Shown in pieces: positions 1 through 39,122 of a stretch of DNA of 39,122 bases. Source of the stretch: a virus; the IMG/VR virus record IMGVR_UViG_3300050821_006251, positions 1-39,122 of that record; one strand, given 5' to 3'. How positions within the stretch are numbered: position 1 is the stretch's first letter; every line of letters begins with the position of its first letter. The translations under genes and the position numbers were made by a program. Under the pieces are notes generated by a model. That model saw only the letters and a list, made by a program, of their open reading frames with translations, was not told where the DNA came from and did not search any database.

Positions 1-186
1 GGGCGCTACCATCGCCGCAAGCAGGAAACCGACAACGGCGAACGCACCATTATTGTCAAGAAGTACGACCACTTGATGGATGGGACGCGCTATATGGTGG
101 TGTCTGGCATCGATCTGGCTATTGTCAAACCAGTCGCTCCGCTCGAGGCAAACAATCCGTACGCGGAACTTGGATGGAAAGTATGA
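1..186 (+). CDS. Terminase large subunit, C-terminal end (partial at left edge)
   Basis: Sixty-one codons are open from the first base to a TGA at 184-186, so the gene enters from the left and only its end is visible. The stretch KKYDHLMDGTRYMVV matches the conserved end of the RNase H-fold nuclease domain of phage terminase large subunits, where a DHLMDATRY-like motif is typical. TerL is the ATP-driven motor and nuclease that packages DNA through the portal. Its place before portal, scaffold and coat genes fits the usual head-gene order. The stop overlaps the next start as ATGA, so translation is probably coupled. The ATPase half lies outside the window. Confidence 0.85.
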   Translation, partial: GRYHRRKQETDNGERTIIVKKYDHLMDGTRYMVVSGIDLAIVKPVAPLEANNPYAELGWKV

Positions 187-326
187 GCGTGCGCCTCGAA
201 GACTGCGTGATGATGTTTCATGAAGGCTGCGGCGGCATTGTGATCGGCGAGATCGGCAAGGAATTGCACTGCGCTGAATGCGGAAGGCTGATGGAATTAA
301 TTGTTTCTGAAGCTACGCCGAAGTAG
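183..326 (+). CDS. Small four-cysteine protein (47 aa), probable zinc ribbon
   Basis: The ATG overlaps the terminase stop as ATGA and the frame runs 47 codons to TAG. Cysteines at residues 8, 16, 30 and 33, the last pair as CAEC, suggest a small zinc-binding fold, though the first pair is widely spaced. The function is unknown. The 4-nt overlap upstream and the one-base gap to the next ATG downstream support a real translated gene. It is one of several small Cys-rich proteins in this window. Confidence 0.65.
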   Translation: MSVRLEDCVMMFHEGCGGIVIGEIGKELHCAECGRLMELIVSEATPK

Positions 327-327
327 G

Positions 328-546
328 ATGGAAGGCGTGCCAAGCGCAACTATCATAATAGATGATCATCAGGGAACTCGGGTTGAGGCAATAGTTAACC
401 TGACAAACGTGACCTATCCGTCACTCAACAACCAGGATTTGGCCGACAGGTTCCTACTTCCTGCTGCAATTACGGCGCTGAACGCATTCCAGGAGAAGGT
501 AAAAAGTGGCAAAACCAAAAGCATCGACGCGCAACGCGCTGGCTAA
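328..546 (+). CDS. Hypothetical protein (72 aa)
   Basis: I place the start at the ATG at 328, one base after the previous stop, rather than at the in-frame TTG at 301, which would overlap the previous gene by 26 nt. The product has a beta-like N-terminal half (residues 5-35) and a helical second half (about 40-62), without Cys clusters or membrane segments. I do not recognise the family. Its TAA stop shares four bases (CTAA) with the stop of the antisense endonuclease VII gene, so the two genes converge exactly at their ends. Confidence 0.6.
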   Translation: MEGVPSATIIIDDHQGTRVEAIVNLTNVTYPSLNNQDLADRFLLPAAITALNAFQEKVKSGKTKSIDAQRAG

Positions 547-983
547 CCGCATAGATATTTGGCTAAGCCATTGAGGATATCTATCCGGTCTTTTACCAAA
601 CCGAGAACCCGATTGCATCTATCGCAGATCCAGCCCCTAAAATGTCCTTTATTGTGGCAGTGGTCAAATACTATTCGAATGTTTAGCTCGTCACAGATCT
701 CGCACTTATCGGGCCTTGGCCGACCAGCAATCTGTTCTTGCTTGGCTCTCTTTCTTGCGGTAAATGCATCCGAGCGCCTCTTTTGGCCTGTCGGGTCCTT
801 GAAACGCCTATAGGCCGCACCGATCTTACCAGTTTCCCGGATAAATTTAATGTTTTCTTCCCCGTACTTAGCTTTTGCGCGTCTGTTGGTTTCTGGGTGC
901 CTAGCGCGATATCTACGCGCTTGTTCCAATACCTTTTCTGGATTGGCCTTACGCCACTCCTTAACCTTTTCGTAGTTGGTCAT
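543..983 (-). CDS. Endonuclease VII-like (His-Me finger) nuclease, antisense in the head operon
   Basis: This 146-residue protein has a basic helical N-terminus (residues 1-90) and a C-terminal recombination endonuclease VII-type domain. Zinc ligands are visible as CEIC at 94-97 and C120/C123, and the catalytic His-Me motif as FDHCH at 106-110, followed by GHFRGWICDRCNRVLG. T4 endonuclease VII resolves branched DNA before packaging. Stand-alone copies in other phages can act as resolvases or as mobile homing-type nucleases. An AGGAT sequence lies just before the ATG. The gene is antisense to its neighbours and converges with the previous gene by a 4-nt stop overlap, which suggests insertion as a cassette. 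Family assignment is firm; whether it resolves, nicks or homes is inference. Confidence 0.88.
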   Translation of the reverse strand: MTNYEKVKEWRKANPEKVLEQARRYRARHPETNRRAKAKYGEENIKFIRETGKIGAAYRRFKDPTGQKRRSDAFTARKRAKQEQIAGRPRPDKCEICDELNIRIVFDHCHNKGHFRGWICDRCNRVLGLVKDRIDILNGLAKYLCG

Positions 984-1010
984 ATCCTATTCTATCAAGC
1001 AATATATCCT

Positions 1011-1229
1011 ATGGCAAAATTAAAATCGAGCACGCGAAACGCTCTGGCGGATTCGCAATTTGGATTGCCAGCAGAGCGAAAATACCCAATTAATAACCGC
1101 TCCCACGCCGGGAACGCGAAGGCGCGCGCGAGCCAAATGGTAAAAGCTGGAAAGCTTTCGCCATCATCTAAAGCGAAGATCGACGCGAAAGCCAATCGCA
1201 TCCTCGGCAAAGGAAAGAAGAAAAAGTAG
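1011..1229 (+). CDS. Small basic protein, DUF6582-like (72 aa)
   Basis: The ATG at 1011 follows AATATATCCT and lies 27 nt from the divergent endonuclease start. The product contains ERKYPINNRSHAGNAKARAS (residues 22-41), which resembles the RxYPIxDxxHAxNALAR motif of the phage family DUF6582, and ends in a lysine-rich tail (GKGKKKK). The role is unknown; such proteins are common near head genes of tailed phages. The stop TAG is followed at once by the next ATG. Family recognition is from memory of the motif and moderately sure. Confidence 0.7.
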   Translation: MAKLKSSTRNALADSQFGLPAERKYPINNRSHAGNAKARASQMVKAGKLSPSSKAKIDAKANRILGKGKKKK

Positions 1230-1622
1230 ATGCCGCCTTACGCCACCGCCGTCCAAGAGCCAATCCTGGCGCCACCAATCACTCCTCCGTATCCACTGTT
1301 CAACAAGGAAGTGTTGACTGCCCCGACGACCAGTATCCCTATCCAGTGGAATGGTCAGGTAACCGGCGGATACAGCAACCTAAAGACGTTCACCGCCACT
1401 TTCTCGACACCTCCCACGGCCGCAGTAATTGATATTCTCGGATCTGATGAAAACTCTTCAGTGAACGACTTCGGCGTAGTGGGGACGATCTCATTCGGCG
1501 GGAGTGGACAGGTGATGGGATTCTATACCGACGAGGCACCATCCAAGCATTATTGTGGACGACTCACTAGCGTGACTTGGCCGGGAGCGGCTGGCACCCT
1601 ACTGCTAACGATTTCAGCCTAA
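1230..1622 (+). CDS. Hypothetical beta-rich protein, possible minor virion component (130 aa)
   Basis: The ATG abuts the upstream TAG with no spacer, and no Shine-Dalgarno motif is evident, so translation probably depends on re-initiation. The protein is proline-rich at residues 1-36, then has alternating beta-prone stretches with Gly/Ser/Thr turns and ends in a typical strand (LLLTISA). No membrane segment or catalytic motif is visible. Its position among head genes and its beta-sandwich-like composition suggest a decoration or head-fibre protein, but that is inference only. Confidence 0.65.
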   Translation: MPPYATAVQEPILAPPITPPYPLFNKEVLTAPTTSIPIQWNGQVTGGYSNLKTFTATFSTPPTAAVIDILGSDENSSVNDFGVVGTISFGGSGQVMGFYTDEAPSKHYCGRLTSVTWPGAAGTLLLTISA

Positions 1623-1643
1623 ATTTAATTTAAAGGAAAAACT

Positions 1644-1898
1644 ATGTTAAAAGACATGAGCAATCAAAAGATGCCCTCGCGGGGGAGTATGGGTAGTTCG
1701 GGCGGGACTAACGAATCGAAGACCCAGACAGGACCAGGCAACGCGATGCTGGGCAAGAAGCAGCCACCGCCCAAAGACCCCACCTATCGCAAGGGTAGTG
1801 GGACTGACATGAATGCGCCACCCAAGAGCGGGGAGGAGATGTACGAAGACCGCGGCATGGGCATTACTGCGCACGTGCACGGCTCTAAGCGGTGCTAG
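1644..1898 (+). CDS. Hypothetical disordered small protein (84 aa)
   Basis: A good ribosome-binding site (AAAGGA) precedes the ATG at 1644 by a normal spacing; a second ATG five codons in is less well placed. The sequence is low-complexity, rich in Gly, Ser, Pro, Lys and Met, and predicted disordered by eye, ending in HVHGSKRC. Similar Gly/Pro/Lys-rich small proteins occur just upstream of portal genes in many podovirus-like phages, without known function. Its last 14 bases overlap the end of the antisense gene at 1885-2313. Confidence 0.65.
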   Translation: MLKDMSNQKMPSRGSMGSSGGTNESKTQTGPGNAMLGKKQPPPKDPTYRKGSGTDMNAPPKSGEEMYEDRGMGITAHVHGSKRC

Positions 1899-2313
1899 TG
1901 GGTCCTGGGCGCCACCAAAGGCCGACTGCGTTCATAATCGGATTGATGTTCTCCTTAACGAGAATGGTAATTGGTTTTTTCCAACCGTCTTGGATAATCT
2001 CGATTGGTAGATTATCTTCAGGTCGACGCTCCGGTATTCCGTTCCAATAGAGTCCATTCGGCCATGCCAACCATCCAGCATCTACAAAACGCTGGCTTGC
2101 TTCTTCATGGATAGCGCTCCTCATTTCCCTATTGTGTTCTGCCTCCGTTTCAAATGCTTCCTTCCGGCAATCAGGACAATCGTAAGATGGAAATGCAACG
2201 CCGTGCGCGCAGTGAGTATAGCGACGATTTTCTTCCCGATACATCGCCTGCAGTGAAGCGCCAGACACTTCCCGCTTGAAATAGCCAAACCAGTTCAAAA
2301 TCTTCTCAATCAT
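1885..2313 (-). CDS. Antisense hypothetical protein with C-H-C-C zinc motif (142 aa)
   Basis: A strong purine-rich ribosome-binding site (GGGAGGGG) lies upstream of the ATG on the minus strand, which argues this is a real antisense gene. The protein has potential zinc ligands C35, H37, C46 and C49 (THCAHG ... DCPDC), a helical acidic/basic stretch at 50-75, and an aromatic C-terminal half with no family I recognise. It sits between the small disordered protein and the portal gene, overlapping the former by 14 nt. This looks like a moron-type cargo gene. Its function is unknown. Confidence 0.7.
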   Translation of the reverse strand: MIEKILNWFGYFKREVSGASLQAMYREENRRYTHCAHGVAFPSYDCPDCRKEAFETEAEHNREMRSAIHEEASQRFVDAGWLAWPNGLYWNGIPERRPEDNLPIEIIQDGWKKPITILVKENINPIMNAVGLWWRPGPTSTA

Positions 2314-2339
2314 TCGTCTTTCCCCTCCCGTTTAGTTTA

Positions 2340-4610
2340 ATGCCCTTCGAGCCAGAAATCCAGCGCGCCCCGGAACGCCCCACTGCGCCTATCGAGCGTG
2401 CATCCCAGGCCGACCGGGGAGACGACACCGAAGCAGACCCCAAAGGCCCCGGTAGCGCGTGGTTCAGGCGGCTCCGGGAACGCTTCCGCCGCGCCAAGGA
2501 ATACGAGAAAGAACGCCGCGACGTTTTTGATCTATGCGTCCGTAATGTCGCCAATCAACAGTGGACCGAAAAGGAGCTTAAAAACCGGATTAACCGCCCT
2601 AACCCCGTGATCAACATGCTCAAACAGCACTGCGACATTGTGCTAAATGACATGCGAATGAACCGGCCCGGCGCTAAAGTGAGCCCGAAACAGGGCAGCG
2701 ATGACAGCAAGGAGACCGCCGAAGTTATAGAGGGGATGATTCGGGATATCGAATACGCCAGCCGCGCCGACAACGCCTACGACACCGCCGACAGATATCA
2801 AGTCATTGGCGGGTTTAGCTTCTATGGCGCCACGGTCGATTATGTCTCACCGGATTCCCGCAAGAAAGAGATTCGGGTCCGGCGCTTTTCCGATCCCAAA
2901 GCCGTCTACATGGATTGCGATTCCATCGAGATCGACGGAGCGGATCAAAAGTGGTGCTTCGTCAGGCAGAAATTTACCAGAGACCAATGGGTATCGCGAC
3001 TCGGGGAAAAGGCTCGCCAATCATTCTATAGCGCCAACAATTTCTTCGAGAAGGACGACGACAGCCGCGCCGAATACGATCAGTGGATTGGGCAGGACGA
3101 AGGCGGCAAATTCAATTATTTAGCGGAATACTGGGAAATCGAGGAAAAGGATCGGGTTCTCGTTACCCTGAATGATGGGACGGATGTTTGGGAAGACGAA
3201 CTGGTAGGCGATGACCGAAACCAGATCGATATCTCGAAAGAAGCGCTCACCAAAAAGTGGCCGGTGGTCACGAATTACCTGGTTGATGGCGCCCAGATCT
3301 ACGACGAGACGCCTTGGCAGGGCCGCTACATCCCGATCGTACCGGAGTTCGCCGATGAACTCATGGTCGACGGCAAGCGCTCCTTCTTTCCTCTGCCGAT
3401 CTTTGCGCTCGATTCGCAGCAAGCCATTAATTACGTTGCCGCTCTCTGGATTGAGGCGATGTCCCTTATCCCGAAGGGCAAGTGGCACGGCCCAGTCGGT
3501 TCTTTCGCGAGCAAAAACGCTGACTGGCAGCATGCCAATACTTCTACTGTTTCATACCTGGAATGGGACGCGAAATTAGGGCCGAACGGACAACTGTTAT
3601 CGGCGCCGCAGTTTCAGCAACCAACGGTAGACGGCCAAGGCTATGCGATCCAACTCCAGTTCTGGCAATCCGCGCTTATGGCGGCGATTGGGCAGTACCA
3701 GCCATCGACCGGCGCGATTGACCCAGAAGACCGTAGTGGTAAGGCGATTGACCTACTCCAGAAACAGGGTAGTCTCGCGACCAGCTCTTTTGCCAATAAT
3801 TCGGTTCGCGCCAAGTTGCATTTTTATAAGATCCTGATCGACCTGATTCCGCATGTTTACAGCGAAGAGCAGGAAGTTCGCACCATTGGGGCCGACGATA
3901 AGCACGCCGTTGTTTGGATCAACAAGGAATTTAAGGATAAATCCGGCAAGACCAGAGTTCACGATATCGCCAAGGCCGTCCGATATGACGCGATTGTGGA
4001 TGTGGGCCAGAACTACCACGACCTTCGCCAGAAAGCCTTCGATTTTGCGACAAAGATCATGCAGGCTGATCCGCAACTCTGGGCGCGCATTGGTTGGCTG
4101 GCTATCAAATTGGCGGATCTGGGGCCGCTGGGTGACCAGATGAGTAAGTTGCTAGAGCCGGCTGACGTCCAGATGCAGGAACAGCAAGGGATGGACCCGC
4201 AGACAGCGCAGTATGCCGCGATGCTGCAAAAAACAACCCAGGAAGTGCAGCGGTTGTCGCAGATCATCGAAACCAAAAAGGTGGAGGAAGGCGCGAAACT
4301 CGACCGCGAATTAGCTGCGAAGAACATCGATTACCGGATGAATCAGGAAAACAACGACACCAAGGTTAAGGTTGCTCTGATCAGTGCCAAGGCTCCGATT
4401 GCGCAGGCCGTTGCCGAAGCGCAGATCGAACGGGACGATAAGATTCTTGGGTACGCGCATGAGGCTGGTTTAAAATCGATGGATATGGGGCACGAAGTCG
4501 CGCTCAACGCCGCTGACGCTGCGCAAGGTCAGCAGACGCAGCAGTCCGACCAGCAATTCCAAGCGGCGCAGAATCCGCCGGAGCAGGAAGGTGAAGGGGC
4601 AGGGCAATGA
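2340..4610 (+). CDS. Portal protein, P22 gp1-like (756 aa)
   Basis: The length is close to that of P22 portal (725 aa), and the N-terminal third has the family pattern: INRPNPVINMLKQHCD at about residues 84-99, NDMRMNRPGAKVSP at 103-116, then a DNAYDTADRYQVIGGFSFYG-like region. Twelve portal subunits form the ring at the capsid vertex through which DNA is packaged and to which the gp4/gp10 tail parts attach. The C-terminal 150 residues are Gln/Ala-rich and probably coiled-coil, like the P22 portal barrel. No clear Shine-Dalgarno precedes the ATG, which overlaps a TAA as TAATG. The stop forms an ATGA with a following frame. Order (terminase, portal, scaffold, coat) supports the call. Confidence 0.93.
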   Translation: MPFEPEIQRAPERPTAPIERASQADRGDDTEADPKGPGSAWFRRLRERFRRAKEYEKERRDVFDLCVRNVANQQWTEKELKNRINRPNPVINMLKQHCDIVLNDMRMNRPGAKVSPKQGSDDSKETAEVIEGMIRDIEYASRADNAYDTADRYQVIGGFSFYGATVDYVSPDSRKKEIRVRRFSDPKAVYMDCDSIEIDGADQKWCFVRQKFTRDQWVSRLGEKARQSFYSANNFFEKDDDSRAEYDQWIGQDEGGKFNYLAEYWEIEEKDRVLVTLNDGTDVWEDELVGDDRNQIDISKEALTKKWPVVTNYLVDGAQIYDETPWQGRYIPIVPEFADELMVDGKRSFFPLPIFALDSQQAINYVAALWIEAMSLIPKGKWHGPVGSFASKNADWQHANTSTVSYLEWDAKLGPNGQLLSAPQFQQPTVDGQGYAIQLQFWQSALMAAIGQYQPSTGAIDPEDRSGKAIDLLQKQGSLATSSFANNSVRAKLHFYKILIDLIPHVYSEEQEVRTIGADDKHAVVWINKEFKDKSGKTRVHDIAKAVRYDAIVDVGQNYHDLRQKAFDFATKIMQADPQLWARIGWLAIKLADLGPLGDQMSKLLEPADVQMQEQQGMDPQTAQYAAMLQKTTQEVQRLSQIIETKKVEEGAKLDRELAAKNIDYRMNQENNDTKVKVALISAKAPIAQAVAEAQIERDDKILGYAHEAGLKSMDMGHEVALNAADAAQGQQTQQSDQQFQAAQNPPEQEGEGAGQ

Positions 4611-4834
4611 ATTTCTTCCTAAGGCTTCCCCACCGCTCTTACTTTAGCCTGATAATTTGCGGCTATGACATTGTTTGCGATCAACGGGTAAAATTTTTGA
4701 TCTGCATCGGGTTTAATCGTTCGGATTGGGCCTTTGTTAAGATCGGCGCTTTACTGGACGGTTGGTGGTGCGATACGCTGTGGCGTGGGAAATATAGGCA
4801 GAATCACCATTTCCCTGCACGGGGAGCCGCATGA
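4607..4834 (+). CDS. Doubtful small ORF (75 aa) after the portal gene
   Basis: This frame begins with an ATGA overlap on the portal stop and ends with an ATGA overlap on the next start, a perfect coupled arrangement. Against it, the product is unusually rich in Cys, Trp, Phe and Ile, as antisense readings of real genes often are, and no ribosome-binding site is clear. The opposite strand of the same stretch has a more natural-looking but interrupted reading frame (see 4619-4810). I cannot decide between the two. Confidence 0.3.
   Translation: MNFFLRLPHRSYFSLIICGYDIVCDQRVKFLICIGFNRSDWAFVKIGALLDGWWCDTLWRGKYRQNHHFPARGAA
4619..4810 (-). pseudogene. Possible broken antisense gene interrupted by one TAA
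   Basis: On the minus strand an ATG at 4810 opens 19 codons to a TAA. The same frame continues for 43 more codons with natural composition (for example KFYPLIANNVIAANYQAK) before a TAG at 4619-4621, 8 nt from the portal stop. This resembles the other antisense cargo genes here, which end on top of the upstream gene's stop. A nonsense mutation in a decaying cargo gene would explain it. The alternative is that the + strand frame over this stretch is the gene. No family is recognised. Confidence 0.25.
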
Positions 4835-5076
4835 ACGAAATCCGCGTTGGCGACATCGTTCAGCACGGCAACGCCTACGGCAAGGTCAAGAAGGTCGATA
4901 ACGAGCTTATCGACATCACACTGTTGAGCAAGAAGGAAACTAAAGCGGAGTTAGCCGAGATTGCCTTTCGCGAACGCCTCGCCGCGCTCTGCTACAACGC
5001 CGTGCGGCACAAGAAGGTGATCTTGGTTCATGATCCCAACCCATTGACAGAACGGGATCTGGCAAGCAGGCCATGA
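4831..5076 (+). CDS. Hypothetical small protein with SH3/KOW-like start (81 aa)
   Basis: GGGGAG lies about six bases before the ATG, a clear ribosome-binding site. Residues 4-32 (VGDIVQHGNAYGKVKKVDN) look like a small beta-barrel of the KOW/SH3 type, common in phage proteins that bind nucleic acid or other proteins. The rest is helical. The stop overlaps the next ATG as ATGA, starting a chain of three coupled small genes between portal and scaffold. The function is unknown and the fold is inferred from pattern only. Confidence 0.7.
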   Translation: MNEIRVGDIVQHGNAYGKVKKVDNELIDITLLSKKETKAELAEIAFRERLAALCYNAVRHKKVILVHDPNPLTERDLASRP

Positions 5077-5285
5077 CGGGATTCTTGGATATGAACGGAC
5101 ATCGGATTGAATTTATTGATCCGAACCAAGTACAGATCGGCAAAAATGGGATGTATTGCTATGCCTGTAACACGGCCTATTGCGGATTTAGCCATGTATG
5201 CCCGGAAGTAAACGGTCAAGACCGGCCCATTAGGGGTGCGTTACGGGGCCTTCTTGGGATGGGCTCTATTGGTGGAAATTTATGA
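5073..5285 (+). CDS. Small Cys-rich protein (70 aa)
   Basis: The gene is coupled by ATGA overlaps at both ends. Cysteines at 29, 32, 37 and 43 (CYAC ... YCGFSHVCPE) suggest a compact zinc-binding knuckle following a short beta N-terminus. The C-terminal 20 residues are Gly-rich. I do not recognise the family. Its place in a tightly coupled run with the preceding and following small genes suggests co-expression with the head genes. Confidence 0.65.
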   Translation: MTGFLDMNGHRIEFIDPNQVQIGKNGMYCYACNTAYCGFSHVCPEVNGQDRPIRGALRGLLGMGSIGGNL

Positions 5286-5557
5286 CTTCTTACCGAAAGG
5301 TTCAGCCAAAGCAACTCGGTGCTGTCGTGGATTGCGGCAAGTTTCGCGATCTCGAAATCGCCAACGTGCCGACCGTCCAGTTATCCGAAAACGTCACCTT
5401 TCCGACCGAGGGGACCCAGTATCATCGGCACATTCAATCTCCGCTGAACATGACGGTTGGAGAGCAAGAGAATTACACGCTTGAGGATTATCGCGAGTGG
5501 AAGAAGGACGCGGAGCGGACGGCGAAGGCGCGCGGGATTTCGATAAGCCAGCTCTAA
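5282..5557 (+). CDS. Hypothetical protein (91 aa)
   Basis: The ATG overlaps the previous stop and is preceded by GGTGGA at good spacing. The protein is mostly polar: a beta-like region (residues 10-45), TYHR-like polar segments, then a helix ending in a basic stretch (WKKDAERTAKARG, about 73-85). No catalytic or membrane signature is visible. Its TAA stop shares CTAA with the stop of the antisense gene at 5554-5754, the same convergent geometry seen at 543-546. Confidence 0.65.
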   Translation: MTSYRKVQPKQLGAVVDCGKFRDLEIANVPTVQLSENVTFPTEGTQYHRHIQSPLNMTVGEQENYTLEDYREWKKDAERTAKARGISISQL

Positions 5558-5754
5558 TCTAAGCATTGATGGGTGGCGTACTTGTAGCAGGTCTCGCAGA
5601 GCCATCCGTCTAAATCAACGAAAAACCTCACCATATTAGGTCGTTTACATGAGCGGCACACCTGTCCGTCATCGCGAAGCGTAATTATCCGCCCCGATAT
5701 TTTATTCCTTGGCTCATCGCGCTGGAAACGAAGAGTTATTCCGTTTTCGCCCAT
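5554..5754 (-). CDS. Antisense zinc-ribbon protein (66 aa)
   Basis: Two CxxC knuckles 16 residues apart (C33/C36 in CRSC and C53/C56 in CETC) form a classic zinc ribbon, the main reason to believe this antisense frame. An in-frame TAG lies upstream of the ATG, so the start is well bounded, though the ribosome-binding site is weak. It fills the gap between the coupled small genes and the scaffold gene and converges with the former by a 4-nt stop overlap. Zinc ribbons of this size often bind nucleic acid or proteins; no specific role can be assigned. Confidence 0.6.
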   Translation of the reverse strand: MGENGITLRFQRDEPRNKISGRIITLRDDGQVCRSCKRPNMVRFFVDLDGWLCETCYKYATHQCLD

Positions 5755-5823
5755 AGACCAATTCTAAACGATTTCGCCCTGCCGAGCGTATCGGCAAATC
5801 TCAGAAGGAAACTGTAAACCAAA

Positions 5824-6966
5824 ATGCCCGATGTAATCCAAACTATCACTGTTGACGCGCCCGCCAAGGTGCCCGTTGATGTGGTAGCCCACGAAGCCGA
5901 TATTCCCGACCTTGAAACCTACAGGGCCGCGAAACAAGGCGACTGGACGCCGCCCGTCAAGGAAGCCAAAGCAGCCGAGACAGCGACAGCCCAAACGGAA
6001 ACTCCTACCGAAACAAAACAGGTGAGTGAAGGCGAAGAGCCTTCATCCGAGGCGAAAGCCCAAGCGGACTCAGTTACGGAAACTGAGCAAACAGAAACGA
6101 CTCAGGAAAAGGGCGACGAAAAAGGCAAGAAGAGGAATCCGATTGCCCCGCGGATCGACGAGTTAGTCAAGCAGCGAGATATCGCGCGTGACGAAAACCG
6201 CCAACTCAAGGCGAAAATTGAGGAACTCGAAAAACTCCCGCAAGCCCCTGCCATCCCAGACACAGGCGAACCCAAAAAGCCAGCCCGGCCCAAAGCGCCC
6301 AATCCGCTCGATGAAAAGTTCAAGACCACCGCAGAATACAACGTGGCCCATGAGCAGTACGAAAAGGATTTGGACAAGTACGAGACCGACTTGCAGGGCT
6401 TCAACGACTTCCACCGCTCAAAAACACAGCGCGAAGAGGCCGTCAAGCAGCAAGAGGCCGCACTCAAGCAAAGATTTGGCGCAACGATAGCCAAGGCCAT
6501 CGAGGACAACCGGTTCGGCGACGACTTTAAGCCCTACGGAGAACCCCAAAAAGGAGGCCCACCCGTGAGCAAACTCATGACGACCTTCCTTCCCCGCTTG
6601 GAAGATCCAGCCGCCATCTTGTACTATCTGCAAAAAAACCCTACGTTTGCGCAGTCTTTGCACGATGTGTTCGATGGTCCCGCAAAGGATGCTTCCTCCG
6701 AACAGCGGGACATCGTGCTGTATCAACTGGGTCGGCTCGATGGGCTGCTGATCGGGACCGAGAAAGCCGCGAAAGCGACGGCCAGGGCAGAAACGACAAC
6801 GCCAAAGCCACCAACGCCTCCTGAGAACAAAGTAACCACCAAACCCCCGCAAAAGCCCCCCGTTACGCTCAATGGATCTTCCGGTGAAGTTCCCGTCAAA
6901 AAACTTACGGACGCCGCAGATCAAGACGAGTATCGACGCCTCAAAAAGGCTGGCGCTGGGCTCTGA
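5824..6966 (+). CDS. Head scaffolding protein, P22 gp8-like role (380 aa)
   Basis: The protein is highly charged, Glu/Lys/Gln/Pro-rich and mostly disordered or helical, with coiled-coil-like segments at about residues 108-140 and 165-220. It ends in a short basic helical tail (DEYRRLKKAGAGL) of the kind that binds coat protein in P22-type scaffolds. Scaffold guides coat assembly into the procapsid and then leaves. Its place directly before the coat gene is the usual one. An AGAAGG lies rather far (about 14 nt) from the ATG. Scaffolds diverge strongly, so the call rests on composition, length and order rather than on conserved residues. Confidence 0.82.
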   Translation: MPDVIQTITVDAPAKVPVDVVAHEADIPDLETYRAAKQGDWTPPVKEAKAAETATAQTETPTETKQVSEGEEPSSEAKAQADSVTETEQTETTQEKGDEKGKKRNPIAPRIDELVKQRDIARDENRQLKAKIEELEKLPQAPAIPDTGEPKKPARPKAPNPLDEKFKTTAEYNVAHEQYEKDLDKYETDLQGFNDFHRSKTQREEAVKQQEAALKQRFGATIAKAIEDNRFGDDFKPYGEPQKGGPPVSKLMTTFLPRLEDPAAILYYLQKNPTFAQSLHDVFDGPAKDASSEQRDIVLYQLGRLDGLLIGTEKAAKATARAETTTPKPPTPPENKVTTKPPQKPPVTLNGSSGEVPVKKLTDAADQDEYRRLKKAGAGL

Positions 6967-6984
6967 CGCAAGGAGATTCGCCTT

Positions 6985-8190
6985 ATGGCGGATAGCATTC
7001 TCACTAACAAAATCGTGACGTTTGAGTCGATGGAGCTTCTGCTGAACGACTTGCAGATCCCCAACAACATCAACACCGATTACAACGATCAATTCGGCCA
7101 AGAAGGGGCTAAAGCCGGCGATACGATTCAAATCCGTATCCCGTATCGCTCCCTGGGTCGAGACGGTCAGGCTGTCAATATCGAGCCCCTGACCGATCTA
7201 TCCACTCCGCTTTCCCTTAACATGCAGTTCGGCGCGGATGCGCAATTCGGCTCAGCCGAAATGTATACGTCGCTCGACAACATGCGGGATCGCTACCTTC
7301 GTCCGCAGATGGAGCAGATCGCCAACAAGGTTGACCGCTCTCTCCATATCCTGATGGCATCGACCTGCAACAATGTCGTCGGGACCCCAGGAACGGCGAT
7401 CACATCGCTCGCAACCTATCTGGCCGCCAAGACCAAGCTGAAGCAGAATCTGGCGATCGGCAAGAAATTTCCTTTGGTCCTGAATAGCCAGCAGGACTCT
7501 AACATCGTTCCCGCGCTTACCGGGTTCCTGAATCCGCAACCCGAGATTTCGGAACAGTACATCTTTGGCGAAATGCGGAGTGCCGTGGGCTTCGGCTGGA
7601 TGGAGTCTGAAAACGTCGTCATCGCGACGGTCGGGACCTATGGCGGTTCTCCGGTGGTCAATGGCGCGAATCAAGTTGGTTCCAACCTCATCACCAATGG
7701 TTGGTCCAGCGGCGCCACGTCGCTTGTTATGGGCGATGTGTTTACTGTGGCGGGCGTCTATATGGTGAACGCGCAAAACCGTTCATCGATCGGCGTCCTA
7801 CAACAATTTGTTGTTACCGCTCCCGTGACTGATACGGCTGGCGCTATCACGATTCCGATTTATCCGGCAATTGTGACCAGCGGGCAGTATCAAAACGTCT
7901 CCGCTTCGCCCGCGACTGGCGCGGCGCTGACAATGTGGGGGACCTCCGGCACCAACACTACCCAGGCCCTCGCATTCCACCGCAACGCCTATACGCTTTG
8001 CTGGGGGAATCTCGAAATGCCCGGCGGCATCGATCAGGGCTGGCGCACAACCGACAAAAAGACCAAGGTCTCGCTCCGCTTTGTGCGCGACTACATAATT
8101 CAATCCGATCAGCGCATCAGTAGGTTCGATGTATTGATGGGGGCGGCACCACTTTACCCATTTTGGGCTGTTCGCTGTGCGTCCAATTAG
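6985..8190 (+). CDS. Major coat protein, P22 gp5-like with I-domain (401 aa)
   Basis: AGGAGA precedes the ATG at good spacing. Length and pattern match the P22-type coat family: an N-terminal arm, a helical region with DNMRDRYLRPQMEQIANKVD (about 98-117), and an insertion (I-) domain beginning near residue 250 with GDVFTVAGVY ... LQQFVVTA ... YQNVSASPATGAAL, then a C-terminal HK97-fold strand region. The I-domain stabilises the subunit and controls assembly in P22. Two further proteins in this window, encoded on the other strand at 10187-10405 and 11746-12219, repeat this I-domain pattern. Confidence 0.93.
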   Translation: MADSILTNKIVTFESMELLLNDLQIPNNINTDYNDQFGQEGAKAGDTIQIRIPYRSLGRDGQAVNIEPLTDLSTPLSLNMQFGADAQFGSAEMYTSLDNMRDRYLRPQMEQIANKVDRSLHILMASTCNNVVGTPGTAITSLATYLAAKTKLKQNLAIGKKFPLVLNSQQDSNIVPALTGFLNPQPEISEQYIFGEMRSAVGFGWMESENVVIATVGTYGGSPVVNGANQVGSNLITNGWSSGATSLVMGDVFTVAGVYMVNAQNRSSIGVLQQFVVTAPVTDTAGAITIPIYPAIVTSGQYQNVSASPATGAALTMWGTSGTNTTQALAFHRNAYTLCWGNLEMPGGIDQGWRTTDKKTKVSLRFVRDYIIQSDQRISRFDVLMGAAPLYPFWAVRCASN

Positions 8191-8214
8191 GGTCGGAGGC
8201 AAGCGAGTAATTAT

Positions 8215-8541
8215 ATGACACATACCCATCACACCCATTTTGTCCATTACGGGACCCACAAGGCGGCCATTGTGACCGCCGAACACGAAGACGGCTCGGT
8301 CGATCTCGTGTACTTCAACGGAGGCTCTGACGGGACTCCGCACGCGGCGGTTAAGGTAAAGCACGATCTACTCGGCTCGGATGGCAGCTTCCATCACCAT
8401 CACGAGCACGCCGAAACGCTCTCTACTTACGCGCATGATTCCGAGAAGGAACAGGCGGCAAAAGAGGCGAAGGCTGAAGCGCGGCGCAAAGCGGTCGCCA
8501 ATGCTCAATCAGGGACTCCCGCAGAAAAGGAGGTTGCTTAA
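8215..8541 (+). CDS. Histidine-rich hypothetical protein (108 aa)
   Basis: The N-terminus carries MTHTHHTHFVHYGTH and a later FHHHHEHAET (about 59-68), so the protein is strikingly His-rich and could bind metal. A GGAGG lies about 15 nt before the ATG, farther than usual. The middle is beta-like (AAIVTAEHEDGSVDLVYF), the C-terminal third a charged helix of Glu, Ala and Lys. Its position directly after the coat gene suggests a head-associated role, but no family is recognised. The stop overlaps the next start (TAATG). Confidence 0.7.
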   Translation: MTHTHHTHFVHYGTHKAAIVTAEHEDGSVDLVYFNGGSDGTPHAAVKVKHDLLGSDGSFHHHHEHAETLSTYAHDSEKEQAAKEAKAEARRKAVANAQSGTPAEKEVA

Positions 8542-9263
8542 TGTCCAACATTCTTCAATCCACAACGCTCAGCCAGAACATGGGCGGCGCAGAGGTCGCT
8601 GTCGGCATCGGGGTAGGCATCCAGCTTATCAACGTGGCCGCTTCCCCCACTTCCGCCCTCACCGTTCCATACATGATCTTCATCGACAATGAATTGATGA
8701 CGGTCGTTTCGGACAACGGCTCTGGGCAGCTCGGCGTTGAGCGCGGGGCGGCTGGTACGCGGTTGCACCCGCATCTGAATGGCGATACCGTTTGGATGGG
8801 ACTTCCGGCTTGGTTTGATGCGAATCAACCCGGCCCGGCCATCACTACGGTAGGCGGCGGCGGATTGCTAAACAGCCCGCAAATCAGCGCGGGCAGCGCC
8901 TACAATCCGCCCTTCATCATGACCAATCCAGGTGGCGCCGGGACACAGATCAACTATTGGTTTCCATGGAAGGCAGAAGCGCCTAACTTTGCGGTGACCA
9001 AGATCCTAACGGGGAACTATGCCGCCCTCGTGACGGACTTTATCATCGAGTACACCACCCTTACTGGTGCCTCTCAAGTAACCTTGCCGGCGGTAACCGC
9101 CGTCCCGCAAGGAAAGGCATTCATTATCAAGGATGGGGCCGCGGCGGCCGCTTCTCACACCATTACGATCTCCCCCAATGTGGACGGGGCATCGTTGACC
9201 ATCACCACCAACAATGGCTCTGCGCGCGTCTATAGCGACGGCGCGGCGTACAAGGCTTGGTAA
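8541..9263 (+). CDS. Probable minor structural protein, beta-rich (240 aa)
   Basis: A strong AGGAGG precedes the ATG. The N-terminal 90 residues have a small beta domain ending in VERGAAGTRLHPHLNGDTVW (68-87), a pattern seen in several phage structural proteins as xVxRGxxGTxxxxHxxG. The C-terminal 100 residues resemble a fibre-like domain ending in NGSARVYSDGAAYKAW, a common last strand in phage fibre and knob proteins. It lies between coat and adaptor genes and is followed by an intrinsic terminator. A head decoration or fibre is likely; which one is not determinable. Confidence 0.72.
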   Translation: MSNILQSTTLSQNMGGAEVAVGIGVGIQLINVAASPTSALTVPYMIFIDNELMTVVSDNGSGQLGVERGAAGTRLHPHLNGDTVWMGLPAWFDANQPGPAITTVGGGGLLNSPQISAGSAYNPPFIMTNPGGAGTQINYWFPWKAEAPNFAVTKILTGNYAALVTDFIIEYTTLTGASQVTLPAVTAVPQGKAFIIKDGAAAAASHTITISPNVDGASLTITTNNGSARVYSDGAAYKAW

Positions 9264-9266
9264 ACT

Positions 9267-9440
9267 TCAGCGGGGAGTTTTAGGATTCCCCGCTTCTTTT
9301 GTATTGGTTGGCCAAACGAAATATTCGGCATCAACTTTCAATACAGGTAAATCGGCAGGTACTTTGTTTGGCCGACAATCTATAGTGGTATTGGCGATTT
9401 TTGAAGTACCTGTGGAAGACAGGGTTGTTTTTGTTTTCAC
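9267..9440 (-). CDS. Possible antisense small gene (57 aa)
   Basis: On the minus strand a GTG at 9440 opens 57 codons to a TGA at 9267-9269, three bases from the stop of the upstream + gene. The composition is natural (for example DLPVLKVDAEYFVWPTNT). It fills the gap between two + genes just as the other antisense genes do. A GAAGGG touches the GTG directly, so the start is poor. Its last codons overlap the hairpin annotated as a + strand terminator. No family is recognised; treat as a candidate. Confidence 0.35.
   Translation of the reverse strand: MKTKTTLSSTGTSKIANTTIDCRPNKVPADLPVLKVDAEYFVWPTNTKEAGNPKTPR
9269..9300 (+). terminator. Intrinsic terminator after the coat/minor structural genes
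   Basis: A perfect 8-bp stem pairs AGCGGGGA (9269-9276) with TCCCCGCT (9287-9294) around a 10-nt loop, followed by TCTTTT on the + strand. It lies six bases after the stop of the 8541-9263 gene. It may reduce read-through from the highly expressed coat transcript into the tail genes. The T-tract is less suitable on the opposite strand. Confidence 0.75.
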
Positions 9441-9462
9441 CCCTTCAGTTTAAAGGAATTTT

Positions 9463-9963
9463 ATGGCAATTGACATGAATATAATGGGTACACCGGTCAC
9501 TCCGGACATGATCCGAAGGACCATCCGGCAGTGGCACGGCGCCAACCAGACCAACGGAGAAACGCTGGCGCGCAAGATCCTGAATGTTCCCGAGGATCAG
9601 AACCTCCCCGCCTATCGGATCGAACAGAACCAGTGGCCGACTCTCGTTTACCATCCGCAATTTCGTTCCCACATGATCGAAGAAAATCCGATGGATGAGC
9701 GGACCCAGGCGCGGTTCCTGAAGAAAGCGCGTAACCAGGCGGAACTTGACGATCTGCTAAAGCGCGGCTGGCTTTTGAAGGCACCTGTCGCGATGAACGA
9801 CCAACCCCCGGCAGAACTGATGCCGGATGACGAGTTTGAGCCGGATTCGCCTTACGCGGCGGCATCAAATGACGATGATTTAGTGGGCGTAGATGCGGCA
9901 CCAATTCAGAAGCGGCGCGGCCGGCCTCCAGGTTCCGGTAAGCATTCGGATGACGCGACTTAA
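9463..9963 (+). CDS. Hypothetical protein with C-terminal AT-hook-like motif (166 aa)
   Basis: AAAGGA precedes the ATG. The N-terminal 110 residues are helical and charged with no clear family; residues 110-148 are acidic and disordered. Near the end, KRRGRPPGSGK (150-160) matches the AT-hook core RGRP, which binds the minor groove of AT-rich DNA. It sits after the coat region and before the gp4-like adaptor, so a role in capsid DNA organisation or head completion is possible but only inferred. The TAA stop shares TTAA with the stop of the antisense gene at 9960-10187. Confidence 0.7.
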   Translation: MAIDMNIMGTPVTPDMIRRTIRQWHGANQTNGETLARKILNVPEDQNLPAYRIEQNQWPTLVYHPQFRSHMIEENPMDERTQARFLKKARNQAELDDLLKRGWLLKAPVAMNDQPPAELMPDDEFEPDSPYAAASNDDDLVGVDAAPIQKRRGRPPGSGKHSDDAT

Positions 9964-10187
9964 CTCTCCAGTGCTAACCTGATCCTTTTGTCGCATTCGG
10001 AAATTACCCTCGCCGTATCCCAATAGCAACCAAATCCGCAAGCGCGATATCTGAGCCCAACGGTTTCGCTGTGGGAGCACCGGCCCGTGCCGGTGGAATC
10101 ATTCGGCACACAACCAGGACACGTATAAGGACCGAGAAGTTGGATTAAGTTTTCGAGTTCAGTTTGGATTCGCAAATATTCTTTCAT
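9960..10187 (-). CDS. Antisense Cys-rich small protein (75 aa)
   Basis: The ATG overlaps the stop of the upstream minus gene as TGATG, so these two form a small antisense operon. Cysteines at 23, 26, 37, 50 and 54 (TCPGC, RCSH, RACGFGC) suggest metal binding after an N-terminal helix. The 3' end overlaps the + gene end by four bases. It resembles small phage proteins of unknown function. No specific family is recognised. Confidence 0.6.
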   Translation of the reverse strand: MKEYLRIQTELENLIQLLGPYTCPGCVPNDSTGTGRCSHSETVGLRYRACGFGCYWDTARVISECDKRIRLALES

Positions 10188-10405
10188 CAGATACCGTCTA
10201 CATCGAACGGGAATGGCTCATAGGCGGAAAAACTTTCCGTTTGCGCCGTCACGATGAACCTTTGCAAAACCAGCGGCAATTTTTCGCGGCGCAGAAAGGC
10301 TAGAAACCGTCGCCAGCGCGAATACCTCACGTGCCGGCCCGCAATAGTGAATATGTCGCCGACGCGCATCGCAGCGTTGCGGAATACGGGATCGTCGATC
10401 ATCAA
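10187..10405 (-). CDS. Small protein resembling the start of a coat I-domain (72 aa)
   Basis: A strong AAGGAGG precedes the tandem ATGs at 10405/10402 on the minus strand. Residues 14-25 read RVGDIFTIAGRH and residues 47-56 LQRFIVTAQT. These match GDVFTVAGVY and LQQFVVTAPV of the coat protein's I-domain in the same order, with a basic, different stretch between (SRWRRFLAFLRREK). The protein lacks the second half of the domain (YQNV ... PATGAAL). It may be a minimal or degraded stand-alone I-domain. The function is unknown. It is co-transcribed with 9960-10187. Confidence 0.65.
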   Translation of the reverse strand: MMIDDPVFRNAAMRVGDIFTIAGRHVRYSRWRRFLAFLRREKLPLVLQRFIVTAQTESFSAYEPFPFDVDGI

Positions 10406-10443
10406 GCGGCAACCTCCTTCGGGTGATTAAGTTGCGGAAAAAC

Positions 10444-10800
10444 TTAGCGCAAATACTTGATCCGATCATATTCATCATCCATCGTCAGATACTCTGTTGT
10501 CATCCAAATCGCATCTACAAATTCGAAGGCCCCGTGCGGGTCAAAATTACCATCCTGAATGACAAAATCAAATCCCCTAGCAAAATTAGTCGGACACGTA
10601 TGCTCGTTGTAGAAATACTCCGAGTGGTGAATAAAATCGTCAGCATCGCCATCACCCCAAGTCCCGAGTCCCTCATGAACAAAATAGACATCCGCGATGT
10701 TAAGCAAGACGAGGGTTCTGAACAGATCGGCGTGGCCGGGATGATCAGAATCGGTATGGGCCAAATGCTCTTTGGTTGGTTCTCGCGGATTGACGTTCAT
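10444..10800 (-). CDS. Antisense acidic hypothetical protein (118 aa)
   Basis: The frame could extend upstream over the + adaptor gene, but the ATG at 10800 is chosen because it lies 9 nt from the divergent ATG at 10810, the same spacing as at three other divergent pairs here. AGGA touches the ATG directly. The product is rich in Asp, Glu, His and aromatic residues, with few hydrophobic runs, and ends in DDEYDRIKYLR. I do not recognise it. A small acidic inhibitor-type protein would fit, but nothing shows that. Confidence 0.55.
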   Translation of the reverse strand: MNVNPREPTKEHLAHTDSDHPGHADLFRTLVLLNIADVYFVHEGLGTWGDGDADDFIHHSEYFYNEHTCPTNFARGFDFVIQDGNFDPHGAFEFVDAIWMTTEYLTMDDEYDRIKYLR

Positions 10801-10809
10801 TCCTAAAGT

Positions 10810-11754
10810 ATGCCTTATATCCTGCAAGATTTGCTCACCGACGCGCTGCTGGAAATCAACAAGATTTCCGTGTACGACACCATTAACGCGAAACAGGCTG
10901 AGATTGGGATGCGGCGGGCGAATCTGTGGCTTGACTCGCAAAACGCGGATCTGATGAAGGTTTGGCAGGAAGTGCCGAACGTCTTCCCGCTCTCCAGTCA
11001 ACAAAGCTACGCGATGGGGGCAGACCAGACTCTGCCGAACTTCCAGATGCAGCGACCCAGCAAGATCACGAAAGTGAATCTATTGCTGAACAACAATAGC
11101 GGAGTGAGCCCAACACGCACACCGATTAAGATGCTGAATTATCAGCAGTGGGGCGCGCTTTCGGTCCCGAATGTCCCGGCGGGGTATCCGGTCTACTGTT
11201 ACTGGGATAATGCCGATCTGCTTTCGGCCCCAAGCACGGTTACCGCTGGGCTTTTCCTGCCGAGCAGCACCTACACCATCGTGAGCGTCGGCACGACCAA
11301 CTTCATGGCGATCGGGGCGGCGTCTAATACCGTTGGGGTTGTGTTTGTCGCGACAGGTATCGGTAGTGGAACGGGCACGGCGCTATCGACTGGCGGCGTC
11401 CCGTACTCGAATATTTCCTTCTGGACCGATCCGGGGCAGAATCAATCGGTTGAGATTTGGTGCTGGAATCAAGCGCAACAATTCACGGCGCTGAACAACG
11501 TCATCACTTACCCGAACGGATGGGCACGGTTCGTGCTGTTGGGGATGTCTATCGAGTTGGCGCCAGCATTCGGGTGTGAACCGTCGCCTACAACGATGAA
11601 GAATTTTTGGAAGGCCGAGCAACTAGTGAATGGGCTGAATGCGCCATCGCCACTCGCCGCATGCGCGGCTGGCTACCCAGGCAACACCAATACGAGCAAT
11701 TTTAACATCTACTCGGGGGATGACGGAGCGGGCTCGTGGCCACCTTCATCCTGA
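10810..11754 (+). CDS. Head-to-tail adaptor, P22 gp4-like (314 aa)
   Basis: The N-terminus has the helical adaptor pattern seen in P22 gp4-type tail accessory factors: ALLEINKISVYD then RRANLWLDSQNADL, followed by a region with RPSKITKV and PIKMLNYQQWG. It lies between coat and gp10-like genes, as in P22, where gp4 forms a 12-mer ring under the portal. At about residues 144-195 there is an inserted module (YTIVSVGTTNFMAIGAA ... TATG-like) known as a stand-alone piece in many phage structural proteins. The end overlaps the antisense gene at 11746 by nine bases. Confidence 0.82.
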   Translation: MPYILQDLLTDALLEINKISVYDTINAKQAEIGMRRANLWLDSQNADLMKVWQEVPNVFPLSSQQSYAMGADQTLPNFQMQRPSKITKVNLLLNNNSGVSPTRTPIKMLNYQQWGALSVPNVPAGYPVYCYWDNADLLSAPSTVTAGLFLPSSTYTIVSVGTTNFMAIGAASNTVGVVFVATGIGSGTGTALSTGGVPYSNISFWTDPGQNQSVEIWCWNQAQQFTALNNVITYPNGWARFVLLGMSIELAPAFGCEPSPTTMKNFWKAEQLVNGLNAPSPLAACAAGYPGNTNTSNFNIYSGDDGAGSWPPSS

Positions 11755-12219
11755 TTCGCCGTATAACTTATCGAATCTATTGTCCGTAAAAGTAAAGTCG
11801 CATTCAATGTTGTCACCGATTCTGAATTGTTTCAACTTGGCTCCTTCGGGGGGCAACTTCTCAACATTTTGGTATGGACCTGCCGCTATCATCGCGGGGA
11901 ATATGTCGATAGTTGTCGCGGATCCGTCCGATTCGACCGCCCTGGTAACCACGAATTGTTTCAGAAATTTCTGCCCATTCGGAGCAACGGCAACCTTCCC
12001 TGTATGCGGGCTGATTTGGAACACGCTCTCGATGGAAAATATGTCACCGGGAGTTAGTTTGCCCTGGAAGCCTTTGACAAAAAGTGTACTGGCTTGGGTA
12101 CTGACAACCTCTGGTGCTATGGTCTCCACAATCACTTCTTTAGTAATGGCCGGAGCAACGAAGGCGGCACCAGCCGCAGCAGCTAAGAAGCCGAGAAATC
12201 CACGCCGGGTAGTTTCCAT
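11746..12219 (-). CDS. Tat-exported stand-alone coat I-domain-like protein (157 aa)
   Basis: The N-terminus is a textbook twin-arginine signal: TRRGFLG at 4-10, an alanine-rich hydrophobic stretch to about 22, and a possible APA cleavage site at 22-24. The mature part carries GDIFSIESVFQIS (58-70), KQFVVTRAV (87-95) and PYQNVEKLPPEGAKL (115-129). These match, in order and spacing, GDVFTVAGVY, QQFVVTAPV and QYQNVSASPATGAAL of the I-domain in the coat protein. In known P22-like phages this domain exists only as an insert in coat. Export of a coat-domain mimic suggests a periplasmic or surface role such as interference, but this is inference. The start lies 9 nt from the divergent GTG at 12229. 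Confidence 0.8.
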   Translation of the reverse strand: METTRRGFLGFLAAAAGAAFVAPAITKEVIVETIAPEVVSTQASTLFVKGFQGKLTPGDIFSIESVFQISPHTGKVAVAPNGQKFLKQFVVTRAVESDGSATTIDIFPAMIAAGPYQNVEKLPPEGAKLKQFRIGDNIECDFTFTDNRFDKLYGESG

Positions 12220-12228
12220 TTATCTATT

Positions 12229-13707
12229 GTGCCACTAAAGCAACAACTCAAGGATTTCCCTGGAGTAATTGGCCCCACTGGGACCGGTCTCGCGCCAGCC
12301 TTCGACTCCGAGATCGCGATGAACCTGACGACGGAGCGCGCGAACACCAACGCCAAAGCGCCGATCTACTTCAAGAACGTCCCCGGTTTCTACAAAAATG
12401 CGCTTAATCTGGTGAACCTTGGCTCTGGACTGAATCAGTCATCCATCTACATCAACGGACGAACTTTCGCGATCGCGTCAAATCAATTTTGGGAGATCAC
12501 CGGCAGTTCGATCACCGGCCTATCTTCCATCTCGTGGGGAAACCTCCCAACCCTAACGGCTCCCTATTGGAGCATCGCGGTCAATATCCGCGGCGCCCAG
12601 ATTCTGATGGCTGGCGGCGGCCAGTCTTTTCTTTTCATCCTCGCGACCAATACACTGGTTCCGGTCGTTACCCCGTTTCCACTCTCAATCGTCGATGAAA
12701 GCGACGGTTATTTCATCGGGCTTGATGCGACCGGAAGCGGCGAGTTTTGCATCTCTAATTACAACGATGGGACCGTTTGGAATGCTCTTAACTTTGCCTT
12801 CGAGCAATCGCCAGATCTCACCACGGCTTTCAAGGTCGCCCACCGGGTGCTGTGGCTATTCGGCGACAATCACACGGAGCCCTATGTTGATTCGGGCAAT
12901 GCGAATTTCCCCTTCACGCCTGACCAAACGACCTACATCAACAGCGGCATCATCGCGCCTTATTCGCTCGTTGTTTGCGATAACACGCTTTTCTATTTGG
13001 GTAATTCATCGGGCGGCCCGAACACGCTTTATCGGCTTACTGGGGCCACTCCCCAGCGCATTAGCACCCACGCCTTCGAGACGGCAGTTACTGGCTATCC
13101 CAAAACGTCTGATGCTTATGCCTATCGCTATTCGGAGAACGGGCACGAATTTTACGTGATTCACTTTCCGAGCGGTAACGCGACTTGGGTCTATGACTGC
13201 TCCACGGGCATGCTGACGCAGCGCGGCGTTTACAACTCCGTCACGGGCGAGTACGACATCTCTTGGGACAGATTCCATGTTTGGGTACCGCTGCTCAATG
13301 CTCATTTGGTTCAGGATTATCGCAATGCAAACATCTATGCGCGAAGTGAGAACTATTTCGATGGTGGGGATCTCGGCCGCTGGATGCGCCGATTCCCCCA
13401 CTTCAATTCGGATCAGGTGTCCTGGGACTACCACAAACTAAGGCTCATCATGCAAACCGGCGTCAACGGGCAGTTGCCACCGGATTATCAACCATCCGTG
13501 CAATTGCGCCGTTCTTTCGACGGCGGCTACACTTGGCAGCCAAACATCATCGACGGGTCAAGCGGACAGACGGGCCAATATATCAGACACGTCGATTTTG
13601 ACGATCTAGGCAACGCGAAAGATATGGTGTTTGAGTGGAGTTCGGCGGATGCCACTCCCGTGGTTTTGATCGGGGCGAAGTTGAGTGCTACTCCATGTTT
13701 CAGCTAA
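12229..13707 (+). CDS. Packaged-DNA stabilisation / tail hub protein, P22 gp10-like (492 aa)
   Basis: The gene starts at GTG 12229; the next in-frame ATG (codon 31) would cut into conserved sequence. Family patterns include NAKAPIYFKNVPGF (41-54), FCISNYNDGTVWNALNFA, VLWLFGDNHTEPY, TPQRISTHAFE and EFYVIHFPSGNATWVYD, typical of gp10-like beta-propeller hub proteins with repeated blades. In P22, gp10 caps the gp4 ring and prevents DNA leakage. The order gp4-like then gp10-like supports this. The 9-nt gap to the divergent antisense start leaves no room for a separate promoter. Confidence 0.9.
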   Translation: MPLKQQLKDFPGVIGPTGTGLAPAFDSEIAMNLTTERANTNAKAPIYFKNVPGFYKNALNLVNLGSGLNQSSIYINGRTFAIASNQFWEITGSSITGLSSISWGNLPTLTAPYWSIAVNIRGAQILMAGGGQSFLFILATNTLVPVVTPFPLSIVDESDGYFIGLDATGSGEFCISNYNDGTVWNALNFAFEQSPDLTTAFKVAHRVLWLFGDNHTEPYVDSGNANFPFTPDQTTYINSGIIAPYSLVVCDNTLFYLGNSSGGPNTLYRLTGATPQRISTHAFETAVTGYPKTSDAYAYRYSENGHEFYVIHFPSGNATWVYDCSTGMLTQRGVYNSVTGEYDISWDRFHVWVPLLNAHLVQDYRNANIYARSENYFDGGDLGRWMRRFPHFNSDQVSWDYHKLRLIMQTGVNGQLPPDYQPSVQLRRSFDGGYTWQPNIIDGSSGQTGQYIRHVDFDDLGNAKDMVFEWSSADATPVVLIGAKLSATPCFS

Positions 13708-13918
13708 GCGGAACGACTTTGTTATTGTGCGCTCTATTGTCAGCGCGTACTTTTCGGATGGTGAAGAATGATTGTTGACGCAGGTAGAGATTCACCGTCG
13801 CAAAGCTGCGGAACGGCAAAACTCTTTCCCTGGTCAACGGATCTTTCGGACGGAGCCAGAACGACCGCAGACGCGCATTGTTGGTTCTTTCGACTTCGGC
13901 CAATGCAACCTTGTGCAA
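13700..13918 (-). CDS. Low-confidence antisense ORF overlapping the hub gene end (72 aa)
   Basis: This minus-strand frame starts at a TTG at 13918 and its TGA overlaps the end of the gp10-like gene by eight bases, the same convergent layout as the clearer antisense genes. The product is basic with natural composition (for example VERTNNARLRSFWLRPK). There is no ribosome-binding site. The frame is open some 15 codons further upstream without a usual start. A competing ATG frame exists at 13740-14000. Either, neither or a decayed gene is possible. Confidence 0.25.
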   Translation of the reverse strand: MHKVALAEVERTNNARLRSFWLRPKDPLTRERVLPFRSFATVNLYLRQQSFFTIRKVRADNRAHNNKVVPLS

Positions 13919-14137
13919 GAGTCTCGAACTTGGGTAATAGGCGTGCCCCGTAGGGTTTAGCCCACGGTCCTAACGCACCACGAGAGAGCTTGTCGCCCAT
14001 TCACATGCGGGAGAGATTTTCATCTAAGCAATTTCAGGCTAACACAAATGGAAAGAGCCGCGCAAGTTTCCTCGCTACGGCTCAGTTCGGTGCTTAGACG
14101 AATTTCCATCCCTAATTTATCACATTTGAGCGCCATT
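13708..14137. other. 430-nt stretch without a convincing gene; hairpin and weak antisense ORFs
   Basis: No + strand gene is convincing here. On the minus strand three short frames compete: 14136-14020 (38 aa, ATG one base from the divergent + ATG at 14138), 14000-13740 (86 aa) and 13918-13700 (72 aa). They are in different frames, which could mean a decayed antisense gene. A hairpin pairs CCGT and GGG (13948-13951, 13953-13955) with CCC and ACGG (13961-13967), flanked by GCGT/ACGC. It could belong to an RNA or to the leader of the downstream gene. I see no promoter or terminator that settles this. Confidence 0.4.
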
Positions 14138-14830
14138 ATGAAAATCATCTTGATTCTGTTGGCTATTTCGGCCATCCCGGCCATCGCCCACCAAGGAAGC
14201 CCCACCTTCTCTTACGCTGGCCCGTACGCTGGTAGAACTATCCCCTGCGTCGATGGCACGCTCGGCTTTATGACTGACAAACCAGCCGGCCAGAATCTCT
14301 ACACTTGCCTGAATACCGTCTGGACCGCCACCGGCAGCGGCGTAGTTTCGATCACGGCGGCAGATGGGAGTATCGTTCTCACCCCCTCGCCGCTAATCGG
14401 GACGGGTACCGTAGGGGTTGGGACCGTGCCCCTCACGAAGCTCGCCACTCAAGCCGCCAGCACCATCACGATGAATGCCAGCGGTTCGACAGCGGTACCG
14501 ACCGCAGTAGCGATTCCAGCCACTTGCGCGGGCACGGATCAATTCACCGCAGGCGCATGGAATTGCATTACGACCGGCGTAGTCCTGTCAGGAACGAGCG
14601 CCAGTATCGGCGGCGGCGCACTAGCGGGGGGTGCTTGCGCTTCAACGACAACTACGGTAACGGGCGCGGCAACAACGATGGCGGTAGTGGCAACTCCGGT
14701 GACCGATCCGGGGGCCGGTAACTACTGGCAGGCATTTGTCAGTTCGGCTAATACGGTCACGGTTCGGGTTTGCGCGGCTGTGGCGGGGACGCCTGTCGCT
14801 TCGACATACAACATTCGGATCGTAGAATAG
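14138..14830 (+). CDS. Exported fibre-like protein with Sec signal peptide (230 aa)
   Basis: The ATG at 14138 is chosen because the product then begins with a clean signal peptide (MKIILILLAISAIPAIA, cleavage before HQ); an in-frame ATG at 14048 would bury it. The mature part has Thr/Ser/Gly/Ala-rich repeats such as GVVSITAADGSIVLTPSP and TLATQAASTITMN-like segments typical of phage tail fibres, with several Cys that could form disulfides. It follows the gp10-like hub, so it is probably a tail or fibre part. Signal peptides on virion proteins are unusual; five more occur downstream in this window. Confidence 0.72.
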   Translation: MKIILILLAISAIPAIAHQGSPTFSYAGPYAGRTIPCVDGTLGFMTDKPAGQNLYTCLNTVWTATGSGVVSITAADGSIVLTPSPLIGTGTVGVGTVPLTKLATQAASTITMNASGSTAVPTAVAIPATCAGTDQFTAGAWNCITTGVVLSGTSASIGGGALAGGACASTTTTVTGAATTMAVVATPVTDPGAGNYWQAFVSSANTVTVRVCAAVAGTPVASTYNIRIVE

Positions 14831-15295
14831 ATGCCGCTTAACACCTATCAGGCTGGGGAAAATCCATGGGTAAACCCGACCACCGGCCTTTGCAGCCGTT
14901 CATCCGCCCTTTGGCTCAACTCCATATCGCAGATGTTCCAATGGTCAACCCTGACAGCAGCGCTGTTAAACGTTTCGGCGGGAACGATGACGATTTCGGC
15001 TCTCGTTGTCAACGCGGCCACCTACCAGAATCCGGCGAACTCGGTTAATATCAACCTTGGCTTGACCTTCACTACGGGCGGGACCGCAACCAACGCCATA
15101 AAGATAAAATTGCCGCAAGCGGCGGTGAACCCAACGTTGCTATCGGGTCGCGTCTTTGACAACGGCGCATGGGTGCCAGCGACGGCGCAGGTTGTGGGAT
15201 CTACCCTGACGGTGGAGCGTCAGGATGGGGCGGCGTTTCATCTGGGGGCCGGGGAACAGATTCAGGTGAGTGGATCGTATCAGACGGCAAGTTGA
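14831..15295 (+). CDS. Probable tail fibre/knob domain protein (154 aa)
   Basis: The ATG directly follows the TAG of the previous gene, so translation is likely coupled. After an N-terminal 50 residues that could attach to the tail, the C-terminal 100 residues form a jelly-roll-like beta pattern: NINLGLTFTTGGTATNAIKI, then VFDNGAWVPATAQVVG, and a final IQVSGSYQTAS. That arrangement is frequent in small phage knob proteins. It has no signal peptide, unlike its neighbour. It may be a tail tip or capsid fibre protein; there is no sequence evidence for a P22-type needle. Confidence 0.65.
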   Translation: MPLNTYQAGENPWVNPTTGLCSRSSALWLNSISQMFQWSTLTAALLNVSAGTMTISALVVNAATYQNPANSVNINLGLTFTTGGTATNAIKIKLPQAAVNPTLLSGRVFDNGAWVPATAQVVGSTLTVERQDGAAFHLGAGEQIQVSGSYQTAS

Positions 15296-15450
15296 TAAAT
15301 AATGTGTAAAAGATTAATGCCAGCACCGCTGATCCAGAATAAAGAATATGGGCGAGCTGACCCCCAGCTTCTATAGGCTTGAGCGATACACGCCGCCATA
15401 TAGATCGGGTTGCACCATGCTGGACAAGTTAACGCATTCAGATATTGCAC
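15280..15450 (-). CDS. Candidate antisense small protein (56 aa)
   Basis: A minus-strand frame runs from GTG at 15450 to TGA at 15280-15282, overlapping the end of the upstream + gene by 16 nt. Its start lies exactly 9 nt from the ATG of the acyl carrier protein gene, repeating the geometry of three other divergent pairs. The product has CPAWC near the N-terminus and a hydrophobic C-terminal half (residues about 37-56) that could enter a membrane. No ribosome-binding site is evident and no family is recognised. The repeated geometry is the best argument. Confidence 0.38.
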   Translation of the reverse strand: MQYLNALTCPAWCNPIYMAACIAQAYRSWGSARPYSLFWISGAGINLLHIIYQLAV

Positions 15451-15459
15451 GCATCTATT

Positions 15460-15669
15460 ATGACCGATTTTGAAGTTCTCTCTGCGATATCCAATGAATT
15501 GGCCGTGGATTCTGTGTCATCCGGTCAGGTTTTAGCCGATCTCGGGATAGACTCCCTCGATCATTTGGAACTGGTAATGGTTCTCGAAAAACAGAGCGGC
15601 GTCGATGCGCCGAAAGAAGCGAAATTCAGAACGGTGGGGGCGCTTGTTGACTTCTTTGGTCGAAACTGA
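15460..15669 (+). CDS. Acyl carrier protein (69 aa)
   Basis: Residues 25-42 read LADLGIDSLDHLELVMVL, the canonical 4'-phosphopantetheine attachment motif with the modified serine at position 32, in a four-helix protein of near-normal ACP length (about 70-80 aa). ACPs carry acyl groups on a phosphopantetheine arm for fatty acid synthesis or transfer to other targets. The ATG at 15460 is preferred over an upstream TTG. The TGA ends on the first bases of a parS-like site, and a GNAT gene follows. A phage-encoded ACP beside an acyltransferase suggests acylation of a phage or host molecule; that link is inference. Confidence 0.88.
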   Translation: MTDFEVLSAISNELAVDSVSSGQVLADLGIDSLDHLELVMVLEKQSGVDAPKEAKFRTVGALVDFFGRN

Positions 15670-15685
15670 TGTTTCACGTGAAACG
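15670..15685. promoter_or_regulatory. parS-like ParB-binding palindrome
   Basis: The 16-mer TGTTTCACGTGAAACG matches the bacterial parS consensus TGTTNCACGTGAAACA at all but the last base, with a perfect 14-bp palindrome GTTTCACGTGAAAC. Chromosomal ParB/Spo0J proteins load at such sites and spread as CTP-dependent clamps. The site lies exactly between the stop of the ACP gene and the start of the GNAT gene. A 14-bp match is very unlikely by chance in 39 kb. Whether ParB binds it is not shown, and no parA or parB gene is visible here. Confidence 0.75.
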
Positions 15686-16123
15686 GTGATCAGGCGCGCC
15701 ACTGTTTATGACCTCGATAGGCTCATTCCTTTGGCCGAAGAGTTCTATTCCGCCTCAAAATCACTCGGCAATTTTAAGCCCTACATTTTCATCGCGATTT
15801 GGACATCGCTGATGAGCGGCGGGATCGGGACCGTATTTATTGCGGAATCAGAAAACGGCATTGAGGGTACCCTTGGAGCGACCCTGGTCTGCAACGGCTA
15901 CGACGACGGCTCGGTAGCCGAAGAGCGCTTCTGGTTTGTCAGGAAAGAATCGCGCGGAGTAGGCCTTGATCTGTATCGAGCATTTGAGCGCTGGGCTAAA
16001 GAGCAGGGCGCTAGCGAAATTCAGATGGTTCATTTGCTGGATTCGATGCCGGAAAAGCTGGAGCGTTTTTATCGAACGGAAGGCTATCGGCCTATTGAGA
16101 CACGTTGGACGAGGAATCTTTGA
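15686..16123 (+). CDS. GNAT family acyl/acetyltransferase (145 aa)
   Basis: Starting at GTG 15686 gives a typical GNAT opening (VIRRATVYDLDRLIPLAEEF). The acyl-CoA pyrophosphate loop is seen as RKESRGVGLD (86-95), followed by an amphipathic helix and the late motif FYRTEGYRPIETRW (128-141). The family transfers acyl groups from CoA, or sometimes from ACP, to amines. An in-frame TTG at 15656 would add ten residues translated from the parS-like site. Phage GNATs of this type are common near tail genes; an ACP directly upstream makes acyl-ACP a plausible donor here, though unproven. Confidence 0.82.
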   Translation: MIRRATVYDLDRLIPLAEEFYSASKSLGNFKPYIFIAIWTSLMSGGIGTVFIAESENGIEGTLGATLVCNGYDDGSVAEERFWFVRKESRGVGLDLYRAFERWAKEQGASEIQMVHLLDSMPEKLERFYRTEGYRPIETRWTRNL

Positions 16124-16403
16124 TCGCCATCACGTGAAAATCATCGATCGATATGTTTCGGATTGTATAAATTATGGACCCGTGGCTGTCGGATACTTCC
16201 AGCGAATAAATCCCTGACTCGTCTAGATTAAAGTTGGCTTTTCCGTTGTGATCTAGACGTAATCGGCCATTTCCGAAACCACACATTTTTGGATGCTGGT
16301 TTTCCATCAAGATTCTTACGGTCCCATTGGATAGGGGCTTACCAGTGTCGCTTAAAAACTGGACTCCCTCAGCTACCCAGCAAACCATTGCCGCAATCAG
16401 CAT
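16092..16403 (-). CDS. Antisense exported Ig/transthyretin-like small protein (103 aa)
   Basis: The ATG at 16403 is 9 nt from the divergent ATG at 16413, and AGAAGG touches it directly; an ATG six codons in is the alternative. Residues 1-12 form a short hydrophobic signal-like stretch. The rest has VQFLSDTGKPLSNGTVRI (14-31), GRLRLDHNGKANFNL (46-60) and GIYSLEVSD (64-72), the pattern of a carboxypeptidase regulatory-like or prealbumin-type beta sandwich. The 3' end overlaps the GNAT gene by 32 nt. A small exported cargo protein is likely; its partner is unknown. Confidence 0.6.
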   Translation of the reverse strand: MLIAAMVCWVAEGVQFLSDTGKPLSNGTVRILMENQHPKMCGFGNGRLRLDHNGKANFNLDESGIYSLEVSDSHGSIIYTIRNISIDDFHVMAIKDSSSNVSQ

Positions 16404-16412
16404 CCTTCTATT

Positions 16413-16958
16413 ATGACCGAAATCGTCATTGATAACTTCCTGGAATTCCCCGAGGAATACCGCGAAGCCGCGCTGAAGCTCGATTACAAAACCTTCGAGT
16501 TCCCGGAATGCACGTTTCACGGCATTGCGCTGGGTGGCCCATCCATGCAGGGAGTCGAGCGCATCGTCAAGGGGTTTCCCGTCTTACAGCCAACCATGAC
16601 TTTCTTTCGCAAGAGCCCCAAAGGTCAGGTCGAGCCGCATTACATTCACAGCGACATCGACATGGGGCAATGGTCAGCCATTCTGTATCTAAACCCTGAG
16701 CCTCCAGTGAATGATGGCACGGCATTCTGGACCCACATCGCGAGCGGGGCCATCGAGAGTCACATTCCGCACGAGAGATCGGATGAGGGCCGGGAGCCCG
16801 AGAAGTACTTCTGTCAGCGGAAGTTAGTGGAGGCGCGATTTAATCGCCTATTACTGTTCCCGTCCTCATTCTTTCATTCGCGTTCGATTCATGAGAACTG
16901 GGGCGAAGGCGATCAGGCGCGGCTGACGCAGGTCACTTTCGGAAGGTTTAGGCAATGA
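16413..16958 (+). CDS. 2OG-Fe(II) oxygenase-like protein, DUF6445-type (181 aa)
   Basis: The pattern VEPHYIHSDIDMGQWSAILY (73-92), GTAFWTH (102-108) and NRLLLFPSSFFHS (144-156) with RLTQVTFG (170-177) matches the DUF6445 group of 2-oxoglutarate/Fe(II) dioxygenases. Likely iron ligands are H79, D81 and H155, with R170 holding 2-oxoglutarate. These enzymes hydroxylate proteins or small molecules. It follows ACP and GNAT genes, so a modification cassette is plausible. The stop overlaps the next start as ATGA, tying it to the ejection-protein genes. The substrate is unknown. Confidence 0.8.
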   Translation: MTEIVIDNFLEFPEEYREAALKLDYKTFEFPECTFHGIALGGPSMQGVERIVKGFPVLQPTMTFFRKSPKGQVEPHYIHSDIDMGQWSAILYLNPEPPVNDGTAFWTHIASGAIESHIPHERSDEGREPEKYFCQRKLVEARFNRLLLFPSSFFHSRSIHENWGEGDQARLTQVTFGRFRQ

Positions 16959-17869
16959 GCGTCGGGGCATCAATCGGTACGGCCTTGGCTATCGGAGGCA
17001 TTGCCAGTGCCGGCGCAGGTTTAGCCAGCGGAGTAATCGGGGCTGGGGCCAGCAAGAGCGCGGCCCAAACCGAGGCCAATGCTTCTGAGCAGGCTACTCA
17101 GCTCCAGCAGCAGGAATTTGAACAGCAGCAGCAGAATCTTGCGCCCTGGCTAGCGGCGGGGAAAGCCGAACTCCCAACACTGCAAGCTGGTATCCAACCG
17201 GGTGGCCAATTCAATCTGAATTATGGGACATTCGCAAGCCAGTTCCCGAATACCCCGACAAGCTTTACGGCGCCAACTGCGGAGCAGGCCGCGCAAGCCC
17301 CAGGCGAACAGTTCCTGGTTGAGCAAGCCAACCAAGCCTTGCAACGCTCTCAGGCCGCCACGGGCATTACGGGGGGTGGCGCAGCAAAGGCCATCAGCCA
17401 ATACAATGAAGGGCTCGCATCGACCAATTACCAGAACGTGTACAACAATGCACTGCAAGGCTTCAATACAAATCTTGGGGCGGCCCAGAGCCTCTATGGT
17501 CAGGGCTTCAATGTGGCGGCTTCGCAGATCGGCCAGAATTACAATGAGGCGGCGGGATTGACCGGAATCGGCCAGACAGCAACCCAGCAGTTAAATCAGG
17601 CTGGACAGAATTATGCCAACAATGCGGGCAATCTCTTGACGTCGGGAGCAAGCGCTACTGCTGCGGGGCAAGTTGGGGCGGCGAATGCCTACACGAATGC
17701 CCTCAGTGGTCTCGGAAATTCAGCGAGCAATGCGGCGCTCTATAGTCTCCTTGGGCAATCCAGTTTCGGCGGTGCTAACCCGCTGCCAGGGTCGTTCGGT
17801 TCGCAGATTGGCCAAGCGGGAATCGGACAGATTATCGGCGGAATTAATGGAATGAGCGCACCAGCATAA
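16955..17869 (+). CDS. Probable DNA transfer/ejection protein (304 aa)
   Basis: The N-terminal 35 residues are Gly/Ala-rich and hydrophobic, followed by a Gln-rich coiled-coil region with EFEQQQQNLAPWLAAGKAEL (50-69) and a long Gln/Asn/Gly/Ala-rich remainder. This is the usual look of small internal ejection proteins next to the tail genes of P22-like phages (the role of gp7, gp20 or gp16), which leave the capsid with the DNA and form a channel across the envelope. It is ATGA-coupled to the oxygenase gene. Function is inferred from composition and order. Confidence 0.75.
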   Translation: MSVGASIGTALAIGGIASAGAGLASGVIGAGASKSAAQTEANASEQATQLQQQEFEQQQQNLAPWLAAGKAELPTLQAGIQPGGQFNLNYGTFASQFPNTPTSFTAPTAEQAAQAPGEQFLVEQANQALQRSQAATGITGGGAAKAISQYNEGLASTNYQNVYNNALQGFNTNLGAAQSLYGQGFNVAASQIGQNYNEAAGLTGIGQTATQQLNQAGQNYANNAGNLLTSGASATAAGQVGAANAYTNALSGLGNSASNAALYSLLGQSSFGGANPLPGSFGSQIGQAGIGQIIGGINGMSAPA

Positions 17870-18166
17870 ATGAAAACCCAAATCAATCCTCCCGCGCTTA
17901 CCGATCTACCTTGGCGATTAGAAGTTGAGGAGCCCATTTATCGCGATCTGCCCGATTACCTGGAAACCGCGATAGCCAGTCTGCCGGTTGCAGACAGGCG
18001 CGAAGTCAGGCGATATCTGCGGAGATTTTGGGCCGAAATCGAGTTTGCCGATATAAGCAATTTTGTGCCCCAACAGGAACCGTCTGCGGCTTTTTTGGTT
18101 GCTGAGATTGTGTTGGGGTTTGGCGCTCATTGCCTTCGGAGGATCGTCAAGCGGACGCTGAATTAG
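17870..18166 (+). CDS. Hypothetical protein (98 aa)
   Basis: The ATG directly follows the TAA of the previous gene and the next gene starts one base after its stop. The protein is helical and basic at residues 43-55 (ADRREVRRYLRRFW) with a hydrophobic stretch near the end (about 74-86), and it contains no known motif. Its location between two probable ejection proteins suggests a related internal or assembly role. No family is recognised. Confidence 0.65.
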   Translation: MKTQINPPALTDLPWRLEVEEPIYRDLPDYLETAIASLPVADRREVRRYLRRFWAEIEFADISNFVPQQEPSAAFLVAEIVLGFGAHCLRRIVKRTLN

Positions 18167-18167
18167 T

Positions 18168-19910
18168 ATGGCTCTAGATACCACAATTCCTTTGGGCGTG
18201 CAGGCGCCGCGGCAACCCGAAAACTCCCTTGCTGGCCTAGCGCAAGTCGCGCAGATCAAGAGCGCTTCATTGCAAAATGCGCTGGTCACGCAAGAGATCC
18301 AACAGCGTGCGGTGCAGGCGCAACAGGCGCAGTACAAACAAGGGGCATATCTAGCCGGTCAACAGGCGTTGCGCAACCATACGGACCCGCAGACGGGCCT
18401 ACCTGACTTCACCGCGGCCAGCAAGGATCTAGCCCAGCAGTATCCCGACATAGCGGCTGAATTCGCAAAGCAGGCCGATGATTTGGCTCTCAATCACGCG
18501 AAGGCTCAATCCGATACTGTCGATGCCACACAAAAAATGCATCAGCATGTGGCGAACTCCCTCACACCGGCCATCAGTTCGGGCGATCCCGCGCAAATCA
18601 CCGCAGCGCTGTCCAGTCTTTCGACGCAAGGCCCACAGTTCAAGAACATTACCGATAATGCAATGAGTCAGACGGGCGGCGATCCCGCGAAGCTCAAGGC
18701 GCTGATGGATTCATGGAACGGACAAGCGGCGAATCTGGCCAATGCAAAATCCGTCGCCGATGCGAATAAGGCCAATGCGGATGCTAAGCTAGCGGGAGCC
18801 AAACAAGTAAACACCGAAGCCGAATTACCAAAAGTGCAGGCTGAAACTGCCGTGGCGATTCGCGCGCAGACAGCCAGCCAGCTAGCGTCCGCTGGACCGC
18901 AAGGCTATGCGGCGGCATTGGCCAAACTGCCACCTGAACAGCAACAGGGATGGCCAGCCGCCTACGATAAATTGGCAATCCTTAGGGCCGCACAGACGCC
19001 TACGCAGGCGATTGCCGATGTCCAAAAGCAACAAGAACTTGCGCAGGGGGCGCAGAAGACGCAAGCGGAGGTATCGAACGCGGCCACTAATCGCGGAAGA
19101 TTAGAAGTGGAGAGGCAGCGATTCGGCTTTGAGGCCGGAGGCGGCGTTTCTCCGCAAGCAACTGCTATCGCGCATGGCGACCTTGACCCGCAGACGGCGC
19201 GCGTATTGTTCAGGAGTAACCCCGGACTGATCGGGCAAGTCAAGCAGGTAGATTCAAAGTTCGATGAAGCCAATCTGGATAATCGCTATAACACTCTCAA
19301 GGAATTTTCTAGCAGTTCCAACACAAAGGCCGGTGGGCAGGTTCTGGCACTCAATACGCTTATCCATCACGCGGATCTTTATCAACAGGTAGCCCAGTCT
19401 CTACAAAATGGCTCATTCGTTCCCGGCAACGCAGTCTATAATGCCGTTGCCAAAGCATTTGGCTCAGCTCCTCCAACGAATGCCGCGCTTGTTGGCCGCT
19501 TTATGGCTGGCGAAACCGGGAAAGTTGCCACCGGTGGCGTCCCAGCAGAGGGTGAGATAAACGGAATATTGAAAAATCTCAGCACTTCCTCAAGCCCAGA
19601 TCAAATCAAGCAGGCTGGCGCCACATTGTTGCAAATTGCCGCAGGCCGTGCCACACCACTTATGGAAAAGGCGCAGCAAGCTCACCTTGAAAACGTAGTG
19701 AAGGTGATCGGCCCGGATGCGCAGGCGATCTTGACACGTAACGGATACGACCCGAATACGCTTAAGCCCGTTGTCGGCGGTGCCCAGTTACCCAGAGGTA
19801 ACGGGCAAGTAATTGATAAGGACACGGCTTCTCAATTCTACAAGGCCGCAGGGGGTGACCCCGACAAAGCCCGCAAATTAGCGACCGATAGCGGTTGGAA
19901 ACTTCAATAA
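18168..19910 (+). CDS. Probable internal virion/DNA ejection protein (580 aa)
   Basis: The product is long, Ala/Gln-rich and largely helical, with a Gln-rich coiled-coil start (residues about 25-60), a highly repetitive AKxANADAK-like stretch near 190-230, and a more conserved C-terminal region ending in ASQFYKAAGGDPDKARKLA (555-573). Large helical internal proteins at this position correspond in role to P22 gp20/gp16 ejection proteins. No lytic transglycosylase motif is visible. The stop overlaps the next start as TAATG. Confidence 0.72.
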   Translation: MALDTTIPLGVQAPRQPENSLAGLAQVAQIKSASLQNALVTQEIQQRAVQAQQAQYKQGAYLAGQQALRNHTDPQTGLPDFTAASKDLAQQYPDIAAEFAKQADDLALNHAKAQSDTVDATQKMHQHVANSLTPAISSGDPAQITAALSSLSTQGPQFKNITDNAMSQTGGDPAKLKALMDSWNGQAANLANAKSVADANKANADAKLAGAKQVNTEAELPKVQAETAVAIRAQTASQLASAGPQGYAAALAKLPPEQQQGWPAAYDKLAILRAAQTPTQAIADVQKQQELAQGAQKTQAEVSNAATNRGRLEVERQRFGFEAGGGVSPQATAIAHGDLDPQTARVLFRSNPGLIGQVKQVDSKFDEANLDNRYNTLKEFSSSSNTKAGGQVLALNTLIHHADLYQQVAQSLQNGSFVPGNAVYNAVAKAFGSAPPTNAALVGRFMAGETGKVATGGVPAEGEINGILKNLSTSSSPDQIKQAGATLLQIAAGRATPLMEKAQQAHLENVVKVIGPDAQAILTRNGYDPNTLKPVVGGAQLPRGNGQVIDKDTASQFYKAAGGDPDKARKLATDSGWKLQ

Positions 19911-21421
19911 TGCCTGACGTTTTCGATCAGATTCATTCAGATCAGCAAGTTCCTAGCGGCGACGTGTTTGATCAAATTCACGGTCAAGCCCAATCCGACA
20001 AGCTGAGGGGCGTTTCCGATGCCTTGAACTATCGAAGCGGCAACAAATTGATCGATGCGCCGCTTGGGGTACTCCAGGGTGCAGCCAAAGCCGCCATAGA
20101 ACACGTTCACAACGCCTCTACGATGATCGACCAGATTCCAGAGGTTAAGGCACTAAACGATGCCTATTTCAAGGCTATCGGGCAGAATCCGGCGAGTTCG
20201 CAAGATTACGGCAATCTTACGCAAGCCCAAGGAGTCGGCCAAGGAACTGGTAAATTTCTAGAGGGGGCTGCTGAATATGCCGCAGGTTCAGGAGGCGCAA
20301 AGGCTCTCACTACGGGCGCTAGCCTGATTCCTCGCATGATCGGGCAGGCAGCGGCGGGCGGCGGTGTCGCGGCGCTGCAAAGCGGTGGCGATCCAAACGC
20401 TACCAAAACCGGCGCCGCGCTCGGGGCTGGCGGGGAATTGCTTTCTTCGGCTGTCTCGCCGATCATAAAAGCCGCGACCGAAAAATCGCCCACTGCGCAG
20501 AATTTTATCGATTCTTTTGCCGCCACTCCCCTGCAAAAGAAAGTCATCAATAAGCTTCTGCCGACACTTCAACGGGACGGTATTCAGCCAGCCGACAGCG
20601 TACCGGAAATGCAAGGAGCCATCAAGGAACGCCTTTCCGATTTGGCCGATCAATTTGATACTTTGCGGGCTAACGGGATCGGGGCTCGGGAAGTGCCTTT
20701 GGCGGATGCAAAACAGGCATTGCAGGATGTGCGCGACAGTTACCTGCGGAACGGCATAGGAGTGAGCGGGAACGCTTCTAAGTTGTCGGCTATCGATGCG
20801 CAGATCAAGGATGTGGGTGACTTGGCCACAGCCAACAACGGAAAGCTAACGATTGACGATATTAAGCATTTGCGGGACATCGTTAATGAAGATACCGACT
20901 GGAAAGACCCTAAGTGGACACAGACGCTAGCCGGGAAACTTGGCGAAGCCTACCGGTCAGTTATGGATAAAGTGGCACCTGAAACAACGGGCCTGAATCG
21001 CGATTATGCCCAATACAAGCAGCTCGAAGCCTTGGTTGACAACAATATCGCCATGGGGCGCGGCACAACGAAATCCGGGCTGACCGCATTACTGGAAAAG
21101 GGAACAAGTGCCGGTGTTGGTGCTTCAATCGGGTACGGTGCGGGGCGCACGATCGGTGGACCATTCGCGGGAGAAGCGGGAGCCATGCTCGGTGCAGTGG
21201 CAGGTCCGATGCTGACCAAGCCAGCGCAACAGATGCTAAGAAATCTCGGGGACTCCGGCATGTTGAGCCTGCCAGGACCGGTCAAAAGTCTGCTTCAAAA
21301 GGCCGTCAGCGCTGGTGACAGCGAAACCGTGACTAGATTGCTTGGCGGCGTGGCAAAAAACACGCTGGTTAATCTCCGTTCACAACGTAGCGCGCAAGAC
21401 TCTTCAGCCCCAGCCCAATAA
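19910..21421 (+). CDS. Probable internal virion/DNA ejection protein with DVFDQIH repeat (503 aa)
   Basis: The ATG at 19910 overlaps the previous TAA. The N-terminus repeats DVFDQIH at residues 3-9 and 18-24, perhaps a packaging or binding tag. The middle (about 90-180) has Gly/Ala-rich hydrophobic segments able to insert in membranes, followed by a helical domain and another Gly-rich hydrophobic region (about 395-440). This layout is typical of the largest ejection protein in P22-like phages. No catalytic motif is seen. It is the last ejection-type gene before the fibre genes. Confidence 0.72.
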   Translation: MPDVFDQIHSDQQVPSGDVFDQIHGQAQSDKLRGVSDALNYRSGNKLIDAPLGVLQGAAKAAIEHVHNASTMIDQIPEVKALNDAYFKAIGQNPASSQDYGNLTQAQGVGQGTGKFLEGAAEYAAGSGGAKALTTGASLIPRMIGQAAAGGGVAALQSGGDPNATKTGAALGAGGELLSSAVSPIIKAATEKSPTAQNFIDSFAATPLQKKVINKLLPTLQRDGIQPADSVPEMQGAIKERLSDLADQFDTLRANGIGAREVPLADAKQALQDVRDSYLRNGIGVSGNASKLSAIDAQIKDVGDLATANNGKLTIDDIKHLRDIVNEDTDWKDPKWTQTLAGKLGEAYRSVMDKVAPETTGLNRDYAQYKQLEALVDNNIAMGRGTTKSGLTALLEKGTSAGVGASIGYGAGRTIGGPFAGEAGAMLGAVAGPMLTKPAQQMLRNLGDSGMLSLPGPVKSLLQKAVSAGDSETVTRLLGGVAKNTLVNLRSQRSAQDSSAPAQ

Positions 21422-21502
21422 TCAGCGGCAAGGCCGCCACAAACAAATCAAATCGGGAAATCGACACGACTTCTCGGGTGCAGTAATTCCCCAGAAAAGC
21501 CA

Positions 21503-23803
21503 ATGCCCAAAACACGCTTAGCGCAAACCATAGCCGCGTTATCACTCCTCAATCTTAGCGCCTTAGCGCAAGCTCCCACCGCACCCGCGGCCGCACCTCC
21601 GCCCTATGTGCGTGTCCAATACTTCAACAACGACGGCTCGCCCTGCGCCGGTTGCGCTCTCTGGACCTATGCGGCTGGCGGAAACACTCCGTTATCCACA
21701 TTCACCGACCAAACCGCCATGACTGCCAATACTGATCCGGTGATTCTGGATGGCTCAGGACGCGCGGCAATCTACATCACTGACCTAGCCTACAAATTCG
21801 TGCTGGAGAATCCGATCCCAACCGGCATGACTCACGGCGCAACGATTTGGACCGTTGACAACATCGTCGATACAGGACTTATCGCTCTCGGGGCAAGCGG
21901 CGGCGGAATCTCCACCGCAAACATCACCTACACGCCGCCCTTCAGCGGCTCGGTCGGAATAAACCTCGGGGTTTACTTGCTGAGCCAAATGCTTGATGTC
22001 CGCTCTTTCGGCGCTACTGGCTATACCGGCAACTGCGCGGCCCTCACGCAAGACGATCAGCCGTACATTCAAGCTGCGCTGAACTATGCCAATGCGCACG
22101 GCCCCGCGACCGTTTTCCTTCCTCCTGGTTACTGTTGGCCGATTGGTTCGCATCTTTGGATTCCACCGTTGACTACTTTCGCGGGAGGCGGTCGAACAAG
22201 TGGTTACGAGAACTCCAGCTCTGGCTCTTTGCTGATCGCTAATTCTCACTGGGCCGCAACCAACACCACGTTTCCTTATTCCCAAATGATCTGGGTCACC
22301 GGCTCTAATCAAACTAGCGGCACATTTCTGGCGAGTGGGTCTAATTTTGGCTCCGTCGTTCAAGACATGGAGATCAGTTGCGCGGATGCGGTCGGTTGCG
22401 GAAACGTATTGGCCGTAGGACGCGCGGAAAAATCGAGACTGCACAATCTGTTACTCACGGGCGGCGTCCCGTTCAGCGGTGGCTACGGATATGGCTTCTA
22501 TGAACAGGGTGGGGATTGCAACGGCGGCACCCCTCCGGCCTCTGGTTGTTTGTTGCAATCCTCGGGTAGTGGTAATCCGTTCAGCAATCAGCAAGGCCCT
22601 GATGACTTGATCGAAATTTTCCCATCTTACAATACGCCATCTGCCAATTTCATCCTGTATGCCGAAATGGGGGCTCTGAATTATAAAGGGCTACGTGATT
22701 CCACATTGAACGGCATCGGGGCCGGGGGCGGATTCGGCGGCTATATCTGGGGCAATACGGTAACAATGGGGCCAGGCATCCACATCGAAGGCGCTTCGGT
22801 GGCAACCCCACCTTTTAACACCTTTTCCAACGGCCTCTATATCGGCAATATCCCGGCAGGTTCCAGTTGCACAGGAGGCGTTGACATGGTGTTCATCGGG
22901 ATGGACACCCCTACGGCGATTGCGGGCTCTTGCGCGGCCCAGCAGCGCCTGACCTTCATTGGCAACAGTCCGGGGGTTATCAACAACGCGAATTTAACCG
23001 TCAACGCGCAAAGCGATTATTTCTACAGCGCCGGCCCGCCCACTGTCTCTGGTTGGATCGGGGTAGACGGCCCAGTCAATACGGCCAGCAATATCACTGT
23101 TGCTGATCCCGGCGAGTACGTCCATAACGGTTACAACGGATTGAATTTTTGGAACGGTAACTCGCACAGCGGGATCAATGAACAGGTTTTGCTAGACGCC
23201 AATTCCATTTTTATCCGCGGATTCTTTGGGTCGGATATGTGGTGGAACCACGCGACCGGCCTTTGGAATACGGGCGGCAATGGCGGCAATGATGCATCTT
23301 CCATGCTGTTTTTGAATGGTGGGGCGACCACGCTCTGCGGATCAACCGCGATATCCGGTACTGTTTCGATGGCTGCATGGCTAGGAGATTGCGAATTCGT
23401 TTATTCCGGCTCTGGCAATACGCTGATTGGTCCCGGCTGGGTCAGCACCACCACTGGAGGAACCCAGGGAGAAGGCACTGATCCGCTCCAGGTTAAGGGC
23501 AACGTAAACATGACCGGAACCCTTAGGGGTGCGGTCCAATTCGGCTCATCCAGCAGTAGCAGTTGCCCAACAGCATCTTCCGATGGATCAACCTGCAACT
23601 TCGGCGTGACATGGGGCACACCCTATGCAAACTCCACTTATCCGGTAACGTGCTCCCTGCTGGACCCCACCGGCTCTCCCCATGTCAAGGGCATCACCAG
23701 AAGCACCGGAGGGGTTACCGTAATCATTCAGAACGGTAGCGCTGCGCAAGCCGTCGCATCGGGCGGTTCCGGCGTCGCCTGCATTGCTGGCCCCAATCCA
23801 TAG
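21503..23803 (+). CDS. Exported tail spike with pectate-lyase-like beta-helix (766 aa)
   Basis: A Sec-type signal peptide is visible (hydrophobic residues about 8-22, cleavage near ALAQA). After a beta N-terminal domain, LDVRSFGATG at about residue 162 and ATVFLPPGYCWP at about 203 mark the start of a pectate-lyase superfamily right-handed beta-helix, as in many phage spikes that bind or cut surface polysaccharide. The C-terminal region from about 670 looks like a fibre end domain. An 81-nt gap without a promoter precedes it. A depolymerase function is possible; catalytic residues cannot be assigned by eye. Confidence 0.82.
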   Translation: MPKTRLAQTIAALSLLNLSALAQAPTAPAAAPPPYVRVQYFNNDGSPCAGCALWTYAAGGNTPLSTFTDQTAMTANTDPVILDGSGRAAIYITDLAYKFVLENPIPTGMTHGATIWTVDNIVDTGLIALGASGGGISTANITYTPPFSGSVGINLGVYLLSQMLDVRSFGATGYTGNCAALTQDDQPYIQAALNYANAHGPATVFLPPGYCWPIGSHLWIPPLTTFAGGGRTSGYENSSSGSLLIANSHWAATNTTFPYSQMIWVTGSNQTSGTFLASGSNFGSVVQDMEISCADAVGCGNVLAVGRAEKSRLHNLLLTGGVPFSGGYGYGFYEQGGDCNGGTPPASGCLLQSSGSGNPFSNQQGPDDLIEIFPSYNTPSANFILYAEMGALNYKGLRDSTLNGIGAGGGFGGYIWGNTVTMGPGIHIEGASVATPPFNTFSNGLYIGNIPAGSSCTGGVDMVFIGMDTPTAIAGSCAAQQRLTFIGNSPGVINNANLTVNAQSDYFYSAGPPTVSGWIGVDGPVNTASNITVADPGEYVHNGYNGLNFWNGNSHSGINEQVLLDANSIFIRGFFGSDMWWNHATGLWNTGGNGGNDASSMLFLNGGATTLCGSTAISGTVSMAAWLGDCEFVYSGSGNTLIGPGWVSTTTGGTQGEGTDPLQVKGNVNMTGTLRGAVQFGSSSSSSCPTASSDGSTCNFGVTWGTPYANSTYPVTCSLLDPTGSPHVKGITRSTGGVTVIIQNGSAAQAVASGGSGVACIAGPNP

Positions 23804-23812
23804 AAAGAATCG

Positions 23813-25372
23813 ATGTCAAAATTCCTACTCATATTCGCTCTTGTTATTCCATGCTTTGCCGTTTCTCCCGATTGTTCGACCACCATCCAGTTCACCAATG
23901 ACCCCACAATTCAACCGAACGGCTCGACGATCATAGCGCTTAATGGAGCCCCGGCCCCGCCCATCAACAACAATCTTGGCGGTTCTTCGTGTCAGGCTTG
24001 GACCTTTCTTTATGCGTTTTCTGGCGTCACTTCGTCATCGGTCGAAATCGATGCCGCTAGCGCTCTGAGTGGCCCCTATACGCTTTGGCCCGGTGCTGTC
24101 AATTATGGGTCCAACCCTTATCAGCAAAACATCAATGCTTATGCCAATCTGACCGGCACCTTTAATTATCTGCGGTTTGCGGTCAAGTATGTGACGGGCA
24201 CGGGCACGATCACAATCCAAGCGTTCGGCTGGATCAATTCCGCAAACGTGGGGAGCATCCTCAATTATCCAGCCCGCGGCGGGGGCGGTGGGAGTGCCAC
24301 ATGGGGCCTAATAACTGGGCCTATTTCCGCCCAAACCGATCTTCAGACTTTGTTGGCCACTAAGCAAAACAATCTCAGCCTAACGACTACTGGGCCATGC
24401 GTGGCATCCACTTTGGTAGGTGCGGTCCTGAATATTCCGGTTTGCACGGCAGGAACCGGCACCGTCACCAGCCTAACGTTTTCGCCGCCTTTGACGGGCG
24501 GGACCATCACAACTAGCGGAGTTGTAGGGATGCCGGCGGCCACAAGTTCCCAGAATGGCTACCTGGCCAGCGCTGATTGGACGACGTTTAACTCGAAACA
24601 AGCTGCCCTAACACTTCCCGGCAGCGTGACGTCGGGTGACATCGCGTTGTTTGGGGGCACCCCACTAACATTAACGGATTCTCTGAAGTCATTTTTGGGT
24701 ACCGGGGCAAATGCTACCCTGACTACCGGCGCGCGCACTACTGGCCATGCCCTGCAATGGGATGCTAGCAGCAATGTCGTGGATGCCGGATTCACAGCCC
24801 AGCCAGCCGGGAATTACTTGACAGCGCTCACTGGCGATGCTGTCGCCAGCGGTCCAGGTTCATCGGCGCTCACTCTGGCTAGCGTCAACAGTAATGTCGG
24901 GACGTTCGGAGATTCCACGCATTGCGCCTCCTTCACTGTTGGGTTAAAGGGCTTGATAACGGCGGCTAGTCAATCGACCTCATGCCCGGGCGGCGGTGGA
25001 GGATTTTCACCCTCGCCAGCAGCGAGCGATAACACAATTTTATTTGGCCTGGCCAGCGGATACGGATTCGGGACGACTGGAGGAAGCGGAGCGCTCTGTA
25101 TTGGGACGGCTTGCTCTGGCGGAGTGGATGGAACGATTGACATTGTGACTGCTGTTGTCCCGCGTTTGGCGGCAGCCAATACCTTCACGGGTGGCAATAG
25201 CTTTGCGGCTTCGCCATTTGTTAAGCCTGTCACTGTGGGATCGACCGCACCTCCATGCGCCGTAACTGGCGATGAAGGTAATGCTTGGCTGGACACGACC
25301 TCCGCCACCGCCAACCATTTCAAGATCTGCGCCGAAGTTTCCAGCACCATCGGCTTCCAGACTATTTTCTAA
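23813..25372 (+). CDS. Exported tail fibre with repeat shaft (519 aa)
   Basis: A signal peptide (MSKFLLIFALVIPCFA) is followed by a domain of about 130 residues that is strongly similar to the start of the next gene (QFTNDPTIQPNGSTI, APAPPINNNLGGSSCQAW, YGSNPYQQN, FGWINSANVGSILNYP). Downstream are common phage fibre repeats: NGYLASADWTTFNSKQAA, LTGDAVASGPGS, ASVNSNVGTFGDSTHCASFT. It likely forms a trimeric fibre. GAAAGAA precedes the ATG. The N-terminal domain shared with the neighbour suggests both attach to the same tail site. Confidence 0.82.
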   Translation: MSKFLLIFALVIPCFAVSPDCSTTIQFTNDPTIQPNGSTIIALNGAPAPPINNNLGGSSCQAWTFLYAFSGVTSSSVEIDAASALSGPYTLWPGAVNYGSNPYQQNINAYANLTGTFNYLRFAVKYVTGTGTITIQAFGWINSANVGSILNYPARGGGGGSATWGLITGPISAQTDLQTLLATKQNNLSLTTTGPCVASTLVGAVLNIPVCTAGTGTVTSLTFSPPLTGGTITTSGVVGMPAATSSQNGYLASADWTTFNSKQAALTLPGSVTSGDIALFGGTPLTLTDSLKSFLGTGANATLTTGARTTGHALQWDASSNVVDAGFTAQPAGNYLTALTGDAVASGPGSSALTLASVNSNVGTFGDSTHCASFTVGLKGLITAASQSTSCPGGGGGFSPSPAASDNTILFGLASGYGFGTTGGSGALCIGTACSGGVDGTIDIVTAVVPRLAAANTFTGGNSFAASPFVKPVTVGSTAPPCAVTGDEGNAWLDTTSATANHFKICAEVSSTIGFQTIF

Positions 25373-25382
25373 CGACCACGAC

Positions 25383-28300
25383 ATGACAAAACTCGTTGTA
25401 GTTTTTGCCCTTGCTCTACCCCTTTGCGCCGTAACACCCGACTGTACCGCCAGCTTGCAATTTACGAACGATCCCGCAGTGCAACCGAACGGCACAACCA
25501 TTCTGCCCTTGAGTGGCGCTCCCGCTCCTCCAATCAATAACAATCTCGGGGGTTCGGCTTGCCAAGCATGGACGCTGCTTTACAGTTTTGTCGGCATTAC
25601 TGCATCGTCGCTCGAAGTGGATACATCCGCAACACAAAGCGGCCCCTATGTCATTTGGTCGGGAACAGTTAACTACGGCTCCAACCCGTATCAGACGAAT
25701 ACCAATGGCTACGTCAATCTGACGGGAACTTACAACTACCTAAGGATGTCCGCTAACTTCATTTCGGGCGTTGGGACGATTACCATTCAGGCATTTGGGT
25801 GGATCAATCCCGCCAATGTGGGGAGCATTCTTAACTATCCGATCAACGCGGGCGGGGGCGGCATTTCATCGGTAGGGGCAAATTTTCCGCTTTCTTCGAC
25901 CGGGGGCTTCGCTCCCAATATCAATCTCGGCTATGTTCCAACTCCCGTAGCCGATCCCGGCCTCATCGGCCAGCGCAGCACCGAAGTGGGCGGCCGGCCA
26001 ACCTTCGTTTTCCTTGGCGATTCATACACCCAGGGCACCGGTTGCAGCACGTTCGCGCAGTGTTATGTGCCGATCTTTAACGCTGCCGTAATCAATAAGT
26101 TCGGTGCGCGCTCCGCCAACGGTATGGTCATGGCCAATGCTGGCACCGGGGCAAGTGTGCCGTCCCAGGAAGGCAACATCACCTTTTCGGGTAGTGGCTG
26201 GGCGCCCAGCACATTGATCGGCCCCGGTGGCACGCGCCCCGATTCAGCCCAGATGTATTCAGCAATGGATGGGGGCGCGGGCAGCACCGCAACCTATACC
26301 TGTACCACGGCGGCAAGTTTCAATATTTGGTTTGCCACCTACACCGATACGGCGGCAGGATGGACCGCCAGCATCGACAGTGGAAGTCCGGTTACCTATG
26401 GCGCAACCACAACAAGCGCGGTGACGTGGGCGAAGCAAAATATCTCGGCTGGCTCAGCGGGTACCCATACAATTCATTTGGCCGGCCCAAGTTCCGGCCT
26501 CTTCCATTTATTTGCGCCCGAATGCCTCAACGGAAATGTCCCCGGCGTCATTGTGGAAAATCTCGGCGTGGCTGGGTCGATTTCCTCTAGCATCGGGACT
26601 AACCCGGCGACCCAGTTAGGCTTCTACCCGCTCTTGCCGGGTGCGAGCACAAAGCAAATCCAGACAATCATTATGATCGGGACAAATGATTCGTTCTTCG
26701 GTGTTCCGGTCTCCACCTACCAGTCGAATCTGGACAACACAATAGCCTATGTTTCGCAATTCGGCCCCGTGTTGCTTGTTTCTCAGCCGCTCGTTTCTCG
26801 ATCAGATTTGACGGCTTACAATGCCGCTGAATTCGCCGCGGCCCAGACCATCAGCGCCACGAATCCGCCTTATCTTTCCATCGCTGATGCATGGGGCTCC
26901 ATCGCCAACGAGACTAGCCTTGGGCTATTGAACGGCGACAACGTGCACCCCAGCAACATCGGGCATGGCCTCATCACCGATCAGATTTACACCCGCATCA
27001 TCAGCACGTTCCTAGGCGTCTCTCTCGGGGGAATACCGCTCAATGCGGTGGCGAATCCGACCGCCCCAACCGACTTTCAGATGGGGGCCAATACGCTTTT
27101 TTTTGATTACGGAGTGGATTCATCGACCGTCGCCAACATGTTCAAGATTGAGGATTCCACTAACGACGCGCGTCTTGGGTGGATGGTGGCGTTCGCATCC
27201 GCTCCGAATTCTACTCTTGATCCTTTTCGTGTGCTGGCGAATGGCCAGAACGCCTTGCAGGTGATGCATACCTCGGAAGTAGGGATCAATCTCGGGACGG
27301 GCGGGATTCCAACTGCTGAACTGGACGTGAAGAACAACAGCTCTACGGAATCCACCATCCAGGGTGTGCAGTCCGGTATTTCGCGCACGCTGAATGTCGC
27401 GCGCAATGTGGCGAGCGCGACGTTCCCTGTCGCGCAACTCAGCCAACAGAATGCCAGCGGCGGAGCGGCTCCGGTCCTAGAGATTCAACAAGCCAATTCC
27501 AGTGTGCCGGGGATCTGCGTCAACACCGATGGGAATCTGGTTTTCAATTGCAATGTGCTTTTTAACGGAGATGGTACCGAAATAGCAGCGATAAACTCCA
27601 CATCGAGCGCGGCCAATTTAGTGCAGACCGGCTCCGGCCGGGTTGTGAATGCAAACCGCAATCATTCTGGTGCGATTGTGCCGGTGGTGCAGATAGGCCA
27701 GCAAAACACAACGGGCGGCTCGATTGCGGGCTTACTTGTTGAACAGGCTGATCCGACCGGTAAAGCAATCGGGGTAAATCCAGATGGCAATCTGACGGGG
27801 GTCTATAACTTTTCTGTTTTCGGAACGGGTGAGACCACGATCAGCACATTGAGCTCCAGCACCACCACTGCACTCAATATAGTGCAGGCTGGCAATGCTC
27901 GCGTTGGCAACATCAATCGCAATGTGGTGAGCGCGACAGTGCCCGTGGTGCAGATAGGGCAGCAAAATGCTTCGGGCGGTGCGCAGGCGGCACTTGAGGT
28001 TCAGCAGGCAAACGCCACGGCGCCGGCCTTGTGTGTCAACACTGATGGTAATTTAACGCCCACTTGTAATGCCAGCATTCTTGGGACCGGCGACATTGTG
28101 ATGAATGGCGGGGCGCTGAATACGTTCCACTCGTCAGGCTTCAGCGGCGTGATCGATCTGGTGGGCGGCACATTCACCGTTAGCACAGTTCAGATACAGG
28201 CCCTCGCGATTCCGCCAGCTACGGCAGGCTCTACGGTGCTAACGTCTCGCGTCAGCACGTCTACTTCTTGCACGACATGCGGCGAAATCGGGATCGGCAC

Positions 28301-28388
28301 GGTGATACCGGGCACAAGTTTTGTGATCACCAGCTCCAACGCGTCGGATACCAGTCGGATTTACTGGAGAATCGAAACCATCAAATGA
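25383..28388 (+). CDS. Exported tail fibre with SGNH/GDSL esterase domain (1001 aa)
   Basis: The ATG at 25383 gives a signal peptide (MTKLVVVFALALPLCA) and the duplicated N-terminal domain. An SGNH hydrolase domain follows: block I FLGDSYTQGTG with nucleophile S214, IGTNDS at 432-437 (block III) and the D519/H522 pair in GDNVHPSN (block V). Such domains deacylate surface polysaccharides. The C-terminal third has three repeats of about 85 residues (RNV-SATVPVVQIGQQNASGG, then CVNTDGNL). The stop overlaps the next ATG as ATGA. A receptor-modifying fibre is likely. Confidence 0.86.
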   Translation: MTKLVVVFALALPLCAVTPDCTASLQFTNDPAVQPNGTTILPLSGAPAPPINNNLGGSACQAWTLLYSFVGITASSLEVDTSATQSGPYVIWSGTVNYGSNPYQTNTNGYVNLTGTYNYLRMSANFISGVGTITIQAFGWINPANVGSILNYPINAGGGGISSVGANFPLSSTGGFAPNINLGYVPTPVADPGLIGQRSTEVGGRPTFVFLGDSYTQGTGCSTFAQCYVPIFNAAVINKFGARSANGMVMANAGTGASVPSQEGNITFSGSGWAPSTLIGPGGTRPDSAQMYSAMDGGAGSTATYTCTTAASFNIWFATYTDTAAGWTASIDSGSPVTYGATTTSAVTWAKQNISAGSAGTHTIHLAGPSSGLFHLFAPECLNGNVPGVIVENLGVAGSISSSIGTNPATQLGFYPLLPGASTKQIQTIIMIGTNDSFFGVPVSTYQSNLDNTIAYVSQFGPVLLVSQPLVSRSDLTAYNAAEFAAAQTISATNPPYLSIADAWGSIANETSLGLLNGDNVHPSNIGHGLITDQIYTRIISTFLGVSLGGIPLNAVANPTAPTDFQMGANTLFFDYGVDSSTVANMFKIEDSTNDARLGWMVAFASAPNSTLDPFRVLANGQNALQVMHTSEVGINLGTGGIPTAELDVKNNSSTESTIQGVQSGISRTLNVARNVASATFPVAQLSQQNASGGAAPVLEIQQANSSVPGICVNTDGNLVFNCNVLFNGDGTEIAAINSTSSAANLVQTGSGRVVNANRNHSGAIVPVVQIGQQNTTGGSIAGLLVEQADPTGKAIGVNPDGNLTGVYNFSVFGTGETTISTLSSSTTTALNIVQAGNARVGNINRNVVSATVPVVQIGQQNASGGAQAALEVQQANATAPALCVNTDGNLTPTCNASILGTGDIVMNGGALNTFHSSGFSGVIDLVGGTFTVSTVQIQALAIPPATAGSTVLTSRVSTSTSCTTCGEIGIGTVIPGTSFVITSSNASDTSRIYWRIETIK
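27340..28110 (+). repeat. Three tandem repeats (about 85 aa each) in the SGNH fibre
   Basis: Within the fibre gene the motif VVxIGQQNxSGGxxxxLxVQQAN ... GxxVNxDGNL recurs three times with spacings of roughly 260 bases, starting near 27340, 27600 and 27862. Copies 1 and 3 share CVNTDGNL and RNVxSATxPV; copy 2 is more divergent (RNHSGAIVPV, GVNPDGNL). They probably build a repetitive shaft. Boundaries are approximate. Confidence 0.65.
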
Positions 28389-29581
28389 AACTTGCACTTT
28401 TGTCTATCTTTCTCGCGCTGCCATTGGTGGCGCAGAATCCGTCTGCATCTTGCCCTACGGCAACAACAGCCCAGAAAGGATGCGTTAAGCCTGACGGGAC
28501 GACTATTACTATCAGCGGTGATACCATCAGCGCCGTTGGTGGAGGGGGCGTGACGGCGTTCACCGGAGATGGAGCCCTTATCACCAATAGCAGTTCGGGC
28601 GGCTCCGTCACGACGACACTCGGCACCGCCATCGCCCACGGAGTCTGGGGCAATAACACGGCCAGCACGGCGGCACCGAGCTACGTGAGGCTAGCTTGCG
28701 CGGATCTTAGCAACGCTGCGGCGTCATGCGCTACAGACGCCACAAACGCTTCCAATATTTCCAGTGGGACTTTGAGCACCGGCCAATTGCCCACCAGTGT
28801 TGTGTTGAATAGCTATAGCTCCGTGTCCACATCGAGCGGAGCCTTCACTTGCAATTTCGCCACGAACCTGAACTGTCTGGTAACGCTCACTAGCGCCTCT
28901 ATCTTAGTGCCAACATTCACTAATTTACCAACAAATCAGTTCGTAAAAGTAATTTGGAATGATTTACCCAATTATTCGCAGTTCCAGGTCAATTGGCCTG
29001 CAAACGTTTTTTGTACGGGACCTTGGCCGTTAAGTACAGACACATGGGCGGCCTGTGGCAATATAAATGGAGCTTTTACTCCTGGAGGAGTGACAACGTC
29101 AACGATGTGGAGTACTGGCACTAACCTATACCTACAGAGGGATTACGGGACATTTCAGACACTGACGGCTAGCCATGTAAACGCTATTCTCACCGAAATC
29201 GGTGGCTCAAATGCCCAAAGCTATCTGTATATGTACGGCGGGTCTATTATCCGGTCAAACAATGCTGGAGGAACCAACACAACCCCCACAATTACCGGTG
29301 CTGATGGAACCCATTGCGGATCAGGAGCCGCGTTCGTATCGAGTAGTTTTCCAAGCACGGTAAGAATGGAGATAGTAATGGGTAGCACGATTCCGACGAC
29401 TGCTTGCCCGGTAACTTTTGGGACAAATGCCCAAATGTCGAGCTTGGGTGGAATGTGCATCGCTGCTGACAACACTACTTTTCAACCATTACAATGTACC
29501 GCCACTCAGACTGGGCTCGCTATCACCGCGCAAGCGGACATGCACGGCGATTCGGTCAGCGTCATTTCTATAAGCAGATAG
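28385..29581 (+). CDS. Exported tail fibre-like protein (398 aa)
   Basis: The ATG at 28385 overlaps the previous stop as ATGA and opens a clean signal peptide (MKLALLSIFLALPLVAQ). The first half carries common fibre repeats: AHGVWGNNTASTAAPSYV, ACADLSNAAASCATDATN and ASNISSGTLSTGQLPTSVV. The second half (about 150-398) is a beta-rich domain with paired Cys and no known family. A signal peptide ending in AQ is typical of Acidobacteriota secreted proteins, which supports the host guess. Confidence 0.75.
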   Translation: MKLALLSIFLALPLVAQNPSASCPTATTAQKGCVKPDGTTITISGDTISAVGGGGVTAFTGDGALITNSSSGGSVTTTLGTAIAHGVWGNNTASTAAPSYVRLACADLSNAAASCATDATNASNISSGTLSTGQLPTSVVLNSYSSVSTSSGAFTCNFATNLNCLVTLTSASILVPTFTNLPTNQFVKVIWNDLPNYSQFQVNWPANVFCTGPWPLSTDTWAACGNINGAFTPGGVTTSTMWSTGTNLYLQRDYGTFQTLTASHVNAILTEIGGSNAQSYLYMYGGSIIRSNNAGGTNTTPTITGADGTHCGSGAAFVSSSFPSTVRMEIVMGSTIPTTACPVTFGTNAQMSSLGGMCIAADNTTFQPLQCTATQTGLAITAQADMHGDSVSVISISR

Positions 29582-29585
29582 GCTA

Positions 29586-32500
29586 ATGAAATTCATTCTT
29601 CTATTTGCATTCGCAATTCCTAATTTATTAGGAAACGTCTGTACACCGCTCGCGGCCCCGGCGACGGGCCAATTTCCAGCCATTGTGAACGGCATTGATA
29701 ATCTCAGTTACAATAGCGTCCGCATCCTTTGGACAGCCGATGTGAGCGGCGGAACCCCCGGCACCGCGCAACGAATTCAGTACTCGACCAATGCGGAGTG
29801 GGCAATCAGTCCGGGGGTCTATCAGCATACCGCAGCGATCTGGAATAGCGATCCGAGTAACTCCAAAGGCACATTGACAAACGCGCAAGTTTTCAATGGC
29901 GGGAACGTCACTGCACTGGTGGGCTCTACTGGTTACCATGCGACCGGGCAGACCTATGAGGGCATCTATCCAAGCGGCGCATGGTGCCCAGCGGTTGACA
30001 TCACCTTCACGACTCTCGCGCAGCCAGCAACGCCCGTTCAGCCGACGCTGCCCGCTACGCTCGATACTACGCGACCTACGGTCACAGGGACGGACTATGC
30101 CTATGGATCGGCGTGTGGCGCGAGCGGCACCGCCACCGTTCGATGGAATGATTGTCTAAGCAAAGTAAACCCGGATTTGGGGGATGGGATTGCAGCACCG
30201 GGCGGAGTTTACCAGTTCACCGGTGCTCTGAACTTTCCGAATCGGCCTAGCGCCGTATCGGTCACTTGTGCCACTGGAACTAATCTTTGCACGCAGTCAG
30301 GGACACCACCAACTTCAGGACAACAAGCGATCTTCTACGAACCGCCAAGTCCGGTTAACCCTGGCGTCCCTTACAAGATCATCAACGTCAGTACGAGCGC
30401 GGGACCGGGCTCTACGGGGCCTTTTGTGACCAGCGGGGCGCTCAGCAGCCTGCGCAATGACTTCACCGGTTACGTGGGCTTTTCCTTCACCCCGGCTACC
30501 AATTTCACAATCAATCAGTTGGGTCGATGGGTGGTTTCCGGCAATAGCCAGACCCACATCCTGAAATTGACAGATGCCGCGACCGGCACCGATCTCCCTG
30601 GTGGAAGCGTCACAGTCAATACATCTGGAGCTACAACTGGCGCTTACCTATACGGCACGCTCGGCACTCCCGTCACCCTGCATAGCGGGCATCAGTACTA
30701 CATGACCAGTCAAGAGACGAACGGTGGGGATCAGTTTTACGATCTGGGCACCGTCACCCCTACTGCTGGCACGGCGACACTGAACAGCGGCGCATTCAAT
30801 AACGGCTCCTGGGGCACGCTCGGAACGAGTAATCAAAGCTACGGCCCGGTCAATTTCAACGTGAGCGCGCTCGGCACCATCACCACGTTCAATATCTCCT
30901 ACGATGGCTCGACCGTCATAACCTTCCTGAACATTGGTGGCGACAGCGGTGGCACTGCTGGATCGCCGATCTACTATCTGACTTATCCACTCAGCTCAAG
31001 CAAGGTTCTGATTCACTCGACCGCCGCTTCTAATTTGCTGCCTCCTGACGGCGTGCGTGTTGGGCCGGATACCATCGCGCAGTATCGCCCCAATATGATC
31101 GAGTTTGAGGATATGGACCCAACCATCGGGCTGTTCAATTGGGGGCCGATTGCGGGCGGCTATTATTTTCAGGACGTTGTAGTTTCTTTTGACCCGTCTG
31201 TGGGGACGGCGTCTTCACCAAACGGATTGGACCCCATCGGCTATCGGTCGCCCCTCACTATTGGTAGCAGCGCCACCAACCACAACATCATCTTCAACCA
31301 ATCGTATTTTGATTTTGCTCCAGTTGGCGGTCCAAGTAGGAGCTATTTGATCGGCGTCGCGGGCTTGCAGGAAGGGTTCACTAATTCAACCCTGGCGGGC
31401 CTCAATTGGTGGCAACCGTTCTTAACGAACACGACGGGGGCCTCCTTCACCTCCTCGTCAGTGACCATCAATCCGTTTACTCTTTATTGGGTAGGTTCTG
31501 ATGGCACTTCTGCGACGAAACAAAGCTGCACCTCGACCACTGGAACCGTTACGATCACAAGCGGCGGAGGAATCACTACCGGACCTAACGCAAGGAGCAT
31601 GGTCTTGAGTGTCAAGCCCGATTGCACAATGGCGTTGATTGTCCAGACCGGCATGACCGTCACGACGTCGGCCAACATCAGCGTCACGACGACTGCCGCA
31701 CCATTCTATCCACAGACCTACACCTACACGGGGCCAAGCGGCGGCACAGCCACGGGGCAACTCTACCTCGATATTGGGGATGGAGAACTAACTGCGGGCA
31801 GCCTGACCGCGTTCAACATGCATTCGCCTATCGGCGAGACGCAAGATGCAGGCGAGGCTGGGGGCGGATTCTACGCCACGTCGAATGTCCGAACCACTTT
31901 CAAGTGGGATAACAACTATATCAGCGGCGCCAATATCGTTGGCTTCTTTCTGAGCGACGACATCACCGACGAAACCACGCCCTGCGGGATCGTGAGTCCT
32001 TGTCCTCTTGCCTTCAACCCCGGTGATCTCACTGAGAGCCGCTCCACCATCACTGTCAATCCATGCTTTAACCCTGATGCGACTTGCTGGAACGGTGGCA
32101 ACTATTTTGGGCGCAATTTTTCAGAGACCAAGCAGGGCGCAAGGGTGCTACAGGATGGCAATCAATATGGACCGTTCTTTCCCATGCTCGGCCAAGGACA
32201 ATGCACCCTTCATGAAACCTATGTGGGTATGGACAACAATGGAGGGCCGAACTACGGCGTTTACACCGGGTTTCCGTTCTACGGCGATTCTTCCAATTGG
32301 ACATTCACCAACAACACCTGTAGTCAGACGGGCACCGGCATCGCGACAAACATTACGACGAACTGGGGCGGTGGCCGAGTAAATCAAAACCTCAAGATTC
32401 AGAACAACCTGTTTCTCAATATCAACGGCTACGCGCAAGCCTCTACTCTTCAGCCCTACAACATTTTCGCGAGAGTCTTCAAAGATCCGTCCAGTTCAGA

Positions 32501-33350
32501 TTGCGCCAACGGATACACGGCCTCTCTTGGAAGCGGTGGGCAGAATTACATCTTTGACCACAACACGATCAGCGGGAGCGGCGGCTGTCTTCCGTTGTTC
32601 TATGACGTAACCGGCTCACTGCCTTCGACGGTCACCATCACGAACAACATTCTGAATTTGGTGAATGATCCGGGGGCGTTCTCCAGTTATACCTTGGAGG
32701 GTAGCTTCTATCACGGCTACAACAACGGCGATTTTTGCTTGGCGACGGCTGGAAAGAATTTCTTGGCCTGTATCGGCTCTCTAACCTGGGCGGGGAACGT
32801 GATGCTTGCGACGTGGAGCAATAGCTTACCGGGTTCGCAAGTGGAGTTTGCATCGAGCGACATCACTGGGACCTTGGAGGGCTATTATACGGGCTTCCCA
32901 ACGAACTGGCCAGCCGCTAACACGTTGGCTTTGCGCCAAACGCAAACAGGATGGTCCTCAGTCGCAACGAACAATTTTCAATTGACATCGACATCGCCGT
33001 ACATTTCAGGCAACACTCACAGTGCAACGAGTCCAACCACGGACGGGCTGGATGCTGGCATGGACCAAAATCAGAGAGATGTTCACCAGGGCCGCGTTAG
33101 CAACGTTCGAGCTTACGGACTCGCCAGCACTTCGGCAACGATCGCGTGGTTTGCGCCAGATTCGTTTCCTTGCGGAGTGGATTGGAGCACCAACTCTTTC
33201 GCTACCTGGACGCGCGTGGCTGGATCAGCGGGATCGCCTGATGCGAGAGTGCAATCGATAGCGCTTAGTGGATTGCCAGCGCATGGAAGCATCACGGCGC
33301 GGGTGAACTGTCAGGTAGCCCAACCAACCTTGCAGATCAGCCTTCCTTGA
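29586..33350 (+). CDS. Large exported beta-helix protein (1254 aa), last fibre-type gene
   Basis: The protein begins with a signal peptide (MKFILLFAFAIPNLLG) and a fibronectin III-like domain (NLSYNSVRILWTADVSGG). A DUF4082-like beta sandwich lies at about residues 290-420 (FTPATNFTINQLGRWVVSG). Then comes a long right-handed beta-helix-like region with TNNxxxx/NNIxNxxN patterns (for example WTFTNNTCSQTGTG, KIQNNLFLNINGYAQ), and a second fibronectin-like end (NVRAYGLASTSATIAWF). This domain set is more like secreted surface proteins of Acidobacteriota than usual spikes, so host origin is possible. Its last 14 bases overlap the antisense gene at 33337-33594. Confidence 0.75.
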   Translation: MKFILLFAFAIPNLLGNVCTPLAAPATGQFPAIVNGIDNLSYNSVRILWTADVSGGTPGTAQRIQYSTNAEWAISPGVYQHTAAIWNSDPSNSKGTLTNAQVFNGGNVTALVGSTGYHATGQTYEGIYPSGAWCPAVDITFTTLAQPATPVQPTLPATLDTTRPTVTGTDYAYGSACGASGTATVRWNDCLSKVNPDLGDGIAAPGGVYQFTGALNFPNRPSAVSVTCATGTNLCTQSGTPPTSGQQAIFYEPPSPVNPGVPYKIINVSTSAGPGSTGPFVTSGALSSLRNDFTGYVGFSFTPATNFTINQLGRWVVSGNSQTHILKLTDAATGTDLPGGSVTVNTSGATTGAYLYGTLGTPVTLHSGHQYYMTSQETNGGDQFYDLGTVTPTAGTATLNSGAFNNGSWGTLGTSNQSYGPVNFNVSALGTITTFNISYDGSTVITFLNIGGDSGGTAGSPIYYLTYPLSSSKVLIHSTAASNLLPPDGVRVGPDTIAQYRPNMIEFEDMDPTIGLFNWGPIAGGYYFQDVVVSFDPSVGTASSPNGLDPIGYRSPLTIGSSATNHNIIFNQSYFDFAPVGGPSRSYLIGVAGLQEGFTNSTLAGLNWWQPFLTNTTGASFTSSSVTINPFTLYWVGSDGTSATKQSCTSTTGTVTITSGGGITTGPNARSMVLSVKPDCTMALIVQTGMTVTTSANISVTTTAAPFYPQTYTYTGPSGGTATGQLYLDIGDGELTAGSLTAFNMHSPIGETQDAGEAGGGFYATSNVRTTFKWDNNYISGANIVGFFLSDDITDETTPCGIVSPCPLAFNPGDLTESRSTITVNPCFNPDATCWNGGNYFGRNFSETKQGARVLQDGNQYGPFFPMLGQGQCTLHETYVGMDNNGGPNYGVYTGFPFYGDSSNWTFTNNTCSQTGTGIATNITTNWGGGRVNQNLKIQNNLFLNINGYAQASTLQPYNIFARVFKDPSSSDCANGYTASLGSGGQNYIFDHNTISGSGGCLPLFYDVTGSLPSTVTITNNILNLVNDPGAFSSYTLEGSFYHGYNNGDFCLATAGKNFLACIGSLTWAGNVMLATWSNSLPGSQVEFASSDITGTLEGYYTGFPTNWPAANTLALRQTQTGWSSVATNNFQLTSTSPYISGNTHSATSPTTDGLDAGMDQNQRDVHQGRVSNVRAYGLASTSATIAWFAPDSFPCGVDWSTNSFATWTRVAGSAGSPDARVQSIALSGLPAHGSITARVNCQVAQPTLQISLP

Positions 33351-33594
33351 TCCTAATAGGGGTCTCGGCTAATCTATCTAACTCGTCGGACTCCTGTCGC
33401 TCTTGTCGTTTGCTAAGAAAACGAACCACGCAAAATGATGGAAGCCAAATCATGCTGCCGTGAACTAAAGAGTCGAAATTATTCAGATGCCGTTCGGCGT
33501 TTCCTATCGGCCAATAGGTATTAATTCCTAGCAGATACAGTCCATATATCGGCATTAACAGCAGCAGAGCTTTTATAGTAAAATTGATCTTCAT
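33337..33594 (-). CDS. Small membrane protein with two hydrophobic segments (85 aa)
   Basis: The ATG at 33594 is preceded by AGAAGGGA on the minus strand. Two hydrophobic stretches (about 8-24 and 46-60) flank a short polar loop, and the tail is highly charged (KRQERQESDELDR). This is compatible with a holin or another small membrane protein, but no endolysin is seen nearby. It is the last gene of the minus-strand accessory operon and converges with the large beta-helix gene, overlapping it by 14 nt. Confidence 0.6.
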   Translation of the reverse strand: MKINFTIKALLLLMPIYGLYLLGINTYWPIGNAERHLNNFDSLVHGSMIWLPSFCVVRFLSKRQERQESDELDRLAETPIRIKEG

Positions 33595-33607
33595 CCCGTC
33601 CCTTCTC

Positions 33608-33645
33608 AAGCCCCAAAGCGTAATGCCTAGGGGCTTTTCTATTTT
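33608..33645 (+). terminator. Intrinsic terminator for the + strand fibre operon
   Basis: AAGCCCC (33608-33614) pairs with GGGGCTT (33630-33636) over a 15-nt loop, followed by TTCTATTTT on the + strand. It lies about 260 nt past the end of the last fibre gene, so the late transcript would run antisense through the 33337-33594 gene before stopping. On the minus strand no T-tract follows, so it should not stop the accessory operon. Confidence 0.7.
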
Positions 33646-33902
33646 GCGCCACGCAATATTCCGTCGCTCTCTACTCCGGCCTCGTCGCAAAAGTGCAGGA
33701 CATGCGCCCAAGCAGCTAAGGTCCTAAGGTCGGTATCGGTTCTACGCTTTTCCCGCCTTGCCAGCATGAGAATGTTTCGCAAGGCGGCTTCGAGCGCTTG
33801 GCAGTCGGCCCAAACACCAATTGATTCTAAGCGCTTTTGCAGTTCGGCGTTCTCGGCTATGAGTCGGCGATTCTCTCGCTCATGGACGGTAGGATAGCTC
33901 AT
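33639..33902 (-). CDS. Hypothetical helical protein (87 aa)
   Basis: I choose the ATG at 33902, after GGTGAG at good spacing, rather than an upstream ATG that would overlap the previous gene more. Residues about 5-25 (HERENRRLIAENAELQKRL) form a coiled-coil-like helix; the rest is helical with one or two Cys and Trp. No family is recognised. It lies in the coupled minus-strand operon. Confidence 0.6.
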   Translation of the reverse strand: MSYPTVHERENRRLIAENAELQKRLESIGVWADCQALEAALRNILMLARREKRRTDTDLRTLAAWAHVLHFCDEAGVESDGILRGAK

Positions 33903-33909
33903 TTTGCGC

Positions 33910-34209
33910 TCACCGCCGCTCCGCAATCACTGTCACCGTAGCTTCCCACCGCTTGATCGATTTCTTTAGTGCTGAGTTGTCCTTGCGCAGCTCAGCAACC
34001 TGGGCTTCGAGCGCTGCTATACGCGCGGCTTGGCTGGCCGATGGAGAATCAATGCGTAATGTATCTTGCGCTTCTCTCCGCAACCTTTCTGATTCCCAGC
34101 AGTCGGCGTGCCACCTAAGACCCTCGTGCTCATTAAGTGCTCCTTCGTAATATGCGACCGGTTGATCGCAACCCCCACACGGCCTAAATTTCTTAAATCC
34201 AGACGGCAT
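33910..34209 (-). CDS. LIM-type zinc knuckle plus coiled coil (99 aa)
   Basis: Residues 11-14 (CGGC) and 34-37 (HADC) form a C-C-H-C zinc knuckle like half a LIM domain. Residues about 57-92 are a coiled coil (AARIAALEAQVAELRKDN). A GAGGAG lies about 12-14 nt before the ATG. Such small zinc/coil proteins are frequent in actinobacterial and acidobacterial phages without known function. Dimerisation through the coil is likely; a partner cannot be inferred. Confidence 0.65.
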   Translation of the reverse strand: MPSGFKKFRPCGGCDQPVAYYEGALNEHEGLRWHADCWESERLRREAQDTLRIDSPSASQAARIAALEAQVAELRKDNSALKKSIKRWEATVTVIAERR

Positions 34210-34218
34210 ATAAAGCAG

Positions 34219-34986
34219 TTATCTCCTCCGCGCTGGGCATGGCGGCATCGGATCTTCGCAAGTATCCTCCATGCCGCAATTTTTGCAGTAGCGCACCCAT
34301 TCGTACGAACCTTCCTCCGCTGGGTCGCCAGCGGCCCTCTGACCTACCCATTCGTGGGAGCGCAGATCGCGGAGCCATTTTGGTGTGGGTCTCCAGAACT
34401 GCAGGAATGCACATATCGGCACGAGCGCAATAGTCGCGACCATAAGCCAGATGGAATCAGGTTCCGGCGTCTCTGAGGTCGGATCCCCCTGTGGCCCAAA
34501 CATATCGTTAAACAAGTCGCTCTGATCCTGCGCGTACTGATTCATTGCGGTAGCGAAATAATTCTCAATCACCACATTGTACGTTGGGCACTGCGCCCCG
34601 GCCCCGTCGTAGACGATATTGGTTTGCTTGCCCATCGAATCCAACCAATTCGACATACATACTAGCGAGAAGTTACTGTTGATGATCGTGGAGACTGCGA
34701 AAAACTGGAACATCTTGATTTGGCCGTTGACAACTTCGAACTGATTCGCGACCTGATGCGCCCAACTTGTCACGGCACCACCCTGCATCGGATTGAGGGC
34801 GGCAGGCAGGCTGGTAAACGTGAGCGAGTCAGCGGACCACATGCCGTCGCCATTAGGTAGCAGGACGGTACCGGCGATCGTTCCGGTGACATCGGAGATG
34901 GACGGGTTCGGCGTGAAGGACCAATCGTAGGCGGTGTCGGCATGGCAGACGAAAGCAGTAGCCGCCACAATTAAAATAAGTTTCAT
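34219..34986 (-). CDS. Secreted PEP-CTERM-like protein with zinc-ribbon tail (255 aa)
   Basis: AGGA precedes the ATG. Residues 1-16 are a signal peptide; the mature region is beta-rich with paired Cys. At 172-198 it has ETPEPDS, a hydrophobic helix and FWRP, the pattern of a PEP-CTERM sorting signal recognised by exosortase in Gram-negative bacteria including Acidobacteriota. Unusually, 55 more residues follow, ending in CKNC ... DTC ... PPC (Cys 234, 237, 243, 250), a zinc ribbon that would lie in the cytoplasm. Normal PEP-CTERM proteins end soon after the helix. Gene fusion or a lost stop could explain it. The start overlaps the previous gene as ATGA. Confidence 0.7.
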   Translation of the reverse strand: MKLILIVAATAFVCHADTAYDWSFTPNPSISDVTGTIAGTVLLPNGDGMWSADSLTFTSLPAALNPMQGGAVTSWAHQVANQFEVVNGQIKMFQFFAVSTIINSNFSLVCMSNWLDSMGKQTNIVYDGAGAQCPTYNVVIENYFATAMNQYAQDQSDLFNDMFGPQGDPTSETPEPDSIWLMVATIALVPICAFLQFWRPTPKWLRDLRSHEWVGQRAAGDPAEEGSYEWVRYCKNCGMEDTCEDPMPPCPARRR

Positions 34987-35159
34987 TTGTCATCCTTTCT
35001 GATTTCTCGGAATCTAGCATGCAATTCTGCAACGTCCTGAAGGATCGCCACTACTCCTCCCAAAATTACGATTACGCTGGCGACTATGTTCGCTTGATGA
35101 TCAGCGTTTACGTATTTACCAAAAGTCATCATGGCTAGATAACAAAGACAGGTTCTCAT
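34983..35159 (-). CDS. Small single-span membrane protein (58 aa), possible holin-like
   Basis: The ATG at 35159 is preceded by AAGGTG and overlaps the previous small gene as ATGA; frames further upstream would overlap several genes. One strong transmembrane helix spans about 24-42 (NIVASVIVILGGVVAILQDV) and the C-terminus is charged (HARFREIRKDDK). Size and topology fit a small holin or a membrane regulator. No lysis enzyme is visible nearby, so the function stays open. Confidence 0.6.
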   Translation of the reverse strand: MRTCLCYLAMMTFGKYVNADHQANIVASVIVILGGVVAILQDVAELHARFREIRKDDK

Positions 35160-35230
35160 TTGATAGCACCTTTGTCGGTGTCGGCGCAACAGAGGGAGGC
35201 GATGATAAGCAAAAGAGAAAGTGGTTTCAC
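35156..35230 (-). CDS. 24-residue exported peptide gene
   Basis: A near-perfect ribosome-binding site (AAAGGAGA) lies six bases before the GTG at 35230. The frame encodes a short basic start, a hydrophobic run SLLLIIASL and CCADTDKGAIK, then stops inside the next ATG (ATGA). It is coupled on both sides (GTGA upstream). The look is that of a tiny signal peptide or lipoprotein-like peptide, though the lipobox is imperfect (Leu before Cys). It may be an Rz1-like fragment, a toxin-like peptide or a leader. Confidence 0.55.
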   Translation of the reverse strand: MKPLSLLLIIASLCCADTDKGAIK

Positions 35231-35532
35231 GGGGTCTCCTTTGCGGTGTTAGCGTTGTTGTGATGAAGATATGGAGCAATCCTGGCTGGCTTTGAGTTAG
35301 CCCGCTCTTCGATAATGGACCCATCCAAGTCTTCTGCGGCAATCATTCGGCGCATGGCATGCCGCAAATCACCTAATTCGCGCATCAGCATTTCGCGATT
35401 AGTCTGCCGGAAAGCCTCGGCCAAGGGGCGCTTTTGGGTCAGATCCGGTGCCTGACGTCCATCCGGTTTCTGCTTGCCGTACACGGCGGCGGCAAATCCA
35501 GCCAGCATCCTGATGATCGCGCGGCGCCTCAT
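35227..35532 (-). CDS. Hypothetical protein with N-terminal RRR and hydrophobic segment (101 aa)
   Basis: The ATG overlaps the upstream stop (ATGA) and the TGA overlaps the next GTG. MRRRAIIRMLAGFAAAVYG looks like a weak Tat or membrane-anchor start; the rest is charged and helical (residues about 35-85, with MRELGDLRHAMRRMIAAED). No family is recognised. The position in the operon, between a single-span protein and a small peptide, suggests an envelope-related unit. Confidence 0.6.
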   Translation of the reverse strand: MRRRAIIRMLAGFAAAVYGKQKPDGRQAPDLTQKRPLAEAFRQTNREMLMRELGDLRHAMRRMIAAEDLDGSIIEERANSKPARIAPYLHHNNANTAKETP

Positions 35533-35849
35533 TTGGAGATTGCCCTTTCTTTTTCGTATTCAATCCCGCATTCGGCGGCTGCTTCTTGCGCATCCTTCCA
35601 CGTCTTGAATTTCTTGGTAACGTTGCCGCATTGGAACAGCCAAACCTCCGAGCCAACAGTGGCAGCGATTGTCGTCCCGTCATCGCTTATTAAATCTGGT
35701 CCGCTTGTATCGCCTTCGGTCCACCAAGTATGCGGAGGAGCGGGGACTTTGGGAAGTGTACGCTCATGTATAGTATAGGCCAACAGCCCTAGGGCTATAA
35801 TTGCAACGGAAGGCAGTATAACGGCTGGCAAGACTGCAAACACCTTCAT
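35529..35849 (-). CDS. Single-span membrane protein with periplasmic domain (106 aa)
   Basis: The ATG at 35849 follows GGAGG at a spacing of six and overlaps the upstream stop. Residues 4-26 form one transmembrane helix, followed by a soluble domain of about 75 residues with Trp pairs (HTWWTEGD), two Cys and a helical end. With the lipoprotein directly upstream, this resembles the gene pair layout of inner and outer membrane spanins, but the coiled coil expected of an i-spanin is missing. Function unknown. Confidence 0.62.
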   Translation of the reverse strand: MKVFAVLPAVILPSVAIIALGLLAYTIHERTLPKVPAPPHTWWTEGDTSGPDLISDDGTTIAATVGSEVWLFQCGNVTKKFKTWKDAQEAAAECGIEYEKERAISK

Positions 35850-36304
35850 TTCTTGCCTCCACAATTTATGGAAACCGGGCCATTGCCCGTAACGTTCGCG
35901 CAAGGACTGTCGATAGCATGCATGGGCTGCGAGCCCTTTGCGGCGCTGTCATGTATGGATGCCGGATCATCAAAGCCGACGACACTTATGCTGTCGCCAG
36001 TTACGGCCGGGGTCCTGATCGTTGCTCCATTAAAAGCGTAGCCCGTCAGAAACCAGTTGCAGTTATGGTCGTGAGTGACCGCCACATGCTCGTCGCCGTT
36101 CATCACCTGAATTGATTTGAAGTTAGGGATTCGGTCAATATGAACTGTTACCACGCTATCGTTCGACAGCTCTATAAGAGGCAAGACCGAGGCACCTACG
36201 TAAACTTTAAACGTTGTGTATTCCTCATGCGTTGGCTTTGTCGCGCAAGCAGCGAGCCCGACAATCACCAGCATCGCCGCGAAAGTGAATTGATTCTTGG
36301 TCAT
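35846..36304 (-). CDS. Putative lipoprotein (152 aa)
   Basis: The N-terminus is a type II signal peptide with lipobox GLAAC, giving a lipidated Cys at 20. The mature part is beta-rich with VTVHIDRIPNFKSIQ (52-66) and four Cys near 82, 134 and 148, but no known family. It is ATGA-coupled on both sides. A phage lipoprotein beside small membrane proteins could change the envelope, for example by blocking superinfection; that is inference. An in-frame ATG at codon 11 is a less likely start. Confidence 0.68.
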   Translation of the reverse strand: MTKNQFTFAAMLVIVGLAACATKPTHEEYTTFKVYVGASVLPLIELSNDSVVTVHIDRIPNFKSIQVMNGDEHVAVTHDHNCNWFLTGYAFNGATIRTPAVTGDSISVVGFDDPASIHDSAAKGSQPMHAIDSPCANVTGNGPVSINCGGKK

Positions 36305-36606
36305 TTAGCTTCCTCCAGTTCCATTCTGGCCTTTTCGCACAAAGCTGTAACGATATTGCGTTGCCGTGCTATATACGCCTCAAGAATCGGTTTTGCCAAA
36401 GTCCACGGTACATCGAAAAGACGGTGGCTATCGTGGCCGGACGGTACCCCGAGTTGCAATCCGTTTTGGCGTCTCCCGAAGGCGTCGCGTATATCTGGTA
36501 GCTCGTGTCGCTTGATGGATTCGACAATATCCGCTAGCAACTTCTCGGCTACCTCGATTTCGCGATAGGCCATAGCTATGTCGGTTGCTGTTAGTTTAGT
36601 GATCAT
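36301..36606 (-). CDS. Hypothetical helical protein (101 aa)
   Basis: The ATG at 36606 overlaps the previous stop as ATGA; earlier ATGs would overlap more. The product is mostly helix (AMAYREIEVAEKLLADIVESI at the start, RNIVTALCEKARMELEE at the end) with a Gly/Pro-rich middle. It lacks membrane segments and zinc motifs, in contrast with its neighbours. It may be a cytoplasmic partner of the operon. No family is recognised. Confidence 0.6.
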   Translation of the reverse strand: MITKLTATDIAMAYREIEVAEKLLADIVESIKRHELPDIRDAFGRRQNGLQLGVPSGHDSHRLFDVPWTLAKPILEAYIARQRNIVTALCEKARMELEEAK

Positions 36607-36950
36607 TTCGCGGCCCTCCGCTTGTCGATTTGCGCCCAAAAGTATTCGGCTCCTTCAATAGCGAAATCCCAAGCCTCGTTGTTCAGCGTCCCTGAATACC
36701 GTACATACAGATCCTGCGCCAACTGCTCAATTTCGATCTGACGCTGCACGCATTCCGCTAGCGCAAACTGACTTGGGCACGGCCTTGGCGTGTCACCTGG
36801 GTGACATGTGCAAGGCCTATTCTTGTCCTTGTCACCGCAAACCGGACAAGAGAATTCGTAACGCCGATAGTCGTATTCGGAATGGCACGTTCCGCATTTG
36901 ACCCATTCCACCTCGGGCGTATCGGCATTGATTGCTTTGTTCTCGTTCAC
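36603..36950 (-). CDS. Double zinc-ribbon protein (115 aa)
   Basis: The start is GTG at 36950, preceded by GGGTGA and coupled to the upstream stop (GTGA). Cys 19/22 (CGTC) and 35/38 (CPVCG) form a zinc ribbon, and Cys 47, 49 and 58 a second cluster. The C-terminal 50 residues are helical and acidic with AWDFAIEGAEYFWAQID. Similar zinc-ribbon proteins are common in phage accessory regions and may bind nucleic acid. The exact role is unknown. Confidence 0.65.
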   Translation of the reverse strand: MNENKAINADTPEVEWVKCGTCHSEYDYRRYEFSCPVCGDKDKNRPCTCHPGDTPRPCPSQFALAECVQRQIEIEQLAQDLYVRYSGTLNNEAWDFAIEGAEYFWAQIDKRRAAK

Positions 36951-37096
36951 AGATTCACCCGTTTCTTCCGTCTCTTCTCTCGCTGTTTGCAGACGCGGCA
37001 GTCACCGCACGCGCATTTAGGCTTTGGGCCGGCCTTTGTTTTGCGGAGGGCCTGCAGGGCCCGTCCGATATTAGACGGCTTCAGAACTTCCTCCAT
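36947..37096 (-). CDS. Small Cys-cluster protein (49 aa)
   Basis: An ATG at 37096 opens 49 codons to a TGA inside the next gene's GTG (GTGA), and overlaps the previous gene end by 16 nt. The product carries PKCACGDCRVCKQREKRRKK (27-46), a four-Cys cluster (C28, C30, C33, C36) followed by a very basic tail, a motif recurrent in phage small proteins and suited to nucleic acid binding. The frame is easy to overlook because of its size and overlaps. The function is unknown. Confidence 0.6.
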   Translation of the reverse strand: MEEVLKPSNIGRALQALRKTKAGPKPKCACGDCRVCKQREKRRKKRVNL

Positions 37097-37380
37097 TCTG
37101 GGTCATTCGCATCACCAGGACGCGGACCCAACCTATCCTCAGCGCCCTTGAGGGTGGCCGCGCTGTCGTTTTCATCCGACGCTGGAATGAAAAGATCCCA
37201 TCCATAGTCCGTAGAAGTAAAGATGATGATTCTAGCATTAGCTAGGTACATACTAACTTCAGTTCCGTTGATATCGGAGAATCCCAACAGACGTGCGTCG
37301 TATGAGTCCAGGAAGTCCCTGACAACCGCTAATTTATCGTCGGTTGCCTTCGTGCGATTTACCCTGTGCGCTGTGGCCAT
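37081..37380 (-). CDS. First gene of the minus-strand accessory operon, hypothetical (99 aa)
   Basis: The predicted transcription start near 37405 makes the GTG at 37407 unusable, so I choose the ATG at 37380, about 12 nt after AAAGGA. The protein starts basic (TAHRVNRTKATDDKL), then has an alpha/beta region (LGFSDINGTEVSMYLANARIIIF ends near 65) and a polar tail. No family is recognised. It is directly behind the strongest promoter seen in the window. Confidence 0.62.
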   Translation of the reverse strand: MATAHRVNRTKATDDKLAVVRDFLDSYDARLLGFSDINGTEVSMYLANARIIIFTSTDYGWDLFIPASDENDSAATLKGAEDRLGPRPGDANDPEWRKF

Positions 37381-37411
37381 TTTGTTTGCCGGTCCTTTTA
37401 CCGACACAACC

Positions 37412-37440
37412 AGTATATCACAACTACGCTGTTATGTCAA
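37412..37440 (-). promoter_or_regulatory. Sigma70-type promoter P1 with operator-like repeat
   Basis: On the minus strand, TTGACA (37440-37435), a 17-bp spacer and TATACT (37417-37412) form a near-consensus promoter reading into the accessory operon. The spacer holds AACAGCGTAGTT, part of a 25-bp element (37416-37440) that recurs at 37482-37506. Both copies share TATCACAAC at one end and TGTCAA at the other, with core AACAGCGTAGT in opposite orientation. A repressor binding here would block the promoter. The likely binder is a phage regulator, possibly the XRE protein, but this is unproven. Confidence 0.72.
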
Positions 37441-37477
37441 GTGTAAATTTATCGATGCTTGACGGCTTCACGTCAGA

Positions 37478-37506
37478 AGAGTATCACAACAGCGTAGTGT
37501 TGTCAA
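37478..37506 (-). promoter_or_regulatory. Second operator copy with weak promoter P2
   Basis: The second 25-bp element (37482-37506) again gives TTGACA on the minus strand, a 17-bp spacer and TACTCT, a much weaker -10. It overlaps the end of the ImmA-like gene. The core of the spacer is the reverse complement of that in P1 (ACTACGCTGTT versus AACAGCGTAGT), so the two copies present the inner palindrome in opposite orientation, 66 nt apart. Cooperative repression by looping or by dimers is possible. Confidence 0.5.
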
Positions 37507-37739
37507 CCACTAAGTTTCGCAATCGCACGCCGTTTTGAAAGAACCTCGCTAATTCTGAACGCCATGACGTTGATCGGAACCGCGAACTTCTTGGCGAGAT
37601 CGATCAGCGTCTTATCATCGGTCAAGTCTATTTCGTATCCGGCAGGCATCTCTTTTTCGAGCAAGCTGGTCGGCACGAGCAGATGCATCGCGAAGTAGTT
37701 TGCTTCTTCATCCAATTGCTCTTCTTTTGTTTGTTTCAT
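37503..37739 (-). CDS. ImmA/IrrE-like fragment without HExxH (78 aa)
   Basis: Residues 11-23 (EEANYFAMHLLVP) and the following LLEKEM ... TLIDLAKKFAVPINVMAFRISEV match the C-terminal half of ImmA/IrrE (DUF955) peptidases. There the first Glu of this motif is a metal ligand and the helix after it recognises repressor. The catalytic HExxH half is absent; the frame begins directly with the motif. ImmA proteins cleave XRE-type repressors, and an XRE gene lies 570 nt away. This may be a truncated gene or a stand-alone module that binds without cutting. Confidence 0.7.
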   Translation of the reverse strand: MKQTKEEQLDEEANYFAMHLLVPTSLLEKEMPAGYEIDLTDDKTLIDLAKKFAVPINVMAFRISEVLSKRRAIAKLSG

Positions 37740-37768
37740 TGCTTTATTCGACCCTTCCTTTTCTAAAT
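37739..37768 (+). promoter_or_regulatory. Possible promoter for the structured RNA
   Basis: TTGCTT (37739-37744), a 17-bp spacer and TCTAAA (37762-37767) give a modest sigma70-type match on the + strand directly before the first RNA hairpin. It starts inside the first bases of the divergent ImmA-like gene. Both hexamers have mismatches, so this is a weak call that rests partly on the position of the RNA and its terminator. Confidence 0.35.
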
Positions 37769-37770
37769 GC

Positions 37771-38160
37771 TTCAGAGCGGTTAGGAAACAAAAGAAAAGG
37801 GTGCAAGCCTACGGCCATGCATCCCTTCCTTCTGAAAACATGCCCCTTCGGGTTGAGGTTTCCATTGAGCACGAATTGCTAAACTCCATCCGTGCAGGCC
37901 GACGACATCTCCGCTGAGTAGAGCGGACACAGCCATTGGGTTATCGGCTAAGGGTTCCCGCACGGCTGGGCTGTGACCCGTTGTAACTGCGACTTTGGCT
38001 CAACTGCCTCTTGAAATGTGCAACCGTAGGCTACCCGTCCACATTTCTCAGTTCAGAGATGTGAATTTGACCTATGATTGATTCTGTGAAAGAATGGGCA
38101 TAGTTTCTGGACAAAACTATCTTAACACCTCGCAAGCCTTCAGGCAAGCGGGGTGTTTTG
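37771..38160 (+). ncRNA. Structured non-coding RNA (about 390 nt) with kissing loops, family not recognised
   Basis: There is no convincing reading frame on either strand for 37740-38240, yet the + strand folds repeatedly. TTCAGA/TCTGAA (37771-37776 with 37831-37836) encloses AAGGG-TGCA/TGCA-CCCTT. GAG-TTT/AAACTC lies around 37855-37886 with AGCA/TGCT inside. CCGTGC/GCACGG (37890-37895, 37960-37965) encloses two hairpins. GAAATGTG/CACATTTC lies at 38013-38047, ATTCT/AGAAT at 38081-38095 and ATAGTTT/AAACTAT at 38100-38120, followed by a terminator. Loop 37806-37814 (AGCCTACGG) is the exact complement of loop 38024-38032 (CCGTAGGCT). I see no tmRNA, RNase P, 6S or intron core motifs. Confidence 0.68.
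38124..38160 (+). terminator. Strong intrinsic terminator ending the structured RNA
   Basis: AACACC-T-CGC (38124-38133) pairs with GCG-G-GGTGTT (38148-38157) around an inner GCC-TTCA-GGC hairpin, followed by TTTTGCTTTT. It reads on the + strand only; the opposite strand lacks a T-tract. It fixes the direction and the 3' end of the RNA and isolates it from the XRE gene. Confidence 0.85.
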
Positions 38161-38205
38161 CTTTTGGTCCACCGGAATTATTTTCAGAAAAATTTCATCG
38201 ACCTA

Positions 38206-38235
38206 TTGACATATATCCGCATATCCGCTTATGAT
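38206..38235 (+). promoter_or_regulatory. Sigma70-type promoter of the XRE gene with direct repeat
   Basis: TTGACA (38206-38211) and TATGAT (38230-38235), 18 bp apart, form a strong promoter on the + strand. The spacer contains a perfect 8-bp tandem repeat, ATATCCGC twice (38213-38228), a likely binding site for a regulator such as the XRE product itself. The expected start of transcription is near 38242, where a GTG is in frame with the XRE gene, so a leaderless message is possible. Confidence 0.72.
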
Positions 38236-38304
38236 CATCACGTGGACAATTCAAGTAAACGAATCCATTCTGGGCTCTGCAATTACGCCGAGTACGGTCG
38301 CAAG

Positions 38305-38502
38305 ATGCTGATGTGGCGCGAAGTGGCCAGGACCGGAATTGCGGATCTATTTCGCGACAATAGGGGAACCCAGGCGCAATGGGCGGAAAGCTTAGGCATG
38401 AGCCGCCAACACCTTTCGGATGTAGCCAGCGGTCGTCGGGACCTCACGATGGATTTGGCTGAACGGATTCTCACTCAAGCGCTAGCCAAAGGAGGCAAGT
38501 GA
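38305..38502 (+). CDS. XRE-family helix-turn-helix regulator (65 aa)
   Basis: Residues about 12-60 form an XRE HTH domain: GTQAQWAESLGMSRQHLSDV with the recognition helix around 32-42, then ASGRRDLTMDLAERIL. The ATG at 38305 gives a compact protein; the in-frame GTG at 38242 would add 21 residues and sit at the predicted transcript start. With no C-terminal dimerisation domain it is small for a phage repressor and closer to an antitoxin or early regulator. It may control its own promoter and the minus-strand operon. Its stop overlaps the next gene's start region. Confidence 0.78.
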   Translation: MLMWREVARTGIADLFRDNRGTQAQWAESLGMSRQHLSDVASGRRDLTMDLAERILTQALAKGGK

Positions 38503-38705
38503 TGACCCGGAAAGAATTCGCCGTAAAATGCTCGCGAGGCATCTTCAAAAAACGGGGTGACCATTCCGAGGTTCACCTTGGCGAAACGGAATTGGCTGAG
38601 TATCTGATTGCGGTACTTGAGCTTTGGGACACAACCAGATTGCGGACGATGAATAGCGAGGCATTGCGCCTTGGCGTTGACTTCAAGAAAGAGGTTGGGA
38701 TATGA
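38502..38705 (+). CDS. Hypothetical protein (67 aa)
   Basis: AAAGGAGG lies six bases before the ATG at 38502, an excellent site that also decides against the GTG at 38499. The product is small, basic at the N-terminus (RKEFAVKCSRGIFKKRG) with a helical middle (TELAEYLIAVLELW). No family is recognised. It is co-transcribed with the XRE gene and coupled to the next gene by ATGA. Confidence 0.65.
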   Translation: MTRKEFAVKCSRGIFKKRGDHSEVHLGETELAEYLIAVLELWDTTRLRTMNSEALRLGVDFKKEVGI

Positions 38706-38950
38706 GCCTGCACGCTTATCATGTGAGTCGCGCAATCGAAAAGAAAGACGCGCCGTTCTATGCGCTCATCATGGCTGCGATGTTGAAGGCAGACAGCGAC
38801 AACACTGCAAAGCTCAAGGCTGCATGGCCCGAAGTGTGGGCGGAGTTGGAACAGCGGTATGACGCACCGCTAGGTGTCATTCCAGCAGATGGTGACGTGA
38901 ATATGGAAGTGTTGCGCAAACAGATCGCCAGCTTGGAGAAGGCATCATGA
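38702..38950 (+). CDS. Hypothetical protein (82 aa)
   Basis: The ATG overlaps the previous stop and is preceded by GAGG. The product is mostly helical (DAPFYALIMAAMLKADSDN, LKAAWPEVWAELEQRY) with an acidic balance and no known motif. Small proteins of this kind are common in the early regions of tailed phages near replication genes. It is ATGA-coupled to the next gene. Confidence 0.65.
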   Translation: MSLHAYHVSRAIEKKDAPFYALIMAAMLKADSDNTAKLKAAWPEVWAELEQRYDAPLGVIPADGDVNMEVLRKQIASLEKAS

Positions 38951-39122
38951 AAGAGCAATTGACCGAATTGGCCGCGTGGTTCAGATTGAAGCTGGAAGCG
39001 GCTAGCACAGAAAACGTATGTTTTCGGAGCCAAGTAATCAACAGTTGCGCAGTCGTCCGCATTCCCGATTGGGAGCTCAAGCAGAAGCTGTACGCGATCG
39101 AAGCTGTGCTGGCGCAGCAGCC
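38947..39122 (+). CDS. Hypothetical protein, partial at right edge
   Basis: The ATG overlaps the previous stop (ATGA) and the frame stays open for 58 codons to the end of the window, so the gene continues to the right. The visible part is helical (EQLTELAAWFRLKLEAAS) with two Cys and no recognised motif. It extends the XRE-led early operon. Confidence 0.55.
   Translation, partial: MKEQLTELAAWFRLKLEAASTENVCFRSQVINSCAVVRIPDWELKQKLYAIEAVLAQQ

Follow-up and report, generated by a model that had tools for sequence, protein, structure and literature searches.

A stand-alone coat I-domain with a predicted Tat signal, and related Tat-tagged coat fragments, in P22-like phages

We analyzed a stretch of 39,122 bases, an IMG/VR virus record referred to here as the window, whose plus strand carries a P22-like head module (Table 1). 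The prophage coats closest to the window coat by identity (44-45%) are those of Candidatus Sulfopaludibacter sp. SbA3 and of an Acidobacteriaceae MAG; because the nearest coats belong to these two, the host of the window phage is likely to be acidobacterial. The phage may be temperate, as hinted by an HTH protein and an IrrE-like peptidase encoded close to the right end. Within the structural module, the ORF at 16413-16958 (+), which matches PHROG 1644 'minor coat protein' (E=6e-23) and also gives DUF6445 / 2OG-Fe(II) oxygenase-like matches, looks like an enzyme-like protein. Five plus-strand late proteins (14048, 23813, 25272 from 25383, 28268 and 29586) begin with strong Sec-like signals and a sixth (21503) with a weaker one. 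All six look like tail fibres or spikes, the one at 25272 having C-terminal GDSL-lipase and K1-lyase domains, and the late proteins with Sec-like signals contain 6-20 cysteines versus 0-4 in the head, connector and ejection proteins. Together, these signals and cysteines suggest that receptor-binding parts fold extracytoplasmically. Several proteins of a related phage, G001, carry similar signals, and at loci L055, L067 and L157 the coat is often followed directly by a gene with a Sec-like signal, which is absent from the relative of that gene in the window (8541-9263).

Table 1. Features of the window, followed by Tat-tagged genes of other P22-like phages (numbered within the locus named)
Feature	Position	Strand	Basis or context
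Portal	2340-4610	+	PF16510 E=4.8e-110
Scaffold-like protein	5824-6966	+	
Own P22-like coat	6985..8190	+	PF11651 E=1.9e-28
I-domain within own coat, residues 224-346	7654..8022	+	
Second small antisense ORF, 72 aa, strong Shine-Dalgarno, GDIFTIAG...LQRFIVTA, without signal	10187..10405	-	coat HMM
P0001, putative Tat-tagged stand-alone coat I-domain, 157 aa, ATG start	11746..12219	-	ORF, homology, fold
P0001 I-domain, residues 44-140; core 44-132 confident, six-strand barrel	11800..12090	-	pLDDT, VIA-align
P0001 linker, signal to domain, residues 25-43	12091..12147	-	low pLDDT at linker start
Predicted Tat signal of P0001, residues 1-24 (TTRRGFLG, hydrophobic stretch, APA ahead of linker)	12148..12219	-	TIGR01409
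CACAAT, -10-like hexamer, 6 nt ahead of P0001 ATG	12226..12231	-	read from the sequence
Head-closure protein	12229-13707	+	
Ejection-type protein	16955-17869	+	
P0003, begins METTRRGFLG	L003:498-1094	antisense to structural genes	phage G001
P0008	L230:3292-3720	coat strand	phage G476
89-aa Tat gene (L157-Tat)	L230:6001-6270 = L157:920-1189	coat strand	phage G476
L079-Tat	L079:173-559	coat strand	beta-proteobacterial MAG prophage

P0001 lies antisense between two plus-strand genes, with a 9-bp convergent overlap with 10810-11754 and a start 9 bp from the GTG of 12229-13707. Neither P0001 nor P0003 of phage G001 has a clear Shine-Dalgarno sequence, and in both a -10-like hexamer (CACAAT and TACAAT, respectively) stands six bases ahead of the ATG, an arrangement that would possibly fit leaderless transcripts. 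A sigma-70 promoter scan around P0001 returned no promoter. Farther left, the antisense ORF at 10187-10405 adjoins another at 9960-10187 (-). The former scores 10.9 bits (E=0.16) with the coat HMM in the ranking of all ORFs given below, and 6.3 bits against a maximum of 3.5 in 2000 shuffles, values only suggestive of another I-domain piece.

A preliminary description of this DNA had seen the order of coat I-domain motifs in the antisense protein. That order is real: the motifs of P0001 are collinear with those of the coat at 6985-8190 (GDIFSIESV with GDVFTVAGV, QFVVT with QFVVT, YQNV with YQNV, and P..GA.L), and BLASTP aligns the two proteins at 31% identity over 117 aa (E=1e-13). Comparison with a profile of three coats in hhalign yields P=1.2e-8. 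P0001 also matches PHROG 283 'major head protein' (E=0.0015). Of its matches listed in a tblastn search of INPHARED (best E=1e-3), those that are not coats are unnamed genes occupying the corresponding position in sister phages. With an HMM built from 44 coats, P0001 scores 59.1 bits, while 2000 shuffles of the same body reach at most 6.0, so the profile match is far above chance and indicates that the frame is coding. The coat homology and this score rule out that P0001 is a shadow of the plus-strand ORF at 11639-12238. P0001 gives no PF11651 match and its coverage of the coat HMM is restricted to 229-319; it consists of signal, linker and I-domain only, the domain not being an A-domain insert as in HK97-fold coats of the P22 type, and is without the HK97 core (A- and P-domains) of the PF11651 coat.

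The AlphaFold model of P0001 was built on an alignment of 45 I-domain segments that included coat I-domains, so it is not independent of the homology. Its core, a barrel of strands at about residues 40-132, is predicted with a pLDDT of about 90 (85-92 per block over 41-130, and about 88-91 for 51-130); confidence is low in the signal and in residues 136-157. The top PDB match of the model in Foldseek is the CUS-3 coat I-domain (E=5.9e-4). In VIA-align, the top eleven rows are all P22, Sf6 or CUS-3 coats or I-domains (Z 8.6-11.5), nine of them confined to about residues 222-352, and the next row falls to Z 6.8. P0001 covers P22 residues ~223-352, and the P22 coat I-domain comprises residues 222-345 (PMC9965877). 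The model and the alignment agree on fold and homology, and the structural comparison proposed in the preliminary description returned the I-domain fold, indicating that P0001 is the whole I-domain and no other part of the coat. P0001 is thus almost certainly a stand-alone coat I-domain, as judged from alignment and model. T5 pb9 shares the general fold with P0001 (Z ~6.6 in VIA-align). The I-domain region of the coat is matched by PHROG 1302 'distal tail protein', which is absent from the matches listed for P0001.

The N-terminus of P0001, METTRRGFLGFLAAAAGAAFVAPA, scores 21.5 bits with TIGR01409, over the NCBI curated cut-off of 16.7, which upholds the earlier reading of a twin-arginine signal; with Pfam TAT_signal it scores 12.8 bits, below the cut-off of 22.7. 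Tat targeting of P0001 is therefore probable, its export being predicted from the Tat motif. Among the Tat-tagged genes compared with TIGR01409, P0001 alone passes the cut-off: the others score 12.6-16.1 or are unlisted, and P0003, P0008 and the 89-aa gene each fall under it. TatC was found in three hosts of the nearest related prophages.

The branch of P0001 is 1.9 changes per site long and does not lie beside the window's own coat, a placement that is unsure; on this basis we rejected a recent duplication of that coat. Stand-alone I-domains were found neither among 84 further IMG/VR I-domain matches (82 coats and two contig-edge pieces) nor in the 396 genomes searched from the phylum of G005 (two matches, in frames of 410 and 467 aa), and none is named in BFVD, where the top named matches are capsid proteins and three short entries are nameless. 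Beyond their own contigs, IMG/VR showed nothing related to P0001, P0003 or the 89-aa gene, and P0001 is known from one sequence, without a close relative. P0001 appears to be an I-domain that is both old and free-standing, and no other free-standing one turned up in these searches. A coat paralogue of 317 aa without an I-domain (L269, G005:C6:429724-430215; HMM 8-212 and 324-398) lies about 26 kb from the Sulfopaludibacter prophage coat.

An IMG/VR search with P0001 reached one contig, G001, by the signal alone and thereby P0003; the exact pattern METTRRGFLG also occurs in IMG/VR on that contig only. In a scan set of 311 P22-like loci (4.1 Mb, 21,498 unique ORFs), a Tat-like regular expression hit 50 ORFs, many of them spurious; Tat-like starts are rare in the set, and P0003 was missed by the filter because of its lysines. 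The ORFs were also ranked with an HMM of 178 coats, contig-edge coat pieces and one I-domain-less coat paralogue being left out. P0001 is the best non-coat ORF (68.1 bits) and P0008 the second (25.6 bits, E=5.8e-6); the 89-aa gene scores 12.2 bits (E=0.068) and P0003 10.7 bits (E=0.19), and after the top five the scores begin at 9.3 bits and fall. Tat-like starts are present in four of these five (all but window 10187), and the order was the same after removal of the coats of the window and two phages (3 of 178 rows, picked by id). Such a concentration of Tat-like starts at the head of a coat ranking would not be expected by chance. The Tat-like ORFs L113, L302, L305 and L238 gave no coat signal. 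P0005 (L012:4935-5249, -), a second Tat-like gene in G001 that starts MNLSRRSFFGLLTASAA..., was considered as a condensed connector and dropped (hhalign P=0.008 over 14 columns, no coat signal).

The body of P0003 resembles N-terminal and C-terminal parts of the coat and scores 13.9 bits with the coat HMM (E=0.019; maximum of 3.0 in 2000 shuffles); the coat of G001 itself is 42% identical to the window coat. The AlphaFold model of P0003, which had coats in its input alignment, matches HK97-fold shells weakly (P22 procapsid, Z 8.1, rmsd 5.8; nothing below 1e-3 in Foldseek), so that the predicted fold is supportive of a coat origin and not decisive. P0008 is matched more strongly, its body scoring 25.8 bits where the best of 5000 shuffles reached 7.3, and both P0008 and the 89-aa gene match the coat of their own phage in BLASTP (E=2e-5 and E=3e-5, respectively). 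L079-Tat scores only 4.7 bits with the coat HMM, yet this is above all 5000 shuffles, and it pairs with P0008 (BLASTP E=8e-9 over 68 aa). An HMM of the P0008 and L079-Tat bodies retrieves coats next, from E=6.3e-5 and mostly in two collinear segments; with P0003 included, coats follow from E=1.4e-5. In coat HMM numbering, which is close to window-coat numbering, P0008 spans 58-115 and 348-385, P0003 spans 41-119 and 375-390, and the 89-aa gene spans 8-24 and 104-125. When P22 domains are assigned as in PMC9965877, P0003, P0008 and L079-Tat appear to be E-loop/P-domain pieces without A- or I-domain, and the 89-aa gene appears to be an N-arm plus spine helix. The 89-aa gene and P0003 are the weaker members, placed by two collinear short matches and reciprocal profiles. 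The A-domain is present in none of the five Tat-tagged coat pieces.

P0001 is thus probably one of about five Tat-tagged 'mini-coats' in four P22-like phages, a grouping drawn from records that are metagenomic and partly fragments. The preliminary description had proposed a search for Tat-linked I-domains in other phages. We found no second Tat-tagged I-domain in the searches above, but three other phages carry Tat-like tags on other coat parts; because they do, the tag does not appear to be tied to the I-domain, and the original frame seems too narrow. The cultured relatives PAE2, PBR31 and MW202674 have no Tat mini-coat. In tblastn against INPHARED, P0003 and L079-Tat gave no match and the 89-aa gene one (E=10); among 399 genomes from the order to which G406 belongs, a further search returned G406 itself only; and PADLOC models matched none of P0001, P0003, P0008, L079-Tat and L157-Tat at E<=0.1.

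The mini-coat genes differ in setting. On one strand of G476 (56 kb) lie, in order, terL (1837-3279), P0008, portal (3829-5847), the 89-aa gene, a scaffold-like gene (7333-8373) and the coat (8383-9576); the names terL, portal and scaffold were given from position and resemblance, not from a family search. In its prophage, L079-Tat is found upstream of a terL-portal-scaffold-coat series. The Tat genes of the window and of G001 run antisense to structural genes.

The cytoplasm is where capsid proteins are synthesized and put together, and Tat-tagged pieces of them have no obvious textbook place. P0001 is like the I-domains of the P22, Sf6 and CUS-3 coats in sequence family and six-strand barrel but differs in being free-standing, in a separate antisense gene and behind a Tat signal; the other copies found sit in coats. 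It is like Tat substrates (TIGR01409) in its twin-arginine motif, hydrophobic stretch and AxA-like site, whereas its predicted cargo is a viral capsid element and not an enzyme. SaPIbov5 Ccm, a capsid-derived assembly modulator, resembles the mini-coats as an extra coat-like protein besides the coat, but it works within the capsid shell, while the mini-coats are fragments without an A-domain and with export tags; 7rwz, among the structure-comparison matches, is presumably tied to Ccm. Superinfection-exclusion proteins are small, envelope-directed phage proteins, as P0001 is predicted to be, although we know of none that is a coat fragment. Among capsid decoration proteins, phage L Dec is likewise a small beta-barrel phage protein (PMC6449081), and P0001 could perhaps bind capsids too. 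Unlike for P0001, no coat origin or export signal is described for Dec in that source. A limited literature search for Tat plus capsid found nothing on point regarding Tat-tagged capsid proteins, which does not itself prove novelty.

We consider that P0001 might well be an envelope-directed coat mimic, a long-diverged, folded I-domain copy that the host Tat machinery would take to, and probably across, the cytoplasmic membrane, within a loose class of mini-coats for which interference or a decoy role would be most likely. That role is tentatively judged the likeliest function of the mini-coats in general. Each would keep a piece able to contact coat, scaffold or a coat-recognizing factor; the fragment would bind a competitor's coat or scaffold, or a host factor that recognizes coat, and the Tat tag would hold the bound partner at the membrane or export it as a hitchhiker. 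Tat can carry untagged partners (PMC4273604), and the bacterial defence protein CapRel is triggered by a phage capsid protein (PMC11578894). Since Tat carries untagged partners and bacteria sense capsid protein, a coat piece with a Tat tag could serve to take away a partner that binds coat. In its most specific form, this proposal is quite improbable: a distinct class of Tat-exported mini-coats would capture coat, scaffold or a host factor that senses coat while still in the cytoplasm and take it away by hitchhiking, so that phage-phage or phage-host interference would be derived from the phage's own capsid gene. For P0001, export, binding and interference are what we infer, and its divergence from the window's own coat would be as expected under selection for another partner. 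Counted against interference are the scores under the TIGR01409 cut-off for signals other than that of P0001, and the position of the G476 and L079 Tat genes: these share the strand of the coat and sit inside or next to the terL-portal-scaffold-coat block, a placement that also suits a role in the phages' own morphogenesis.

Such a role could take the form of an assembly tether, in which an uncleaved Tat-like segment anchors in the membrane and the mini-coat faces the cytoplasm, docking the phage's own coat, scaffold or procapsids at the inner membrane. To our knowledge, P22 manages without any such protein; moreover, the window and G001 genes are antisense to the structural genes, and P0001 has an APA site suited to cleavage. 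Besides the gene positions in G476 and L079, the 89-aa gene speaks for a tether in retaining the N-arm, P22's scaffold contact (PMC9965877), and we regard this explanation as rather unlikely overall. Somewhat less likely still is that P0001 is an exported virion component, which would leave the cytoplasm in folded form so as not to poison the assembly of coat there and would decorate finished capsids once the cell has lysed, within a broader use of extracytoplasmic assembly by these phages. The coat I-domain is located on the outer surface of the capsid, and the Sec-like signals and cysteine contents of the late proteins of the window would agree with such assembly, but E-loop/P-domain and N-arm pieces belong to the lattice or the inner face and would make poor decorations. 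Least probable is a class without coat-related function, made of diverged coat fragments captured by chance behind Tat signals or, for the weaker members, of convergence: the 89-aa gene and P0003 are singly weak and, like P0001, lack IMG/VR relatives, but this leaves unexplained P0001, with its 59-68 bits and intact barrel, and P0008, as well as the Tat-like starts that top the coat ranking and the reciprocal profiles that retrieve coats.

With an envelope-directed coat mimic as the preferred reading of P0001, what is new is the architecture, an export signal joined to a coat fragment; the function may belong to a known class. If real, the mini-coats would represent a viral use of coat domains, and of Tat, that is new. 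Roles for isolated coat domains in exclusion, counter-defence and membrane-linked assembly would become testable, and names would become available for small phage genes whose present annotation is Tat-signal or hypothetical protein.
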